Source: a virus
IMG/VR virus record: IMGVR_UViG_3300042691_030418
Coordinates: 1 to 40,803 of that record
Strand: one strand, 5' to 3'
Length of the DNA: 40,803 bases
Shown here piece by piece: positions 1 to 40,803 of the stretch (positions within the stretch are counted from its first letter, which is position 1; every line of letters begins with the position of its first letter). A program made the translations under genes and the position numbers. Under the pieces are notes generated by a model. The model ran no database searches. It was given only the letters and a program-made list of their open reading frames with translations, and was not told the origin of the DNA.

Positions 1-429
1 GGGTTGCCCACGGCGCTCAAGGGCCTGTCGCAATGGCAGCTTGAGGACTTGTCGGGGAGGCTTGGCGCCGTGCGCGCTGCGCGCCTGGGGTTCGCGGGCG
101 AGGGTTTCGTCATCGCGGTCCCGGCGCCGGACGTGCCGGTTGCCATTGAGCGCCTGTGGGCGCTGCTCGCGCTGCAGGGCCTTGGCCTCTACGCGACGGT
201 CGAGGCGGCCATTGAGTCGGCGGACGTGCCGACGCGCCTCTACTACCGGGAGGCGGGCCTGTTCCGCCGGGATAGCGGCATCCTCGTGGAGTTCGCGCAC
301 GCCCTGGGCATGACCGACGCACAGATTGACGACCTGTTCCGCTACGCCGCCGCGCTTAAGGCCGCTGCCGTGCCTGCTGCGCCCACGCTTGACACCCCGG
401 TCGAACCTGACCCCCCGCCAGACCCCTAG
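1..429 (+). CDS. Phage tail-region protein, 5' end cut by window edge
   Basis: The reading frame is open from the first base, so the true start probably lies upstream; a TTG at position 4 is the only start-like codon near the edge. The visible 142 residues are mostly helical, with the segment IESADVPTRLYYREAGLF followed by a region that ends in a Pro-rich tail (APTLDTPVEPDPPPDP). No domain is recognised. It sits 14 bases before a run of fibre/tail genes on the same strand, so a role in the virion tail is the simplest guess, based on position only. Confidence 0.6.
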   Translation, partial: GLPTALKGLSQWQLEDLSGRLGAVRAARLGFAGEGFVIAVPAPDVPVAIERLWALLALQGLGLYATVEAAIESADVPTRLYYREAGLFRRDSGILVEFAHALGMTDAQIDDLFRYAAALKAAAVPAAPTLDTPVEPDPPPDP

Positions 430-443
430 CCAGGAGCCCACCC

Positions 444-866
444 ATGACCCGCCTATTCGTCGCCGCCGTGCTTGCCACGATCCTCGCCGCCACCCTCAGC
501 GCCCCGGGCGCCGTGGCCGCGCCCGTCACCGCCCCGATGCAGTCCGACTCGTCCGTGCCAATCTCGGTGGCGACCGCGACGACTGTCGAACTGGTCCCCG
601 CCGTGGCCGGGCAGTCCATCTTCGTGACCCACTACAACTTCGTCGCGGCGGGCGCCGGGAGCGTGAAGCTGGTTTCGGGCACCGGCGCCAACTGCGGCAC
701 CGGCACCGCGGACGTGACCGGGAACTACACCCTGACCGCCTCGGCAGCCGTGGAAGCGGGTTCCGGCCTGGGTGTCCTTGCCATTGTGGCGCCCGGGCGC
801 GCGCTCTGCATCACCAACGCCGCTGCGGTGGGAATGTACGGCCTCCTCTCGTTCGCCCAGCGATAA
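444..866 (+). CDS. Small protein with N-terminal signal peptide, tail cluster
   Basis: 140 residues starting at an ATG preceded by AGGAG. Residues 1-26 form a classic signal peptide: Arg at position 3, a hydrophobic stretch (VAAVLATILAATL) and a small-residue cleavage region (GAVAAP). The mature part is rich in Ala, Gly, Thr and Val, predicted all-beta, with two cysteines (in GANCGTG and RALCITN) that could form a disulphide. This suggests export or a beta-sandwich virion protein. The family is not recognised. A secretion signal in the middle of a virion gene cluster is unusual. Confidence 0.75.
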   Translation: MTRLFVAAVLATILAATLSAPGAVAAPVTAPMQSDSSVPISVATATTVELVPAVAGQSIFVTHYNFVAAGAGSVKLVSGTGANCGTGTADVTGNYTLTASAAVEAGSGLGVLAIVAPGRALCITNAAAVGMYGLLSFAQR

Positions 867-898
867 GCCTCGGCGCCACCCCTTAAGGAGACCCGCTG

Positions 899-1342
899 AT
901 GTCCAAGGGCAACACGTTCGAAAACGACCTCCTGCAGTTGATCTTCAACGCGGTCCCCATCGCGAACCTCGCTGACAACGCTGCCAGCGCCCCGCTGACC
1001 AACCTGTTCCTCGCCCTCCATAGCGCGGACCCGGGCGAAGCGGGCACCCAGGCCACCAACGAGGTGGCCTATACGGGCTACACGGGCGCGGTGCGCGCGG
1101 CGGTCGCGCGGACGGCGGGTGGTTGGACGGTCACCGGCAACAGCGTCAGCCCGGCTGCAACGGTCAGTTTCCCGGCTTGCACCGGGGGTTCGGCCACGGC
1201 AACCCACGTTTCAATCGGCACGAACCAGACGGTCGGGAACGCCTCGAAAATCCTCTACAAAGGCGCGCTCACCCCCAACATCGTGATCGCCAACGGTGTG
1301 ACACCACAGATCACCAACACCTCCACGATCACGGAGGACTAG
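899..1342 (+). CDS. Phage tail fibre-type protein (short, jelly-roll-like)
   Basis: 147 residues; ATG preceded by TTAAGGAGACC, a strong Shine-Dalgarno. The N-terminus MSKGNTFENDLLQLIFN and the following LFLALHSADPGEAGTQATNEVAYTGY segment match a widespread phage family that lies among tail fibre/baseplate-distal genes, where members resemble short virion proteins of unknown exact role. The remainder is Thr/Ala/Gly-rich beta sequence with the motif THVSIGTNQ. The neighbours are tail-associated genes on the same strand. Function in host contact or fibre assembly is inferred from location and family resemblance. Confidence 0.7.
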   Translation: MSKGNTFENDLLQLIFNAVPIANLADNAASAPLTNLFLALHSADPGEAGTQATNEVAYTGYTGAVRAAVARTAGGWTVTGNSVSPAATVSFPACTGGSATATHVSIGTNQTVGNASKILYKGALTPNIVIANGVTPQITNTSTITED

Positions 1343-1345
1343 GCC

Positions 1346-1903
1346 GTGGCTCAGTATGCCAACGGCGGTCCGGCCTGGGCGCTTTGCGAGGCCAACGCGC
1401 CCGGCGCGACCCTCTGCCAGGAGGAGCCGCTGCCGCCCGAGGGCACCTACCGCGTGATCGGCTACTTCCTGTTCGACCGGGAAGGGGAACCGGTCCTGCA
1501 GTGGAACTGGGTCGAGTGGTCGCTTGAGGGCGCCAAGACCCAGGCGCGCGCTGATCTGGAGGCCGCCTATCAGGCGCGCATGGAGGTGGGTTTCGCGCAC
1601 GACTTCGGCGGTGGTTTGGAACACCTACAGGTCAGCCGGACGGAGGATCAGGTTCGCTGGCTCGGCTACAAGGACGCCTGTGAGGACCAGATCGCAGCCG
1701 GGTTCGGCGCGGCGCCGGTCGCCATTCCCATCCGGTCGTTCGAGAACATCACCCACACGGTCACCGCGAACGATGGCCGCGCCCTGATGATCGCCCTGCG
1801 CGGTTGGATGGCGACCCAACTGGCGTGGACCTGGGCGATGAAGGACCACATCGAAACCCTCACCACCCATGAGCAGTTCGCCGCGCTCGACTTCGGAGGT
1901 TGA
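1346..1903 (+). CDS. DUF4376-like tail fibre protein
   Basis: 185 residues from a GTG three bases after the upstream stop. The N-terminal part (about 1-70) contains a short beta domain (YRVIGYFLFDREGEPVLQWNW). Residues about 75-180 have the DUF4376 pattern: a helix with an Arg-rich start, a beta strand reading the modified amino acids (LEHLQVSRTEDQVRWLGY), then IRSFENITHTVTANDGRALM and a helical end. DUF4376 domains are found at C-termini of phage tail fibre or fibre-assembly proteins. Position directly before the three paralogous genes fits a distal tail role. Confidence 0.6.
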   Translation: MAQYANGGPAWALCEANAPGATLCQEEPLPPEGTYRVIGYFLFDREGEPVLQWNWVEWSLEGAKTQARADLEAAYQARMEVGFAHDFGGGLEHLQVSRTEDQVRWLGYKDACEDQIAAGFGAAPVAIPIRSFENITHTVTANDGRALMIALRGWMATQLAWTWAMKDHIETLTTHEQFAALDFGG

Positions 1904-1906
1904 CGG

Positions 1907-2731
1907 ATGGCTATCACGACCCTGGACGACCTGATCGGCGCCACGCGCCAGAACATCGAGTATTACAAGACCGGCACGCGCACGACCGGCGCGGTGGCGG
2001 GCGCGAACTACACGTTCTTCGACCTCGCGGGCCAACCCACCGGCCCGGCCCTCCCCATCGGCAACACCAACCCAGGTGTCGTCCCGGTCGACACCGATCC
2101 CGGCTATTGGCCCATCAACGCCTTCGCAGGTGGCGCGAAGGGCTACCTAAGCCGGGTTGCCTACGCCTCCAGCGTCATCGGGCGCTTTGGTATCTATGAC
2201 CGGGTCTACGCGGCAGGGGCCTACGCCCACAACGCGGGCACCGTGGGCCCGTTCAGCAGCCCCTCGTGGGCCAGTCGGGTTCCTGCGGGTGACTATAAAG
2301 GCCTGGAAATCTGGATCGAGGTGGCGGTGCAGTTCGGCGCCGGTGCGACGGCCTTTGGCGTCACGGTGACCTACACCGATCAGGACGGCAACGGCGGGGC
2401 TACGGCAAGCATCAGCGGCCTCGCCACGGCAGGCCTGACAATCGGTCGGGCGTACCAGCTTCCGTTGGCATCTGGCGACAGCGGGCTCCAGGCCATCACG
2501 CAGGTCCAGATCACCACAGGCGGCGCGGTATCAGGGTCCGTCAATGTTATGGTCCTGCGCCCCCTGGCGCCGGTCCTCCGCATCCCCATCGCGGGGGCGG
2601 GAGACGTGTTCGACGCCTTCAAGGTTGGGATGCCTGAGGTGTTCGCCGACAGCGCCATCTACCCGATCTTCTCGCCGGACAGCACGGCGGCGGGCATCAA
2701 CGAACTGACCATTGAGATCGCCTCGGGATGA
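1907..2731 (+). CDS. Tail/receptor-region structural protein, paralogue 1 of 3
   Basis: 274 residues. It shares with the next two genes a common plan: an N-terminal AQL/ITTLDDLIGA-type start, YYKTGTRTTGAVAGANYTFFDLAG, a central RVPAGDYKGLEIWIEVAVQFG block near residue 125, a Val/Thr-rich beta domain around VTYTDQDGNGGATASI, and a terminal segment PEVFADSAIYPIFSPDSTAAG. No database family is recognised. Size and beta content suit a virion surface protein; the C-terminal ATGA overlap with the next gene means they are translated together. Of the three, this is the most diverged copy. Confidence 0.75.
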   Translation: MAITTLDDLIGATRQNIEYYKTGTRTTGAVAGANYTFFDLAGQPTGPALPIGNTNPGVVPVDTDPGYWPINAFAGGAKGYLSRVAYASSVIGRFGIYDRVYAAGAYAHNAGTVGPFSSPSWASRVPAGDYKGLEIWIEVAVQFGAGATAFGVTVTYTDQDGNGGATASISGLATAGLTIGRAYQLPLASGDSGLQAITQVQITTGGAVSGSVNVMVLRPLAPVLRIPIAGAGDVFDAFKVGMPEVFADSAIYPIFSPDSTAAGINELTIEIASG

Positions 2732-3531
2732 CCATAGTCACGCGCGCCGAGTTGCTGGCTGCGCGCAAGCTGCGCGTGTCCTACACCAAGACCGGCATGA
2801 GCGGGTCGGGGAACTTCCAGGCGCGCAGCCTCCTGTTTGCCCAGGCAGGCTTTCCGGCTGCTGGAACGCTAAGCGGGGGAAGCACCACGGCTGCCGGGGT
2901 GATCCCGACCGCCGCGACCGCTGGGTGCCCCGGCATCCCCAGCTTCGGGGGCCTCACAGGCTACCTGACCAAGATGGATTGGGCCTCGAATAACGGGGGT
3001 CGGTGCTACTGGGTGTTCGATCTTCTGTGGAAGGCCGGGGCCTATACCACGGCGTCCAACACGGTGGTTTCTCCGCCCGCTCTGACGCGCGTTCCTGGCG
3101 GCGACTTCAAGGGTCTCGAAATCTGGATCGAGGCGGTCGTGACCTTCGTCGGCACGGCAGTCGTCACCATTGAGTACGATGACGAGAACGGCGCACCCCG
3201 AAGCGTTGCAACGACCCTGGTCGCCGCCATGGATGCCGGTCGCACCACGCGCGTCAGCTTGCCGACAGCGGGGGTCCAGAGGGTCACCCGCGTCATCGAG
3301 GCAGGGGCAACCGGAGGCACCTTCAACGTGGTGATCCTGCGGCGACTGGCGACGTCTTTGAACCCGCTGTTCATTGCCCCCTCGAACTCCAACGGCATCG
3401 TCCAGCCGACGATGAACTACCTGCAACTGGGTTTTCCGCAGGTCTACGAGGACAGCGCGCTCTACTTCATCGCGGACACCACGAACGGCAGCCGGGCGGT
3501 GGGCATCTACCTCGAAATTGCGGTGGGGTGA
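2728..3531 (+). CDS. Tail/receptor-region structural protein, paralogue 2 of 3
   Basis: 267 residues, starting in a 4-base overlap (ATGA) with paralogue 1. It shares SFGGLTGYLTKM, LTRVPGGDFKGLEIWIEAVVTF, TIEYDDENGAPRS and FPQVYEDSALYFIAD with the third copy and looser versions with the first. The VVILRRLATSLNP segment is conserved in all three as a turn before the C-terminal region. It is inferred to be a structural component of the tail tip or fibres; nothing enzymatic is visible. Confidence 0.75.
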   Translation: MTIVTRAELLAARKLRVSYTKTGMSGSGNFQARSLLFAQAGFPAAGTLSGGSTTAAGVIPTAATAGCPGIPSFGGLTGYLTKMDWASNNGGRCYWVFDLLWKAGAYTTASNTVVSPPALTRVPGGDFKGLEIWIEAVVTFVGTAVVTIEYDDENGAPRSVATTLVAAMDAGRTTRVSLPTAGVQRVTRVIEAGATGGTFNVVILRRLATSLNPLFIAPSNSNGIVQPTMNYLQLGFPQVYEDSALYFIADTTNGSRAVGIYLEIAVG

Positions 3532-3534
3532 GCC

Positions 3535-4335
3535 ATGACCATCACCACCCAGGCCCAACTCGACGCGGCGCTGAAGTTCGACGTCACGATCATCAAGAAC
3601 CCTCTGTCCCAGAACGGGGCGTTCGAGGGCCGGGCAATCACCTTCCACACGGCGGGAAACCCGGTAGCCGGATCGCAGGCCGGGTCGAGCCCGGCTGCGG
3701 GCGTGATCGAAACCGACGCGACGACCGGCTGCCCAACTATCCCCAGCTTCGGCGGCCTGGATGGGCACATCGTTGGCGTGACCTACGCCGTCTCCGCGAC
3801 CAACCGGAGCGGCTGGCTCTACGACCGGCTGTGGCGCGCGGGAACCTATGCCTTCAACGCCAATCAGGCGGTCACGGCCTCCGCCTTGAGCCGGGTTCCG
3901 GGCGGTGACTTCAAGGGTCTTGAGCTATGGATCGAGGTCACGACCGACATGGTCGGAACCGCCACGGTCACCATTCTTTACGAGGACGAGAACAGCGCCC
4001 CAAGGACCTCCACGACCACCCTTCCGGCGGCCCTGGCAAACGGTAGGTGCTACCGGGCCAACTTGGCAGGGGCTGGCATCTCCAAGGTCACCAACGTCCA
4101 ACTGACCGGCGCGACGGGCGGTGCGATCAACGTCGCCATCATGCGGCGGCTGGTCTCCTGCCTCAAGATGTACGACCAAGCCACCAGCACCGGCACGTCC
4201 ATCCCCTCGTATGGGTTCAATGACCTCCAGACCGGCTTCGTGCGGGTCTACGAGGACAGCGCGCTCGTGCTGGTCTGCGACAACGCGACCTCCGCCCGAA
4301 ACGGCTTCATCTCGATCCGCATTGCGGTGGGGTAG
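3535..4335 (+). CDS. Tail/receptor-region structural protein, paralogue 3 of 3
   Basis: 266 residues, beginning three bases after paralogue 2. It is closest to copy 2: IPSFGGLDGHIVGVTYAVS, LSRVPGGDFKGLELWIEVTT, TILYEDENSAPRT, VAIMRRLVSCLKM and FVRVYEDSALVLVCD. The tandem arrangement, equal lengths and same block order indicate two rounds of local duplication followed by divergence. The likely role is a multi-subunit fibre or alternative receptor-contacting proteins; this is inference. Confidence 0.75.
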   Translation: MTITTQAQLDAALKFDVTIIKNPLSQNGAFEGRAITFHTAGNPVAGSQAGSSPAAGVIETDATTGCPTIPSFGGLDGHIVGVTYAVSATNRSGWLYDRLWRAGTYAFNANQAVTASALSRVPGGDFKGLELWIEVTTDMVGTATVTILYEDENSAPRTSTTTLPAALANGRCYRANLAGAGISKVTNVQLTGATGGAINVAIMRRLVSCLKMYDQATSTGTSIPSYGFNDLQTGFVRVYEDSALVLVCDNATSARNGFISIRIAVG

Positions 4336-4338
4336 GCC

Positions 4339-4995
4339 ATGACCGTGCTTCTCCGTCGTCCGATTGCGAGCGCCCGGGGCGCCGTTGCGGGTGTGGCAGC
4401 GGGCGACCTCGCGACCCTGCTGGGTGCGGCCTATTTCGCGGCAGGTTCGGCCCCGGCGTCCGGCGCCTTCACGGTGGCGGGGGTGGCAGGCGTCACCCTG
4501 GTCGGCGCCGCGCTGGCGTCCGGCGCGGTCTCGGTTGGCGGGGTTGCGGACTCGGCGCTCGTGGGGCGTGCCCTGGCGGGGGCCAGCTTCACCATTGCCG
4601 GGGTCGGCGCCGCCGATTGGACCGCAGCCACCGGGGCCTCGTCCTTCACCATCACCGGAAACGCCACAGCGGCGGCCACAGGGGCGGCCCTGGCGCGCGG
4701 CGCCGTGGTGGTGGCGGGGGTGGGCGCGGCTGCGCTTACAGGCGCCGCCCTGGCCGCCGCTGCGGCCAGCTTTGCCGGTTCGGCCACTGCCGCGTTCGTC
4801 AGTGGCGTGCTGGTGCCGGTCAACATTCCACCGGAGCGCACGCTGCGTGTCGGCCTGGACGCTCGAGCCCTGACCGTGGGCCTTGACGAGCGGCGCCTGA
4901 CGATTGCGCCCGACGCCCGCACGCTCACCGTGCCTGCCGACCCCCGGTCGCTCGTTGTGGCCCCGGACGCGCGCACGCTCACCGTCGCGGCCTAG
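4339..4995 (+). CDS. Ala-rich repeat protein, two different internal repeat blocks
   Basis: 218 residues. Residues about 35-160 contain roughly six degenerate 20-residue units (pattern small residues, then F/V-T-V-A-G-V, then A-L-x-G-A-A-L-A). Residues from about 165 to the end carry a second block of 9-residue units of the form R-x-L-x-V-x-x-D-x (RTLRVGLDA, RALTVGLDE, RRLTIAPDA, RTLTVPADP, RSLVVAPDA, RTLTVAA). Both patterns predict stacked beta structure. The RTLTVPA-type repeats are common in phage proteins encoded just before the fibre-tail adaptor, as here. Function is probably a fibre shaft or linker (inferred). Confidence 0.7.
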   Translation: MTVLLRRPIASARGAVAGVAAGDLATLLGAAYFAAGSAPASGAFTVAGVAGVTLVGAALASGAVSVGGVADSALVGRALAGASFTIAGVGAADWTAATGASSFTITGNATAAATGAALARGAVVVAGVGAAALTGAALAAAAASFAGSATAAFVSGVLVPVNIPPERTLRVGLDARALTVGLDERRLTIAPDARTLTVPADPRSLVVAPDARTLTVAA

Positions 4996-5020
4996 CACCA
5001 CCCAAACCCAGGAGAACGCC

Positions 5021-5317
5021 GTGGAAATGGAAACCGCGCCTGACGGCGTGCGCTTCGCATACAAGGACCCCAACGCCCGCGTCCCGTTCTTCGTGAATTG
5101 GATCGATTGGCTGGACGGCGACACCATCGCGACCGCGTCGGTGATCCTGTCGTCAACGGAGGTGGTGCTCCACAGCCAGAGCAACACCACGACCGGCCAC
5201 ACGATCTGGCTGACCGGCGGCATCGAGGGCAAGACCTACCTCGTCACGAGTCGGGTCGTCACGGCGGGGAACGTTCAGGATGATCGGTCCTTCCGACTGA
5301 TCTGTCGCCAGCGATAG
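5021..5317 (+). CDS. Fibre-tail adaptor protein
   Basis: 98 residues. The chosen start is the GTG at 5021 with GGAGAA seven bases upstream; an in-frame ATG lies two codons later. The sequence pattern FFVNWIDWLDGDTIATASVIL, then HTIWLTGGIEGKTYLVTSRVVT and DDRSFRLICR is that of the small immunoglobulin-like phage fibre-tail adaptor family. It follows the repeat-rich gene and precedes the lysis region, which is the usual order. Confidence 0.7.
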   Translation: MEMETAPDGVRFAYKDPNARVPFFVNWIDWLDGDTIATASVILSSTEVVLHSQSNTTTGHTIWLTGGIEGKTYLVTSRVVTAGNVQDDRSFRLICRQR

Positions 5318-5326
5318 AGGGCGCCG

Positions 5327-5536
5327 GTGGCATACCTCGAAAACGTCTTCGCCGCGCTGTCCCACCTCGTAAACGCCCTGACAGGCGGTGATGCCCGCAA
5401 CTCGTTTTCAGCCCGCACCGGGGCAGCGCTGGCGCGCGGCGAGGCATGGGCCCGGCCTGTGGCCTGGGTGATCGACCGGGCGCTGTTCAGCCGGAACCAC
5501 TGCCTTGAACATGCCCGGGAGGAGGGGCTGATCTGA
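5327..5536 (+). CDS. Conserved small phage protein of lysis region
   Basis: 69 residues from a GTG. It has an amphipathic N-terminus (YLENVFAALSHLVNALTGGDARNSFSAR) followed by a second helix with WARPVAWVIDRALFSRNHC. The family is common in Proteobacterial phages directly before membrane/holin and endolysin genes, but its biochemical role is not known to me. Its stop overlaps the start of the next gene by one base (TGATG), suggesting translational coupling. Confidence 0.65.
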   Translation: MAYLENVFAALSHLVNALTGGDARNSFSARTGAALARGEAWARPVAWVIDRALFSRNHCLEHAREEGLI

Positions 5537-5883
5537 TGGATGCCGAACCTCCGCGCCAAGCCTTTGAACTTGGCATATCCGCCGTCGCCGGGGCGTCCTT
5601 TTGGGGCCTCTATCACCTTGCCACGCTCATGCGCGGCGGGCGGAAGATCGAACCGCAGCACTGGGTGCGCGCCGCCATCACCGTCGCGATGGGAATCGTC
5701 GCGGGTGTCCTTGTGGCCGAGTTCCTTGGTCCGGCCCTGATCCCGCTGGTCCCCATCGCCGGGCTGCGCGACCCCTACGTCGTCGGTTTCATCCTGGGCG
5801 CCGCCTCCTGGGAACTGGCTCCCTTCGTGTTCCGTGGTGTCCGAGCGTTTGGCGCGAAGAAGGTGAAGGAGGCTGGCGAATGA
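5536..5883 (+). CDS. Multi-pass membrane protein, holin candidate
   Basis: 115 residues with three hydrophobic stretches: about 13-31 (ISAVAGASFWGLYHLATLM), 46-75 (a long one ending IPLVPIAG) and 83-103. A charged C-terminus (RAFGAKKVKEAGE) follows. Small size, multiple membrane segments, and position upstream of the peptidoglycan hydrolase fit a holin or holin-associated protein. No named family is recognised, and two neighbouring small membrane proteins are equally possible holins. Confidence 0.65.
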   Translation: MDAEPPRQAFELGISAVAGASFWGLYHLATLMRGGRKIEPQHWVRAAITVAMGIVAGVLVAEFLGPALIPLVPIAGLRDPYVVGFILGAASWELAPFVFRGVRAFGAKKVKEAGE

Positions 5884-6185
5884 TGCCGCAAGTCGCGTGG
5901 GACTTCTTGGCGCTGGGCGGGGCGGTGATTTCATGCCTCGCCACCCTGGCCCGCCGCCATATGTTGTCCGACACGCTGGGGCGTTGGCACTCGGCGCCCG
6001 GCTCGGTCCAGGCCGCGCTCGCGTTTCAGTCGATCGTGACCGGCGGCATTGCCGTGAGCCTCGCCGTAGGCGGCCACCATGCCAACGAGGTCGAAACGCT
6101 GCTGCTTCTGGTGTCCGCGGTCGTCTCCGTCGCCCTGTGGCGAAACCTATCCCGCCAGGAGCGCGAAACCGAGGTTGAACAATGA
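5880..6185 (+). CDS. Small three-pass membrane protein, holin or spanin-like candidate
   Basis: 101 residues starting at tandem ATG codons (5880 and 5883) that overlap the stop of the previous gene. Hydrophobic segments lie at about 6-22, 45-63 and 70-87; the C-terminus is charged (RNLSRQERETEVEQ). Its own stop overlaps the start of the endolysin gene (ATGA at 6182). It is part of the lysis cassette by position; assignment as the holin is uncertain. Confidence 0.6.
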   Translation: MMPQVAWDFLALGGAVISCLATLARRHMLSDTLGRWHSAPGSVQAALAFQSIVTGGIAVSLAVGGHHANEVETLLLLVSAVVSVALWRNLSRQERETEVEQ

Positions 6186-6706
6186 GCGCCGCCGCCAAGG
6201 CCGTCTGGCCGAAACCCGACCTCGCGTCGATGAACGCCTACTACGGCAACCCGGATCGAAACCGCGACGGGACCGCCGACCGGGATTGGGAGGACGCCAA
6301 CCTCACCCGCCTCGTGCCGCCGTACCGCATGGTGCTGGCCTGGGATACCTCCCGCGAGCTTTCGGCCATCCGCGTCCACAAGAAGGTCGCGCCCAGCTTG
6401 GAAAGCATTCTCGAGCGGATCCTCGAACACTACGGCTCGCAGGCCGCCGTCGAGCAGGCCCGGCTCCACCTGTTCGGGGGCGCCTACAACTTCCGCCTAA
6501 AGCGGGGTGGCAGCACGTTGTCGAACCACTCCTGGGGCTCGGCCATCGACCTCGACCCGGAGCGGAATGCGTTCGGGCGCCGCTGGAAGCCGGGCGCCGG
6601 GATGATGCCCGAGGCGGTGGTGGAGCTCTTCAAGTCTGAGGGCTGGCGCTGGGGTGGACCGTTCCCCAAGGCCGACGCCATGCACTTCGAAGCGGTCAGA
6701 GGATGA
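6182..6706 (+). CDS. Endolysin, M15-family zinc peptidase (D-Ala-D-Ala carboxypeptidase / L-Ala-D-Glu type)
   Basis: 174 residues. Degrades peptidoglycan cross-bridges at lysis. The family signature is complete: SNHSWGSAIDLDP gives zinc ligands His116 and Asp123, and GWRWGGPF...DAMHFE gives the third zinc ligand His168 with the preceding catalytic region. No signal peptide is present, so release to the periplasm would depend on one of the adjacent membrane proteins acting as a holin. Length is typical for single-domain phage M15 endolysins; no cell-wall binding domain is seen, as expected for a Gram-negative host. Confidence 0.88.
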   Translation: MSAAAKAVWPKPDLASMNAYYGNPDRNRDGTADRDWEDANLTRLVPPYRMVLAWDTSRELSAIRVHKKVAPSLESILERILEHYGSQAAVEQARLHLFGGAYNFRLKRGGSTLSNHSWGSAIDLDPERNAFGRRWKPGAGMMPEAVVELFKSEGWRWGGPFPKADAMHFEAVRG

Positions 6707-6717
6707 AGGGAACCACG

Positions 6718-6930
6718 ATGGACTCCAAGTCACTGTTCAAGTCGAAGACCGTATGGGGCGCGCTCATCGCGGGCGCTTCCCCGGCGCTGCCGATGGCGGT
6801 CGCGCTGCTGGGTTGGGACCGTTTCGTCAGCGCGGAGGAGATTACCTCCCTCGCGCAGAACGCGATGGCCCTGGGTGGCGGCGCCCTGGCGATCTATGGC
6901 CGCGTGAAGGCCCGGAAGCTCATCCGGTAG
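6718..6930 (+). CDS. Small membrane-associated protein, holin-like
   Basis: 70 residues from the ATG at 6718, which has AAGGGA six bases upstream; an in-frame ATG at 6703 overlapping the endolysin stop is the alternative start. Basic N-terminus (SKSLFKSKTVWGALIAG), a hydrophobic segment about 14-30 and a second at 50-62, and a basic end (GRVKARKLIR). This pattern occurs in small phage proteins found beside endolysins. It is the last gene before a strong terminator. Confidence 0.65.
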   Translation: MDSKSLFKSKTVWGALIAGASPALPMAVALLGWDRFVSAEEITSLAQNAMALGGGALAIYGRVKARKLIR

Positions 6931-6955
6931 CGCCACGCGCCCGCACAGACGATGG

Positions 6956-6987
6956 AGGCCCCCCGGCTCGCGCTGGGGGGCCTTTTT
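6956..6987 (+). terminator. Rho-independent terminator closing the rightward structural/lysis operon
   Basis: Perfect 9-bp stem (AGGCCCCCC / GGGGGGCCT) with a 10-base loop, followed directly by TTTTT. It lies 25 bases after the last rightward gene and just before the end of the leftward operon that converges on it. Confidence 0.93.
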
Positions 6988-6991
6988 CGTT

Positions 6992-7198
6992 TCAGCCGCC
7001 CGCGTGCGCCAGGGCCCGGTCGATCAGGTATCGAAGGTCGCGCAACTCCTCGACGGACACGGTGAGGGTCTGGACGGGGCAGAACGCGTTCCAACCGTCC
7101 GGGCACTCAATGGTCGCGCCGTGACCGTACCCATGGTCGCGGGCGCCGTTGTCGTTGATGGTGACACGCAGGCGGCCCAGGCGTTTGTCGTAGTTCAC
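6992..7198 (-). CDS. Hypothetical small phage protein
   Basis: 68 residues. The GTG at 7198 overlaps the upstream stop (GTGA). Begins VNYDKRLGRLRVTINDNG and ends with an amphipathic helix TLTVSVEELRDLRYLIDRALAHAGG. Contains two cysteines (IECPDGWNAFCPV). No family recognised. It is the last gene of the leftward accessory operon, ending next to the converging terminator. Confidence 0.6.
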   Translation of the reverse strand: MNYDKRLGRLRVTINDNGARDHGYGHGATIECPDGWNAFCPVQTLTVSVEELRDLRYLIDRALAHAGG

Positions 7199-7404
7199 TC
7201 GATGTCCTCCCCATAGACCCGAGCAAGCTCGGGCACGTCGCCCCGCTCCATGAGGCCGAACACGATCTCCACCACCCGGGGGATCGACTCCTTGCCGGTG
7301 GCCCATCGCCGCACGCGGCGGGAGTCGTAGTCGAACAGGCGGGCGAAGGCGTTCTGGCCCAGCCCCAGGCGCTCCAGTTCGATGCGGAAGTCGTCGGCGC
7401 TCAT
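7195..7404 (-). CDS. Small Xre-like helix-turn-helix DNA-binding protein
   Basis: 69 residues from ATG at 7404. The core LERLGLGQNAFARLFDYDSRRVRRWATGKESIPRVV fits the Cro/C1 helix-turn-helix pattern: Q/N-x-A-F/L-A-R-x-F in helix 2, SRRVRRWATG in the recognition helix and turn, then IP in helix 4. It probably regulates the local operon. It overlaps neighbours by four bases on both sides. Confidence 0.65.
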   Translation of the reverse strand: MSADDFRIELERLGLGQNAFARLFDYDSRRVRRWATGKESIPRVVEIVFGLMERGDVPELARVYGEDIE

Positions 7405-7598
7405 GGCCGGACGCCCGTATCGAGGCGGACCGTGAGGCCCAGGGAGCGCCAGACGCCATGGCGCCGCAGGTTGTCGTCGATGGCGAAGTGGCGGGCATCG
7501 CGCCAGCGCGCCACCACCTCGCCCAGCGTCATGCGGGTGGTGTCGCCCAGGCCGTCCGTCACCTCGACGGGCGTGTCGTCCGGTAGCGGGCCGGTCAT
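7401..7598 (-). CDS. Hypothetical small phage protein
   Basis: 65 residues; ATG overlaps the stop of the preceding gene (ATGA). Composition is mixed and acidic at the start (MTGPLPDDTPVEVTDGLGDTT), with a helix TLGEVVARWRDARHFAIDDNLRRHG. No family is recognised. Translational coupling to both neighbours places it in the same transcription unit. Confidence 0.55.
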   Translation of the reverse strand: MTGPLPDDTPVEVTDGLGDTTRMTLGEVVARWRDARHFAIDDNLRRHGVWRSLGLTVRLDTGVRP

Positions 7599-7828
7599 GT
7601 GGTTTCCTTTGGGTCGAAGGCGTGGGTGATGTTTTGCGCTTTGGCAACAGCGGCGTGGAGCGCGTGGTAACCCCGCTCGGCGGCGGCCTGCTGTGAGGGG
7701 TTGCCGACGTACGCCTTGGCCGCCTCGGCGTCGGTGAGCAATCCTTCGCGGCCCTCACCGGCCAGCGCCAACAAGCCGCGCGCCTGGGCGAGCGTTAGCA
7801 CGAGGGTGAGGTGGTGGGGCGCGCTCAT
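7595..7828 (-). CDS. Hypothetical small helical protein
   Basis: 77 residues from the ATG at 7828, which overlaps the upstream stop. Two helical stretches: LTLVLTLAQARGLLALAGEGREG and DAEAAKAYVGNPSQQAAAERGYHALHAAVAKA. No family is recognised. The long reading frame running further upstream in this frame is not coding; the next gene occupies that DNA. Confidence 0.55.
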   Translation of the reverse strand: MSAPHHLTLVLTLAQARGLLALAGEGREGLLTDAEAAKAYVGNPSQQAAAERGYHALHAAVAKAQNITHAFDPKETT

Positions 7829-8523
7829 GCCGCGACTCCTTCCGGCTGCAGGTTGAGAAGTTCGATCCCGTCCCGGTTGGTGTCGAGGAAGCCGAGGCGG
7901 TCGAACCCAAGAGGGTCGGCGGGCAGGGGGTCGCCGAAGATGTGGGCCGTCAGGGCGGCGTGGAGCGACCCGGCGAACCGGAACGCCCTCACGGCCACCA
8001 CGGCGTCTACGGCCGCCCATACGAGGCCGCGCTGGGCCACGATGTCGACGAACGCGACCCGGGTGATCGCGCTGGGCGGGATGGCGCCCAGGTGGGCGCA
8101 GGTTCCCATGGCGCGCAGGCTGGTCTCCCACGCCTTCCCGTTGGCGTAGTCGCGCATCAACCGGTCCCGGTAGTGGCGGGTCCGGCGGTGCATATCCCAG
8201 CCGGGTGGGAGGTCGTCGTGGCCCCGGGCGGTCTGTTCCACGGCGTCCTCGTCCGGCACGAGGCAGAACGGATTGAGCCGGTCGGTCTCGACCTCCAGCA
8301 CGGCGAACCGCACCGGGGGGGCTCCCTGGGGGGGTGCGCGTAGGCCGCGCCGCCGGTCGATGGCGTTGACGCCGAAGAAGGGGCCATAGGCCGAGGTCAG
8401 ATAGACCGCGCCCGGGTGGCTGGTCGCCTTCCAGTTGGACCGCTTGGTCTCGCGCCGGGGGCGAAGGCCCTCGGCCATGGCCCGCCGGGCGGCAGGCTCG
8501 TTGGTGCCGTGGTAGAGCCTCAC
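7825..8523 (-). CDS. ADP-ribosyltransferase-fold-like protein (tentative)
   Basis: 232 residues from a GTG at 8523 overlapping the upstream stop. The start MRLYHGTNEPAARRAMAEGL, followed by SHPGAVYLTSAY near residue 35-46 and LEVETDRLNPFCLVPDEDAVEQ near 80-100, resembles phage proteins with an ART-like (KptA/PARP-type) layout: an early H-G-T strand, a helix ending in GL, then a VYLT strand. The His5 and Tyr41 positions could match the NAD-binding H-Y pair. A clear third catalytic residue cannot be assigned. If the reading is right, it might modify a host protein or nucleic acid during infection. Other readings include a catalytically dead structural relative. Confidence 0.5.
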   Translation of the reverse strand: MRLYHGTNEPAARRAMAEGLRPRRETKRSNWKATSHPGAVYLTSAYGPFFGVNAIDRRRGLRAPPQGAPPVRFAVLEVETDRLNPFCLVPDEDAVEQTARGHDDLPPGWDMHRRTRHYRDRLMRDYANGKAWETSLRAMGTCAHLGAIPPSAITRVAFVDIVAQRGLVWAAVDAVVAVRAFRFAGSLHAALTAHIFGDPLPADPLGFDRLGFLDTNRDGIELLNLQPEGVAA

Positions 8524-8819
8524 GCGCCCACCTCCGACTGAATGCGGTCCATTTGGGCGCGGATATACTTGGGAATCGCGGCGCCGTACTCAAAGGCGTC
8601 GGGCCAGCCCTCGACGGTGAGGTAGGCGTACTGCCGGTCAACCTCACCGTCGATGTTGTCGCCGACCCGGCGGCAGACCCCGAAGTCCACGCGCTTGCCT
8701 TCCGCCTGCAGTTCGTCGCGCAGCTTCGCGGCCTCGCTGGGCGTGTCCCAGTAGTGGCACTCGATGATGTCGTCGTGGTCGTCCAGTTCCTCGACCACCC
8801 ACTCATAATGCACGTTCAT
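8520..8819 (-). CDS. Hypothetical acidic phage protein
   Basis: 99 residues from the ATG at 8819, with AGGAGACC just upstream on the coding strand, so the start is firm. N-terminus MNVHYEWVVEELDDHDDIIECHYWDTPSEAAKLRDEL suggests a small alpha/beta fold; the C-terminus is a helix (AIPKYIRAQMDRIQSEVGA). No family recognised. It is the first gene after one of the repeated leader hairpins and is probably translated independently of the gene upstream. Confidence 0.7.
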   Translation of the reverse strand: MNVHYEWVVEELDDHDDIIECHYWDTPSEAAKLRDELQAEGKRVDFGVCRRVGDNIDGEVDRQYAYLTVEGWPDAFEYGAAIPKYIRAQMDRIQSEVGA

Positions 8820-8833
8820 TTTGGTCTCCTGGC

Positions 8834-8846
8834 GGGCACCATGCCC
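8834..8846 (-). promoter_or_regulatory. Leader hairpin of the repeated GGGC-N5-GCCC / AGGAGACC module (copy 1)
   Basis: On the coding strand this reads GGGCATGGTGCCC, then CGCC, AGGAGACC and the ATG of the gene at 8819. The same layout precedes four other leftward genes in this operon. It could be a 5' UTR stability or translation-control element. Confidence 0.6.
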
Positions 8847-8919
8847 TTCCGACGCCTCTGCCCGGCCACCCCTGCGGGCTCCGGGCTCGGGCGCGTTCAG
8901 CGCGGCTGGGGGCGGTGGG

Positions 8920-9810
8920 CTACCAGCCGAACTTCTCGGCGCACACCGGGCCGATCCCCCGCTGGACGCTCTCCGGGTCCGTGAGGTCCCGGTTGCAGAT
9001 CGCGCAGACTCCGAACTGGCGCCCGTAAGCGATGGCCGCCGTTTCCGGGTCGGCGGCCAGCCCGACAATCTCCTGCTCAAGAACCTCGGTGCATTCGAAC
9101 GACCGCTTGAACCGGCCATCCTGAACCTTGCCGAGGTAGGTCTCGCCCTGGGTGACGTAGATGGCCCCGGGGTTGGCGCCGGTGGCCTTGGCGGGTTTGA
9201 ACTTGAACCCGGCCAACCGCAGCGAAACCCGCTTGGCGCCCTTGTCGAAGGCGCTCTGGAAAGCCGCCGCGACCCGGCTCAGGTCCATGACCGGGGCGTT
9301 GGCCTCGCGCTCGGCACGGGCCTTGGCCCGGGCGGCATCCCGCTCCGCGTCGGCGGCGCGCAGGCGCTCCACCGTGGCCATCTGCTTGTCGGTGAGGTGG
9401 CCGTACCGCTCGACCGCCTCGTGCATGGCCTGGGCAAACCCAAAGCCGCCGCGCTTGGCGGCGATCCAGGCGGCGGCCTCCGGGTGCGATTCCGCGAAAC
9501 CCGCGACGGCGGCCTCGACCTTGCGAACCTTGCTGGCATGGGCCTGGGCGCGGGCCTTGGCGCGCTGCTCGGGGGAGGTGCGGAAGGTGAACCGGCCCAC
9601 CCCCTTACAGGTGAAGCACTTCTGGCCGTGGCGCGAGCGACCGTAGTAGATGCCCGAGCCCCGGCACTTCTGGCAGTTTTCGACGTAGGTTTCGCCGGTA
9701 TAGGCCGCGTGGACCTCGGCCTGGGTCATGGCGTTGGCCCGCACCAGCGGGGCTGCGGGGCGGGTGTGAACCGAGAGGTCCGGTTCGTCTAGGTCCGCAA
9801 AGTAGTCCAT
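8920..9810 (-). CDS. Zinc-finger protein with DnaJ-type Cys motifs and C-terminal DUF6011-like domain
   Basis: 296 residues from the ATG at 9810 (GGAGGACC upstream). Residues about 43-70 have CQKCRGSG...CFTCKGVG, the CxxCxGxG arrangement of DnaJ-type zinc fingers. The C-terminus (CAICNRDLTDPESVQRGIGPVCAEKFGW) is the Cys-rich signature of DUF6011, found in phages and actinobacteria, and probably binds a second zinc. The middle is helical and rich in Ala, Lys and Arg. Its role is unknown, possibly nucleic-acid binding. An operator-like site lies directly upstream, so it should be silent in the lysogen. Confidence 0.75.
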   Translation of the reverse strand: MDYFADLDEPDLSVHTRPAAPLVRANAMTQAEVHAAYTGETYVENCQKCRGSGIYYGRSRHGQKCFTCKGVGRFTFRTSPEQRAKARAQAHASKVRKVEAAVAGFAESHPEAAAWIAAKRGGFGFAQAMHEAVERYGHLTDKQMATVERLRAADAERDAARAKARAEREANAPVMDLSRVAAAFQSAFDKGAKRVSLRLAGFKFKPAKATGANPGAIYVTQGETYLGKVQDGRFKRSFECTEVLEQEIVGLAADPETAAIAYGRQFGVCAICNRDLTDPESVQRGIGPVCAEKFGW

Positions 9811-9822
9811 GGGGTCCTCCGT

Positions 9823-9835
9823 GGGCTTGATGCCC
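9823..9835 (-). promoter_or_regulatory. Leader hairpin of the repeated module (copy 2)
   Basis: Coding strand GGGCATCAAGCCC, followed by ACGGAGGACC and the ATG at 9810. The four stem base pairs match the other copies while the loop sequence differs. Confidence 0.6.
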
Positions 9836-9842
9836 TCCGATG

Positions 9843-9856
9843 CGGTAATAATACCG
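9843..9856. promoter_or_regulatory. Putative repressor operator CGGTAATAATACCG
   Basis: A 14-bp CGGT-N6-ACCG site 33 bases upstream of the DUF6011 gene start. Identical half-sites occur in the immunity region and at two other promoters. Binding by the phage repressor is inferred. Confidence 0.7.
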
Positions 9857-9901
9857 GCCAAGCCGGGTGGTGCAACTCCTTTCTCAGTCGGTTTCGGGGA
9901 T

Positions 9902-9914
9902 GGGCACCATGCCC
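9902..9914 (-). promoter_or_regulatory. Leader hairpin of the repeated module (orphan copy)
   Basis: The stem and loop are identical to copy 1 (GGGCATGGTGCCC), and the upstream GGCGTGCAAG context also occurs in copies at 10230 and 10674. No good gene start follows; an AAAGGAG lies about 25 bases downstream without a convincing open frame. It may be a remnant of a lost gene. Confidence 0.5.
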
Positions 9915-9982
9915 TTGCACGCCAAAGGCCCCGCACTCTAGGGGCCGGGGCCGGGTGGCGGGTTGTCCCCGATGGGGTGGGG

Positions 9983-10213
9983 TTAGGCGGCGGGGAAGTC
10001 CCCATCAGTGTGTGTGAATACGCCGTAGGTGTAGACCCGCTGCCCGAGGTCTTTGCCGTTGGCATCGGTGGCGATGACGTAGGCCATGCCGATGTTGCGG
10101 CGGGCGCTTGCCTTGGCGGCTTTGGCAAAAGCCTTCGCCCTGGAAAGCCGGTGAAAGACGAACGGGTTGTCCGGCTGATCGTCGTGGGCGTAATCGACGC
10201 GGTAGGTGGTCAT
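9983..10213 (-). CDS. Hypothetical small phage protein
   Basis: 76 residues; ATG at 10213 preceded by AGGAGAGACCAAG. Sequence MTTYRVDYAHDDQPDNPFVFHRLSRAKAFAKAAKASARR, then a beta-rich half GMAYVIATDANGKDLGQRVYTYG. This strand-helix-strand plan resembles small phage proteins of unknown role. No family is named. Confidence 0.65.
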   Translation of the reverse strand: MTTYRVDYAHDDQPDNPFVFHRLSRAKAFAKAAKASARRNIGMAYVIATDANGKDLGQRVYTYGVFTHTDGDFPAA

Positions 10214-10229
10214 CTTGGTCTCTCCTGTC

Positions 10230-10242
10230 GGGCGGGGTGCCC
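10230..10242 (-). promoter_or_regulatory. Leader hairpin of the repeated module (copy 3)
   Basis: Coding strand GGGCACCCCGCCC then GACAGGAGAGACCAAG and the ATG at 10213. The sequence GGGCGTGTAA immediately upstream parallels the copy at 10674. Confidence 0.6.
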
Positions 10243-10310
10243 TTACACGCCCAAGGCCCGGCCACCTAGCGGCTCCGGGCGTGGGCGGGTTGTCCGCGAA
10301 GGGGGGTGGG

Positions 10311-10487
10311 TTAGGCGGGTCGGACCTCCCGGGTGATGACGGTCTCGAGGTGGTGGTTGTCCGCCAACTCGGCCCAGAGGGACCGCTGGTGGTCGTTGGC
10401 GAGCGCCCGGGTGGCGAACGGCCCGAACACCTGGGGGTCGGTGTTGTCGAAGGTCGCGACGATCACGAAGATGGTCGGGGCGGTCAT
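10311..10487 (-). CDS. Small hypothetical protein
   Basis: 58 residues starting MTAPTIFVIVATFDNTDPQVFG and ending LETVITREVRPA. Its ATG overlaps the stop codon of the upstream gene (TAATG), implying coupled translation. Predicted strand-helix-strand fold. No family is recognised, but the start, stop and spacing fit the pattern of the neighbouring genes. Confidence 0.6.
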   Translation of the reverse strand: MTAPTIFVIVATFDNTDPQVFGPFATRALANDHQRSLWAELADNHHLETVITREVRPA

Positions 10488-10657
10488 TACGCAACCCCCC
10501 GGAAGGTCCGAATGTCGGCCACTAGCTGTTCGACCGACACGTCGAACACGTCCATGACCAGCGATGCCGTCACGCAGGGCACCGGCTCGGGTTCATCGAT
10601 CCACTCGATGTCGGTGTTGAGTGCCAGCCACTCCATTGCGGTTTCGTAGGTGCCCAT
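10487..10657 (-). CDS. Small hypothetical protein
   Basis: 56 residues from ATG at 10657 with AGGAGACC seven bases upstream. Sequence MGTYETAMEWLALNTDIEW, then acidic stretch IDEPEPVPCVTASLVMDVF and a helical end VEQLVADIRTFRGVA. No family is recognised. First cistron of a two-gene unit with the 58-residue gene downstream. Confidence 0.6.
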   Translation of the reverse strand: MGTYETAMEWLALNTDIEWIDEPEPVPCVTASLVMDVFDVSVEQLVADIRTFRGVA

Positions 10658-10673
10658 TTGTCGGTCTCCTGCC

Positions 10674-10687
10674 GGGCGGGGTTGCCC
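10674..10687 (-). promoter_or_regulatory. Leader hairpin of the repeated module (copy 4)
   Basis: Coding strand GGGCAACCCCGCCC, then GGCAGGAGACCGACAA and the ATG at 10657. Loop of six instead of five. Confidence 0.6.
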
Positions 10688-10762
10688 TTGCACGCCTTCG
10701 GGCGGGCCAGCGTTCGCCTCCCGCCCTGGGCCGTTTTCCGGCGATGTGGAACGCGTTCCGCC

Positions 10763-11077
10763 TTACTTGAGGGCACGCTTGCGCGCGTCGGTCAGATACT
10801 TGGCAGCGGCGGCGTCGCGGGCGGTGGCGGTGTCGAAGTGTCGCTCGTTCTGGCTGGCGCCGTATCGCACGCCGTTGCGGGTCGCGCAGGGGTAGAACGA
10901 GAAGTAGCGTCCCGGGGCCCGTCCGTAGCCCCATGACTGGTCGGGGGTCTGGGTGAAGGTGTTTTCCGAGAAGCGGATCGTCGCGCCGATCTTGCGACCC
11001 AGGCGGTCTGTGACGCCGAAGTCATGCTCAACGGTCTCGACGTTGGCGGTCTCGGTGATGCGGGTCAGGATGGTCAT
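10763..11077 (-). CDS. Hypothetical phage protein, 104 aa
   Basis: Starts at ATG 11077 with GAGGAGACCT upstream. N-terminus MTILTRITETANVETVEHDFGVTDRLGRKIGATIRF; centre TFTQTPDQSWGYGRAPGRYFSFYPCATRNG is aromatic-rich; C-terminal helix DTATARDAAAAKYLTDARKRALK is basic. No family is recognised. It is the first leftward gene after the attachment region and probably has its own promoter there. Confidence 0.65.
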   Translation of the reverse strand: MTILTRITETANVETVEHDFGVTDRLGRKIGATIRFSENTFTQTPDQSWGYGRAPGRYFSFYPCATRNGVRYGASQNERHFDTATARDAAAAKYLTDARKRALK

Positions 11078-11092
11078 TTTAGGTCTCCTCGC

Positions 11093-11106
11093 GGGCTGGA
11101 TCGCCC
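11093..11106 (-). promoter_or_regulatory. Leader hairpin of the repeated module (copy 5)
   Basis: Coding strand GGGCGATCCAGCCC followed by GCGAGGAGACCTAAA and the ATG at 11077. It keeps AAGGGC on the 5' side like all other copies except that at 9823, where GAGGGC occurs. Confidence 0.6.
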
Positions 11107-11176
11107 TTCGATAGGTCCACCTTATTGTCACCAGCGGCTTGGACAAGTCCAATCTGGGAGAAAATTCGGGGAACGG

Positions 11177-11199
11177 GGTTCGGGAATATTCCGGGACTC
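11177..11199. repeat. 23-bp repeat, left copy; putative integrase arm site
   Basis: Matches 11409-11431 in 22 of 23 positions and in the same orientation; contains the palindrome GGAATATTCC. The two copies flank the tRNA-like core about 100 bases away on each side, as arm-type integrase sites do in attP. Confidence 0.65.
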
Positions 11200-11245
11200 T
11201 GGTCCCCAAACCCTCCCGCCGTTTCCCGTCCGTTCCCGGCCCCGC

Positions 11246-11274
11246 TTGACGGCACCGGGTGCGCGCCCCTAGGG
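11246..11274 (+). promoter_or_regulatory. Sigma-70-type promoter driving the tRNA-like segment
   Basis: CTTGACG at 11245-11251, a 17-bp spacer, then CTAGGG at 11269-11274. The start of transcription would fall about 4 bases before the tRNA-like sequence. CTTGAC/CTAnnn is the type of promoter seen before stable RNA genes in Alphaproteobacteria. The -10 is a weak match, so this is inferred. Confidence 0.5.
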
Positions 11275-11285
11275 AAACGGGGCGC

Positions 11286-11336
11286 GCCGGATTAGCTCAG
11301 CAGGTAGAGCGGCGGTTTTGTAAACCGCAAGTCAGG
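11286..11336 (+). other. 5' part of tRNA-Thr(TGT); putative attP core
   Basis: From 11286 there is a 7-base acceptor strand (GCCGGAT), a D arm (GCTC...GAGC), and a perfect 5-bp anticodon stem (GCGGT/ACCGC) with loop TTTGTAA, anticodon TGT at 11319-11321. Beyond about 11336 no T-arm with TTCRA and no matching acceptor strand (ATCCGGC) is found. Both sides carry phage genes, so this is read as a phage attachment core made from the 5' portion of a host tRNA gene, next to the integrase gene. The exact crossover end cannot be fixed without the host sequence. Confidence 0.7.
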
Positions 11337-11339
11337 GCC

Positions 11340-11373
11340 GATTGAACCCGGTTTTAACCCGGTTCTTTCAATC
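11340..11373. repeat. Inverted repeat at the integrase 3' end
   Basis: GATTGAA at 11340 pairs with TTCAATC ending at 11373; in between lie two AACCCGG-type copies that extend the pairing. It overlaps the last bases of the integrase stop codon. No T-run follows on either strand, so it may be an integrase core-binding site or weak transcript end. Confidence 0.45.
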
Positions 11374-12553
11374 ACTTGTCGCCATCGGTCCCGGTCGCCT
11401 CGGGGGTAGGTTCGGGACTATTCCGGGACTCGGTGACAGAACCGCCCTCCAGCGCCGCCCGCAAGTCGTCCTCCAGGGCGTGCGCGTAGCGGGCCGTGGA
11501 CTGTATGTTCGCGTGCCCGAGGAGGCGCTGGGCGATCTTGATGTTCCCCGACCGGCGCAGGACCGTGGTGCCCGCATGGTGGCGCGTTCCGTGGATCAAC
11601 CGACCACCACCGACGCCCGCCCGCTCCGCGGCATTGTTGAGCCGGGCCTGGAGGCCATAGTAGGTCAGCGAGGCCAGCGTGACCTTGCCGGTGGCCTCGT
11701 CGCGCTCCTCCACGAACCAGATATGGTCGAGCCCCGCCGCCCTGGCGCGGCCCACGCGGGCGGCAACCTCCCGGGCATGTTCCTCCCGCAGCGGGATCGT
11801 GTGGCCGCCCACGTCGCGCTTGCGGCCCCGGCGCCGCTCGCCATCCGGCATCAACCGGCTTCGGATGGTTAAGCGCGGGCCGTCCGGGTCGTAGTCCGCA
11901 GGCTCAAAGAACAGTTCGCCGAACCGGGGGCCGTAGGTCAGCAGGAGGTCCAGGGCCAGCCCCACGGTCGGGCCGCACTCCGCGCGCCACACCCGCTGTT
12001 CCTCCTCGCCATAGACCCGGACGAGTCCGGCGGGCTCCTCCAGGCGCAGCTTGCCCCACCGGATCGGCTGCAGGGTCAGGCCCTTCCGGCTCCATAGCTC
12101 CTCGGCGTAGCGCAGGACGGGCCGAAGCTGGTCGACCACATCGCGGTTCACCGTCGCCGGGCTCGGGAAGTAGCGGCGCGCGTCCTTGGCGCGGGACTTC
12201 TGGTAGGGGATCAGGCGGCGCTTGCGGATGGCGTCGGCCACCATCTCAGCGTCTATGTCGCGGAGCATGGTCGCGCGGCCCAGGAGGCCGATCAGGCGCT
12301 CAAGGCGCCGCTCCACGTCCACGGCATCGCCCCGGTGCTGGCCCACGTCCTGCCACCAGCGCCCACACGCCTCGTCCAGGGTCAGGCTGTCGGCGCTGCC
12401 GAGTCGGCCCTCGGCGATTTCCCGCCGGATGCGGTCTTCCGCCCTCTCAGCGGCGCGTCTCGTAACTTGCCCGGTGCTGCCGTGGTAGCGCGTCCCACGA
12501 AGGACAAAGTCGAACTGCCAGAAGCGACTCTTTGTCGGTTTGTAGACGGACAC
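11372..12553 (-). CDS. int: Tyrosine recombinase integrase
   Basis: 393 residues from a GTG with AAGGAG nine bases upstream. Inserts and excises the phage by site-specific recombination. N-terminal residues 1-60 resemble an arm-binding domain (MSVYKPTKSRFWQFDFVLRG), 55-175 the core-binding domain, and about 180-360 the catalytic domain. Active-site residues: Arg210 (TYGPRFGEL), His321 and Arg324 (HGTRHHAGT), His347 (LLGHANIQST) and Tyr356 (ARYAHAL). The putative attP core lies just past its stop, and one arm repeat lies inside its 3' end. The excisionase-like gene upstream overlaps the first 172 bases. Confidence 0.95.
   Translation of the reverse strand: MSVYKPTKSRFWQFDFVLRGTRYHGSTGQVTRRAAERAEDRIRREIAEGRLGSADSLTLDEACGRWWQDVGQHRGDAVDVERRLERLIGLLGRATMLRDIDAEMVADAIRKRRLIPYQKSRAKDARRYFPSPATVNRDVVDQLRPVLRYAEELWSRKGLTLQPIRWGKLRLEEPAGLVRVYGEEEQRVWRAECGPTVGLALDLLLTYGPRFGELFFEPADYDPDGPRLTIRSRLMPDGERRRGRKRDVGGHTIPLREEHAREVAARVGRARAAGLDHIWFVEERDEATGKVTLASLTYYGLQARLNNAAERAGVGGGRLIHGTRHHAGTTVLRRSGNIKIAQRLLGHANIQSTARYAHALEDDLRAALEGGSVTESRNSPEPTPEATGTDGDK
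11409..11431. repeat. 23-bp repeat, right copy; putative integrase arm site
   Basis: Same orientation and one mismatch relative to 11177-11199. Lies within the last codons of int (encoding SRNSPEP). The placement on both sides of the tRNA-like core supports a complete attP rather than attL or attR. Confidence 0.65.
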
Positions 12554-12822
12554 GGCGCAGGCTCCTTCTGAGCGGGCGTCTCGCGGGGGCGCCCCAGGTA
12601 GGCGCGAAGGTCGGCCTCGGTGTAACGCCGCAGGCCGCCGCCAGTAGGGATTGAACCGATAAGGCCCGCCTGGGCAGCGCCGCGCAAGGTCTTCTCGTCC
12701 AGGCCCAGGACTTCGGCGGCGCGGGCCGCCGTGATCGTGGCGCTCTTGGCGAACGCCTCGCCCAGCAGCCGCTCGGTCGCGTGGCCCAGGTGATCGAGCG
12801 GAGAGGTGTAGACGCTGCTCAT
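12382..12822 (-). CDS. xis: Excisionase-like MerR-type helix-turn-helix protein
   Basis: 146 residues. Residues 25-80 form a winged-helix/MerR-like DNA-binding domain: SATITAARAAEVLGLDEKTL (helix-turn-helix), then GLIGSIPTGGGLRRYTEADL (wing and helix). Such small proteins act as recombination directionality factors next to integrases. Residues 81-146 are low-complexity (RPRETPAQKEPAPCPS...) and are encoded by DNA that also encodes the integrase N-terminus in another frame (172-base overlap). The start ATG overlaps the upstream stop. Naming as xis rests on position and fold. Confidence 0.7.
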   Translation of the reverse strand: MSSVYTSPLDHLGHATERLLGEAFAKSATITAARAAEVLGLDEKTLRGAAQAGLIGSIPTGGGLRRYTEADLRAYLGRPRETPAQKEPAPCPSTNRQRVASGSSTLSFVGRATTAAPGKLRDAPLRGRKTASGGKSPRADSAAPTA

Positions 12823-13364
12823 GGGGGCGCCCGCCCGGCCATGAATTTCGCCACCGCCAGGGCGGCGTCTGTCATTTGGAGCAACTGCTTTTGCGAGGGC
12901 GCGGTCCCGATAGGCATGGTCGCCTCGACCAGCGCGTGACTTAGCCGCGCCAACTCCGCAAAGGCAGCCTCGCTAGCGCGCAGTTCCTCCTTGAGTGCGG
13001 CAAGCTTCGGGTGGGCGGGTGGCATTACCTCCAGCGCGGCCCTGGCGAGCGCGATCAGGTCAACCTCGCCGTCGATGGTTGTGTCGGTCAGGCCGTTCTC
13101 ATCGTAGAGAAACGGGTTCCCCCGCGTCTCCTTCGCTTGGCGGCGTAGCTCCGCCAGCATCGCCTCGGCCACCACGGCCTCGGAAGGCTCTGGTCGGGCG
13201 CGGGTGTTCCAGGCGGCGATGGCCTCCGATAGCGTGGCCTGCGTAATCTCAGCGGGGCACGATGCACACGCCACGAACGGATTGTGCTCGTAGGGGTATA
13301 CATCCCCTATTTCAGCCTCACCCCCGCAAAACGGGCAGCTTTTCAAACTCTCTCGCTCACTCAC
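12819..13364 (-). CDS. Lar-like restriction alleviation protein with helical extension
   Basis: 181 residues from a GTG at 13364 in a GTGA overlap. Residues 7-55 match the Lar pattern: LKSCPFCGGEAEIG (Cys10, Cys13), then FVACASCPAEI (Cys33, Cys36) and ATLSEAIAAWNTRA. Lar-family proteins relieve type I restriction of incoming phage DNA; many phage copies share only this zinc-ribbon. The rest (about 60-181) is a helical region not present in small Lar proteins. Function in anti-restriction is inferred from the domain and from a methyltransferase two genes upstream. Confidence 0.65.
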   Translation of the reverse strand: MSERESLKSCPFCGGEAEIGDVYPYEHNPFVACASCPAEITQATLSEAIAAWNTRARPEPSEAVVAEAMLAELRRQAKETRGNPFLYDENGLTDTTIDGEVDLIALARAALEVMPPAHPKLAALKEELRASEAAFAELARLSHALVEATMPIGTAPSQKQLLQMTDAALAVAKFMAGRAPP

Positions 13365-13681
13365 GACCCGCCTCCTGAGTGGGGGTTGAGGGCTTGGCGG
13401 CTTTCCATCCACTCCGCCATGAAGGCCGGGTCGGCTCTGAGCCGCTTGCGGATATCGTAGCCCTCCCGCCGCGTGATCTCCTGCGCCCCGTACTTGAGCG
13501 CCAAACCCCGGCGCGTCAGGCTCAGGTCGTAGTGGGGGAAACTGGCGTCAGCTTGAAACCACGCCCGGCTCATTCCGATGCGACCGGCCATCGTGTGGAG
13601 TTCGGCCAGGGTGTCAGCAAACATGTGACACATGACCATGCGCCGGAAGTTGTTGCGTTCCTGATCGACGTAGACCGTCAC
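13361..13681 (-). CDS. DUF4031 domain protein
   Basis: 106 residues from a GTG at 13681. The sequence VTVYVDQERNNFRRMVMCHM, then FADTLAELHTMAGRIGMSRAWFQ, HYDLSLTRRGLALKYGAQEITRRE is the DUF4031 signature, a small family found in phages and bacteria. No activity is known to me. Translational coupling to the methyltransferase gene upstream and Lar-like gene downstream suggests a shared module. Confidence 0.8.
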   Translation of the reverse strand: MTVYVDQERNNFRRMVMCHMFADTLAELHTMAGRIGMSRAWFQADASFPHYDLSLTRRGLALKYGAQEITRREGYDIRKRLRADPAFMAEWMESRQALNPHSGGGS

Positions 13682-14406
13682 GACCAGCCTCCGTGCTTGG
13701 TGATGAAGTCGCGCTCGTGTCGTTGCAGCCAAACGTGTTCGGCAAGCTGGCCGCCCACCCAGGCGGCATAGGCGGGCGGGATGCCCTGGCTGATCTCAGC
13801 GCACGTCAGGCTGCGGCGCAGGCCCATGGCGTCGGCCATGGTGCGCTGGTGGCCGCCCTCCCATTCGTCCCGCGTGCCGCGTCCCCCGGCGCTCGCCGCC
13901 CGGCGCCGCGCGTGGCCGCCATAGACACCGACGACCGGCTTGGCGTGGGCGCATGGCCCGGGCGCCGACAGCGGCCAGTTCGTCTCGAACTTCCGGTGCC
14001 GCTGGAGGTGGTAGCGGGCGCCCCGGTCGGTCACGCCGAGGCCGAACATGGAGCCGCACAGGACAACCGGATCGACCAGCGCCGCGCCCTCCACGTTCTC
14101 GATGACGTAGGGCAACCCCGACGCCCGCAGGAGGCGCCGGGTGGCCGGGATCAGTTCCGGGTGGGCCTCACCCTTGGCGCCGGGGGCGTGCCGCATGGCG
14201 GTGTCGCGCAGGCAGGGCGGTGAGGCCCATACCGCATCGAACGCGGCCAGGAACCGCACGTCCAGGCAGGTCGCGTCGGCCTGCAGGAACGGGCCGGGGT
14301 AGCGGGGCTGCGGGTAAAGATCTACGCCCACCACGTTGAACCCGGCCAGCCGCAGGCCGTCCGCGACCAACCCCGCACCGCAGAACAGGTCGAGGATGCG
14401 AAGCAT
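13678..14406 (-). CDS. C5 cytosine DNA methyltransferase
   Basis: 242 residues from ATG at 14406 (TGATG overlap). Adds methyl groups to cytosine C5 in DNA using SAM. Motif I is LDLFCGAGLVADGL (residues 5-18), motif IV is ASPPC with catalytic Cys65, motif VI is ENV at 103-105, motif VIII-like YHLQRHRKFE, and the C-terminal motif X is IPPAYAAWVGGQL. It is shorter than typical bacterial enzymes (300 or more residues), with a small target-recognition region, as in many phage orphan methyltransferases. No cognate restriction enzyme is adjacent. Confidence 0.85.
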   Translation of the reverse strand: MLRILDLFCGAGLVADGLRLAGFNVVGVDLYPQPRYPGPFLQADATCLDVRFLAAFDAVWASPPCLRDTAMRHAPGAKGEAHPELIPATRRLLRASGLPYVIENVEGAALVDPVVLCGSMFGLGVTDRGARYHLQRHRKFETNWPLSAPGPCAHAKPVVGVYGGHARRRAASAGGRGTRDEWEGGHQRTMADAMGLRRSLTCAEISQGIPPAYAAWVGGQLAEHVWLQRHERDFITKHGGWS

Positions 14407-14813
14407 CAGGCGCCGCGCTCCATCTCGACCCAGGCCCGCATCGCGCGCAAGGTCGCGCCCCGCATGGCTGGCGAGAGGGCGCTGATCACCTCCGCGAAGA
14501 CGGCGGCCTCGGAACCCATCAACCACGCCTCGGCTGGATTCGCCGGTCCCTCGGCGGGCCTGACCCGCAGGTAGCCGTCGAAGTAGTAGGCAACCGCCAC
14601 GCCCTGCGAGAGGGCGGTGCGGTGAAGCATGGAGGCGCTGATGCGGTTGGCGCCGCGCTCGTATTTCTGGACCTGCTGGAAGGTCACGCCCAGGTCGCAC
14701 GCAAGGTCCTGCTGGCTTTGCCCAAGCAGCTTCCGGCGGGCGCGAATCCTGTCGCCGACATAGACGTCGACCGGGTCGCTGACCTGGGTGGGTGTGGGGG
14801 CGATCTGGTTCAT
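14406..14813 (-). CDS. XRE-family transcriptional regulator
   Basis: 135 residues from ATG at 14813. Helix-turn-helix at about 20-75: IRARRKLLGQSQQDLACDLGVTFQQVQKYERGANRIS, a textbook Cro/C1 pattern with the recognition helix TFQQVQKYE. C-terminal helical region may support dimerisation. This type (with GQSQ..LA..LGVTFQQVQKYE) is common in Alphaproteobacteria. It probably modulates phage or host promoters during early infection. Confidence 0.85.
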   Translation of the reverse strand: MNQIAPTPTQVSDPVDVYVGDRIRARRKLLGQSQQDLACDLGVTFQQVQKYERGANRISASMLHRTALSQGVAVAYYFDGYLRVRPAEGPANPAEAWLMGSEAAVFAEVISALSPAMRGATLRAMRAWVEMERGA

Positions 14814-15274
14814 TCTGGTCCTTTCAGGAGAAGGCCGGTCGGCATGGCGCCGTCCCGGTAGGCGACCGCGAGTTGCGGTTTGACCCAGGCCCCAACGGTC
14901 GCGCCGTCCGGGAGGAGGGTGTGGGCAAGGAACTCGTCCTCGATGGTGGTAATCCCGGCGGCGACCGCCTCCAGCTTGGCCTTGATGACCAGCGCGAGCG
15001 CGCGCCAGCGTTGGCGGCAGGCTTGTTCCCATGCCGCCAGGGCGGCCTCGGCTGTGCGTTCACCCCGGCTGTGGTGGGTGAACTCGCGCCGGTCCTTTCG
15101 CGGCAGCGTCAGAACGAACCGCACCTGTCGATCTGATATGCGGAACGCCACCATCGCCCGCTCGGCCTCGGTGAAGTAGGCGAAGGCGTCGGCGCCGTAG
15201 CGTTCCAGGGTCGCCTCAATCTCGGCGCGGGACTTGGCGACGGACACCTCCGTCTTGGCGGCATAGCGGGTCAC
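14810..15274 (-). CDS. Conserved phage protein of early operon, 154 aa
   Basis: Starts at a GTG overlapping the upstream stop. Begins VTRYAAKTEVSVAKSRAEIEATLERYGADAFAYF, then RQVRFVLTLPRKDRREF, EQACRQRWRALALVIKAKLEAVAAGITTIEDEFLAHTLLPDG. The family is widespread in phages and prophages of Alphaproteobacteria, usually near recombination genes, but I know of no assigned function. Length is normal for the family. Confidence 0.75.
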   Translation of the reverse strand: MTRYAAKTEVSVAKSRAEIEATLERYGADAFAYFTEAERAMVAFRISDRQVRFVLTLPRKDRREFTHHSRGERTAEAALAAWEQACRQRWRALALVIKAKLEAVAAGITTIEDEFLAHTLLPDGATVGAWVKPQLAVAYRDGAMPTGLLLKGPE

Positions 15275-15666
15275 GCGGCGGACTCCGTGAGTTGGGGTGG
15301 GGCAAGCGCCGCCGCCTCGGCAAGCGCGGCCTGGATGCGCTCGGCGCCTGCACGCGTGAGCATGAAGCCAGTGATCGGGTTCGACCCGCTGGGTCGGATG
15401 GCGACCACCTCGTCGCATCCGAGGTCGGCCAGCTTGGTCCGCAGGCGGGAAACCCGGAGCAGCACGCCCTTGTTCGAACAGGCAAGCTCGGTCAGCCGGT
15501 GCGCCTGGACCGGCAGCACCGCAAGCTGCTCCAGGCCCACGAACACGCCGGGGCGCCGCATGAGGGCCACAAGGACGCTCGCCTCGCTCGGGCGAAGGTT
15601 CAACACCTGGGTCGCCAGGGTGCGCCATCCCAGCAGGCGCAGTTCGTGGTCGAGGGTGGGGTTCAC
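15271..15666 (-). CDS. Winged helix DNA-binding protein (OmpR/PhoB-type C-terminal domain-like)
   Basis: 131 residues. LRPSEASVLVALMRRPGVFVGLEQL, then a helix with VSRLRTKLADLGCDEVVAIRP and a beta hairpin wing SNPITGFMLTRAGAERI match the winged-helix plan of OmpR/PhoB output domains, in which the helix VSRLRTKL contacts DNA. No receiver domain is present. It is an inferred phage regulator. Confidence 0.6.
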   Translation of the reverse strand: MNPTLDHELRLLGWRTLATQVLNLRPSEASVLVALMRRPGVFVGLEQLAVLPVQAHRLTELACSNKGVLLRVSRLRTKLADLGCDEVVAIRPSGSNPITGFMLTRAGAERIQAALAEAAALAPPQLTESAA

Positions 15667-15857
15667 AGCAGACGCTCCCCCTCGGCGGTTCGCTGCAACC
15701 GCGCTAGGACCGCCCGCATCCGAGCAAGCTCGCGGGTGGCCTGGGCCTGGGTCATTTTACCTTGGGAGACGCGGCGCGGATAAACCTGTTCGCGCAGGCG
15801 AACCTCGCGCTCCACGCACTCCACCTCATTGAAGATCGTCACCGGGGCGTCGGTCAC
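15663..15857 (-). CDS. Hypothetical small protein
   Basis: 64 residues from GTG at 15857 (overlap with the upstream tiny gene). Mainly helical, charged: NEVECVEREVRLREQVYPRRVSQGKMTQAQATRELARMRAVLARLQ. This resembles small phage proteins found beside recombination genes. No function known. Confidence 0.65.
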   Translation of the reverse strand: MTDAPVTIFNEVECVEREVRLREQVYPRRVSQGKMTQAQATRELARMRAVLARLQRTAEGERLL

Positions 15858-15958
15858 GCCTGCATTCCCTTCTTCTGTCGCGCGGCCTTTCGCGCTCGTT
15901 TGATGGCGGCGAGGCGCTGGCGCTCCTCGTCCGGGGTGGGTCGGGTCGGCGCCGTCAC
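15854..15958 (-). CDS. Very small basic protein
   Basis: 34 residues, MTAPTRPTPDEERQRLAAIK plus a basic tail RARKAARQKKGMQA. Its GTG overlaps the upstream HNH stop and its stop overlaps the downstream start, both by four bases, giving an unbroken chain of overlapping frames. That coupling is the main evidence that it is translated; its role could simply be to pass ribosomes along, or to bind nucleic acid. Confidence 0.5.
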   Translation of the reverse strand: MTAPTRPTPDEERQRLAAIKRARKAARQKKGMQA

Positions 15959-16350
15959 GGCCCGTCCTCCTCGTGGCGGGAGGGCGGCGCCGGGCGCGAC
16001 TTGGGGAAGGGGCGGCTGGGGATTTTCCGCTTGCTGGGCGCCCGCAGCCCCAGGTGGTTCGCCCGGATGCGGTCGGCCTTGGCCTTCGCCTCGTTTTCCT
16101 TGGCGGTCTTCTCGCGGTGCCGCTCTCGGATCACCGGGGCGAGGTTCGACTCGCGGTTTAGGTTCTCCTCGCCCTGGGCGAGGTGGAGCGGCTTGATGTG
16201 GTCAAGGTCCCACTGGTCCTTGAGGCCGATCTTCTGGCCGCTTAGGTAGCACCGCCCATCGTAGGCGGCGAACACGCGCAGGCGCACCGCGACGGGCGGG
16301 CGGCTGTCCGGGGTCTTGCCGACCCACTCGGGGACGCTGCGGCCCGTCAT
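15955..16350 (-). CDS. HNH endonuclease
   Basis: 131 residues. The HNH core is AYDGRCYLSGQKIGLKDQWDLDH, with the His of DLDHIKPLHLAQGEENLNRESNLAPV, and H in ERHREKTAKE. These supply the metal-binding and catalytic positions (H...N...H). The Cys pairs of the zinc-supported HNH subtype are largely absent. The C-terminus is a basic tail (SKRKIPSRPFPKSRP). Its location between Bet-associated genes and regulators suggests a role in recombination or DNA processing; stand-alone homing activity is possible. Confidence 0.8.
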   Translation of the reverse strand: MTGRSVPEWVGKTPDSRPPVAVRLRVFAAYDGRCYLSGQKIGLKDQWDLDHIKPLHLAQGEENLNRESNLAPVIRERHREKTAKENEAKAKADRIRANHLGLRAPSKRKIPSRPFPKSRPAPPSRHEEDGP

Positions 16351-16871
16351 GCGTTGGCCTCCGCGCGCCCGGCGGCCTCAAGCTCCTGGGTGGTAACGCC
16401 GAGAAGCCCGGCGATGTGTTCCATGATGGCCGTCTTGCTGGCCTGGAACTCGGCCTTGTCCATGGAGCGCCGCGATTGCGACTTCGCCTCGCGCATCACC
16501 ACAACGTGCCCCCGGACCACGATCCAGGCGAACTGGTCCTTGGAGCGAAGCGCCTGGGCTACACCCACCGCCGCCTCGTGCGTGCCCACGTCGAGGATCG
16601 TCTCGCGGTAAAAGCCGGTCTGGATCAGGGCGGCTTTCCGCAGGTGGTCCGGGCTCGCGTACTCCCGCGTCAACCGCTCGGGCAGGTTCTTGAACGCCTC
16701 CTTGAGCCACGCGAACTGGTGGCCGTGCGAGGAGGTGGACCGCTCCTCAATCTCGCCCAGGCGGTATGTCTCGCCGACCACGAACTGCTTGTTCGCCAGC
16801 CGCACGAAGGCCGGTCGAGGCCACATGGCCTCGCCGTCCCACTGCCAGAGAAGAGGCGCCTCCGCAGGCAT
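16347..16871 (-). CDS. Conserved phage protein adjacent to Bet recombinase
   Basis: 174 residues. The motif order LWQWDGEAMWPRPAFVRLA, FVVGETYRLGEIEERSTSSHGHQFA, LPERLTREYASPDHLRKAALIQTG and SQSRRSMDKAEFQASK is shared by a phage family that lies next to recT/bet genes. No enzymatic residues are known. A helper function for recombination, like that of NinB, is plausible but unproven. Confidence 0.7.
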   Translation of the reverse strand: MPAEAPLLWQWDGEAMWPRPAFVRLANKQFVVGETYRLGEIEERSTSSHGHQFAWLKEAFKNLPERLTREYASPDHLRKAALIQTGFYRETILDVGTHEAAVGVAQALRSKDQFAWIVVRGHVVVMREAKSQSRRSMDKAEFQASKTAIMEHIAGLLGVTTQELEAAGRAEANA

Positions 16872-16874
16872 CGC

Positions 16875-17828
16875 TTACGCGGGCTCCGCTTCCAGAAGCA
16901 CCTTCTCGCGCTCGTCCAGATGGCGCGCGACCGCCAGGGCGTCGGCCTTGGCCCGCGCCCAGAAGTCCCGGAGAGACGGCTGGTTCACCGACCGGAACCA
17001 CCGTAGTTGGAACAGGTCCCAACCGCGCGACTCCTCGATGATCTTGTCGGCCAGCTTGCCCAGCCCGACCGGCTCAAGCGCCGAGGTGGGCGAGAACTGG
17101 AAGGTGATCGTGCCCGCAAGCCCCAGGCGCTCCCGGGTGGTCTCGACCGCGTGGCTCTCGATGATCTCCGAGGCGGTCACGTCGATGACCTGGGCGCGGT
17201 CCATCTCCGACCCCTCGTAGAGGCCGGACAGGTCTTCCGGGAACGCCTTCCGAAGCGCCTGGGCCTCGGCGCACTTGGCGAGCATGACGCGGGGCATCTT
17301 CGCCCAGTTGCCGTCCACCGTCTGCTTGCCGGTGGGGGCGCGCTTGCCCTTTTCCTCGTTATAGGCCCACTCGTCCTTGATCGGCGCGAACTCGTCCCAG
17401 TAGGCGACCCCGGTGGCGGGTTTCCAGCCGCCGTCCTGGGTGGGGTCCGCGATCCAGATGCGGACGCGCGCCTTGACCAGACCCGCCGGGTTGGTCGTCC
17501 CGCGCAGGCCCTCGTCGTAGGTGTAGTCCGGCTCGTCCTCGTCGGGCCGGTAGCGACCCGACCGGGCGGCAATGGCGCGCATCCCGTCGATGGTCGTGAT
17601 GATCGCCATCTGGCGCTTGTCGTCCTTGTCCTTGTTGAAGACGATGGCGCTGATCTGCTTGGAGAACGGATCAAGAGACTTCATCGAGGCCACGGCCATG
17701 AACAGGTCGAACTCGTCCGGGGAGGTGTCCCTGGCGACCGTGCGTTTGATGAGCGCAAGCTGGGCGCCGCTGTAGTTCGCCGAGGGCGTGACCGGCACAG
17801 CCGAGCGGGTGGTGGTTAGCGCGTTCAT
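16875..17828 (-). CDS. bet: Bet/RecT-family single-strand annealing protein
   Basis: 317 residues from ATG at 17828, TAGGAG upstream. Binds single-stranded DNA and anneals complementary strands during phage recombination. The sequences LIKRTVARDTSPDEFDLFMAVA, LDPFSKQISAIVFNKDKDDKRQ, TTIDGMRAIAARSGRY and MPRVMLAKCAEAQALRKAFPEDLSGLYEGSEM are the Bet/RecT core. Residues beyond about 220 are a less conserved helical tail. Unlike lambda, no Exo-type nuclease is next to it; a VRR-NUC protein occurs in the opposite operon. Confidence 0.9.
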   Translation of the reverse strand: MNALTTTRSAVPVTPSANYSGAQLALIKRTVARDTSPDEFDLFMAVASMKSLDPFSKQISAIVFNKDKDDKRQMAIITTIDGMRAIAARSGRYRPDEDEPDYTYDEGLRGTTNPAGLVKARVRIWIADPTQDGGWKPATGVAYWDEFAPIKDEWAYNEEKGKRAPTGKQTVDGNWAKMPRVMLAKCAEAQALRKAFPEDLSGLYEGSEMDRAQVIDVTASEIIESHAVETTRERLGLAGTITFQFSPTSALEPVGLGKLADKIIEESRGWDLFQLRWFRSVNQPSLRDFWARAKADALAVARHLDEREKVLLEAEPA

Positions 17829-17836
17829 GGGGGCTC

Positions 17837-18451
17837 CTATTTGATGCGGATGGTGAGGGAGGGGGCGCCGTTCGACAGCGTGGCGCCGGGAATGTCCGGG
17901 TGGGTCACGGCAAGCGCGGCAATCGCCTGGGTGCGCTCGTCGCCCGTCCGCTGAGATGCCGCCGCCCAGGCCGCCGCCCGGTCGCGGAGCGCATCGGTGA
18001 GCGCCTTTTTGTCCAGCTTGGGCTCGCCCGCCTTCCAGAACCGGGGCGGGATTTCCGACTCCTCGGTGATCACCAAGGACGGCGCCCGCCGCGCGAGGGT
18101 GAACGTCGCGGCGGGTCGGGTCATGGTGTCGAGTTCGGCGATGGTCATGGCCTGCTCGATCAGGGCGCGGTCGCGCTTGGCGTTGGTCTCCGCGCGCTGC
18201 TTGCGGGCCGTAAGGCGGGCAACGACCGCGTCCACACCCTCGACCATGACCTCGGCCTCAAGGATGCGGTCCATCAGCCGGTCGATCACCTCGTAAAAGC
18301 CGGTCTCGCCCTCGATGGTGTCCGCCAGCAGATCGTCGTCCTCGTTGAGGGCCGCAATGGACTCGCGCAGGGCCTTGACCGTCTGGGCCTCGATGGTTGG
18401 GTCGATGAAGTCGGGCCGCTTGTGCGCGGCGCGGGTCTTGGCCGCGCTCAT
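17837..18451 (-). CDS. Siphovirus Gp157-like protein
   Basis: 204 residues. N-terminal helical region DTIEGETGFYEVIDRLMDRILEAE followed by a coiled-coil-like stretch and VARLTARKQRAETNAKRDRALIEQAM, then the beta-rich tail TRPAATFTLARRAPSLVITEESEIPPRFWKAG and PDIPGATLSNGAPSLTIRIK. This is the Gp157 family, first tied to phage resistance in streptococcal phages and frequently next to recombination genes. Its action is unclear; a nucleic-acid-related role is usual speculation. Confidence 0.85.
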   Translation of the reverse strand: MSAAKTRAAHKRPDFIDPTIEAQTVKALRESIAALNEDDDLLADTIEGETGFYEVIDRLMDRILEAEVMVEGVDAVVARLTARKQRAETNAKRDRALIEQAMTIAELDTMTRPAATFTLARRAPSLVITEESEIPPRFWKAGEPKLDKKALTDALRDRAAAWAAASQRTGDERTQAIAALAVTHPDIPGATLSNGAPSLTIRIK

Positions 18452-18750
18452 GGCGTGCGCCCCTGAATAACGATGAGGGTCTGCAAGGCGCTGTCGCCCT
18501 GCTCGCCCACGGTGCGCGCGATCTCGCGGCGCCCGGCGGGCTGTGACGGGTTCTCGGCAACCGCCTGGGCCATCGCGACAAGGGTCTCGAGGGCGTAGCG
18601 GAGCGCGTGGAACTGCTCGGCATTGGCCGCCCGGAGTTCGGTCTGCAGGTTGGCAATGCGCTCGGCCAGCGTGACCGGCTCCGGGGGCGACACGACCCGC
18701 AGGGCGACGGCCTTGGCGAGTCCGGGGCCTATGGTCGGGGTCTCGCTCAT
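18448..18750 (-). CDS. Hypothetical helical protein
   Basis: 100 residues. N-terminus MSETPTIGPGLAKAVALRVV, then a long helix LAERIANLQTELRAANAEQFHALRYALETLVAMAQAV that could form a coiled coil, and a second helical tail. No family recognised. It overlaps the Gp157-like gene by four bases. Confidence 0.6.
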   Translation of the reverse strand: MSETPTIGPGLAKAVALRVVSPPEPVTLAERIANLQTELRAANAEQFHALRYALETLVAMAQAVAENPSQPAGRREIARTVGEQGDSALQTLIVIQGRTP

Positions 18751-18848
18751 GCGGGCACCACAACGACCAGCAGGGCGGCAAAGGCCGCAACGGTGACCGC
18801 CAGCTTGGCGAACTCCATCGCGTACCAGAGCCAGGAACGGTTCATCAT
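18747..18848 (-). CDS. 33-residue single-span membrane peptide
   Basis: Reads MMNRSWLWYAMEFAKLAVTV followed by AAFAALLVVVVPA. Begins with tandem ATG codons overlapping the upstream stop and ends in an ATGA overlap with the next gene. One hydrophobic stretch of about 18 residues spans the C-terminal half. Tiny membrane proteins in early phage operons can block superinfection or sense host physiology; no specific role can be assigned. Confidence 0.5.
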   Translation of the reverse strand: MMNRSWLWYAMEFAKLAVTVAAFAALLVVVVPA

Positions 18849-19117
18849 TGCGTGTCCTCCGACAGGTTGACCAGCGCGCGCCGAAGCGCGGCGCCAGCCG
18901 TGGTGAAACCCGGAACCTCGGGCGGGAAAGATGGGAGAGCGCGGCGCGGGAACGCGGCGTCACAGATGACCGCCGCAAGCGCCTCGCTGGCGTAGAAGGC
19001 GCCCAGGCTGCGCCCGGTCGCGCAGTGCACGAGAAACCGCTTCCCGGGGGTCCGGGCGGGGAGGTCGCGCCATCCCCAGGCCCGCAGCGTCTCGCGGATG
19101 GTGGGGTGCTGGCTCAT
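18845..19117 (-). CDS. Hypothetical protein, 90 aa
   Basis: Starts MSQHPTIRETLRAWGWRDLPARTPGKRFL; middle has HCATGRSLGAFYASEALAAVICDAAFP; ends in a short helix. No family is recognised. It is coupled on both sides by ATGA overlaps. Confidence 0.55.
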   Translation of the reverse strand: MSQHPTIRETLRAWGWRDLPARTPGKRFLVHCATGRSLGAFYASEALAAVICDAAFPRRALPSFPPEVPGFTTAGAALRRALVNLSEDTQ

Positions 19118-19371
19118 GGCGCCACCGACCGGCGCCCGCGCCGCTCAAGCGCGAACGCATCCAGCGCGGTTCCGAGTTCCATCCAGAGCGCCGCCGCCCA
19201 GGCCGCAGTCGCCATGTTCCCACTGTCGTAGGCGACCCGGCAGTCGTCCCGGTAGGTCTCGCGCAGGCGCTCGGCCTGGAGGGCGCTGATGGCAATGGGC
19301 CGCACCGGGCCGCGCCACATGATGCGTCCCTCGGTGTACCAGAAGGTCGGGGGGCGCCGGGGGGCTACCAT
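19114..19371 (-). CDS. Hypothetical protein, 85 aa
   Basis: ATG at 19371 overlaps the previous stop by seven bases. Begins MVAPRRPPTFWYTEGRIMWR; continues with helices RETYRDDCRVAYDSGNMATAAWAAALWMELGTALDAFALERRG. No family recognised. The start assignment excludes a long upstream extension, which would overlap two other genes. Confidence 0.5.
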   Translation of the reverse strand: MVAPRRPPTFWYTEGRIMWRGPVRPIAISALQAERLRETYRDDCRVAYDSGNMATAAWAAALWMELGTALDAFALERRGRRSVAP

Positions 19372-19616
19372 GTGCCCCACTCCCGGCGCTCGTCGAACCC
19401 ATCCCACTCGGCCTGCCACTCGGTGTGGCACTCCTCGCAGAGCCAGCCGTGCCCGACATCGCGGTCCCGGTCGTACTCGTCCTCGGAGAACAGGCGTCGG
19501 CACTCGCCGCACCGGATGGCGCAGTCGTGGACCACGTCCTTGAGCCGGTAGCCGCCTGGGCCCTCCCAGCCGTTGTCGCGCGCCAGGGCGCGCAGGGCGC
19601 GCGCCGTCAGGAGCAT
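19365..19616 (-). CDS. Zinc-ribbon-containing small protein
   Basis: 83 residues. Two CxxC motifs, CGEC (about residue 36-39) and CEEC (about 60-63), separated by an acidic stretch SEDEYDRDRDVGHGWL, form a probable four-Cys zinc site. Further Cys at DCAIRC. It overlaps the upstream gene by 10 bases. Probably binds zinc and possibly nucleic acid or a partner protein. Confidence 0.6.
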   Translation of the reverse strand: MLLTARALRALARDNGWEGPGGYRLKDVVHDCAIRCGECRRLFSEDEYDRDRDVGHGWLCEECHTEWQAEWDGFDERREWGTW

Positions 19617-19825
19617 GGGGCGGCCTCATGAGCCAGGGTGGTTTCAAGCTCCGCGAGGTGCTTCCGCAGGCGCGTCAACTCGGCCCGCGCGTTCCCAAGC
19701 AGGAACACCTTGCCGTCCGGCTCTCGGCACCAGTAGGCCGCATTCGCGGCTTCCGCGACATCGCGGGCCGAATCCGCCACGCCGCGCGCAGCGAGCCACA
19801 CGTTCACCGGTCCGTACGGGCTCAT
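19607..19825 (-). CDS. Hypothetical protein, 72 aa
   Basis: N-terminus MSPYGPVNVWLAARGVADSARDVAEAANAAYWC, then a beta turn with EPDGKVFLLGNARAEL and a C-terminal helix TRLRKHLAELETTLA. No family recognised. It overlaps the genes on either side. Confidence 0.55.
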   Translation of the reverse strand: MSPYGPVNVWLAARGVADSARDVAEAANAAYWCREPDGKVFLLGNARAELTRLRKHLAELETTLAHEAAPCS

Positions 19826-20106
19826 GCGTCCGCCCTCGCGGCAGCGTCGGCGGTGAGAATGTCGGCCAGGGCGGCGATGGCCTCGCGCCCGGTGCTGGTG
19901 CGCTCCGCGTTAAAGAACCGCAGGCACTCGGCAACAGCGGCCAACCCGGCGGGGGTAAGCCTCGCGTCGCGTGGACCGGCTAGACCCTCACAGAAGTTGG
20001 TGAAGGCGCTTTCGAGCCCTGGGGCGCCACCCAGGCTTTCAACCTCGAATAGCGCACGAAGAACCCGCTGGCGCGGGTGTGGTGGCAGGTGTGTCTGTGT
20101 TGGCAT
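19822..20106 (-). CDS. First gene of the leftward early operon, hypothetical, 94 aa
   Basis: ATG at 20106 with GGAGGAC just upstream, inside a hairpin. Mainly helical: RQRVLRALFEVESLGG, LTPAGLAAVAECLRFFNAERTSTGREAIAALADILTADAA. No family recognised. It is immediately downstream of two operator sites, so it would be among the first genes transcribed after induction. Confidence 0.65.
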   Translation of the reverse strand: MPTQTHLPPHPRQRVLRALFEVESLGGAPGLESAFTNFCEGLAGPRDARLTPAGLAAVAECLRFFNAERTSTGREAIAALADILTADAAARADA

Positions 20107-20109
20107 CGC

Positions 20110-20128
20110 GTCCTCCGTGTGGGAGGAC
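20110..20128 (-). promoter_or_regulatory. Hairpin sequestering the Shine-Dalgarno of the first leftward gene
   Basis: Perfect 7-bp stem GTCCTCC/GGAGGAC with a 5-base loop. On the coding strand the right arm is the Shine-Dalgarno sequence itself, ending three bases before the ATG at 20106. Confidence 0.65.
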
Positions 20129-20134
20129 CATACC

Positions 20135-20148
20135 CGGTTATTCTACCG
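20135..20148. promoter_or_regulatory. Operator site CGGTTATTCTACCG
   Basis: One of two CGGT-N6-ACCG sites between the repressor gene end and the leftward operon. The other strand reads CGGTAGAATAACCG, with a TAGAAT that could be the -10 of the leftward promoter. Confidence 0.75.
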
Positions 20149-20163
20149 GCGCAACACCGAAAA

Positions 20164-20177
20164 CGGTTATACTACCG
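20164..20177. promoter_or_regulatory. Operator site CGGTTATACTACCG
   Basis: Second leftward operator, 29 bases (start to start) from the first. Contains TATAAC-like -10 sequence on the leftward strand. Confidence 0.75.
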
Positions 20178-20237
20178 GCCACGGCGCGAAACGCCGCGAA
20201 TCCGCGAGGTGTCGGTAGCGGCTGGCGTGGGGGGGGT

Positions 20238-20897
20238 TTAGGCCGCCTCGGGGGCGCTGAACCGGCGGATAATCCGCTGGGCTTGGCGCGGCGGGATGAT
20301 CGCCGAGGGCTCGGTCGCCCAGGTCACCGGCACATCTTCAAGCGGTGGCCCGACCTGGGCCTCAAGCATATACAGCCCGGGGGCCGATCCGCGCAGCAGG
20401 CGCTTAAACATAACCGACCCGTCCTGCAGGCCGACGAGGCAGTAGTAGCCAAGGAGGTCGGGGTTCGGCGGCGCCCGGCGGCTGTCAAAGTAGATAAGCG
20501 AACCGGCCTCCGCGATGGCGCGGATGGCATGGCCGCGGACCTCAACGGCTATGTCGTGCGGCGTGCCGCCAGGAGGAACCGGCACAGTATCCCAGCCGCT
20601 TTCGCCGGTCAGGGGCGCCACGGCGCCGCCGCTGTCCGCTTCCACCACACCCACGATCCGCACGAGGGGGGCGTTGGCCTCCGAGCCCTCCAACAGCCAC
20701 GCAGCGGTAACGCTCAACACTGGGGCCAGCGCGATGATGGTGTTGGTGGACACCCCCTGGCGGTCGTTCTTCTCCACGGCCCGGCGGATGTTCCGAATGG
20801 CATCCTCGCTCAACCCCGCTGCCCGCGAGGCAGCCGTGGCCGTCATATCCAGCGCGTCCAGGCGCGCTTCGATCCGCTTTAGTACGTCCCGCAGCAT
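20238..20897 (-). CDS. Phage repressor, HTH plus S24-like domain without catalytic serine
   Basis: 219 residues from ATG at 20897; longer alternatives would run through two operators and are rejected. Residues 15-45 form the DNA-binding part (MTATAASRAAGLSEDAIRNI). Residues about 85-205 follow the S24 peptidase fold: VEADSGG (linker region), VEVRGHAIRAIAEAGSLIYFD, and SVMFKRLLRG. In self-cleaving repressors the second element is GDSM; here it is G122-H123-A124-I125, so the nucleophile Ser is replaced by Ala, while Lys165 is kept. This argues against RecA-stimulated self-cleavage. It lies between two pairs of operators with a Cro-like gene divergent, so it is the best candidate for the lysogenic repressor. 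Confidence 0.88.
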   Translation of the reverse strand: MLRDVLKRIEARLDALDMTATAASRAAGLSEDAIRNIRRAVEKNDRQGVSTNTIIALAPVLSVTAAWLLEGSEANAPLVRIVGVVEADSGGAVAPLTGESGWDTVPVPPGGTPHDIAVEVRGHAIRAIAEAGSLIYFDSRRAPPNPDLLGYYCLVGLQDGSVMFKRLLRGSAPGLYMLEAQVGPPLEDVPVTWATEPSAIIPPRQAQRIIRRFSAPEAA

Positions 20898-20935
20898 GGC
20901 CGAGAAATTTGACTTCCTGACGTTGTGGCGTCCAT

Positions 20936-20949
20936 CGGTAGAATGACCG
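20936..20949. promoter_or_regulatory. Operator site CGGTAGAATGACCG
   Basis: In the 88-bp gap between the divergent repressor and Cro-like genes. Matches CGGT-N6-ACCG. Confidence 0.75.
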
Positions 20950-20959
20950 TTGACGTGGC

Positions 20960-20973
20960 CGGTAAAATAACCG
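20960..20973. promoter_or_regulatory. Operator site CGGTAAAATAACCG
   Basis: Second site of the right operator pair, 24 bases from the first (start to start) and 12 bases before the Cro-like start. Contains TAAAAT, a possible -10 for rightward transcription. Confidence 0.75.
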
Positions 20974-20985
20974 ACGCTCGGGGCT

Positions 20986-21234
20986 ATGTTTGACGCCATC
21001 TCTCAGCTCCTTTCCCTGACCGACGAATACGAGCGGGTCACCGGCTGCGACCGGGTCACCGTCTCGTGGCGGGTGTTCGGGGACTCGAAAAAGCTCGCTG
21101 CCCTCCACGAGGGGAAGGACATACAGGTCCGGCGATATGAGGCCGCCGTGCGCTGGTTGTCCGCCAACTGGCCGGACGGTGCGACGTGGCCCGAGCGGAT
21201 CGGGCGCCCCAACCTTGAAGAAGTCGCGGCCTGA
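20986..21234 (+). CDS. Cro-like regulator
   Basis: 82 residues. Similar in pattern to small Alphaproteobacterial phage proteins with SLTDEYERVTGCDRVTVSWRVFGDSKKLAALHEGKDIQVRRYEAAVRWLSANWP. The segment around VTVSWRVFGDSKKLAAL has helix-turn-helix character. Its place, opposite the repressor and just downstream of operators, is that of Cro in lambda. Direct DNA binding is inferred. Confidence 0.75.
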   Translation: MFDAISQLLSLTDEYERVTGCDRVTVSWRVFGDSKKLAALHEGKDIQVRRYEAAVRWLSANWPDGATWPERIGRPNLEEVAA

Positions 21235-21244
21235 TGGTTGCGGG

Positions 21245-21472
21245 TTACCCCACCCGCCGCGATAGCGGCTCCAGCGCACCGTTGATGTGGGTGTCTAGCG
21301 CCGTCAGCGTGGCGATGGTGGTGGGGCAATGGCCGCACCGGGCGCATCGGTCGCGCTGCCCGGCAACCCTGATCCGGTCGCGCAGCGGCGCCGGTGCGGG
21401 TGGGTCGTATGTCGCGAGGTCTGCGGCCGTTCGGCGCGCACACGCCGCCAACGCCAATTCGCCGAAAAGCAT
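21245..21472 (-). CDS. Possible small Cys-containing protein
   Basis: 75 residues from the ATG at 21472, with GAGGA four bases upstream on the coding strand. Contains CARCGHCP near residue 46, a plausible metal site, and helical segments. It ends 10 bases after the converging Cro-like gene. A longer reading frame exists upstream but lacks coding character. Its existence rests on a fair ribosome site and composition only. Confidence 0.42.
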   Translation of the reverse strand: MLFGELALAACARRTAADLATYDPPAPAPLRDRIRVAGQRDRCARCGHCPTTIATLTALDTHINGALEPLSRRVG

Positions 21473-21859
21473 CAATCCTCGCCCTGGCTTTGGCGCTGGT
21501 CTGGTCGCCGCGCCAGAGGGAATAGTTGTGGGCGCACCCACTGGTAGTCAAGGCGCGCTGTCTTTGTGTTGTCACAGACCGGGGGAGGCGTAACTGTGCG
21601 CGCCCCCCTTGGTGCAGTTCTAAACGGGTCCGGCTCCCCGACCGGCGCCCTACGCGAGCGCGTTGTCCCTCCCGCGCTTGCGGCCCCGGGTTGCTCCCCA
21701 GCGGGCGCCCGGGGTGCCCGTCTAATTCGGGGGAAGTCCCCAGCGTCCTACACCGGGCGAGGGCTGGATAAACCGGCCCCCCTGCGCTCTGCGTCAACAC
21801 CGGCCCCCGAAGCGGCGAACTCCGCGCGTGTATCCGGTGAAGGGGGGCAAGCCCGGGTC
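21473..21859. other. Gap without convincing genes in early right region
   Basis: About 390 bases where all six frames have either stops or compositions typical of non-coding antisense. Several short GC hairpins occur (for example CGGGC...GCCCG near 21710 and GGGGAAGTCCCC near 21730). No T-run terminator is seen. It might hold an untranslated leader, an antitermination site or an RNA. Confidence 0.4.
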
Positions 21860-22036
21860 TCATTCCGGCGCCTCGTTGGGGGCGCCAGCGGCCAACCGCA
21901 GCGCGGCCTCCGAAAGCTGGGCGCGAAGCAGCCGCTCCGCGCGATGCAGGCCAGGACGAGCAGCCGGTTCGGTGCGGGCTGCCCGGCGCAGGCGTACTGC
22001 CGCGTCGAACTGTGCCCGCGCTCTGTCGAGCGTCAT
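21860..22036 (-). CDS. Possible small helical protein, 58 aa
   Basis: Reads MTLDRARAQFDAAVRLRRAA, continuing with AERLLRAQLSEAALRLAAGAPNEAPE; amphipathic helices with good codon bias but only a weak ribosome site. It is divergent from the regulator gene at 22090. No family recognised; could be a chance frame. Confidence 0.4.
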   Translation of the reverse strand: MTLDRARAQFDAAVRLRRAARTEPAARPGLHRAERLLRAQLSEAALRLAAGAPNEAPE

Positions 22037-22089
22037 CGGGGGCTTTCGGGCGACCGGGGGGTCGCGTCAGCACCTTATGGGCACGCACC

Positions 22090-22380
22090 ATGAAGCGCGA
22101 ACCCGGCGATCCGCAACTTTTGTCAGGACGCCTTGCGGACTTCGTTCGGACCAAGGGTTCAGCGAAGGTGTTGGCGCGCGCCATCGGCTGCGACGTGCGG
22201 ACTGCCGAGAACATTCGCCGGGGAACGTGGCCCGGCGCCCGCCACTGGTCCGGCCTTTGGGACGCCTACGGCGTTGAGGTCGTGGACGCCGTGTTCCCCC
22301 GCACACGCACCCGCCGAAAACCCCTGGGGACGCGCTGGCCCCGTCATCGCCCAGCGCACGAACGGAGATTTATTTCGTGA
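22090..22380 (+). CDS. HTH regulator of early operon
   Basis: 96 residues from ATG at 22090. SGRLADFVRTKGSAKVLARAIGCDVRTAENIRRGTWPGARHWSGLW contains a helix-turn-helix (AKVLARAIGCDVRTAENIRRG) of the kind found in phages of Alphaproteobacteria near immunity regions. The C-terminus is basic (RTRTRRKPLGTRWPRHRPAHERR). Its stop overlaps the next start (GTGA). Confidence 0.65.
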   Translation: MKREPGDPQLLSGRLADFVRTKGSAKVLARAIGCDVRTAENIRRGTWPGARHWSGLWDAYGVEVVDAVFPRTRTRRKPLGTRWPRHRPAHERRFIS

Positions 22381-23141
22381 CTGACCTAACCTTCTCCAAC
22401 CTGTCGCCCAGCACGGACGACACGGCATCCATCACCGGGATGCCGCGCTCCAAAAAGCGGGCGCTCCTGCAGTTCCACCTCTCCAAGATCAACGCTGCCC
22501 AGCGCGAGGTCGATGAGGCCCGCGCGCCGTTCGACGCCGCCAAGGACAAGCTCACCGCCGCGTTCCATGACGCGATCTCAGACCTTGGAAAGCGCAACGG
22601 CTACACGCGGAAATACCTGGGCGACCTCGCTGCCGAGATGCGTTCCCAGGTGCGCGAGGCGGCCCGCGACGAGTCCCGCCGCGTGGAGGACCGGATCGAC
22701 CTCTCGCTGCCGGTCGCGGGTGGCTTGCAGATGCAGCTTGCCCTGGGTGAACTGGAAAACACCCCCGAGGAGACCAAGGAACTCGGTCGCTGGGAATACC
22801 AGGGCTTCCTCCTGGGTCGCGCCGGGCGCCTGAACTATGTCCCGGACGGTTGCCCGCCCCGCTACCATCAAGCGGTCATGCGCGCGGCGGAAGCCGGGCA
22901 GGCGCTCACCCAGTCGATGTTCCTTGAGGCCCAGGCCTACAAGGACGAGCAGGCGGCGCCACAGGCCGAGGTCGAGGCCAAGCCGCTCAACGACCTACCG
23001 GAGCCGGGCACGCCGGAACACGACGCCGCGCTGCGGGAGTCGGAGCGGCTGGCGCGCGAGAGCCTGGGCGTTCCCGAGGATGCGGGTCGCGCCAAGCGCA
23101 CCAAGCCCTCGGCGGCGAACGACCGGGCGGTGGCGGCCTGA
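22377..23141 (+). CDS. Early phage protein, RMF-like segment, 254 aa
   Basis: Starts at GTG overlapping the previous stop. Residues 30-110 are a charged helical region (HLSKINAAQREVDEARAPFDAAKDKLTAAFHD). Residues about 136-185 read WEYQGFLLGRAGRLNYVPDGCPPRYHQAVMRAAEAGQA, which resembles the W/Y-x2-G...GR...P...YHQ..M..G..GQ pattern of ribosome-modulation-factor-like domains found in phages. The remainder is acidic, probably flexible. Assignment to that fold is tentative. Confidence 0.6.
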   Translation: MTDLTFSNLSPSTDDTASITGMPRSKKRALLQFHLSKINAAQREVDEARAPFDAAKDKLTAAFHDAISDLGKRNGYTRKYLGDLAAEMRSQVREAARDESRRVEDRIDLSLPVAGGLQMQLALGELENTPEETKELGRWEYQGFLLGRAGRLNYVPDGCPPRYHQAVMRAAEAGQALTQSMFLEAQAYKDEQAAPQAEVEAKPLNDLPEPGTPEHDAALRESERLARESLGVPEDAGRAKRTKPSAANDRAVAA

Positions 23142-23443
23142 TGGCGCACACTGGTCGCCAAGACCGCTCGGCGGCGACGAGGGCTAAGGTTCTCGTCGCC
23201 GCTAAGGCGCTGTTCGAGTCCGTGGGCTACGACCGCGCCTCCTGGCGGACCATTGCCCAGGCGGCAGGCGTGGGCACCAGCACGCTCTTGTCGGTCTGCA
23301 GCGACAAGGCCGACCTCTACCGGGAGGTCTTCGGCCACGCGCCGGTGACACCCGAGATGGGTCGCGCCCTCTACCTCGCCGCGCGCAGCGGCGCCGACCC
23401 GGATCGCCTTGCCGCCCTGGTCGCAGCGGTCGAGGAGGCGTAG
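23141..23443 (+). CDS. Truncated TetR-family DNA-binding protein
   Basis: 100 residues in a TGATG overlap. Residues 12-60 are a TetR N-terminal domain: AATRAKVLVAAKALFESVGYDRASWRTIAQAAGVGTSTLLSVCSDKADLYREVF, with the helix-turn-helix in RTIAQAAGVGTSTLLSV. The C-terminal ligand-binding/dimer domain of normal TetR proteins (about 140 residues) is replaced by about 35 residues. It could be a minimal operator-binding protein or a remnant of host origin. Confidence 0.7.
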   Translation: MAHTGRQDRSAATRAKVLVAAKALFESVGYDRASWRTIAQAAGVGTSTLLSVCSDKADLYREVFGHAPVTPEMGRALYLAARSGADPDRLAALVAAVEEA

Positions 23444-23447
23444 CGCC

Positions 23448-23858
23448 ATGAAGGCCCCGCGCATCGTCCGCTCGGAACTGGCGGTCCATATGCAGGTGGC
23501 CGCGTACCTCCGGCGGGCCATGCCGCAGCCGGACTTCCCGGTCCTGTGGTGGCACACCCCCAACGGCGAAAAGCGGGACCAGCGCACGGCGGCCAAGCTG
23601 CGCGCGATGGGCGTGCTGCCGGGCGTGGCGGACTTCCTGTTCATCATGCCGAACGGGCAGGCCGCGTTCCTCGAATTGAAGTCGGCGACAGGCGCGCTTT
23701 CGGAGGACCAGGAACAGTTCCGCTTCCGCGTCCGCCAGAATGGCTGCGGCTACGCGACGGCGCGCACCCTGGACGAGGCGGTCGTGATCCTTGAGCGATG
23801 GCTGGCCGCATATGGCCTCCAGCCTCGCGCCCGCCTGACGCGGAGGATCGCCGCGTGA
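23448..23858 (+). CDS. VRR-NUC domain nuclease
   Basis: 136 residues. Sequence WWHTPNGEKRDQRTAAKLRAMGVLPGVADFLFIMPNGQAAFLELKSATGALSEDQEQF has the VRR-NUC core: PNG, GVADF with the catalytic Asp, and the ExK motif (ELK). These nucleases act on branched or structured DNA, as in FAN1 and phage Holliday-junction processing. It may supply the junction-resolving function for Bet-mediated recombination and replication (inferred). Stop overlaps next start (GTGA). Confidence 0.85.
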   Translation: MKAPRIVRSELAVHMQVAAYLRRAMPQPDFPVLWWHTPNGEKRDQRTAAKLRAMGVLPGVADFLFIMPNGQAAFLELKSATGALSEDQEQFRFRVRQNGCGYATARTLDEAVVILERWLAAYGLQPRARLTRRIAA

Positions 23859-24148
23859 CCCCGCTGGAAAGCATGACCCTTGAAGCGGTCCGGGTGTTGA
23901 CGGAGCGGCGTGGTGTGCCGCCCAGCTACGACGAGGTCGCCGCCTATATCGGCCTGCAATCCCGCAGCGGCGTGGCCCGGATGGTCGACTCCTTGGAGCG
24001 CCAGGGCTGGCTCGAGCGCGAACCGCACCGCGCGCGGTCCCTGCGGATTGTGGGCGAGCGCCCGCGCCTGGGGCGCCTGTCCACGCCCGAACTGCGGCGC
24101 CTCCGTGAACTGATCACCGAGATCCTAAAAGACCGGGGGGAGGAATGA
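23855..24148 (+). CDS. LexA-type winged-helix protein without peptidase domain
   Basis: 97 residues. TPLESMTLEAVRVLTERRGVPPSYDEVAAYIGLQSRSGVARMVDSLERQGWLEREPHRARSLRIV matches the LexA N-terminal winged helix: SYDEVAAYIGLQSRSGVARMVDSLE is the helix-turn-helix, followed by the wing HRARSL. The S24 catalytic domain of LexA is missing. It may bind host SOS boxes or phage promoters; either would be independent of RecA cleavage. Inference. Confidence 0.8.
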   Translation: MTPLESMTLEAVRVLTERRGVPPSYDEVAAYIGLQSRSGVARMVDSLERQGWLEREPHRARSLRIVGERPRLGRLSTPELRRLRELITEILKDRGEE

Positions 24149-24372
24149 CCGAGCCCACCCCGGACCCCGTTGCGGCCGCCATTGAGCGGGGTGGTGCGAC
24201 CGCCCGATTGCTGGTCGCCCACCGGGACGCCCTGATCCACCACCTCGCCGCGATCCTGCTGATTGCCGGGCCGAACGGGATGGTTGCCTGCGCCTATGGC
24301 GCCGCCGAAGCCGTCCGCATTGCCCACGAGCGCCGCACCCGGGGGGAGGCGCCGCCGTGCTCTCCTACGTGA
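24145..24372 (+). CDS. Hypothetical small protein
   Basis: 75 residues from an ATGA overlap. A central helical segment VAAAIERGGATARLLVAHRDALIHHLAAILLIAG with some hydrophobic character, then ACAYGAAEAVRIAHERRTRG. No family recognised. It overlaps the next gene by 16 bases. Confidence 0.55.
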   Translation: MTEPTPDPVAAAIERGGATARLLVAHRDALIHHLAAILLIAGPNGMVACAYGAAEAVRIAHERRTRGEAPPCSPT

Positions 24373-25097
24373 GCGCCATGGGGAACGGGCCCACCCGGGA
24401 GGCCATTGCCGCTGCCGGATGGCGGTTGTTGCTGTCGCCGGTTGACCGCCGCAACCCCGGTGGCCTGCGCTACGGCCTGGACAACGGTGCGTGGCCAGCG
24501 TTTCAGGCGTGGCTCCGCGCGCGCCAACGTAGGGGTCAGTCTGACGCTGCCGCGATGGCCGAATGGCAGGCCGGGGCCTGGGTCGAGGGTCAACTTAGCG
24601 AGGACCGTTTTGAGGACCACCTCGACCGCCTAGGAGCGGGCGCCGACTGGGTTGTGTTGCCTGACATTGTCGCCTGCGCGGAATCCCTAAGCGTGTCGGT
24701 GCGCTGGTTGAACCGCTGTCTTGCCGCCACGCCGGTCGTGCTGATCGCGGTGCAAGATGGGGTCACCCCGGCTGACGTGGAGCCCTACGTCGGGACGCGT
24801 GTGGGCGTGTTCCTGGGGGGGTCCACCGGTTGGAAGCTGGCGACCGCCGAAATGTGGGGACAGTGGTGTGCCGAGCGCCCCTGTGTGCACCCGCTGTCCA
24901 CACCCGACACCCCCCGGCGGGGGGCGTGGTTCCACTTTGCCCGCGTCAACACCCAGCGCCGCTATCGGCTGGCGCATGCCGTGGGCGCGGACTCCACGGA
25001 CGGTTCGTCCGTTGCCCGCTTCTCCAGCACCCTCGCACCGCTCGATGCGGCCCGTCGTCAACCGGACTTGTTCTCACCACAAAGGACTGCCGCATGA
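24357..25097 (+). CDS. TGT-superfamily-like protein (second tRNA-guanine transglycosylase fold)
   Basis: 246 residues. The order of motifs parallels tRNA-guanine transglycosylases: YGLDNGAWPAF (Asp42, matching the DSGxF strand), LGAGADWVVLPDIVACAESLSVSVRWL, VVLIAVQDGVTPADVE, VGVFLGGSTGWKLA, then HFARVNTQRRYRLAHAVGADSTDGSSVARF, where Asp215 corresponds to the nucleophile strand. No zinc Cys cluster is seen. The family is known in phages but has no settled function. It lies between regulatory genes and DnaB, over 4 kb from the DpdA-like gene of the modification operon. It could be a second DNA-modifying transglycosylase. Confidence 0.65.
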   Translation: MLSYVSAMGNGPTREAIAAAGWRLLLSPVDRRNPGGLRYGLDNGAWPAFQAWLRARQRRGQSDAAAMAEWQAGAWVEGQLSEDRFEDHLDRLGAGADWVVLPDIVACAESLSVSVRWLNRCLAATPVVLIAVQDGVTPADVEPYVGTRVGVFLGGSTGWKLATAEMWGQWCAERPCVHPLSTPDTPRRGAWFHFARVNTQRRYRLAHAVGADSTDGSSVARFSSTLAPLDAARRQPDLFSPQRTAA

Positions 25098-26611
25098 AAC
25101 TGTCAGGCGCGCTTAACCTGGGTTCAACCCCACCCGCGAACGACGCCCAGCCGTTCAACATTGACGCCGAGCAGGCGGTCCTGGGCGCGGTCTTGTACGA
25201 CAACGCCGCCATCGAGCGGGTCGATGAAACCCTGCGGGCCGAGCACTTCTACGAGCCGCTCCACGGTCGGTTGTGGGACGCCGTTTTGTCCCTGGCCCGC
25301 TCGGGCAAGGTGGCTGACCCGGTCCTCGTCTTCGAGCGGATTAAGGACGAGCCGTCGCTGCAAGACCTGGGTGGGATTCGCTACCTTGCCGATCTCGTCG
25401 ACCGCGCCCCCCCGGCGGCCAATGCGCCGGACTATGCCGGGGTCATTCACGACCTCTGGCTTCGGCGCCGGGTGATGGACATAGCGGCGAACGCCATGGC
25501 GGCGGCTTCCGGGTCCGAGTACGACAGCGCGAACGCCGTTGTGGAGGGCGTCGAGGCCGAACTTTACGCCCTGGTCGAAACACGGCGGGAGCAGGGGTTC
25601 CAGAACCTCGACCACTACATCGCCGAAGCGATCCAGATGGCGGCGAAGGCATACGAGCGGGACGGGGGCCTGTCCGGCACCTCAACCGGCCTAATCGACC
25701 TTGATCAAAAGACCGGCGGACTCCACCCCTCCGACCTCATCATCCTGGCCGGGCGCCCCTCCATGGGGAAGACCGCCCTGGCGACCAACATCGCGTTCGA
25801 CGTGGCGCGGTCGTATGCCTTCGAGACCCAGACCGGCGGGGCGAAGAAGACCGTGCGCGGCGGGCGGGTCGGGTTTTTCTCGCTGGAGATGAGCGGCGAG
25901 CAGCTTGCCATGCGAATCCTGGCCGAGGCGTCGGGTGTGTCGTCCGACCGGCTGCGGAAGGGGTCCATCAAGGCGGACGAGTTTGGGCGCGTTCGCGATG
26001 CGGCCATCGAACTACAGGACGCGCCGCTGTTCGTGGACGATACCGGCGGCCTTACCATTGACCGGCTCTGCGCCCGCGCTCGCCGCATGAAGCGCCGCAC
26101 CGGCCTGGACCTGCTGGTGGTCGACTACCTGCAACTCATCCAGCCCTCGCGCACGCGGGCGGGCGCCAACCGGGTCGAGCAGATCACCGAGATATCCATC
26201 GCCTTGAAGGGGCTGGCGAAGGAACTCGACGTGCCGATCATCGCGCTCTCGCAGTTGTCGCGGCAGGTTGAGAACCGCGAGGACAAGCGGCCCCAGCTTG
26301 CCGACCTCCGGGAGTCCGGCTCCATCGAACAGGACGCCGACGCGGTCTGGTTCGTCTACCGGGAGGCCTACTACCTGGGCCGGAAGGAGCCGCGCGAGAA
26401 CACCGCCGAACACCATGCCTGGGTCGAGGAGATGGACGTCATCCGGAACGTCGCCGAAGTAATCCTGGGCAAGCAGCGCCACGGCCCCATCGGCAGCGTG
26501 AAGCTTTCGTTCAACGAGGAACTGACCAAGTTTGGCAACCTGGGCCGCGACGGGCGGTATCAGCCGCCGGACGCGCCGGGCGGCCTCCGCTTTAACCCGG
26601 GGGCGAACTGA
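25094..26611 (+). CDS. dnaB: Replicative DNA helicase, DnaB family
   Basis: 505 residues from ATG at 25094 overlapping the upstream stop. Residues 20-125 are the DnaB N-terminal domain (IDAEQAVLGAVLYDN, HFYEPLHGRLWDA, GGIRYLADLVDRAP). RecA-like domain from about 195: Walker A GRPSMGKTA at 220-228, Walker B LLVVDYLQLI around residue 350, then ALSQLSRQVENREDKRPQLADLRESGSIEQDAD. This is full length and drives replication forks for the phage genome. The C-terminus continues into a phage-specific tail (NLGRDGRYQPPDAPGG). Confidence 0.95.
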   Translation: MKLSGALNLGSTPPANDAQPFNIDAEQAVLGAVLYDNAAIERVDETLRAEHFYEPLHGRLWDAVLSLARSGKVADPVLVFERIKDEPSLQDLGGIRYLADLVDRAPPAANAPDYAGVIHDLWLRRRVMDIAANAMAAASGSEYDSANAVVEGVEAELYALVETRREQGFQNLDHYIAEAIQMAAKAYERDGGLSGTSTGLIDLDQKTGGLHPSDLIILAGRPSMGKTALATNIAFDVARSYAFETQTGGAKKTVRGGRVGFFSLEMSGEQLAMRILAEASGVSSDRLRKGSIKADEFGRVRDAAIELQDAPLFVDDTGGLTIDRLCARARRMKRRTGLDLLVVDYLQLIQPSRTRAGANRVEQITEISIALKGLAKELDVPIIALSQLSRQVENREDKRPQLADLRESGSIEQDADAVWFVYREAYYLGRKEPRENTAEHHAWVEEMDVIRNVAEVILGKQRHGPIGSVKLSFNEELTKFGNLGRDGRYQPPDAPGGLRFNPGAN

Positions 26612-27510
26612 TGCCCGCGCCGCCGTACATGAAGCTCTACTGGGGTGACTACCATCGGGGCACGCGGCACCTCCGCACGGCTGCCGAGCATGGGGCCTAT
26701 CTCCTCCTCATCGGCGCCCTGTGGGACGGCGGGGGGCGCATAGCCGCCGACGATGAAACCCTGGCCCGCCACGCGCAGATGACCGAGCGGGAGTGGGCGA
26801 AGGCCCGGGTCACGATCCTGCCGTTCTTCAAGGTCGCGCGGGGGTGGTTGACCCACAAGCGGGTGAGCGAGGAACTGGCGAAGTTCGACGACATTTCGCG
26901 TAAGCGTCGCGGGGCCGGAAAAACGGGTGGCGAGGTAAGGGCCGGAAAAACCACACGAATTCGCCAAGCAAATGCTAGCCGTTTGCCGACATATACAGAG
27001 TCAGAGTCATTAAACCCCCTTACCCCCTTGCAGGGGGGCGAGCGGTCTAAGTCGTTCAACGAGGCGTGGGACACCTATCCCATCGCGGGACGTGCCAACG
27101 AGGGACCGGATCGGGCTGCGAGCGCCTGGGTCGCGGCAGCCAAGCGGGCGGGTGGGGAAGCGGCCTTGCTGGCGGCGGTGCGGCTGCGGGCGGCCCATGT
27201 GGCGCGGGACCCCACCGAGCGGGTCAAGGTGTTTCACCGCTGGTTGGCCGCCGATGGCTTTGCGGCGTACCTCAGCGCCCCGCAACCCGCTGACACCCGC
27301 CAGTGGCCCGGCCCTGCCGATGTGTGGGCCGCTCTGGTGGTTGCCAAGGGTGAACCCTGGGTGCGGTCCTGGGTGATGGCCTGCGAGTGGCAGGACGTGC
27401 CCCGCCGCGCGCTGCTGACCTCCTCGCCGACAGTCCTGGCCCGGTTGCGAACCGAACTCGGTTCCTGGCTGGACGCGGCGGGCATCGGCCTGGAGGCGCG
27501 GGCGGCATGA
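26611..27510 (+). CDS. YdaU/DUF1376-type replication initiation protein
   Basis: 299 residues, TGATG overlap. The N-terminal domain (PYMKLYWGDYHRGTRHLRTAAEHGAYLLLIGALWDGGG...) is DUF1376, a winged-helix domain found in phage and prophage initiation proteins that work with DnaB. Around codons 100-140 the DNA is unusually rich in A+T for this genome and carries a direct repeat; that central part codes a variable linker (GKTGGEVRAGKTTRIRQANAS). The C-terminal half may bind other replication factors. Together with DnaB it suggests theta replication with host polymerase. Confidence 0.8.
   Translation: MPAPPYMKLYWGDYHRGTRHLRTAAEHGAYLLLIGALWDGGGRIAADDETLARHAQMTEREWAKARVTILPFFKVARGWLTHKRVSEELAKFDDISRKRRGAGKTGGEVRAGKTTRIRQANASRLPTYTESESLNPLTPLQGGERSKSFNEAWDTYPIAGRANEGPDRAASAWVAAAKRAGGEAALLAAVRLRAAHVARDPTERVKVFHRWLAADGFAAYLSAPQPADTRQWPGPADVWAALVVAKGEPWVRSWVMACEWQDVPRRALLTSSPTVLARLRTELGSWLDAAGIGLEARAA
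26912..27045. other. Candidate replication origin inside the initiator gene
   Basis: This stretch is much richer in A+T than its surroundings (especially 26940-27020). It contains a 13-bp direct repeat GGGCCGGAAAAAC at 26912 and 26939 and a CCCCCTTGCAGGGGG hairpin near 27026-27040. Lambda-like phages place their origin within the initiator gene in the same way. Confidence 0.4.
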
Positions 27511-27710
27511 CCGAGCGTGCACCACCGCTCCCCGCTGACCTCACCGAGGCCATGGCGGCGGCCCTCTACGAGGCGGAAAAACACCCGGGCTCCACGCTGC
27601 CGCCGTGGTCGCGGGTTGAACCCACCTACCAGCAGTCCATCCGCCGGGGGATCACCGGCGCCATCGCCGCGCTCTACGACGCGGGCTTCAAGATCGAGAA
27701 GGCGGAATGA
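27507..27710 (+). CDS. Small hypothetical protein
   Basis: 67 residues from an ATGA overlap. N-terminus MTERAPPLPADLTEAMAAALY; then a helix with EKHPGSTLPPWSRVEPTYQQSIRRGITGAIAALYDAG. The phrase PPWSRVEPTYQQSIRRGI suggests a small conserved phage protein; function unknown. Confidence 0.6.
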   Translation: MTERAPPLPADLTEAMAAALYEAEKHPGSTLPPWSRVEPTYQQSIRRGITGAIAALYDAGFKIEKAE

Positions 27711-27883
27711 CCGAGACCACCGACGAACCGATTGTCCCGCGCCGGACCTACGCCACCACCCACGTCTGGCGGTCCTATGCCTTCTTCACCCGCGCGGCCC
27801 CGGCGCCGGGGTTCTACTGCGTCGGTCGTGAGCCCCCGGTGTACCTGCGGCGCGGTGAGCCGATGGCGAGGTGTCACCGATGA
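27707..27883 (+). CDS. Very small hypothetical protein
   Basis: 58 residues, MTETTDEPIVPRRTYATTHV continuing through RSYAFFTRAAPAPGFYCVG. Overlaps both neighbours by four bases (ATGA). No family recognised. Codon use and coupling support it. Confidence 0.55.
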   Translation: MTETTDEPIVPRRTYATTHVWRSYAFFTRAAPAPGFYCVGREPPVYLRRGEPMARCHR

Positions 27884-28503
27884 CCCGGCTGTTTCCAGGC
27901 GAGCAACCCGCCTCGGCGGGCCACGAATTGACCAAGGGTGTCCAGCCCACCGATGCCGCGCTCGAGTGGCGTCTGGTCCGCACCGCCACGCGCCGGGAGG
28001 AGCGCGCCGTCGAGGCGCTGGTCGAGGCGGGCTTCGCCGTCTACCTGCCCCGGCTGATCCGCTGGCGCCGGGCGCCGCTGGGGCGCCGCAAGCGGGCGCC
28101 GGGGCCTCTGTTCGACGGTTACCTGTTCGTCGGTTTCACCGAGCGGCAGGCGTTCGCCGAGTGCGAAGCGGTCGAGGCCGTGCACGCGGTCGTGCGGTTC
28201 TCGAGACACATTCCACCGACGCCGCTCCCGTTTGGGATCATTGCCGGTATCCTGGCGAAGGAGGAAGCGGGGGAGTTTGACCGGACCCGGCGGAACAAGG
28301 CCGACGACCCCACCCCCGGCACCCCGGTCGCCATTACGGGCGGACCCTTCCAGGGTTTCCCGGCGACGTTCGTTCAGCGCCGGGCCGACGAGCGGATCGA
28401 GGTGCTGTTCTCGCTTTTCGGTCGCGCATCGCCCCTGGTCCTGGCCGAAGCGGAGGTCGCGTTACCGCTACGACGCCGGGCGCCGGTCGGGGGTGTGTCT
28501 TGA
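27880..28503 (+). CDS. NusG-family transcription elongation/antitermination protein
   Basis: 207 residues. N-terminal NGN domain about 28-110: EWRLVRTATRREERAVEALVEAGFAVYLPRLIRW...GPLFDGYLFVGF. C-terminal KOW-type domain about 148-190: GTPVAITGGPFQGFPATFVQRRADERIEVLFSLFGR. NusG and its specialised relatives (RfaH, LoaP) bind RNA polymerase and prevent pausing or termination. As the last gene of the rightward early operon it probably promotes transcription of late genes, in the way lambda Q does by a different mechanism (inference). Length is typical of NusG. Confidence 0.85.
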   Translation: MTRLFPGEQPASAGHELTKGVQPTDAALEWRLVRTATRREERAVEALVEAGFAVYLPRLIRWRRAPLGRRKRAPGPLFDGYLFVGFTERQAFAECEAVEAVHAVVRFSRHIPPTPLPFGIIAGILAKEEAGEFDRTRRNKADDPTPGTPVAITGGPFQGFPATFVQRRADERIEVLFSLFGRASPLVLAEAEVALPLRRRAPVGGVS

Positions 28504-28530
28504 CAGGTGCGGCAAACGGTAAAAAAACCG
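28500..28530 (+). promoter_or_regulatory. Promoter with operator before the DNA-modification operon
   Basis: TTGACA at 28500-28505 (consensus -35) and operator CGGTAAAAAAACCG at 28517-28530, which overlaps the -10 region expected about 17 bases downstream. The -10 itself is not a clear TATAAT match. Confidence 0.6.
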
Positions 28531-28657
28531 CTCCCGGACGATCCGGCTGCGTGCCCTGCGGGAGGCCCCTGGAACCCTGTCTTCGGTCCCCGGCGGACCA
28601 AGGCGAGTCCGTAGGGTTGTCTAACCGTTGCCCCCGAACCCGAGCCCTGGAGCGTTG

Positions 28658-29275
28658 ATGCCTAAGACCCAGGCCGCAGCCAAGGCGCCGCCCGTTGATG
28701 GTCGCCGCGTCCTTGCCTACACCGACCCGGCCACGCTCCAACCCTACGACCGCAACGCCCGGACCCACACTGACGAACAGGTCCGCCAGATTCGCGCGTC
28801 CATTGAACAGTTCGGGTTCAACGCACCGATCCTTCTCAAGGAGGACGGTTCCACCATCGGCGCCGGTCATGGCCGCTGGATGGCGGCGATGTTGGACCCT
28901 CCGCTACCCGAGGTTCCGGTCATCACTTTGCGCGGCCTTAGCGAAGCCCAGTGGCGCGCCTACGTGATCGCCGACAACAAGATCGCGCTCAACTCCGTAT
29001 GGAACGACGAGCTTCTGCGTTCCGAACTGGCCGACCTTGAGCGCCAGGGCGTCAACCTAGCGATTGCCGGGTTCACGCCGGAAGAACTCGACGCGATCCA
29101 CCGGGGTTGGGATAGCGACCTGGGCGCCCTGGAGCGTCACACCGAGAACCTTGACGGCATGGGGGTTACGGTTCGCATCGTTCTTGGTCCTGACCACAAG
29201 GACCGCGCCGACGACGTGGTGGCAGGGGTCACGGCGTGGTTGGCGGAACAGAAGATCACGGCGGACGTGAAGTGA
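28658..29275 (+). CDS. ParB/Srx-domain DNA-modification-associated protein
   Basis: 205 residues; the ATG at 28658 has GGAG upstream, preferred to an upstream TTG. Residues 20-110 form a ParB-like N-terminal domain: LQPYDRNARTHTDEQVRQIRASIEQFGFNAPILLKEDGSTIGAGHGRWMAAML, with the GAGHGR loop typical of ParB-like proteins near DNA methylases and modification genes. DpdB of bacterial 7-deazaguanine DNA modification is also of ParB-like fold (my recollection), so a partner role with the DpdA-like enzyme next door is plausible. This protein's C-terminus lacks the ATPase domain that would be expected of a full DpdB. Confidence 0.75.
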   Translation: MPKTQAAAKAPPVDGRRVLAYTDPATLQPYDRNARTHTDEQVRQIRASIEQFGFNAPILLKEDGSTIGAGHGRWMAAMLDPPLPEVPVITLRGLSEAQWRAYVIADNKIALNSVWNDELLRSELADLERQGVNLAIAGFTPEELDAIHRGWDSDLGALERHTENLDGMGVTVRIVLGPDHKDRADDVVAGVTAWLAEQKITADVK

Positions 29276-30129
29276 CGGAGCCGGTGGACGTGCCATCCCC
29301 GGCGCTCAACGTGCTGGTGGCCTATCCCTACCTGCAGGCGGGCATGATCGAGGCGCTGGCGGGTTGTGGACCGCACCTGCGGTTCCTGCTGGACTGCGGC
29401 GCCTTCACGGCCTGGGCTGGCGGTAAGCCGGTCGACTTGGACGCCTACTGCAAGTCCATCGAGACCATGTCGGTGCGCCCCTGGCGCTACTTCGCCCTCG
29501 ACGTGATTGGCGACCCGGAAGCCACCCGCCGGAATTACGAGGTGATGCTGTCCCGGGGGTTGACCCCGGTGCCGATCCTAACACCCGGCGAAAGCCTGGA
29601 CGTGATGGACGAATACTGGCGGACGAGCGACGTTGTGGGGGTGGGTGGTCTTAACGGCCTGGGTCACCGCAAGCACGGCTACGTCAAGGCGGTCATGCGC
29701 CACGCTGCCGGGCGCCGCGTTCACCTCCTGGGCTACACCGGCCTTAGCTACATCAAGGCGCACCGCCCCTATATGTGCGACGCCTCGTCCTGGGAATCCG
29801 GCGCGCGATACGGCTCCTTCCTGCTCTACATGGGCCACGGACGGACCCGGCAGCTAAAGAAGACCGAATTCGCCGACCGACCCTCCACCGAGGTTCTCGA
29901 GCGCATCCGCGCGCTTGGAATGGACCCCTACACGCTCGCGCGGAACGCGGGGTGGGCAGGGGGTTACTCCATCAACCGGCGGCTGGCCGCGAGGTCATGG
30001 GTTGCCATGTCCCTCGATGCCGAACGCGCCCTGGGAACCCGCCTGTTCCTGGCGCTTAACACCAAGAACGCGCTCCGCGTGGTCCGCGAGGCGTTTGAGT
30101 TCCTGGTCCCACACCGCGAGGCTGCATGA
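29272..30129 (+). CDS. dpdA: DpdA-like DNA 7-deazaguanine transglycosylase
   Basis: 285 residues starting at the GTG overlapping the upstream stop. Expected to swap guanine in DNA for a 7-deazaguanine base. TGT-type motifs: FLLDCGAFTAW (Asp41), YFALDVIGDPEATRRNYEVML, VPILTPGESLD, VGVGGLNGLGHRKH, and HLLGYTGLSYIKAHRPYMCDASSW where Asp170 is at the nucleophile position. The zinc Cys cluster of tRNA enzymes is absent, as in phage DpdA proteins. Genes for making the modified base follow in the same operon. DNA as substrate is inferred from this context. Confidence 0.8.
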   Translation: MTEPVDVPSPALNVLVAYPYLQAGMIEALAGCGPHLRFLLDCGAFTAWAGGKPVDLDAYCKSIETMSVRPWRYFALDVIGDPEATRRNYEVMLSRGLTPVPILTPGESLDVMDEYWRTSDVVGVGGLNGLGHRKHGYVKAVMRHAAGRRVHLLGYTGLSYIKAHRPYMCDASSWESGARYGSFLLYMGHGRTRQLKKTEFADRPSTEVLERIRALGMDPYTLARNAGWAGGYSINRRLAARSWVAMSLDAERALGTRLFLALNTKNALRVVREAFEFLVPHREAA

Positions 30130-30716
30130 CCGTGTTCGCTGCCGATGAAGGCACCAAGTTTGGCACCTGGGGCGACCCGACAAGTCAACTCCTCTATCGC
30201 GACGTCATGCCTGTGTTCCTAAGCGGGGTGGACACGTCCTACCGGGTCTTTGACCTCGGTGGTGCAAACGGACTCCTTCGCCACTTCATTCCCCACGCCC
30301 TGACGGTGGACATTGACCCGACCAAGGCGCCGGACGTGGTGGCCGACTGTCTAAAGTGGAAACCGAAATGGTTTCCGCGCCCGTCCCTGGCCGTGTTGCG
30401 CTACGTCTTGCACTACCTGACCGACACCCAGGCAACCAAGCTGTTCAACCACCTTGCCACCTGGGCCGACCGGGTGCTGGTAATCCAGTTCGTTACCGAC
30501 CCTGAACACTTGGCGGCCAAGACCCACAACTCGGTCAACGAGGTGAAGTGGTTCCGCTCGGAACCTGAGCTGCTGGCGCTGCTGGGCGAATGGAAGGTGC
30601 TGGACCGCAAGCGGCTGGACTTCACGGTGGACGCGGAGTTCTACCGGCGCCGTCTTCTCCACCCAAATCCTATCAGCCACCCCGAGGGCGTCGTGGCGCT
30701 CTACCTGACCCGATAG
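30126..30716 (+). CDS. SAM-dependent methyltransferase in modification operon
   Basis: 196 residues, ATGA overlap with dpdA. Class I SAM-binding fold: motif I VFDLGGANGLLRHF (about 39-52), acidic motif II LTVDIDPTKAPDVVADC, followed by a strand-helix pattern. The C-terminal half has RLDFTVDAEFYRRRLLHPNP, unfamiliar to me. Its position between transglycosylase and base-synthesis genes suggests that it modifies the inserted base, its precursor or the DNA, but it could equally methylate an unrelated target. Confidence 0.65.
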   Translation: MTVFAADEGTKFGTWGDPTSQLLYRDVMPVFLSGVDTSYRVFDLGGANGLLRHFIPHALTVDIDPTKAPDVVADCLKWKPKWFPRPSLAVLRYVLHYLTDTQATKLFNHLATWADRVLVIQFVTDPEHLAAKTHNSVNEVKWFRSEPELLALLGEWKVLDRKRLDFTVDAEFYRRRLLHPNPISHPEGVVALYLTR

Positions 30717-30724
30717 GCCACCTC

Positions 30725-31174
30725 ATGCCCTACCGTTCCACCAAGACCTACGGCCACGAGGTCGGCCTGTCCTGCGCGTTCCGCCAGTGGCGGGCACAAA
30801 GCCACTGTCGGTTCATGCACGGCTACGCCCTGTCAGTGGGGTTCGTGTTCGAAGCTGACGAACTGGACGAGCGGAACTGGGTCGTGGACTTCGGTGGCCT
30901 AAAGCCGCTGAAGGGTATGCTTGAGGCGCTGCTGGACCACCAGACGCTCGTGGCCGAGGATGACCCCGAGCGCGCGTTCTACGAGGCAGCGGCCGAGCGT
31001 GGAATCATGCAGGTCCGGGTGGTTCCCTCCACCGGCTGTGAGGCCACTGCCGCGCTGATCTACGGCGCAACCGAGGTCTGGTTGCGGGACGCGGGGTTCG
31101 CTCCCCGGGTTCGCTTGGTGTCGGTCGAGGTGCGCGAACACGGCGCGAACAGCGCGATTTTCCAGGCAGCCTAA
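30725..31174 (+). CDS. queD: QueD-like 6-carboxytetrahydropterin synthase
   Basis: 149 residues from ATG at 30725. QueD turns dihydroneopterin triphosphate into carboxytetrahydropterin. Catalytic residues line up: Cys28 (SHCRF), His72 (LLDHQT), Glu138 (VREHG). The zinc-binding HGH motif reads HGY (His32, Tyr34), and the usual upstream zinc His is not found (sequence SCAFRQWRAQSHC). This FRQWRA-type variant occurs in a phage subgroup of QueD. Enzyme activity is likely but the metal site may differ. Confidence 0.82.
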   Translation: MPYRSTKTYGHEVGLSCAFRQWRAQSHCRFMHGYALSVGFVFEADELDERNWVVDFGGLKPLKGMLEALLDHQTLVAEDDPERAFYEAAAERGIMQVRVVPSTGCEATAALIYGATEVWLRDAGFAPRVRLVSVEVREHGANSAIFQAA

Positions 31175-31897
31175 ATGAAGCGGATCGCCATTGCCGAAAT
31201 CTTCGGCCCCGTCATCCAGGGGGAGGGCGCCCTGATCGGTGTGCCCACCCTGTTCGTGCGAACCGGCGGGTGCGACTTCCGCTGCTCATGGTGTGACACG
31301 ATGTTCGCCGTGGACCCAATTCACGCCGCGACCTGGGAACGCCTCACCGTGGACGAGATTGTTCAGCGCACCGACGCGCTCTGTGGTCGCCAGTATATGC
31401 GCCCGATGGTCACGCTGTCGGGTGGGAACCCCGCGATGTGGCCGCTGGGCGATCTGGTGGCGGCCCTACAGGCGCGCGGGCACCGGGTGGCCATTGAAAC
31501 GCAGGGCAGCGTGTGGGCGCCCTGGGCGAGCGCCCTGGACCACGTTACGGTCAGCCCGAAACCACCCAGCAGCGGCCAGCCGATGGATTGGGACGGCTTG
31601 CGGAAGTGGCTAAGGGCGAAACCGCCCGCGAACACGTCGCTCAAGGTGGTGGTGGACACACCCGACGACCTTCAATTCGCTCTGGACTGTGCGTTTGAAA
31701 CAAAGCCGGGCACGACGCTCTACGTCCAGACCTGCAACCCCTACCACGGCCAGGACGAGGTCACCCCGGCCCAGCGCCTTAAACTGCTGGACCGCTACGA
31801 AGCCCTCTGTGGCATGGTGATGGAGCGCGGCCTGCATGACGTGGTGGTGTTGCCCCAGCTTCACGTCCTAGCCAATGGAGGCGGTCGTGGCCGCTGA
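31175..31897 (+). CDS. queE: 7-carboxy-7-deazaguanine synthase QueE
   Basis: 240 residues, starting at the base after the queD stop. A radical-SAM enzyme that makes CDG from carboxytetrahydropterin. EIFGPVIQGEGALIGVPTLFVRTGGCDFRCSWCDT has the substrate region and the CxxxCxxC cluster ligands Cys33, Cys37 and Cys40. MVTLSGGNPAM is the GGE-like SAM-binding stretch. Length fits the family. The end overlaps the folE gene by 11 bases (GTG start) or 23 bases (ATG start). Confidence 0.92.
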   Translation: MKRIAIAEIFGPVIQGEGALIGVPTLFVRTGGCDFRCSWCDTMFAVDPIHAATWERLTVDEIVQRTDALCGRQYMRPMVTLSGGNPAMWPLGDLVAALQARGHRVAIETQGSVWAPWASALDHVTVSPKPPSSGQPMDWDGLRKWLRAKPPANTSLKVVVDTPDDLQFALDCAFETKPGTTLYVQTCNPYHGQDEVTPAQRLKLLDRYEALCGMVMERGLHDVVVLPQLHVLANGGGRGR

Positions 31898-32522
31898 TGA
31901 CGCCTTCACCTCCCGCCCCTTCAACCCGGCGCCCGCGACCACTGGAGTCGACGTAGAGGCCGCAAAGGTTGCCGTCCGCGATCTGTTGGTGGCGCTTGGT
32001 GAAGACCCCAACCGCGAGGGGTTGTTGGACACCCCCCGCAGGGTGGCCGATATGTGGGCCGAGTTCTTGGACTATGACCCGGGCCGCCTGGGAACCATGT
32101 TCGAATCCGAGACCGTTGATCAGTTGGTCGTGGTGAGCGGGATGCGCGTCTGGTCGATGTGCGAACACCACCTCCTCCCGTTTTGGTGCGACGTGGCGGT
32201 AGGTTACCTGTCGCAGCCAGCCGCGGATGCGGGTGGGACAGCGGCGCCCCGGGTGATCGGCCTGTCAAAGATGGGTCGGATTGCCCACAAACACGCCCAC
32301 CGGCTGCAGCTACAGGAGCGGCTGGTGTCTGGTATCGCGAGCGACCTTAGAGCCGCCCTGGGCCACGCCCACGTCGCGGTCGTGGCGCGCGGCGAACACC
32401 TCTGCATGACGGCGCGGGGTGTTCGCACCCCCCACCGAATGACCTCCAGCGACCTACATGGCGCCTTCCGTGAACCGGCGCTGCGCGCGGAGTTCCTGGC
32501 GCTGGCCGACCTGAAAGGGTAG
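31887..32522 (+). CDS. folE: GTP cyclohydrolase I
   Basis: 211 residues from GTG at 31887, chosen because GGAGG lies five bases upstream; an ATG at 31875 has no such site. Catalyses the first step from GTP to dihydroneopterin triphosphate. Core motifs: NREGLLDTPRRVADMW, SMCEHHLLPF with zinc ligands Cys92 and His95, GLSKMGRI, RLQLQERLV, and GEHLCMTARG with zinc ligand Cys173. It supplies substrate for QueD; a phage copy would boost the pathway independent of host folate regulation. Confidence 0.93.
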   Translation: MAADDAFTSRPFNPAPATTGVDVEAAKVAVRDLLVALGEDPNREGLLDTPRRVADMWAEFLDYDPGRLGTMFESETVDQLVVVSGMRVWSMCEHHLLPFWCDVAVGYLSQPAADAGGTAAPRVIGLSKMGRIAHKHAHRLQLQERLVSGIASDLRAALGHAHVAVVARGEHLCMTARGVRTPHRMTSSDLHGAFREPALRAEFLALADLKG

Positions 32523-32545
32523 GGGCCGCAAACAAAATCGGCCCC
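32522..32545 (+). terminator. Hairpin after folE, putative terminator
   Basis: Perfect 7-bp stem GGGGCCG/CGGCCCC with a 10-base A-rich loop, directly at the folE stop. The T-run after it is short, so efficiency is uncertain. Confidence 0.55.
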
Positions 32546-32615
32546 GGTTTCCCGAGGCCGCAATGGGCGGGTTCGCCCGTCAGGTTCGCTGGGTTGCGGG
32601 GGCGACCGAGCGATC

Positions 32616-32646
32616 GACCCCGGCGAGCGGTGCGCCCGCCGGGGTC
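32616..32646. terminator. Hairpin between converging operons
   Basis: 10-bp perfect stem GACCCCGGCG/CGCCGGGGTC with an 11-base loop, beside a shorter one at 32565-32578 (GGGCG/CGCCC). Lies between folE and the end of the DUF932 gene. No clear T-run. Confidence 0.5.
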
Positions 32647-32653
32647 ACACCCC

Positions 32654-33613
32654 CTAGGCCAGTTCCAACAGGTTCCCCATAAGGGTGTTGAGGCGGGCGT
32701 TGTTCGCACCCAGGAGCGTCGAGGCCATCCGGTCGCCCGCCGCGCCGCGCGCCTTGTGGTTGAAGTAGTAGGTCGCGCCGTTGAACAGGCCCCAGGCCGT
32801 TCCCGCGACTTCCGACTGTCCGGCGCCGGTGAGCGCGGCCTCCATCACGTCGCGAACCGTGCGGTTGGCGACCCGGTCGTAGTCCGCGACCAGCTCCTTC
32901 ACCTCGGTGTCCGGCTGGTAGATCGGCGCCAACAGCCGCAGCGCGTCGTCGCGACCGATGTTGATGGCCTGGAGGATCTTGGCGTTCCGCTCAAAGTCGG
33001 TCATGCCAGCCCGCGCGATGCCCATCTGTTCCGCCGCCCATTCCGGGTCGAAGGCGGTCGTGTGTGGCACGCGCAGTTGCGCGGCCCCCTTGAACCCGCC
33101 GCTCATCGCGAAGGTGTTGGCACACACCACCCGAACCGGGGTCACCCGACCGATGGTCGCGAACCCGCTCTGGTGGCGGGACGCGAGGAGGAGGTAACCC
33201 TTCACGGCGTCCCCACCCGGCAGGACGAACCCGTTGCCCAGGTTGGCGAGACCCCACACGATCTCACCACCCCGCAGCGCACCCGCCGTTTCCATGGTGG
33301 CGCCGCCGTCCTCACAGAACTTCTTGAAGGTCGCCAGGAGGTCCACGTTCTGGACCGGGTTCCACCGCTCACCGACCACGTCGAACACCGTGCCATCGGT
33401 GGCCCGGGTCAGCGCGTAGTGGCGGGGGACGGTAACCGAACCCACCTCGGACCCCTCGGGGGCCACCGCCAGGAGCGGGCGCTTCTCGACGCTCCAGTCA
33501 ATGCCAGCCGCCTGCGCCATCTCCAAGGGCGTCAGGTCAGCGCGCACCGGCACACCCAGGCCATGCCACGGCACAGCATGGGCAAACGCCATCGTCTCAA
33601 CTTCGTGGGCCAT
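32654..33613 (-). CDS. DUF932 domain protein
   Basis: 319 residues from ATG at 33613 (GGAGAC eight bases upstream); an ATG at 33628 would add five residues. N-terminal motif MAFAHAVPWHGLGVPVRADLTPLEMAQAAGIDWSVEKRPL, central LANLGNGFVLPGGDAVKGYLLLASRHQSG, RVTPVRVVCANTFAM, and a C-terminal domain ending TYYFNHKARGAAGDRMASTLLG match DUF932, widespread in phages and plasmids. Its activity is unknown. It faces the terminase operon across a shared promoter region with two operator sites, so its expression probably follows induction. Confidence 0.85.
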   Translation of the reverse strand: MAHEVETMAFAHAVPWHGLGVPVRADLTPLEMAQAAGIDWSVEKRPLLAVAPEGSEVGSVTVPRHYALTRATDGTVFDVVGERWNPVQNVDLLATFKKFCEDGGATMETAGALRGGEIVWGLANLGNGFVLPGGDAVKGYLLLASRHQSGFATIGRVTPVRVVCANTFAMSGGFKGAAQLRVPHTTAFDPEWAAEQMGIARAGMTDFERNAKILQAINIGRDDALRLLAPIYQPDTEVKELVADYDRVANRTVRDVMEAALTGAGQSEVAGTAWGLFNGATYYFNHKARGAAGDRMASTLLGANNARLNTLMGNLLELA

Positions 33614-33658
33614 CGTATCAGTCTCCATAGGACGGGCATCCCGTTGACGCCCGAATAG

Positions 33659-33672
33659 CGGTAGCTTTACCG
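33659..33672. promoter_or_regulatory. Operator site CGGTAGCTTTACCG
   Basis: First of two CGGT-N6-ACCG sites between the divergent DUF932 and terminase genes. Confidence 0.7.
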
Positions 33673-33699
33673 GAACCTTGGAAGACAGCAATCGGGGAG

Positions 33700-33713
33700 C
33701 GGTAAAAAAACCG
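33700..33713. promoter_or_regulatory. Operator site CGGTAAAAAAACCG
   Basis: Identical over all 14 bases to the site at 28517. Lies 33 bases before the small terminase start. Binding here would silence packaging genes in the lysogen. Confidence 0.75.
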
Positions 33714-33745
33714 ACCCAGGCCTATGCACCGGAGAACACCCCCGC

Positions 33746-34228
33746 ATGAGCGAAGGTCGAGGAAGCAAGGGTAAGCGACGTCCAGTAGACGAAGACCTCG
33801 ACCCGCTGCTGGCCCGGCTTTGGGACGGCGCTTCCCTGCGAACCGCCTGCGCCGAGATGGGGCTGGATACGCCCTCAACGAACAGGTGGCTCGATGCCGA
33901 CCCGGACCGCTGCCAACAGTACGCCCGCGCGCGCGAAGGCCGGGCACACTACCTCCAAGAGGACGCGCTGACGATCAATCGGGCTGCGGCCCTGGGGATC
34001 GAGGTTAACGGCAAGAAGGTCGATAGCGGCGGCGCCCGGGGTTATCTGGACGCGGTGAAGTGGTCGACGGCCCGGATGGCGCCGAAGACCCACGGCGACC
34101 GGGTGGTGCACGAACATAGCGGCCCGGGTGGTGGCCCCATCGCTTACGCCAACATGAGCCGTGAGGAGCGGCAGGCGCGCATCAAGGAACTCGAGGCCCG
34201 GCGTGCTGAGCGAAGCGGAGGAACTTGA
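33746..34228 (+). CDS. Terminase small subunit
   Basis: 160 residues, GGAGA upstream. Recognises phage DNA for packaging. The N-terminal region has a helix-turn-helix: LLARLWDGASLRTACAEMGLDTPSTNRWLDADPDRCQQYARARE, as in the terminase small subunit families of phages with P22-type or similar heads. C-terminal portion includes KWSTARMAPKTHGDRV, a common feature, and a helical end. The large subunit gene overlaps it by 26 bases. Confidence 0.85.
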   Translation: MSEGRGSKGKRRPVDEDLDPLLARLWDGASLRTACAEMGLDTPSTNRWLDADPDRCQQYARAREGRAHYLQEDALTINRAAALGIEVNGKKVDSGGARGYLDAVKWSTARMAPKTHGDRVVHEHSGPGGGPIAYANMSREERQARIKELEARRAERSGGT

Positions 34229-35828
34229 GCTTCTTGCCCTGCTCGATGCCGAGGACGCGGCGGCTGAGGCCGAGGCGAAGGCGGCAGAGGCCGGGGGCTG
34301 GGAGGCGGAGGACGCGCGCTGCGCGGCGGACGCGCTCCACTGGTTCGACCGCTGGGTTTACACCTACGACCCGCGCCTCATCGGCAAGAAGGACGCCAAT
34401 GGGGCGCCGCTCTCGCCCTTCGTCCCGTTCCGACTGTATCCGAAGCAGCGCGAGGCGGTCCTCTGGCTGATCCGACAGATCGAGGCGGGTGAGGAGGGTT
34501 TGTGGGAGAAGTCCCGCGACACCGGCGCCACCTACATCGTCGCAGGCGTGTTCTTGTGGTTCTGGAAGTATAGGCCCGGGTTCAAAGGCACCTTCGGTTC
34601 CCGCGTCGAAGACTTGGTGGACAAAAAGGACAACCCCGACAGCATCTTCGCGAAGCTTCGGATCATGCTCTACCGGCTGCCGCCACAGTTGATGCCGCCA
34701 GGGTTCAATCCTGCCCAGCACGACAACTATATGCGCCTCGTGAACCCCGCCAACGACGCGGTGATCTCAGGGGAGGGCGGTAAGAACATGGGTCGGGGTG
34801 GTCGCTCGACCGCCTACTGCCTGGACGAGGCCGCGTTCGTGGAGAACGCCGAGACAGTCGAAGCCGCCCTGTCGGGGAACTCCGACTGCATCCTGTGGGT
34901 CTCGTCCGTCAATGGGATGGGGAACCTGTTCGCCCGCAAGCGGCACTCGGTCCTCAAGCCGCACCAGATATTCCGAATGCACTGGCGGGACGACCCGCGA
35001 AAGACCGAGGAGTGGGCGCGCGCCAAGGAGGCCAGCTACACCAACCCGGCCACCTGGGCGTCGGAGTACGACATCGACTACAGCGCCTCGGTTGAGGGCA
35101 TCTGTGTGCCCGCGAAGTGGGTGGAGGCGTGCAAGCGCCTTGCCACCCTGGTTCCCAACCTTCCGCGGTTCAACGCTGGAGTCCTGGGGTTGGACGTGGG
35201 CGCCGGGAAAGCCAAGTCGGTTGCCGTCCCGCGCCACGGTCCCATCGTCGCGGCCCCACAAAGCCGCAGCGAGCCTGATACGACCGGGACTGCCCACTGG
35301 GCGCTTGCCTTGGCGCGGGAAACCCGCTGCGACCTGTTGAACTATGATGCCCCGGGCGTCGGCGCCGGGGTGGCCTCCACCCTCATGCACGCGGAGACCG
35401 CCGACCTCGACATTCAGGGTGTCAACACCGGCCTCCCACCCTCGGACAACCTCTGGCCGGACGGTCGCACGTCCGCCGAGACCTTCGGCAACTGGAAAGC
35501 GGAACTCTGGTGGATGGTCCGCATGGCCGCCCAGCGCACCGCCGAACACGTTGCGTTCGTGGAAGGCCGCGACGGCGGTGTCCAGCACCCGCTCGACGAA
35601 CTGCTGGCACTGCCCTCGGGCGACCCGGAAAGCGATGCCCTGACCTTCCAGCTTTCCCTTGTGAAGTGGGGGCGGAACGAGCGCGGCAAGATCGTCATCG
35701 AAACCAAAGAGCAGCTTCGCCGACGCGGCATCGCCTCCCCCGACCATGCCGACGCGCTCGTCCTGACCTGGGCCGAGCATCGGCAGGCGGTTCCGGCGGC
35801 TGCGTCCGGCTCCTACGGCTGGAGCTAG
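34203..35828 (+). CDS. Terminase large subunit
   Basis: 541 residues from GTG at 34203, which has GAGG about seven bases upstream. ATPase domain: Walker A-like EKSRDTGATY near residue 103, Walker B TAYCLDEAAF near 205. Nuclease domain: VLGLDVGAG with Asp near 330, NYDAPGVGAG and SPDHADALVLTW near the C-terminus provide acidic metal ligands. It pumps DNA into the head and cuts the concatemer. The N-terminus (first 45 residues) is Ala/Glu-rich and likely flexible. Confidence 0.92.
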   Translation: MLSEAEELELLALLDAEDAAAEAEAKAAEAGGWEAEDARCAADALHWFDRWVYTYDPRLIGKKDANGAPLSPFVPFRLYPKQREAVLWLIRQIEAGEEGLWEKSRDTGATYIVAGVFLWFWKYRPGFKGTFGSRVEDLVDKKDNPDSIFAKLRIMLYRLPPQLMPPGFNPAQHDNYMRLVNPANDAVISGEGGKNMGRGGRSTAYCLDEAAFVENAETVEAALSGNSDCILWVSSVNGMGNLFARKRHSVLKPHQIFRMHWRDDPRKTEEWARAKEASYTNPATWASEYDIDYSASVEGICVPAKWVEACKRLATLVPNLPRFNAGVLGLDVGAGKAKSVAVPRHGPIVAAPQSRSEPDTTGTAHWALALARETRCDLLNYDAPGVGAGVASTLMHAETADLDIQGVNTGLPPSDNLWPDGRTSAETFGNWKAELWWMVRMAAQRTAEHVAFVEGRDGGVQHPLDELLALPSGDPESDALTFQLSLVKWGRNERGKIVIETKEQLRRRGIASPDHADALVLTWAEHRQAVPAAASGSYGWS

Positions 35829-35840
35829 AGGGGGAACCGG

Positions 35841-37319
35841 ATGGAGAAGCGGGACGATCCGTCCAACCCGTCCGGCGCCTATGCCCGGATGAGCGCGGTG
35901 CGCGAGCGGGTGGGGGACATTCTGGAAGGCCCGGACGCGATCCGCGCCAAGGGGCAGACCTACCTCCCGAAATACGAGAGCGAGGACGCGAACGAGTATA
36001 AGCGCCGCCTCACCCAGGCGCCGTGGCTCCCGGAGTTCGAGGACATCCTGGGCGGCCTTGCGTCCAAGCCCTTCACCAAGGACATCACCCTCGCGGACGG
36101 CGCCTCCTCGGAGATCGTGGCGCTTGCCGAGGACATCGATGGGCGCGGGAACAACCTCACCGCCTTCGCCCGCCCGACCTTCCGCAGCGGTATCGCGTTC
36201 GGGATGGTCGGCATCTTGGTCGACAACACCGGCACCGGCACAGCCCGGACGCGGGCCGAGGAGCGCCGGGCTGGCGTCCGGCCCTATTGGCTGGCCCTGT
36301 CCGCCGACGACATCATCGACCTCAAGACCGCCTTCGTGGGTGGCCGCGAGGTCGCCTACCACGTCCGCCTCAAGGAGAGCGTCGTGGTCCGCGACGGCTA
36401 CGACGAGCGGGTCGAGGACCGCATCCGGGAACTCAACCGCGACCCGGCCTATAGCCCACGCGGCGACATTGTGGCCCTGGGCCCCCCCACCTGGGCGCTG
36501 CATCGCGCCGAGCGGAACAACGAGGGTGAGCAAGTCTGGGTCAAGATTGACGAGGGCGCCTTCGCCCCCCTGGACGAGATTCCCCTGGCCCTGTTCTGGA
36601 CCGGCGACCGCAAGGGCTCGCAGGAGGTGCAATCGCCCCTCGCCGCCCTGGCCGACAAGCAGATCGAACTCTACCGAGCCCTCAGCCGGAAGGACGAGGC
36701 TTACACCAAGGCCGGGTTCCCCATGCTCACCGCCAATGGCCTGCGCCCCCCGGCCAAGGGTGAGGAGAAGCTGATGACCGGCCCCGGGCGCGTCCTCTAC
36801 GCCCCGGCCCCGAACGCCTCGTGGGACTACATTCAGCCCGAGCCGGATATCCTCAAGGAACTCCGCGCCGAGGTTGAGGCCACGCGGGACGATATGCGCC
36901 GCCTCGGCCTGCAGCCGCTCATGCCGAAGTCCGGCGGGGTCACGGCGACCGCCTCGGCCATCGACGGTGCCCGCGCGCAGTCCGCCGTCCAGACCTGGGC
37001 GCTGGCCTTCAAGGACGTGCTTGAGCAGGCGCTCGTCTACACCGCCCGCTGGATCGGCCAGGAGCCGAACGTCGAGGTCTCGATCCATACCGACTTCCTG
37101 GCGGGCATCACCTCGCAGCCGAGCCTCGATGCTCTGGCGAAGGCGCGGGAGGCCAAAGACCTCAGCCGCATCGCCTACCTCACCGGCCTGATCCGCCTGG
37201 GCGTCCTGCCCGGCGACTTCGACATGGAAGCCGACGAGGCGCTGATCGCGACCGAACTGGAGGGCCTGGAGCCCGAGGAGACACCCCCGGAACAGGGCGA
37301 GGAGCCCCCGGAGGACTGA
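35841..37319 (+). CDS. Portal protein, DUF4055 type
   Basis: 492 residues, 12 bases after the terminase. YARMSAVRERVGDILEGPDAIRAKGQTYLPKYESEDANEYKRRLTQAPW and GLASKPFTKDI are characteristic of DUF4055 proteins, now regarded as phage portals. The stem region includes SALAALADKQIELYRALSRKDEAYTKAGFPML. The acidic tail (LEGLEPEETPPEQGEEPPED) is common. Forms the dodecameric channel for DNA entry. Confidence 0.85.
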   Translation: MEKRDDPSNPSGAYARMSAVRERVGDILEGPDAIRAKGQTYLPKYESEDANEYKRRLTQAPWLPEFEDILGGLASKPFTKDITLADGASSEIVALAEDIDGRGNNLTAFARPTFRSGIAFGMVGILVDNTGTGTARTRAEERRAGVRPYWLALSADDIIDLKTAFVGGREVAYHVRLKESVVVRDGYDERVEDRIRELNRDPAYSPRGDIVALGPPTWALHRAERNNEGEQVWVKIDEGAFAPLDEIPLALFWTGDRKGSQEVQSPLAALADKQIELYRALSRKDEAYTKAGFPMLTANGLRPPAKGEEKLMTGPGRVLYAPAPNASWDYIQPEPDILKELRAEVEATRDDMRRLGLQPLMPKSGGVTATASAIDGARAQSAVQTWALAFKDVLEQALVYTARWIGQEPNVEVSIHTDFLAGITSQPSLDALAKAREAKDLSRIAYLTGLIRLGVLPGDFDMEADEALIATELEGLEPEETPPEQGEEPPED

Positions 37320-37353
37320 GTGTTGCCGTGGTCGTGGAAGCGGCCCGGCGCCC

Positions 37354-37389
37354 GGGGTGGATGCCCCACTAGCACGCGGTGGATGCCGC
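37354..37389 (+). promoter_or_regulatory. Two hairpins with TGGATG loops before the scaffold gene
   Basis: GGGG-TGGATG-CCCC at 37354-37367 and GCGG-TGGATG-CCGC at 37376-37389. The stems differ but pair perfectly and the loop is identical. They end 13 bases before the scaffold ATG. A similar hairpin occurs before the coat gene. Confidence 0.55.
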
Positions 37390-37402
37390 AGAAGGACCAG
37401 CG

Positions 37403-38182
37403 ATGAAGCTCAAGACCCTTGAGATTGACGGGAAGACCTATGCCGAGGTCAGCGCGGACGGAAAGCCGCTTTACACCGGCGACGACGGCAAGGAGATCGC
37501 CTTCGATGCCGTAGCGACCAACACCAGCCTCCGAACGCTCCGTGGCGAGGCCCAGGGCCACCGCGAGGCCAAGGAAGCCGCCGAGCGGGCGCTCAAGGCA
37601 TTCGAGGGCATCGAAGACCCAGCCGCCGCCCGTAAGGCGCTGGAGACCATGGCGAACCTCGACGCAAAGAAGCTGATCGACGCGGGCGAGGTTGAGCGGG
37701 TCAAGACCGAGGTCGCCAAGGGCTACGAGACCAAGCTGGCCGCCGAGACCGACCGCGCGAGCAAGCTCGAGCAGGCGCTCTACGCCGAGAAGATCGGCGG
37801 CGCCTTCGCCCGCTCCCCGCTGATCGTGGGGGACAACGCGAAACTCGCCATCCCGGCGGACCTCGTGCAGTCCCGCTTTGGCACACAGTTCAAGATCGAG
37901 GACGGCAACGTCGTCGCCTACGACGGCCAGGGGAACCGCATCTACTCGCGCGGCAACCCCTCCCAGTTCGCCAGCTTCGATGAGGCGCTGGAAATCATCA
38001 TCGACGCCTATCCCCACAAGGACTCGATCCTCAAGGGGACCGGCGCGGCGGGTTCCGGCGCCCCGCCCCCCGGTGGTGGTGGCAGTGGCTCCAAGCAGAT
38101 GAAGCAGTCCGAATTCAACGCCCTCTCGCCCAAGGACCGCGCTGCGCGGATGGCGGACGGCGTCAAGCTCGTGGACGGCTAA
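37403..38182 (+). CDS. Head scaffolding-type protein
   Basis: 259 residues from ATG at 37403 (AAGGA six bases upstream). N-terminus LKTLEIDGKTYAEVSADGKPLY is a small beta domain; residues about 50-140 are a charged helical/coiled-coil region (REAKEAAERALKAF, KTEVAKGYETKLAAETDRASKLEQAL); then FDEALEIIIDAYPHKDSILKGTGAAGSGAPPPGGGGSG, a helical end and flexible Gly-rich linker. Such proteins between portal and coat act as internal scaffolds. Inferred from order and coiled coil. Confidence 0.75.
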   Translation: MKLKTLEIDGKTYAEVSADGKPLYTGDDGKEIAFDAVATNTSLRTLRGEAQGHREAKEAAERALKAFEGIEDPAAARKALETMANLDAKKLIDAGEVERVKTEVAKGYETKLAAETDRASKLEQALYAEKIGGAFARSPLIVGDNAKLAIPADLVQSRFGTQFKIEDGNVVAYDGQGNRIYSRGNPSQFASFDEALEIIIDAYPHKDSILKGTGAAGSGAPPPGGGGSGSKQMKQSEFNALSPKDRAARMADGVKLVDG

Positions 38183-38207
38183 GGCCGCCCCCCTAAATTG
38201 CCGTGGC

Positions 38208-38242
38208 GCCGGATGGGCCTCGGTGCACGGGTCGGATGACCC
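38208..38242 (+). promoter_or_regulatory. GGATG-loop hairpins before the coat gene
   Basis: GGGT-CGGATG-ACCC at 38229-38242 and a weaker GCC-GGATG-GGC at 38208-38218. The paired base G:C of the 37354 hairpin is T:A here, so the stem is maintained although the sequence changed. Confidence 0.5.
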
Positions 38243-38306
38243 ACCATCAACCCCGACCCTAAACGCGGCCTCGTCCTGACGCCGCCCAGCACATGGAGCT
38301 ATCCCT

Positions 38307-39452
38307 ATGACCAACGTCCTGACCCCGCTTGCCCCGACCCTGTTCACCGCTGCGCGTGACGTGCAGAACGAGCCTTGGGGTGTCGTCGGCGCCATCAACA
38401 CCGACTTCGATGACAAGGGTGTCGCGGTCGGTGATGCCGTGTCGGTGGACGTCGCGCCCGTCCGCGCCGCCTCCAACTTCACCCCGGCGAACGTGCCCTC
38501 TCAGGGTGCAAGCGCCACGGCGCAGAAGATCGACGTTACCATCACCAAGTCCCGGAAGGTCGATTGGCACCTGACCGGCGAGCAAATCCGCTCGCTGGAA
38601 AACGGTGGCATTCGCGAGGACTGGGTGCGGCAGCTCGTCCTCCAGGGTATGCGGACGCTCCGGAACGAGGCCGAGGTGGACGCCGCCCTAGCGGCCAAGC
38701 TGGGCGCCTCCCGTGCCTTCGGCACCTCGGGCACCACGCCCTTTGTCTCCGACCTCCAGGCGCTCACCAACGCCCGCAAGATTATGGTGGATAACGGCGC
38801 CCCGATGGCCGAGGCGAGCATGGTGTTCGACACGAACGCCGGTCTCAACCTCCGCAACCTGGGCATCTTCCAGCAGATGCAGCAGCAGGGCTCTGAGCAG
38901 CCCCGCCGGACCGGCAACTTCGGCCAGGAGATGGGGTTCACCCTGCTCGAAAGCGCGGGCATCGGTCTTCATACGGCGGGCACGGCCTCGGGCGCGACCA
39001 CGAACAACGCGGGTTACGCGGTAGGCTCCACCGTCCTTACGCTGGCCTCGGCGGGCACCGGGACCATCCTGGCCGGGGACGTGATCACGTTGGCCACTGA
39101 CCCGAACAAGTATGTGGTCGTGTCCGGGGACACCGACGTGTCGAACGGTGGCACCATCACCATCGCGGAGCCCGGCCTTCGGGTCGCCATTCCCACGGCC
39201 ACGCGGGCGATCACGATGAACACCTCCTACACCGCCAACCTGTTCTTCGAAAAGTCGGCCATCGTGGGCGTCATGCGTCCCCCGCTGATGCCCGCCAACC
39301 CGACGATCACGCAGCAGTTGGTCTCGGACGCGCGGGGCATGACCTACCTCATGCTCGACATCGCGCAGTACGGCCAGCGCACCTGGGAACTCCACCTCGC
39401 CTGGGGCTTCCGGACCATCAACACCTTCGCGAGCGGCATTCTGCAGGGCTAA
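38307..39452 (+). CDS. Major capsid protein, P22 coat-like
   Basis: 381 residues. The N-terminus MTNVLTPLAPTLFTAARDVQNEPWGVVGAINTDF and the domain SVDVAPVRAASNFTPANVPSQGASATAQKIDVTITKSRKVDWHLTGEQ are typical of the P22 phage major capsid family (HK97 fold). VLTLASAGTGTILAGDVITLATDPNKYVVVSGD lies in an inserted domain like the P22 I-domain. The gene order terminase-portal-scaffold-coat is standard. Confidence 0.88.
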   Translation: MTNVLTPLAPTLFTAARDVQNEPWGVVGAINTDFDDKGVAVGDAVSVDVAPVRAASNFTPANVPSQGASATAQKIDVTITKSRKVDWHLTGEQIRSLENGGIREDWVRQLVLQGMRTLRNEAEVDAALAAKLGASRAFGTSGTTPFVSDLQALTNARKIMVDNGAPMAEASMVFDTNAGLNLRNLGIFQQMQQQGSEQPRRTGNFGQEMGFTLLESAGIGLHTAGTASGATTNNAGYAVGSTVLTLASAGTGTILAGDVITLATDPNKYVVVSGDTDVSNGGTITIAEPGLRVAIPTATRAITMNTSYTANLFFEKSAIVGVMRPPLMPANPTITQQLVSDARGMTYLMLDIAQYGQRTWELHLAWGFRTINTFASGILQG

Positions 39453-39478
39453 CACCCCTTGGCCATGCAGAGACCGGG

Positions 39479-39549
39479 ACAGGGGGGGCTCACGCCCCTC
39501 CTGTTCTCTCGCAGGCGCCCGCGCAGGGGGCTCCTCCGTGAGAACAGGA
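39479..39549 (+). promoter_or_regulatory. Leader with two mutually exclusive RNA stems
   Basis: Stem 1: 39479-39504, 10 or 11 bp, CAGGGGGGGC/GCCCCTCCTG with a 4-base loop. Stem 2: TCCTGTTCTC at 39499-39508 pairs with GAGAACAGGA at 39540-39549 (10 bp). The base segment 39499-39504 is shared, so both cannot form. It lies between the coat gene and the next gene. Confidence 0.6.
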
Positions 39550-39575
39550 CGACCTTCCAACCCCAGGAGACCACC

Positions 39576-39905
39576 ATGCCAAACACCATCCCGTCCGTTC
39601 GCGTTGTTTCCACCCATCCCGCGAGCCAGGGCGCATTCGTGGAAATCAACGAGAGCGACTTCGATGAGGCGGTTCACACCCTCTACGTCGACCCGCTGGA
39701 CCATGACGGCGACGGCGAGCGGGGCGGCAGCGAACACGGCCACGGTCTGACCAAGAGCGAGATCATCGCTGATCTGGAGGCGATGGCGGTCCCCTACGAC
39801 CCGCGCGCCGTTAAGGCCGACCTCCTGGCCCTGCGGAACGCGGCCCGCGCCGAGCGCGATGCGGCGCCGGTCCCCGAGGTGGTTGACCCGGCGCCGACCG
39901 CGTGA
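39576..39905 (+). CDS. Head-region protein with HeH/LEM-like C-terminus
   Basis: 109 residues from the ATG at 39576, with AGGAGACC upstream. The first half is acidic (ESDFDEAVHTLYVDPLDHDGDGERGG). Residues about 58-90, LTKSEIIADLEAMAVPYDPRAVKADLLALRNAARA, match the HeH/LEM-type small helical domain frequent in phage head proteins. Could decorate or stabilise the capsid. Confidence 0.7.
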   Translation: MPNTIPSVRVVSTHPASQGAFVEINESDFDEAVHTLYVDPLDHDGDGERGGSEHGHGLTKSEIIADLEAMAVPYDPRAVKADLLALRNAARAERDAAPVPEVVDPAPTA

Positions 39906-40363
39906 GCCAAACCTGCAACGCGAAGGACGACCCGCGCAATCGGGTCGTCTGGATTGACCGGGGCTGGCAGCCGGTGGAGATCGGCTTTTGTCCCTCCAAG
40001 GCGGCGTGGAAACACCATGCCCGGTCGATGGGCCTCAAGGACTTGCCCTATCCGACCAACGCGGCAACGAGCACGCGCTTCACGAAGCCGGGCGCCGACC
40101 GGGTTATCGTGACGCTTGGCAAGCAGGCCGACGAACCCGGGCGCTCGCGCGTCGAGATAGCCGGGCTCCTATGCCACGAGGCCACCCACGTCTGGCAGGC
40201 GGTCCGCGAGGCGATGAACGACCCCGGGCAACCGTCCGTCGAGTTTGAAGCCTACGCCATGCAGGCCATCTTCCAGGGCCTCTATCAGGCGTGGCTCGAT
40301 ACCCGGGCGCCGCCGGAACTGCTGGCGCGGGGCGCAACGCGGGAGGTGACCACCGATGGCTGA
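39902..40363 (+). CDS. Neck-region HExxH protein, putative zinc metallopeptidase fold
   Basis: 153 residues from GTG in a GTGA overlap. Contains LLCHEATHVWQ, a perfect HExxH zinc motif, around residues 96-103, and a downstream Glu in QPSVEFEAYAM that could be the third ligand, giving a HExxH...E arrangement. Start: SQTCNAKDDPRNRVVWIDRGWQP. It may be an active peptidase or only a structural relative. Its position between coat and connector genes suggests maturation or neck assembly. Confidence 0.65.
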   Translation: MSQTCNAKDDPRNRVVWIDRGWQPVEIGFCPSKAAWKHHARSMGLKDLPYPTNAATSTRFTKPGADRVIVTLGKQADEPGRSRVEIAGLLCHEATHVWQAVREAMNDPGQPSVEFEAYAMQAIFQGLYQAWLDTRAPPELLARGATREVTTDG

Positions 40364-40803
40364 CAACTACGGCACCGTCGCGGGGTTCCTGGCCTGGGCC
40401 TCGGTTCGCGCCAAGACTTACGCCGCCGACGACGCCACCATCCTGGCCGCCCTGGTCCGCTCGTCGGAGTATGTGGACGCCGCCTACATGGCCCAGTGGC
40501 AGGGCTTCAAGACCAACGGTCGCTCCCAGGTGCGCCAATGGCCCCGGGCGGGCGCCGCTGACCGCGAGGGCCTGACGCTCTCCTCGTCCGCCGTGCCGAT
40601 TGAGGTCGAGAACGCCACCTACGAGGGCGCCGACCGCGAGATTGTGGCGCCGGGCTCCCTGGCGGCGGACATCAAGCCCGGCGGCGGCATCATTCGCCGC
40701 GTCAAGGCGGGCAGCACCGAGGTCGAGTATGCAGCCGACACGGCCAACACCACGACCTTCACGCGGATCGACCAAGCCCTGTCGCCGCTGATCGGCGGGA
40801 CCA
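40356..40803 (+). CDS. Head-tail connector/adaptor, DnaT-like, 3' end cut by window edge
   Basis: Visible 149 residues from ATG at 40356, overlapping the upstream stop by eight bases. ADNYGTVAGFLAWASVRAKTY, then LAALVRSSEYVDAAYMAQWQGFKTNGRSQVRQWPRAGA resembles DnaT-like/gp6 head-tail adaptors, in which the central helices pack into a ring under the portal. The rest continues outside the window. Confidence 0.7.
   Translation, partial: MADNYGTVAGFLAWASVRAKTYAADDATILAALVRSSEYVDAAYMAQWQGFKTNGRSQVRQWPRAGAADREGLTLSSSAVPIEVENATYEGADREIVAPGSLAADIKPGGGIIRRVKAGSTEVEYAADTANTTTFTRIDQALSPLIGGT

Follow-up and report, generated by a model that had tools for sequence, protein, structure and literature searches.

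Accessory operons of phages carry, in the gaps between co-directional genes, a folded RNA family which lies on the coding-sense strand and ends at a Shine-Dalgarno sequence and start codon. By comparison with Rfam 15 and the openly searchable literature, its two-hairpin module, designated H0-H1, is a new RNA family repeated gene by gene in these operons. The stretch analysed, referred to as the window, comprises the 40,803 nucleotides of virus record IMGVR_UViG_3300042691_030418 (68% G+C). From 5′ to 3′ the module consists of a stop codon, about 14 nt, H0, CCC plus 1–3 nt, H1, a linker near GGCGUG, an optional hairpin H2, the Shine-Dalgarno sequence and AUG. H0 has a stem of about 4 bp (4–5 bp) and a loop mostly of 5 nt, and H1 is built of 6 bp, an internal loop with A opposite GG, a G-U pair, 2–4 bp and mostly a GNRA tetraloop.

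The initial annotation of the window had described a GGGC-N5/6-GCCC stem followed by a Shine-Dalgarno sequence before five leftward genes, and one orphan stem. All six stems were confirmed (8834-8846, 9823-9835, 9902-9914 for the orphan, 10230-10242, 10674-10687 and 11093-11106). The bare stem, searched as GGGC-N4..8-GCCC, was not enriched in the window (37 matches versus 30.1 expected, sd 5.3, a number equalled or exceeded in 11 of 100 shuffles). With the Shine-Dalgarno sequence included (GGGCN5-6GCCCN0-8GGAG), seven matches were obtained versus 1.05 expected (sd 1.08), a number reached in none of 100 shuffles; five of them were the leftward gene starts already named, and the remaining pair, at 37262 and 37295, belonged to the + strand. 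A repeated module upstream of unrelated genes, commoner than in shuffled sequence and present in other phages, was thus borne out. The copies and the genes after them are listed below.

8817..8903, − strand: copy 1 (gene start 8819); H0 8891-8903, H1 8860-8886, linker from 8859, H2 stem 8834-8846, Shine-Dalgarno AGGAG 8826-8830, ATG 8817-8819
8520..8819, − strand: gene following copy 1 (99 aa); weak match to PHROG 15581, none in Pfam, no function assigned
9902..9971, − strand: copy 2, the orphan; H0, in degenerate form, at about 9959-9971, H1 at about 9927-9952, linker, H2 stem 9902-9914
9808..9835, − strand: look-alike at 9810; H2-like GGGCATCAAGCCC, then GGAGGACCCC and the ATG of gene 8920-9810, no H0/H1 of its own
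8920..9810, − strand: gene following the orphan (296 aa); DUF6011 at the C-terminus, PHROG 4046 (E 2.9e-88), PF19474 (E 6.6e-14)
10211..10297, − strand: copy 3 (gene start 10213); H0 10285-10297, H1 10256-10280, linker, H2 stem 10230-10242, Shine-Dalgarno 10222-10226, ATG 10211-10213
9983..10213, − strand: gene following copy 3 (76 aa); no function assigned, without a match in Pfam or PHROG
10655..10742, − strand: copy 4 (gene start 10657); H0 10730-10742, H1 10700-10726, linker, H2 stem 10674-10687, Shine-Dalgarno 10666-10670, ATG 10655-10657
10487..10657, − strand: gene after copy 4; 56 aa, PHROG 25543 (E 9.7e-10, no function)
11075..11106, − strand: copy 5 (start 11077, first gene of the run); H2 stem 11093-11106, AGGAG 11085-11089, ATG 11075-11077
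10763..11077, − strand: gene following copy 5 (104 aa); no function assigned, without a match in Pfam or PHROG

Although the hairpin noted in the initial annotation is real, the module reaches about 75 nt further upstream, with two more hairpins and the linker at 8819, 10213, 10657 and the orphan. The annotated stem corresponds only to H2, the variable and least conserved hairpin, and the core of the family is H0-H1-linker, which spans about 79 positions of the model and contains two helices. Covariance model R3, built from other contigs only with the window excluded, returned exactly four H0-H1 copies in the window, the orphan included (E 1.7e-15 to 1.4e-6; next match 0.54). Copy 3 gave the E-value of 1.7e-15, copy 4 gave 5.6e-11 and copy 1, which was used in building model R1 and folds into the hairpins listed, gave 3.3e-9. 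The orphan gave 1.4e-6, and 2.6e-4 with R1, from whose training set it was absent; its own fold was not better than those of shuffles (z 0.43). It is without a Shine-Dalgarno sequence directly downstream, the next gene start being 9810, for which the H0-H1 of the orphan lies about 117 nt upstream. The pattern at 9810 is present as annotated, but this copy is a look-alike which no covariance model reported at E up to 10. Copy 5 consists of H2 and Shine-Dalgarno without typical H0/H1, has a lower H2 stem UCG/CGA, and was matched by R1 (24.7 bits, E 3.1e-4) and not by R3. In the leftward run an H0-H1 copy is found in each of the four intergenic gaps, and the remaining gene junctions overlap.

Base pairing in the module is maintained by compensatory changes. 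Ten of the 12 pairs were altered on both sides, and the covariation score was 0.299 versus 0.065 after shuffling (0/500 shuffles), a result which was unchanged without the window copies; in copy 4 the outer stem of H1 is altered on both sides in this manner. Across 47 copies, 99.7% of the H1 cells were paired. The A/GG internal loop was present in 53/61 copies, and GNRA in 33 of the 47 four-nucleotide H1 loops (21/33 distinct H1) versus 1/47 on the opposite strand. The restriction of GNRA to one strand, together with the fixed A/GG loop, indicates an RNA hairpin and not a DNA hairpin.

An ORF stop was found 8–22 nt before H0 in 40 of the 54 well-formed copies, as compared with 5.4% of random positions, and a start with a Shine-Dalgarno sequence followed H1 in 50/53 copies at a median distance of 36.5 nt (29.5 without H2, 43 with H2). 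H2 has the look of a neutral spacer hairpin. Copies away from starts were the orphan and, at about 104 nt, the second copy of L074 and that of L102. Up to six copies per phage were found (in one 40.7-kb record), and within each of 12 multi-copy contigs all were on the same strand. The proteins encoded downstream are unrelated, any one family occurring at most twice among the 40 scanned.

The module was found in 41 IMG/VR loci (36 without near-identical pairs) and in one Phenylobacterium element. Among the 40 loci of the first outside scan (38 genome, 2 viral; L002 there is the stretch of the window itself), L024 was the one new true relative, with 83% identity to copy 3 over 83 nt (E 1e-13). 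In the third viral scan for H1-type patterns, 3 of 28 new loci carried the element, and 0/21 loci of the reversed-pattern control matched the model. At E up to 0.5, R3 matched none of the nine nearest integrase-relative loci (L043-L051, L002 excluded), of which L043 is 100% identical to the window over its stretch, which ends short of the operon. A blastn comparison of three element queries with 50,697 records of cultured phages, its sensitivity limited by low-complexity filtering and by distance, gave no real match and one chance match of 22 nt; a model search of two whole or near-whole cultured phages gave nothing below E 0.04, and the single match in plasmids was by chance, inside a coding gene. 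In 390 genomes of the family of genome G001, R1 gave six matches, five of which were rejected from alignments and flanks, having no surrounding module and looking like coding sequence. With R2, only G001 was recovered from 385 genomes of the class among the 12 best candidates scored per genome, and the exact H1 pattern was found in G001 only among 398 genomes of the phylum, where the reversed control matched three. The bacterial genomes sampled are therefore without the element, save one integrated element. No Rfam 15 family was found at the element in positions 7500-12500 of the window (E up to 5), in ten loci (gathering threshold) or in six loci (E up to 1), and no printed description was recognised in the openly searchable literature.

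As to its role, we tentatively favour, at somewhat less than an even chance, a local leader module which would serve the next gene, acting once per cistron via a widely conserved factor. On the transcribed operon mRNA, H0 and H1 would fold in the intergenic gap and be read by this factor, perhaps one of the host (a ribosome-associated protein, an RNase or similar), and translation of the next gene would then start separately and not via overlap with the preceding gene. The tight stop/start spacing could, however, follow from compact genomes alone, and the copies away from starts also speak against the leader reading. Against a host factor, chromosomal sites would perhaps be expected, yet the sampled bacterial genomes lack them apart from the integrated element, and the blastp comparison of the carriers would miss an RNA-binding phage protein that is small and changes fast. 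The broader proposition, that the phages, having no common gene, share an undescribed portable leader independent of phage protein, which binds a conserved host component (ribosome, RNase or RNA polymerase) and so supplies every accessory gene with a separate expression signal and is absent from bacteria as far as sampled, is possible but somewhat doubtful.

The region from Shine-Dalgarno to AUG was unpaired to 0.590 with native and 0.581 with shuffled H0/H1 (44 leaders, p 0.13), so simple insulation of the start is not supported. H0/H1 having no effect on openness, masking or freeing of the Shine-Dalgarno sequence is disfavoured. An alternative helix between the linker and the 3′ arm of H0 gave p 0.0026 with all 54 copies and 0.02-0.21 after thinning of related copies, and was treated as unproven; the translational switch suggested in the initial annotation accordingly found no support in either comparison. 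Mimicry of 23S rRNA is also disfavoured: in L213, one strand, not assigned as rRNA sense or antisense, had two weakly H1-like sites, and no GGAG..TGGCC core was seen.

Several other readings were weighed against the local leader. The element might be a processing or protection site, as the initial annotation also suggested: an RNase would cut in or beside it, and the hairpins would shield the ends so made, 3′ on the upstream message and 5′ on the downstream one. Its position immediately behind stop codons and ahead of starts, its repetition at each gap and its strong GC hairpins agree with this, and host enzymes would suffice, as carriers that share no gene would require; but the fixed A/GG loop and the GNRA loop are more than a plug needs, and H1 plus H0 is short as an RNase III substrate. 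This reading is considered unlikely. Joint control of the accessory genes by an RNA-binding protein of the phage, a repressor or activator with the element as its site, would explain why the invariant internal loop and G-U pair resemble a recognition site and why copies adjoin Shine-Dalgarno sequences. This reading is quite improbable, given that no protein was common to more than 8 of the 27 carrier contigs, which are partial (blastp, 1e-6). The want of a common phage protein would suit processive antitermination of the HK022 put type, a slightly less likely candidate than processing, in which the nascent RNA would bind RNA polymerase and suppress termination in the operon without phage protein. 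In size and in its core of two hairpins the element resembles put, which has two stem-loops in about 70 nt (PMC9378689). No U-run (at least 5 T in the 8 nt after H1) was seen in any of 54 copies and no terminator-like site coincides with H1 in the window, so an intrinsic terminator is disfavoured, which agrees with this reading. Against put-like action, HK022 has one put per early operon versus up to six same-strand copies per phage here, and boxA-like sequence occurred within 150 nt of only 2/61 copies, on which count a boxA nut site is also disfavoured.

Two explanations would make the structure incidental. A recombination junction for the exchange of gene cassettes, proposed in the initial annotation, would account for the same element before unrelated genes of unrelated phages. 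However, copies within a phage differ in sequence while pairs are kept by double changes, and GNRA is confined to one strand; as double changes serve folding and not DNA identity, recombination is disfavoured as the sole cause of conservation and judged very improbable. Chance GC-rich stems, to which the chance frequency of the bare stem would correspond, have next to no probability in view of the shuffle test with Shine-Dalgarno, the covariation, the held-out R3 and the negative reversed-control loci. A chance origin is refuted for H0-H1 but may apply to the 9810 copy.

The accessory operons of phages hold many short genes without known function, whose one-by-one expression is seldom understood. 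An RNA conserved between the genes of otherwise unrelated phages provides a handle, as bait for its partner and as a mark of genes handled together. Should that partner prove to be a host factor, phages of many lineages would be exploiting the same point of host gene expression. In expression constructs the element might also be used as an off-the-shelf intergenic part.

Among known systems, covarying candidate RNAs upstream of genes, some of them in phages, come from metagenome surveys and Rfam 15 (PMC8040213). They are the same kind of object, but neither the window stretch nor the carrier loci matched an Rfam family. The put RNA of HK022 binds the zinc-binding domain of RNA polymerase beta′ and suppresses termination. 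It is cis-acting, read by host machinery without phage protein and located once per early operon near the promoter (PMC9378689). The element is alike in having two stem-loops and comparable size, and probably in its independence of phage protein, but precedes successive individual genes on one strand and differs from put in details of sequence and structure. Another comparison is offered by intergenic leaders with small hairpins and GNRA-like loops. In the lambda nut site, boxA stands beside boxB, a hairpin of this sort, whereas H1 is longer, has an internal loop, occurs in many copies and has boxA-like sequence in 2/61. SAS are short modules repeated at the starts of some non-structural phage genes (11–19 copies per genome), about half with an upstream inverted-repeat extension (ESAS); their function is unknown, and a role in initiation is suspected. 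The SAS consensus is different, a 13-bp GGGATAGGAGCCC with the Shine-Dalgarno sequence inside, whereas here it comes after the hairpin; GGGATAGGAGCCC was at chance in the window (19 matches with up to 3 mismatches versus 18.07 expected, none at the five starts), and the present carriers are not one phage cluster. ESAS are imperfect 17-bp inverted repeats for which their authors found little support for hairpins, while here two separate hairpins (stems of 4–5 bp and 6+2–4 bp) covary. Repetition at non-structural gene starts in one orientation is the feature which SAS and the present module have in common.

The window, a 40,803-base virus record, is that of a tailed phage whose + strand carries a gene set with terminase, portal, scaffold and head, and whose − strand carries the integrase followed by leftward short genes, mostly of unknown function; the element described here concerns this leftward run. 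The stem positions (GGGC and GCCC arms before five leftward genes and at one orphan site) reported in the initial annotation were all borne out. The bare stem occurred at chance level in the window (37 found, 30.1 expected), and the repeated association of stem and Shine-Dalgarno sequence that had been pointed out there was commoner than chance: 7 matches were counted where 1.05 would be expected, a number reached in 0 of 100 shuffles, and five of these matches are the named gene starts. A further ~75 nt upstream, made up of two hairpins (H0 and H1) and a linker, was common to the starts at 8819, 10213 and 10657 and to the orphan copy. The lower stem of the last hairpin (H2, between linker and Shine-Dalgarno) keeps its pairing through changed bases (UGC/GCA, UGU/ACA, UCG/CGA), with one mismatch there in copy 1. 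From 11077 to ~7600 each intergenic gap (~97–172 nt) contains one H0–H1 copy, and at the other junctions of the run the genes overlap. Three further features of the window were recorded:

9820-9880 (−), in the gap from the orphan copy to gene 9810: hairpin CCGGCTTGGCCGG, palindrome CGGTATTATTACCG and an AAGGAG that no start codon follows
11286-11353 (+), adjoining the integrase gene: resembles a tRNA, with TGT in the anticodon region (33.7 bits to Rfam tRNA; no ARAGORN call)
35841-37319 (+), portal gene: 63% identity to Synechococcus phage Yong-M4-211, next relatives ~36%

The first looks like an insertion that parted the module from its gene. The second is probably an attachment site in tRNA-Thr, and the phage records matching it are annotated as tRNA-Thr. 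The element was not found in the 50 kb of Yong-M4-211 tested.

Among 38 bacterial loci with the exact window pattern there was one true relative, L024, a contig of a Phenylobacterium metagenome-assembled genome, with 83% identity over 83 nt though the genes differ. A covariance model (R1) built from three window copies and L024 detected the orphan and the 11077 copies at E ~3e-4, neither being among its building copies. The H1 pattern matched 40 IMG/VR loci, 30 with an R1 match below 1e-3 and 32 with a full-length match to the second model, R2, which was partly built from these loci; the reversed pattern, as a control, gave 21 loci, none with a match to the third model, R3, at E up to 0.5. Two further patterns brought in 13 new loci, six of them carriers, and 28 new loci, three of them carriers; the viral carriers thereby totalled 41 loci, with five near-identical pairs and a few more related at the DNA level. 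A weak second copy (E 0.27) lies directly 3′ of the first in one viral contig (L167:7623-7801, +), from which tandem copies may exist. Four other loci (L071, L069, L091, L092) contain H1-like hairpins CCCGGAGC..GTGGCCGGGC without H0, linker and start codon, in which R2 matched with its H1 part alone; these are either fortuitous or mark another use of H1. In one carrier of the element (L063:4934-4997, −) a c4-2 antisense RNA match scored 39.4, just below the Rfam gathering value of 41.

After removal of near-duplicates, 53 of 61 copies showed an A opposite GG in H1. The H1 loop has four nucleotides in 47 of the 61, and 33 of these 47 loops are GNRA on the coding strand against 1 of 47 on the other, which points to an element acting as an RNA of coding sense. 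Seven of the 61 copies, the orphan included, yielded no well-formed H1 to a simple parser and were left out of later counts (n = 54, or 53 after removal of one duplicate). H0 alone formed a stem of at least four pairs in 46 of 54 copies, compared with 17% of shuffled stretches.

R3 rests on 39 copies, all taken from viral contigs other than the window, with L024 also left out. In the window it matched exactly the four H0–H1 copies, with 73.7, 54.2, 46.6 and 35.3 bits (E = 1.7e-15, 5.6e-11, 3.3e-9 and 1.4e-6; next best 0.54), and it also matched L024 and three viral loci (L167, L168, L171), none among its building copies. In an alignment of 47 copies both sides were changed in 10 of 12 pairs, counted over sequences some of which are related rather than over independent events; 94.3% of cells were paired, and all five measures lay above 500 of 500 shuffles and every slid control. 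The 39-copy alignment without the window gave 8 of 12 pairs, counted likewise, and 94.4%, beyond all shuffles. The RNA family is almost certainly real.

The host is known from L024 only, a Phenylobacterium genome. Its copy is flanked by tRNA-Cys on one side and, 2.8 kb away, by a 24-nt repeat of the tRNA-Cys 3′ end (88% identical), as would be expected of the remnant of a prophage or of a small integrated element; this stretch (L024:3412-6315, ~2.8 kb) holds one full RNA copy and a second partial copy near 6060-6082. Apart from the genome of L024, the element was absent from 390 genomes of the family (R1; five other matches were dropped on reading), 385 of the class (R2, the 12 best candidates per genome scored) and 398 of the phylum (exact H1 pattern; the reversed control matched three genomes).

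In 49 of 54 copies an ORF 50 codons long or longer stops within 60 nt before H0 (23% of random positions in the same loci), and in 40 of 54 it does so 8–22 nt before it (5.4%). For 50 of 53 copies a start preceded by a Shine-Dalgarno-like sequence was scored 20–67 nt 3′ of H1, some of these being first matches that fall within H2 rather than at the true start. Between linker and start, 32 of 53 copies have a hairpin, the median distance to the start being 43 nt with it and 29.5 nt without. No T-run follows H1 in any of the 54. Among the copies collected, 12 contigs hold several, in each on one strand only, and one 40.7-kb record holds six. In three related contigs rRNA boxA-like sequences were observed just 3′ of the element (L085 ~11318 and L074 ~3891, CTCTTTGAAA and TTCTTTGACA; L102 near 1340, GGTCTTTGACATT).

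A closed downstream ORF was present in 47 of 54 copies, and 40 of the 47 were aligned; any one protein family occurred in two of these at most. Those named were DNA helicase, DNA ligase, DUF932, pentapeptide repeats, SprT-like and DoxX, with no structural proteins among the families shown. All-against-all blastp of the ORFs of 27 carriers (~11–40 kb each, mostly partial; G+C of carriers 51–70%) gave no protein cluster common to more than eight, the largest being terminase. By these two comparisons the element is tied to neither one phage lineage nor one gene.

That it recurs ahead of consecutive genes in the same operon favours a local effect, in which each copy would serve as a leader module for the next gene. 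The hairpins do not include the Shine-Dalgarno sequence, whose predicted openness is independent of H0 and H1; thus neither a switch masking it nor its simple insulation by these hairpins is supported, and a leader module that would be read by a conserved factor is tentatively preferred. A site for transcript processing or protection is a doubtful alternative. Processive antitermination like that of put, the HK022 antitermination RNA, is rather unlikely, since one copy would suffice, yet the element is repeated per gene. The lack of a shared gene suggests that the reader of the leader module is either conserved among hosts or a small protein of the phage that blastp misses; a phage-encoded regulator is considered improbable.

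No match to the element was obtained in Rfam 15, and no printed description of it was recognised in the literature searched, which is no proof of its being unpublished. In size and, presumably, in working with host factors only, put is the nearest to it (PMC9378689). In design, the nearest known are the repeated start-associated sequences (SAS/ESAS) of cluster K mycobacteriophages, from which (PMC3203893, PMC12699233) the element differs in sequence, in the position of the Shine-Dalgarno and in the evidence for folding.

Follow-up and report, generated by a model that had tools for sequence, protein, structure and literature searches.

Attachment site of a tailed phage carrying the 5′ half of a tRNA-Thr gene behind a predicted promoter, and changes of polarity in its integrase family

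A segment of viral DNA that carries the 5′ part of a tRNA-Thr(TGT) gene is, with high confidence, the attP of a temperate tailed phage. Its recombination partner would be the host tRNA-Thr(TGT) gene, at the anticodon loop, and the phage-borne 5′ half and promoter would keep the tRNA expressed. The segment lies in a window of 40,803 nt, which is the whole stretch of DNA that was analysed. Both prophage junctions, the position of the intact tRNA, the conservation of the promoter motif, and a pair of free and integrated forms are seen in relatives; what is predicted for the window is that the promoter is active, where exactly the crossover falls, and that the phage itself integrates. As a carrier of the 5′ half, the window would be a member of a rare but known kind, and the newer part is the repeated switching of polarity in its integrase family. 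The features around the site are the following.

11177..11199, no strand assigned: distal arm-type repeat GGTTCGGGAATATTCCGGGACTC, beyond the predicted tRNA promoter (repeat family D10)
11246..11251, plus strand: −35-like TTGACG, read from the sequence (motif kept in 15 of 16 5′-type cases)
11269..11274, plus strand: −10-like CTAGGG (family consensus CTARGG), after a 17-nt spacer and 11 nt from the tRNA start
11286..11328, plus strand: 5′ part of tRNA-Thr(TGT), predicted attP core and carried tRNA fragment (sequence, Rfam, hybrids, host tRNA 40/42 identical)
11317..11323, plus strand: anticodon loop TTTGTAA, presumed 7-bp overlap (crossover), placed from tyrosine-integrase anticodon-loop sites
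11372..12553, minus strand: tyrosine integrase, 393 aa (Pfam Phage_integrase, PF00589, 3.7e-10; catalytic residues invariant)
11409..11431, no strand assigned: int-side arm-type repeat GGTTCGGGACTATTCCGGGACTC, in the last int codons (96% identical direct repeat)

The plus strand at 11286-11328 reads GCCGGATTAGCTCAGCAGGTAGAGCGGCGGTTTTGTAAACCGC and comprises the acceptor 5′ strand, the D arm, and all 5 bp of the anticodon stem around the loop TTTGTAA, in which the anticodon TGT occupies 11319-11321; each part of tRNA-Thr named in the original prediction can therefore be read. The carried piece, ~43 nt in length, is the 5′ end of the tRNA gene and stops at the 3′ side of the anticodon stem. It scores 33.7 bits with the Rfam tRNA model (gathering score 29), with no real T arm, and no complete tRNA is detected by ARAGORN in the 40,803-nt window. 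Hybrids built in silico from the fragment and each of five host 3′ halves were all recognised by ARAGORN as tRNA-Thr(tgt). By analogy with other tyrosine-integrase sites, the exact crossover bases are presumed to lie in the anticodon loop. The Rfam model is aligned from its first to its last position and over the gathering score, which would also suit a decayed phage-encoded tRNA gene lying beside int and unrelated to integration. Such an origin is highly improbable: ARAGORN rejects the fragment, which lacks a genuine T arm and acceptor 3′ strand, the fragments of ~50 relatives also end at the anticodon stem at a near-constant distance from the int arm site, and a relative prophage (L017/L020) is integrated in exactly the same tRNA-Thr gene with its junctions in the corresponding segment.

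The adjacent integrase has the catalytic R..HxxR..H..Y set, of which R210, H321, R324, H347, and Y356 are invariant in alignment A1. Its gene ends ~44 nt from the tRNA fragment, and the core lies outside int, past the stop codon. Two direct repeats (11177-11199 and 11409-11431), 96% identical, lie on either side of the core, and their 15-bp centre, CCCGGAATAGTCCCG, flanks the core on each side in 5′- and 3′-type relatives alike, with its orientation unchanged. Most simply, these repeats would be the integrase arm sites, and the region thus pairs a core common to the host tRNA gene with flanking, predicted arm sites, as in a tRNA attP. Most relatives have the int-side arm at 76-80 bp, about 78, from the anticodon centre; it is farther off in three, namely the window (100 bp), L003 (99), and L033 (91). 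The distal arm lies about 130-145 bp from the loop centre in 5′ types, with measured values of 132-143, versus 143-177 in 3′ types. The window and L003 hold ~22 bp extra, or two helical turns, between int-side arm and core compared to most relatives (window 11320-11420). The int-side arm at 11409-11431 is also part of the int reading frame, in which it specifies the conserved tail SRNSPE, and this C-terminal end seems to be kept for DNA rather than for protein.

Because both arm repeats are present around the core, the window is, as judged from its sequence, a free attP. The int-adjacent copy in lysogens of the 5′ type looks alike and has host DNA beyond it, as would be expected if the window instead came from an integrated prophage and contained an attL/attR junction, the sequence left of the tRNA fragment then belonging to the host. 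This is quite improbable in view of the phage arm repeat at 11177-11199 past the promoter, which displaced host copies do not have, the exceptions being L175 and possibly L017, both read as scars. In addition, a second metagenome contig (L005) runs unchanged through the attP site, and recognised phage genes lie to the right of it; the window, an IMG/VR virus record, encodes a DnaB-type helicase, a RecT-like protein, a portal, and major head proteins. Two other observations concern the surroundings of the free attP. A Lar-like restriction-alleviation protein is encoded near int at 12819-13412 on the minus strand (phrog_599, E 2.4e-10), and several small minus-strand genes have similar leaders of the form GGTCTCCT..GGGCGGGGTGCCC.., 72-76% alike (10202-10266, 10646-10682, 8825-8870, and ~11077-11120), possibly regulatory or ribosome-binding leaders.

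The arrangement after integration can be examined in relatives. The nearest integrase relative having a host is that of a prophage in a Phenylobacterium MAG (L017/L020), at 70-71% identity, and the tRNA 5′ half is present twice on its contig, 53.4 kb apart. The int-adjacent copy is a fragment and represents the 5′ half native to the host. It borders on host genes, whose translations read by eye suggest a methyltransferase, a YaiI-type protein, a cytochrome c, an RND pump, and a glycerol kinase. The far copy is an intact tRNA-Thr by ARAGORN; upstream of it lie phage arm DNA and the promoter-like TTGCGC..CATAAG, and its 3′ half is that of the host. Together with 11 others, this makes 12 prophages in which the intact tRNA is at the end opposite int, the two prophage ends being on different contigs in two of the 12 (G777 and G985). 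The other 11 lie in genes of tRNA-Pro (G682, G683, G777, G825, and G695), tRNA-Leu-TAG (G185), and tRNA-Val-TAC (G725, G760, G985, G885, and G748). In most of the 12, phage arm DNA and a promoter are readable upstream of the intact tRNA and the 3′ half is host-derived; at the thresholds used, the arm was not recognised at the far junctions of L171, L173, and L150, nor the promoter at those of L174 and L176. Furthermore, the same phage is seen free in G684 (L134) and integrated in G682 (L135/L143), and both sides of the free form match the phage sides of the junctions. In relatives, then, the intact tRNA consists of the phage 5′ half with its promoter motif and the host 3′ half. The check on both prophage junctions that accompanied the original prediction was made in these relatives, and it gave the expected arrangement (L017/L020 and 11 more), with the phage copy supplying the 5′ half and a predicted promoter at one prophage end.

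The anticodon in most Pro-type cases is TGG by ARAGORN, and a subgroup reads GGG. The displaced 5′ half lies immediately behind tRNA-Met in several Pro-type hosts and has no promoter motif of its own, so that the phage promoter would have to take over; integration there appears to uncouple tRNA-Pro from its operon and to make the phage promoter necessary. A different way to survive integration into an essential tRNA gene, established in mycobacteriophages (PMC10865867), is tRNA-dependent lysogeny, in which the host tRNA is destroyed and a separate phage tRNA substitutes for it. For the present phage its probability is negligible, given that the window holds no complete tRNA gene, and hence none of the same isotype, and that the ~43-nt type of fragment regenerates a whole tRNA in relatives.

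As predicted to the letter, TTGACG-N17-CTAGGG stands 11 nt upstream of the tRNA. A scan of the region for E. coli-type promoters detected none, because CTAGGG, which is not an E. coli consensus, is far from TATAAT, and the promoter claim therefore rests on conservation within the family. The pattern TTG[ACT]N17-21TA[AGT][GA], sought ≤60 bp upstream of the tRNA fragment, was found in 15/16 5′ cases versus 0/24 (forward) and 1/24 (reverse) of the equivalent 3′-attP stretches, a comparison for which the pattern was composed after viewing the sequences and in which some phages are close kin, the cases not being independent. In shuffled sequences the pattern turned up in 0.43 of 16 on average and in 4 at most, and across the window its background rate is 0.014 per 60 nt. 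The unoccupied host tRNA-Thr of a Caulobacter (L018) has TTGCCC..CTAAGG upstream, somewhat farther from the tRNA. We infer that the carried motif may be an active promoter of the tRNA.

Recombination by the integrase would take place between attP and the anticodon loop of the host gene for tRNA-Thr(TGT), and because the phage carries the 5′ half, integration would sever the host gene from its own promoter. The host 5′ half would move next to int, and the phage 5′ half would join the host 3′ half behind the putative promoter, sited between the tRNA fragment and the distal arm, which would keep the hybrid tRNA expressed. Since the symmetric anticodon stem may offer the integrase similar core-binding sites in both orientations, the asymmetric 7-bp overlap alone would set which half is restored, and this overlap would have been inverted repeatedly. 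For some lysogens, the essential tRNA must then be read from phage DNA.

The host tRNA-Thr(TGT) gene was aligned to the segment, as had been proposed. In 47/390 genomes of the family of the Phenylobacterium MAG it begins GCCGGATTAGCTCAGCTGGTAGAGCAGCGGTTTTGTAAACCG and is identical to the window at 40/42 positions, and because it differs at only 2/42 the fragment is not a chance match. The six host tRNA-Thr loci that were read have the 3′ end ATCCGGC, which pairs with the phage GCCGGAT. Across 385 genomes from the class of the MAG and 390 from its family, no exact 42-nt match to the window 5′ half was found, the best having two differences, and the same search revealed no lysogen of the window phage. 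On the strength of the tRNA-Thr(TGT) matches in the MAG's family, the host of the window phage probably belongs to the Caulobacteraceae.

Fifty-two relatives were scored for polarity, the window included and many IMG/VR contigs that end at the int stop codon left aside; they divide into 25 with the 5′ half and 27 with the 3′ half. The tRNA is directed toward int in 23/25 5′ cases and away from it in 27/27 3′ cases, and ten further sphingomonad loci, read later, comprise nine 5′ and one 3′. The attP frame, in terms of arm orientation and near-same spacing, is alike whichever half is carried, and it is the overlap that is inverted. In the int-forward direction the window reads GCGGT-TTACAAA-ACCGC versus GCGGT-TTTGTAA-ACCGA in L002, a 3′ type, and L011 reads GCTGC-TCCCAAA-GCAGA versus ACTGC-TTTGGGA-GCAGA in L013. 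Thr-TGT, Pro-TGG, and Pro-GGG each occur in both polarities. On a tree of 43 integrases, from which the C-terminal tail was left out, polarity changes at least four times, and exactly four times over the 5-95% range of bootstrap trees; all four changes are forced by well-supported branches. The window and L003 form a 5′ pair within a 3′ clade, and L012/L013/L061 and L060/L076 are 3′ groups within 5′ clades. As speculation, an inversion could originate if a phage, on rare occasions, integrated in the wrong orientation and then excised with the other half. With one enzyme family and arm motif, a near-same frame, and opposite overlaps, the family is a natural test of which tRNA half gets carried. 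No description of polarity switching, or of a family of both polarities whose frame is conserved, was found in the accessible literature. Some members are laid out otherwise. L147 and L148 (G692 and G691) have a Leu-TAA attP of the 5′ type with the tRNA directed away from int, where, by eye, the entire arm-core-arm module appears inverted relative to the int gene. L123 (G267), also read by eye, apparently carries a tRNA 3′ half whose anticodon resembles TCA; this may be a selenocysteine tRNA, an unusual attachment gene.

Some host loci resemble the phage side of the junction. In G001 the displaced host copy and the phage copy are alike over ~110 bp upstream, roughly 85% by eye, and the common stretch includes a TTCCCGTTYGTTCCC box, which TTCCCGTCCGTTCCC in the window resembles. 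In G760 a displaced host copy with an arm-like site (3 mismatches) and a promoter adjoins an apparent host gene. Displaced host tRNA copies whose upstream DNA resembles phage arm and promoter are those of L017 and L175, possible scars of lost prophages. The simplest reading of G001 and G760 is that an earlier 5′-type prophage would have been lost and its promoter left with the host, although the phage may instead have captured host sequence. The former reading suggests that lost prophages can leave a phage promoter at a host tRNA. A broader proposal, on which we are evenly balanced, is that polarity is an evolutionary switch thrown in both directions by inversion of the 7-bp overlap, made possible by the symmetry of the anticodon stem, and that the promoter and arm scars of lost 5′-type prophages would drive turnover of tRNA promoters in alphaproteobacteria. 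If so, each inversion of the overlap would convert between two kinds of phage, one after whose integration the essential tRNA is still driven by the host promoter and one that brings it under a promoter of the phage. Software for prophage detection that relies on 3′ fragments, or on tRNAs behind host promoters, would misplace such ends.

That most tRNA-integrating phages carry the 3′ part agrees with the Islander database, where 3760/3919 islands carry 3′ fragments and 159/3919 carry 5′ fragments (PMC4383910); the 5′ version was thus already known. Its 5′-fragment islands and prophages resemble the window in the fragment carried, in regeneration of the tRNA away from the displaced fragment, and in an anticodon-centred subsite, but neither an integrase family of dual polarity nor an analysis of promoters was found in the accessible portion of that paper. 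An archaeal review (PMC8371274) states, with reference to Williams 2002, that recombinant bacterial tRNAs retain the original promoter in all but very few cases; it also describes pTN3-like elements as using the tRNA 5′ half. Like the window, archaeal IntpTN3 has an attP made of a tRNA 5′ half and parts the recombinant tRNA from its original promoter; in pTN3-like elements, however, the att site is inside int, int is split on integration, and the tRNA is expressed from the integrase promoter (PMC5495485, PMC8371274). In the window, unlike this SSV-type layout, att lies outside int, which would stay whole, and a dedicated, predicted tRNA promoter is carried. The 3′-half relatives (L002, L007, L008, L012, L013, L015, and Synechococcus phage Ssp-JY42) share the integrase family, the CCCGGAATAGTCCCG arm motif with its orientation, and the anticodon-loop crossover, but their overlap is inverted relative to int, the 3′ half is restored with the host promoter in charge, and the distal arm has no promoter motif. 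Finally, tRNA-dependent lysogeny of actinobacteriophages likewise preserves an essential tRNA on integration by means of a phage-borne tRNA promoter, whereas it employs a complete, separate tRNA gene and a short core and forms no hybrid tRNA (PMC10865867).

Follow-up and report, generated by a model that had tools for sequence, protein, structure and literature searches.

A phage 7-deazaguanine operon in which QueC is replaced by a methyltransferase that may make a methyl ester of CDG for DNA

We analyzed a stretch of 40,803 nucleotides of viral DNA (the window; IMG/VR virus record IMGVR_UViG_3300042691_030418), in which an operon for 7-deazaguanine modification of DNA lacks QueC and carries in its place the gene of a methyltransferase-like protein, here called MT. 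The replacement of QueC by MT is well supported by the comparison of related viral loci. The explanation that we slightly favor is that MT most likely makes the methyl ester of 7-carboxy-7-deazaguanine (CDG) for use in phage DNA. The gap left by QueC thereby becomes a specific prediction, namely that a protein family so far without annotation has a probable substrate and a probable product. We judge the chances to be evenly balanced for the broader proposal that a new enzyme family methylates the CDG carboxylate to give a methyl-ester base in DNA, that QueC and MT are interchangeable modules, and that in several lineages DpdA accommodates the new base by a change from Val to Asn in its base-recognition loop.

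Operon layout and absence of QueC

The window is a linear record with 68% G+C, and its genes include those for an integrase, a repressor, RecT, Gam, a terminase, a portal and a major head protein. The phage is probably temperate, and its genome is probably incomplete since the window stops within a head-tail adaptor gene and the open reading frames that were checked include none for a tail protein. Six genes are located on one strand between positions 28658 and 32522, separated by small gaps or overlapping slightly, in the order ParB-like protein, DpdA, MT, QueD, QueE and FolE (Table 1). An earlier note on this DNA had placed a DpdA-like protein, a QueD-like protein, QueE and FolE in one operon, and all four were indeed found on the same strand and nearly contiguous; its inventory overlooked the gene between DpdA and QueD, which is that of MT.

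Table 1. Positions in the window of the operon genes and of two DpdA residues discussed in the text.
Feature	Position	Strand	Evidence or remark
ParB-like protein, 205 aa	28658..29275	+	PHROG 620 E 1.5e-41, PF02195 E 0.0016; directly 5' of DpdA
DpdA-like DNA-guanine transglycosylase, 281 aa, GTG start	29284..30129	+	PHROG 887 E 1.4e-23
DpdA Pro101 (TPGE)	29584..29586	+	mostly Arg (TRGE) in QueC-linked relatives
DpdA Asn124, GGL-N-G loop	29653..29655	+	motif counterpart of Ala232 in GGLAVGE, a loop of TGT
MT, class I SAM-methyltransferase-like, 196 aa, in QueC slot	30126..30716	+	no family above cut-off; conserved residues, AF2 model, fold matches, QueC/MT swap
QueD-like 6-carboxytetrahydropterin synthase	30725..31174	+	PF01242 (PTPS) E 2.6e-14; PHROG 2389 E 1.6e-40
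QueE	31175..31897	+	TIGR03365 245 bits vs cut-off 206; solved QueE 5tgs E 3.4e-42
FolE, GTP cyclohydrolase I	31875..32522	+	PF01227 E 5.9e-46; E as low as 2.7e-33 to solved GTP cyclohydrolases

The DpdA of the window matched by tblastn those of the Mycobacterium phages Bipper and Cracklewink and of 9g-like coliphages (E 1e-10 to 1e-12). QueE matched the solved QueE over its full length, while the zinc site of QueD is unusual by alignment, with a His replaced by Phe and HGH by HGY. Judging from the functions of their families, FolE, QueD and QueE would together convert GTP to CDG. A ParB-like gene is located immediately upstream of DpdA in 103 of 111 DpdA loci, and its product is a possible DNA-targeting or ATP/CTP-dependent partner of DpdA.

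QueC converts CDG to preQ0 by way of an amide (PMC13329287). A search of the window with the QueC profile PF06508 gave no match, the same search having matched 12 of 14 control genomes, and the motif [LVIFY]SGGx[DE][ST] was absent from all six frames. Both results rule out a QueC elsewhere in the window and bear out the earlier statement that it contains none. A search of the rest of the phage genome for queC had been proposed as well; here the result is that the window has none, and as the window is probably an incomplete genome, the absence covers the window alone. An operon able to produce CDG but devoid of QueC probably has an end product other than plain preQ0.

Exchange of QueC and MT across viral loci

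Eighty viral loci with a related DpdA were gathered with the DpdA of the window and then with an alignment of nine DpdAs, and were scored by profile searches over all open frames. QueC alone was present in 64 loci, MT alone in seven, both in none and neither in nine (Fisher p = 3.6e-6, a value that is optimistic because some loci are near copies). Searching with MT itself enlarged the MT set to 34 contigs plus the window. When whole MT contigs were searched with PF06508, 32 of 33 were negative; the one match was in L019, which carries both MT and QueC, the latter downstream of FolE.

The two genes also occupy the same place in the operon. The MT match starts at most ~20 bases from the DpdA stop codon in 32 of 34 loci, and QueC is found directly after DpdA in 53 of 66. 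The exchange is clearest in loci L004 to L006, which have the order ParB-DpdA-MT-FolE-QueD-PRT-QueE, and L038 and L048 show this full order with QueC in place of MT; the order in L008 is ParB-DpdA-QueC-FolE-QueD-PRT. The genes for the preceding steps are retained in the MT loci, with QueD present in 37/37, QueE in 35/37 and FolE in 34/37. Well supported branches of the DpdA tree force at least five gains or losses of MT, which moreover accompanies two types of QueD. In independent pairs on this tree, which are too few for significance, the shift in QueC was opposite or nil in nearly all pairings.

Some loci have neither gene. These include L100/L101 and also L040/L041, which fall within an MT clade and have kept the Asn loop of DpdA described below. 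A profile search did not find MT elsewhere on the contigs that have neither gene.

Sequence and predicted fold of MT

MT gave no match above cut-off in Pfam, PHROG or NCBIfam, and membership in a known family was rejected on these grounds. Its sequence contains SAM motif I (DxGGxNG) and an acidic residue after strand 2, by which class I SAM-dependent methyltransferases are recognized. Among 21 MT homologues, D-x-GG-x-NG, D62, R92, H96, Y97, K132, E139, R144, R176, H185 and E187 are invariant. According to its AlphaFold (AF2) model (pLDDT 91.4), MT is a class I Rossmann-fold methyltransferase. The best fold matches in the PDB were small-molecule O- and N-methyltransferases, and the carboxyl methyltransferase BioC was among them with a query TM-score of 0.68, the highest among the matches listed. 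This resemblance is superfamily-wide (fold matches of 10-19% identity) and fixes the fold, not the reaction. BioC, a malonyl-ACP O-methyltransferase, has the class I fold in common with MT and performs a carboxyl O-methylation, but it acts on another substrate and is only 10-12% identical.

In a library of viral structures, MT resembled A0A6J5MXR3, an uncharacterised protein of an uncultured Caudovirales phage (38% identity, TM 0.86). Tblastn and pattern scans, which distant members may escape, found no MT in cultivated phages (INPHARED), plasmids (PLSDB) or bacterial genomes (GTDB). The family as gathered here resides on 34 uncultivated viral contigs and the window, which form 21 clusters at 90% identity.

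A DpdA loop that covaries with MT

The AF2 model of DpdA has a pLDDT of 91.6, and a PDB fold search with it returned no confident match, TGT included. Asp37 and Asp166 are invariant in 25 relatives. We then considered the core DpdAs, defined as those more than 33% identical to that of the window. The residue that follows GGL is Val in 54/57 and Thr in 3/57 of the QueC-linked core proteins, of which none (0/57) has Asn, whereas it is Asn in 7/8 of the MT-linked ones. The same seven proteins have Pro in place of a nearby Arg. On a tree built without these columns the loop Asn requires about three changes. It is restricted to MT-linked DpdAs and to L040, which lies inside an MT clade, and is absent from the more divergent MT-linked DpdAs.

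The motif resembles that of the base-recognition loop of TGT, GGLAVGE, in which a flip of the Leu231/Ala232 peptide admits preQ1 (PMC3660597). A profile comparison of DpdA and E. coli TGT did not reach significance, and the correspondence is therefore one of motif only. As a supporting argument, the covarying loop suggests that the base inserted by these DpdAs may differ from the one inserted by QueC-linked DpdAs.

Proposed pathway and alternative explanations

We propose that MT is a carboxyl O-methyltransferase of CDG, or of dCDG. The enzyme that replaces QueC would most simply share its substrate, and for this reason we infer that MT takes CDG. With SAM as the donor, methylation of the CDG carboxylate would most likely yield 7-methoxycarbonyl-7-deazaguanine. 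Like the nitrile product of QueC, this methyl ester would be neutral at position 7, the negative charge having been removed. DpdA, probably aided by the ParB-like protein, would then exchange guanine in the phage DNA for the methyl-ester base, and the DNA would thereby be protected against restriction. The order may also be the reverse, with DpdA inserting CDG first and MT subsequently acting on dCDG. A precedent for such a reaction is CmoM, which methyl-esterifies a carboxylated base of tRNA (PMC10516636). The SAM-dependent formation of a methyl ester on a carboxylated nucleobase is the same as that proposed for MT; CmoM acts on tRNA, and the two are likened by their reaction.

The exchange of MT with QueC would be explained equally well if MT decarboxylated CDG, the reaction proposed for DpdL, and the DNA thus contained plain 7-deazaguanine (dDG), an explanation that we nevertheless regard as unlikely. 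Some methyltransferase-fold enzymes do decarboxylate, DnrK being one of them, and DnrK is among the fold matches of MT. Furthermore, Cui et al. (2023) reportedly described dDG and the CDG decarboxylase DpdL in phages without QueC. However, all 21 MT homologues keep the SAM-binding motif intact, as would be the case for a SAM user, and the MT profile found no match in Cellulophaga phage phiST or Flavobacterium phage immuto. A low probability is likewise assigned to the presence of bare CDG (dCDG) in the DNA, with MT methylating another atom of the base or acting on DNA or protein. If MT were an unrelated methyltransferase, its alternation with QueC at one operon position in several DpdA lineages would be unexpected. 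In addition, no target-recognition domain is recognisable in MT, nor does it contain the [DN]PP[YFW] motif of DNA N6/N4 amino-methyltransferases. On the other hand, FolE, QueD and QueE are enough for CDG, L040/L041 and L100/L101 do without both genes, and the phage Bipper, which has neither QueC nor MT, has been suggested to carry CDG (PMC6884629).

That the QueC of the host provides preQ0, which the phage inserts while MT has an accessory role, appears quite improbable. Many phages that possess DpdA have no genes for preQ0 and presumably depend on their host (PMC6884629), but the present phage supplies the first three steps and omits just the fourth, the same protein is always found in its place, and the base loop of DpdA is unlike that of QueC-linked DpdAs. 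The earlier note had read the operon as leading to bare CDG or as borrowing host QueC; its account of a CDG-making operon without QueC stands, whereas neither option accounts for the alternation of MT and QueC. There is finally a very slight chance that queC is located in a part of the genome outside the contig, given a linear record that ends in a head-tail adaptor gene with no tail gene seen. Against this, nearly every relative that has QueC encodes it within the operon itself, and QueC is also missing from MT contigs 59.6 and 62.4 kb long. Most MT contigs are fragments, and queC may be present elsewhere in their genomes.

Counted against the methyl-ester explanation were L019 with both genes, L040/L041 with neither despite their Asn loop, the lack of the Asn in the more divergent MT-linked DpdAs, the small number of independent contrasts, the superfamily-wide nature of the resemblance to BioC, and the fragmentary state of most MT contigs.

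Comparison with known systems

Phage clusters that combine DpdA with FolE, QueD, QueE and QueC were described by Hutinet et al. (2019), who reported dPreQ0 for Rosebush and CAjan and dG+ for 9g (PMC6884629). The operon of the window is similar to these systems in having DpdA, FolE, QueD and QueE in one cluster, and differs from them in the presence of MT instead of QueC (or Gat-QueC) and of a ParB-like gene before DpdA. Another case is Mycobacterium phage Bipper, in which only QueC is missing and the DNA is possibly modified with CDG (PMC6884629). Its genes are ordered as in the window, ParB-DpdA-x-QueD-QueE-FolE, again without QueC, and x, where the window has MT, is gp4, a protein of 141 aa. 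Since gp4 has no Pfam match and the MT profile found no match in the whole Bipper genome, gp4 was rejected as an MT. The absence of QueC with CDG as a possible consequence has thus already been published for Bipper (PMC6884629) and is not new. As far as we found, the MT family, the exchange of MT and QueC and the covarying DpdA loop have no description in the literature.

A methyl-ester base would, if confirmed, broaden the known anti-restriction chemistry of phages, because phage 7-deazaguanines protect DNA from restriction. Cui et al. (2023) are said to have detected dCDG, dDG, mdPreQ1 and fdPreQ1 in phage DNA and to have proposed DpdL, DpdM and DpdN. To our knowledge, the methyl ester of CDG is not among the bases they reported, and we know of no report of 7-methoxycarbonyl-7-deazaguanine in any DNA. 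Our reading has in common with theirs that CDG-derived or methylated 7-deazaguanines occur in DNA. The fold of DpdM, the dPreQ1 methyltransferase, was reportedly described as new for nucleic-acid methylases; MT has the common class I Rossmann fold, which speaks against its being a DpdM, with DpdM and DpdL taken here by their description alone. If the base is indeed a methyl ester, alkaline handling can hydrolyse it to dCDG, and dCDG detected in such phages could therefore be a breakdown product.

A single further locus, L084, was counted in favor of the methyl-ester explanation; it has neither QueC nor MT and encodes a different methyltransferase between FolE and QueD. Its best NCBIfam matches, below cut-off, were BioC and then trans-aconitate methyltransferase, both of which are carboxyl methyltransferases.

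Gene context of DpdA and QueC

By gene context, the ParB-like protein looks like a constant partner of the transglycosylase-like DpdA, since its gene directly precedes that of DpdA in 103 of the 111 DpdA loci. This arrangement was seen both in loci of the QueC type and in those carrying the methyltransferase-like protein MT, and also in the phages Bipper and Sonali. A phosphoribosyltransferase-like gene was repeatedly found in DpdA operons (34 loci).

MT and QueC were found together in a single locus (L019, from another viral contig), where QueC is located 3' of FolE; its score is below those of the remaining full-length QueCs. Other occupants of the QueC place were also observed, namely the protein gp4 in Mycobacterium phage Bipper and its relatives, and a short, divergent QueC-like protein in locus L059. 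Neither QueC nor MT is present in locus L084, which encodes a methyltransferase-like protein of another kind.

Two types of QueD accompany MT, one with the unusual zinc site and one canonical. The former, to which the QueD of the window belongs, is shared by many QueC-linked loci and by Cellulophaga phage phiST.

Because a PHROG 363 DNA methyltransferase is encoded in the window, its phage may carry a second DNA modification.

Coordinates of the features in the window and in other DpdA/MT loci
Feature	Location	Strand	Remark
ParB-like	window 28658-29275		
QueD	window 30725-31174		Phe in place of the first zinc-site His; HGY in place of HGH (alignment)
DNA methyltransferase	window 13678-14406	-	PHROG 363
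Phosphoribosyltransferase-like (examples)	L002:3793-4227; L005:3267-3650		
BioC/trans-aconitate-methyltransferase-like	L084:4222-4980		between FolE and QueD
Bipper gp4	L103:2047-2472		141 aa; no Pfam match
Short divergent QueC-like	L059:6089-6586		PF06508 E 0.00057, below cut-off
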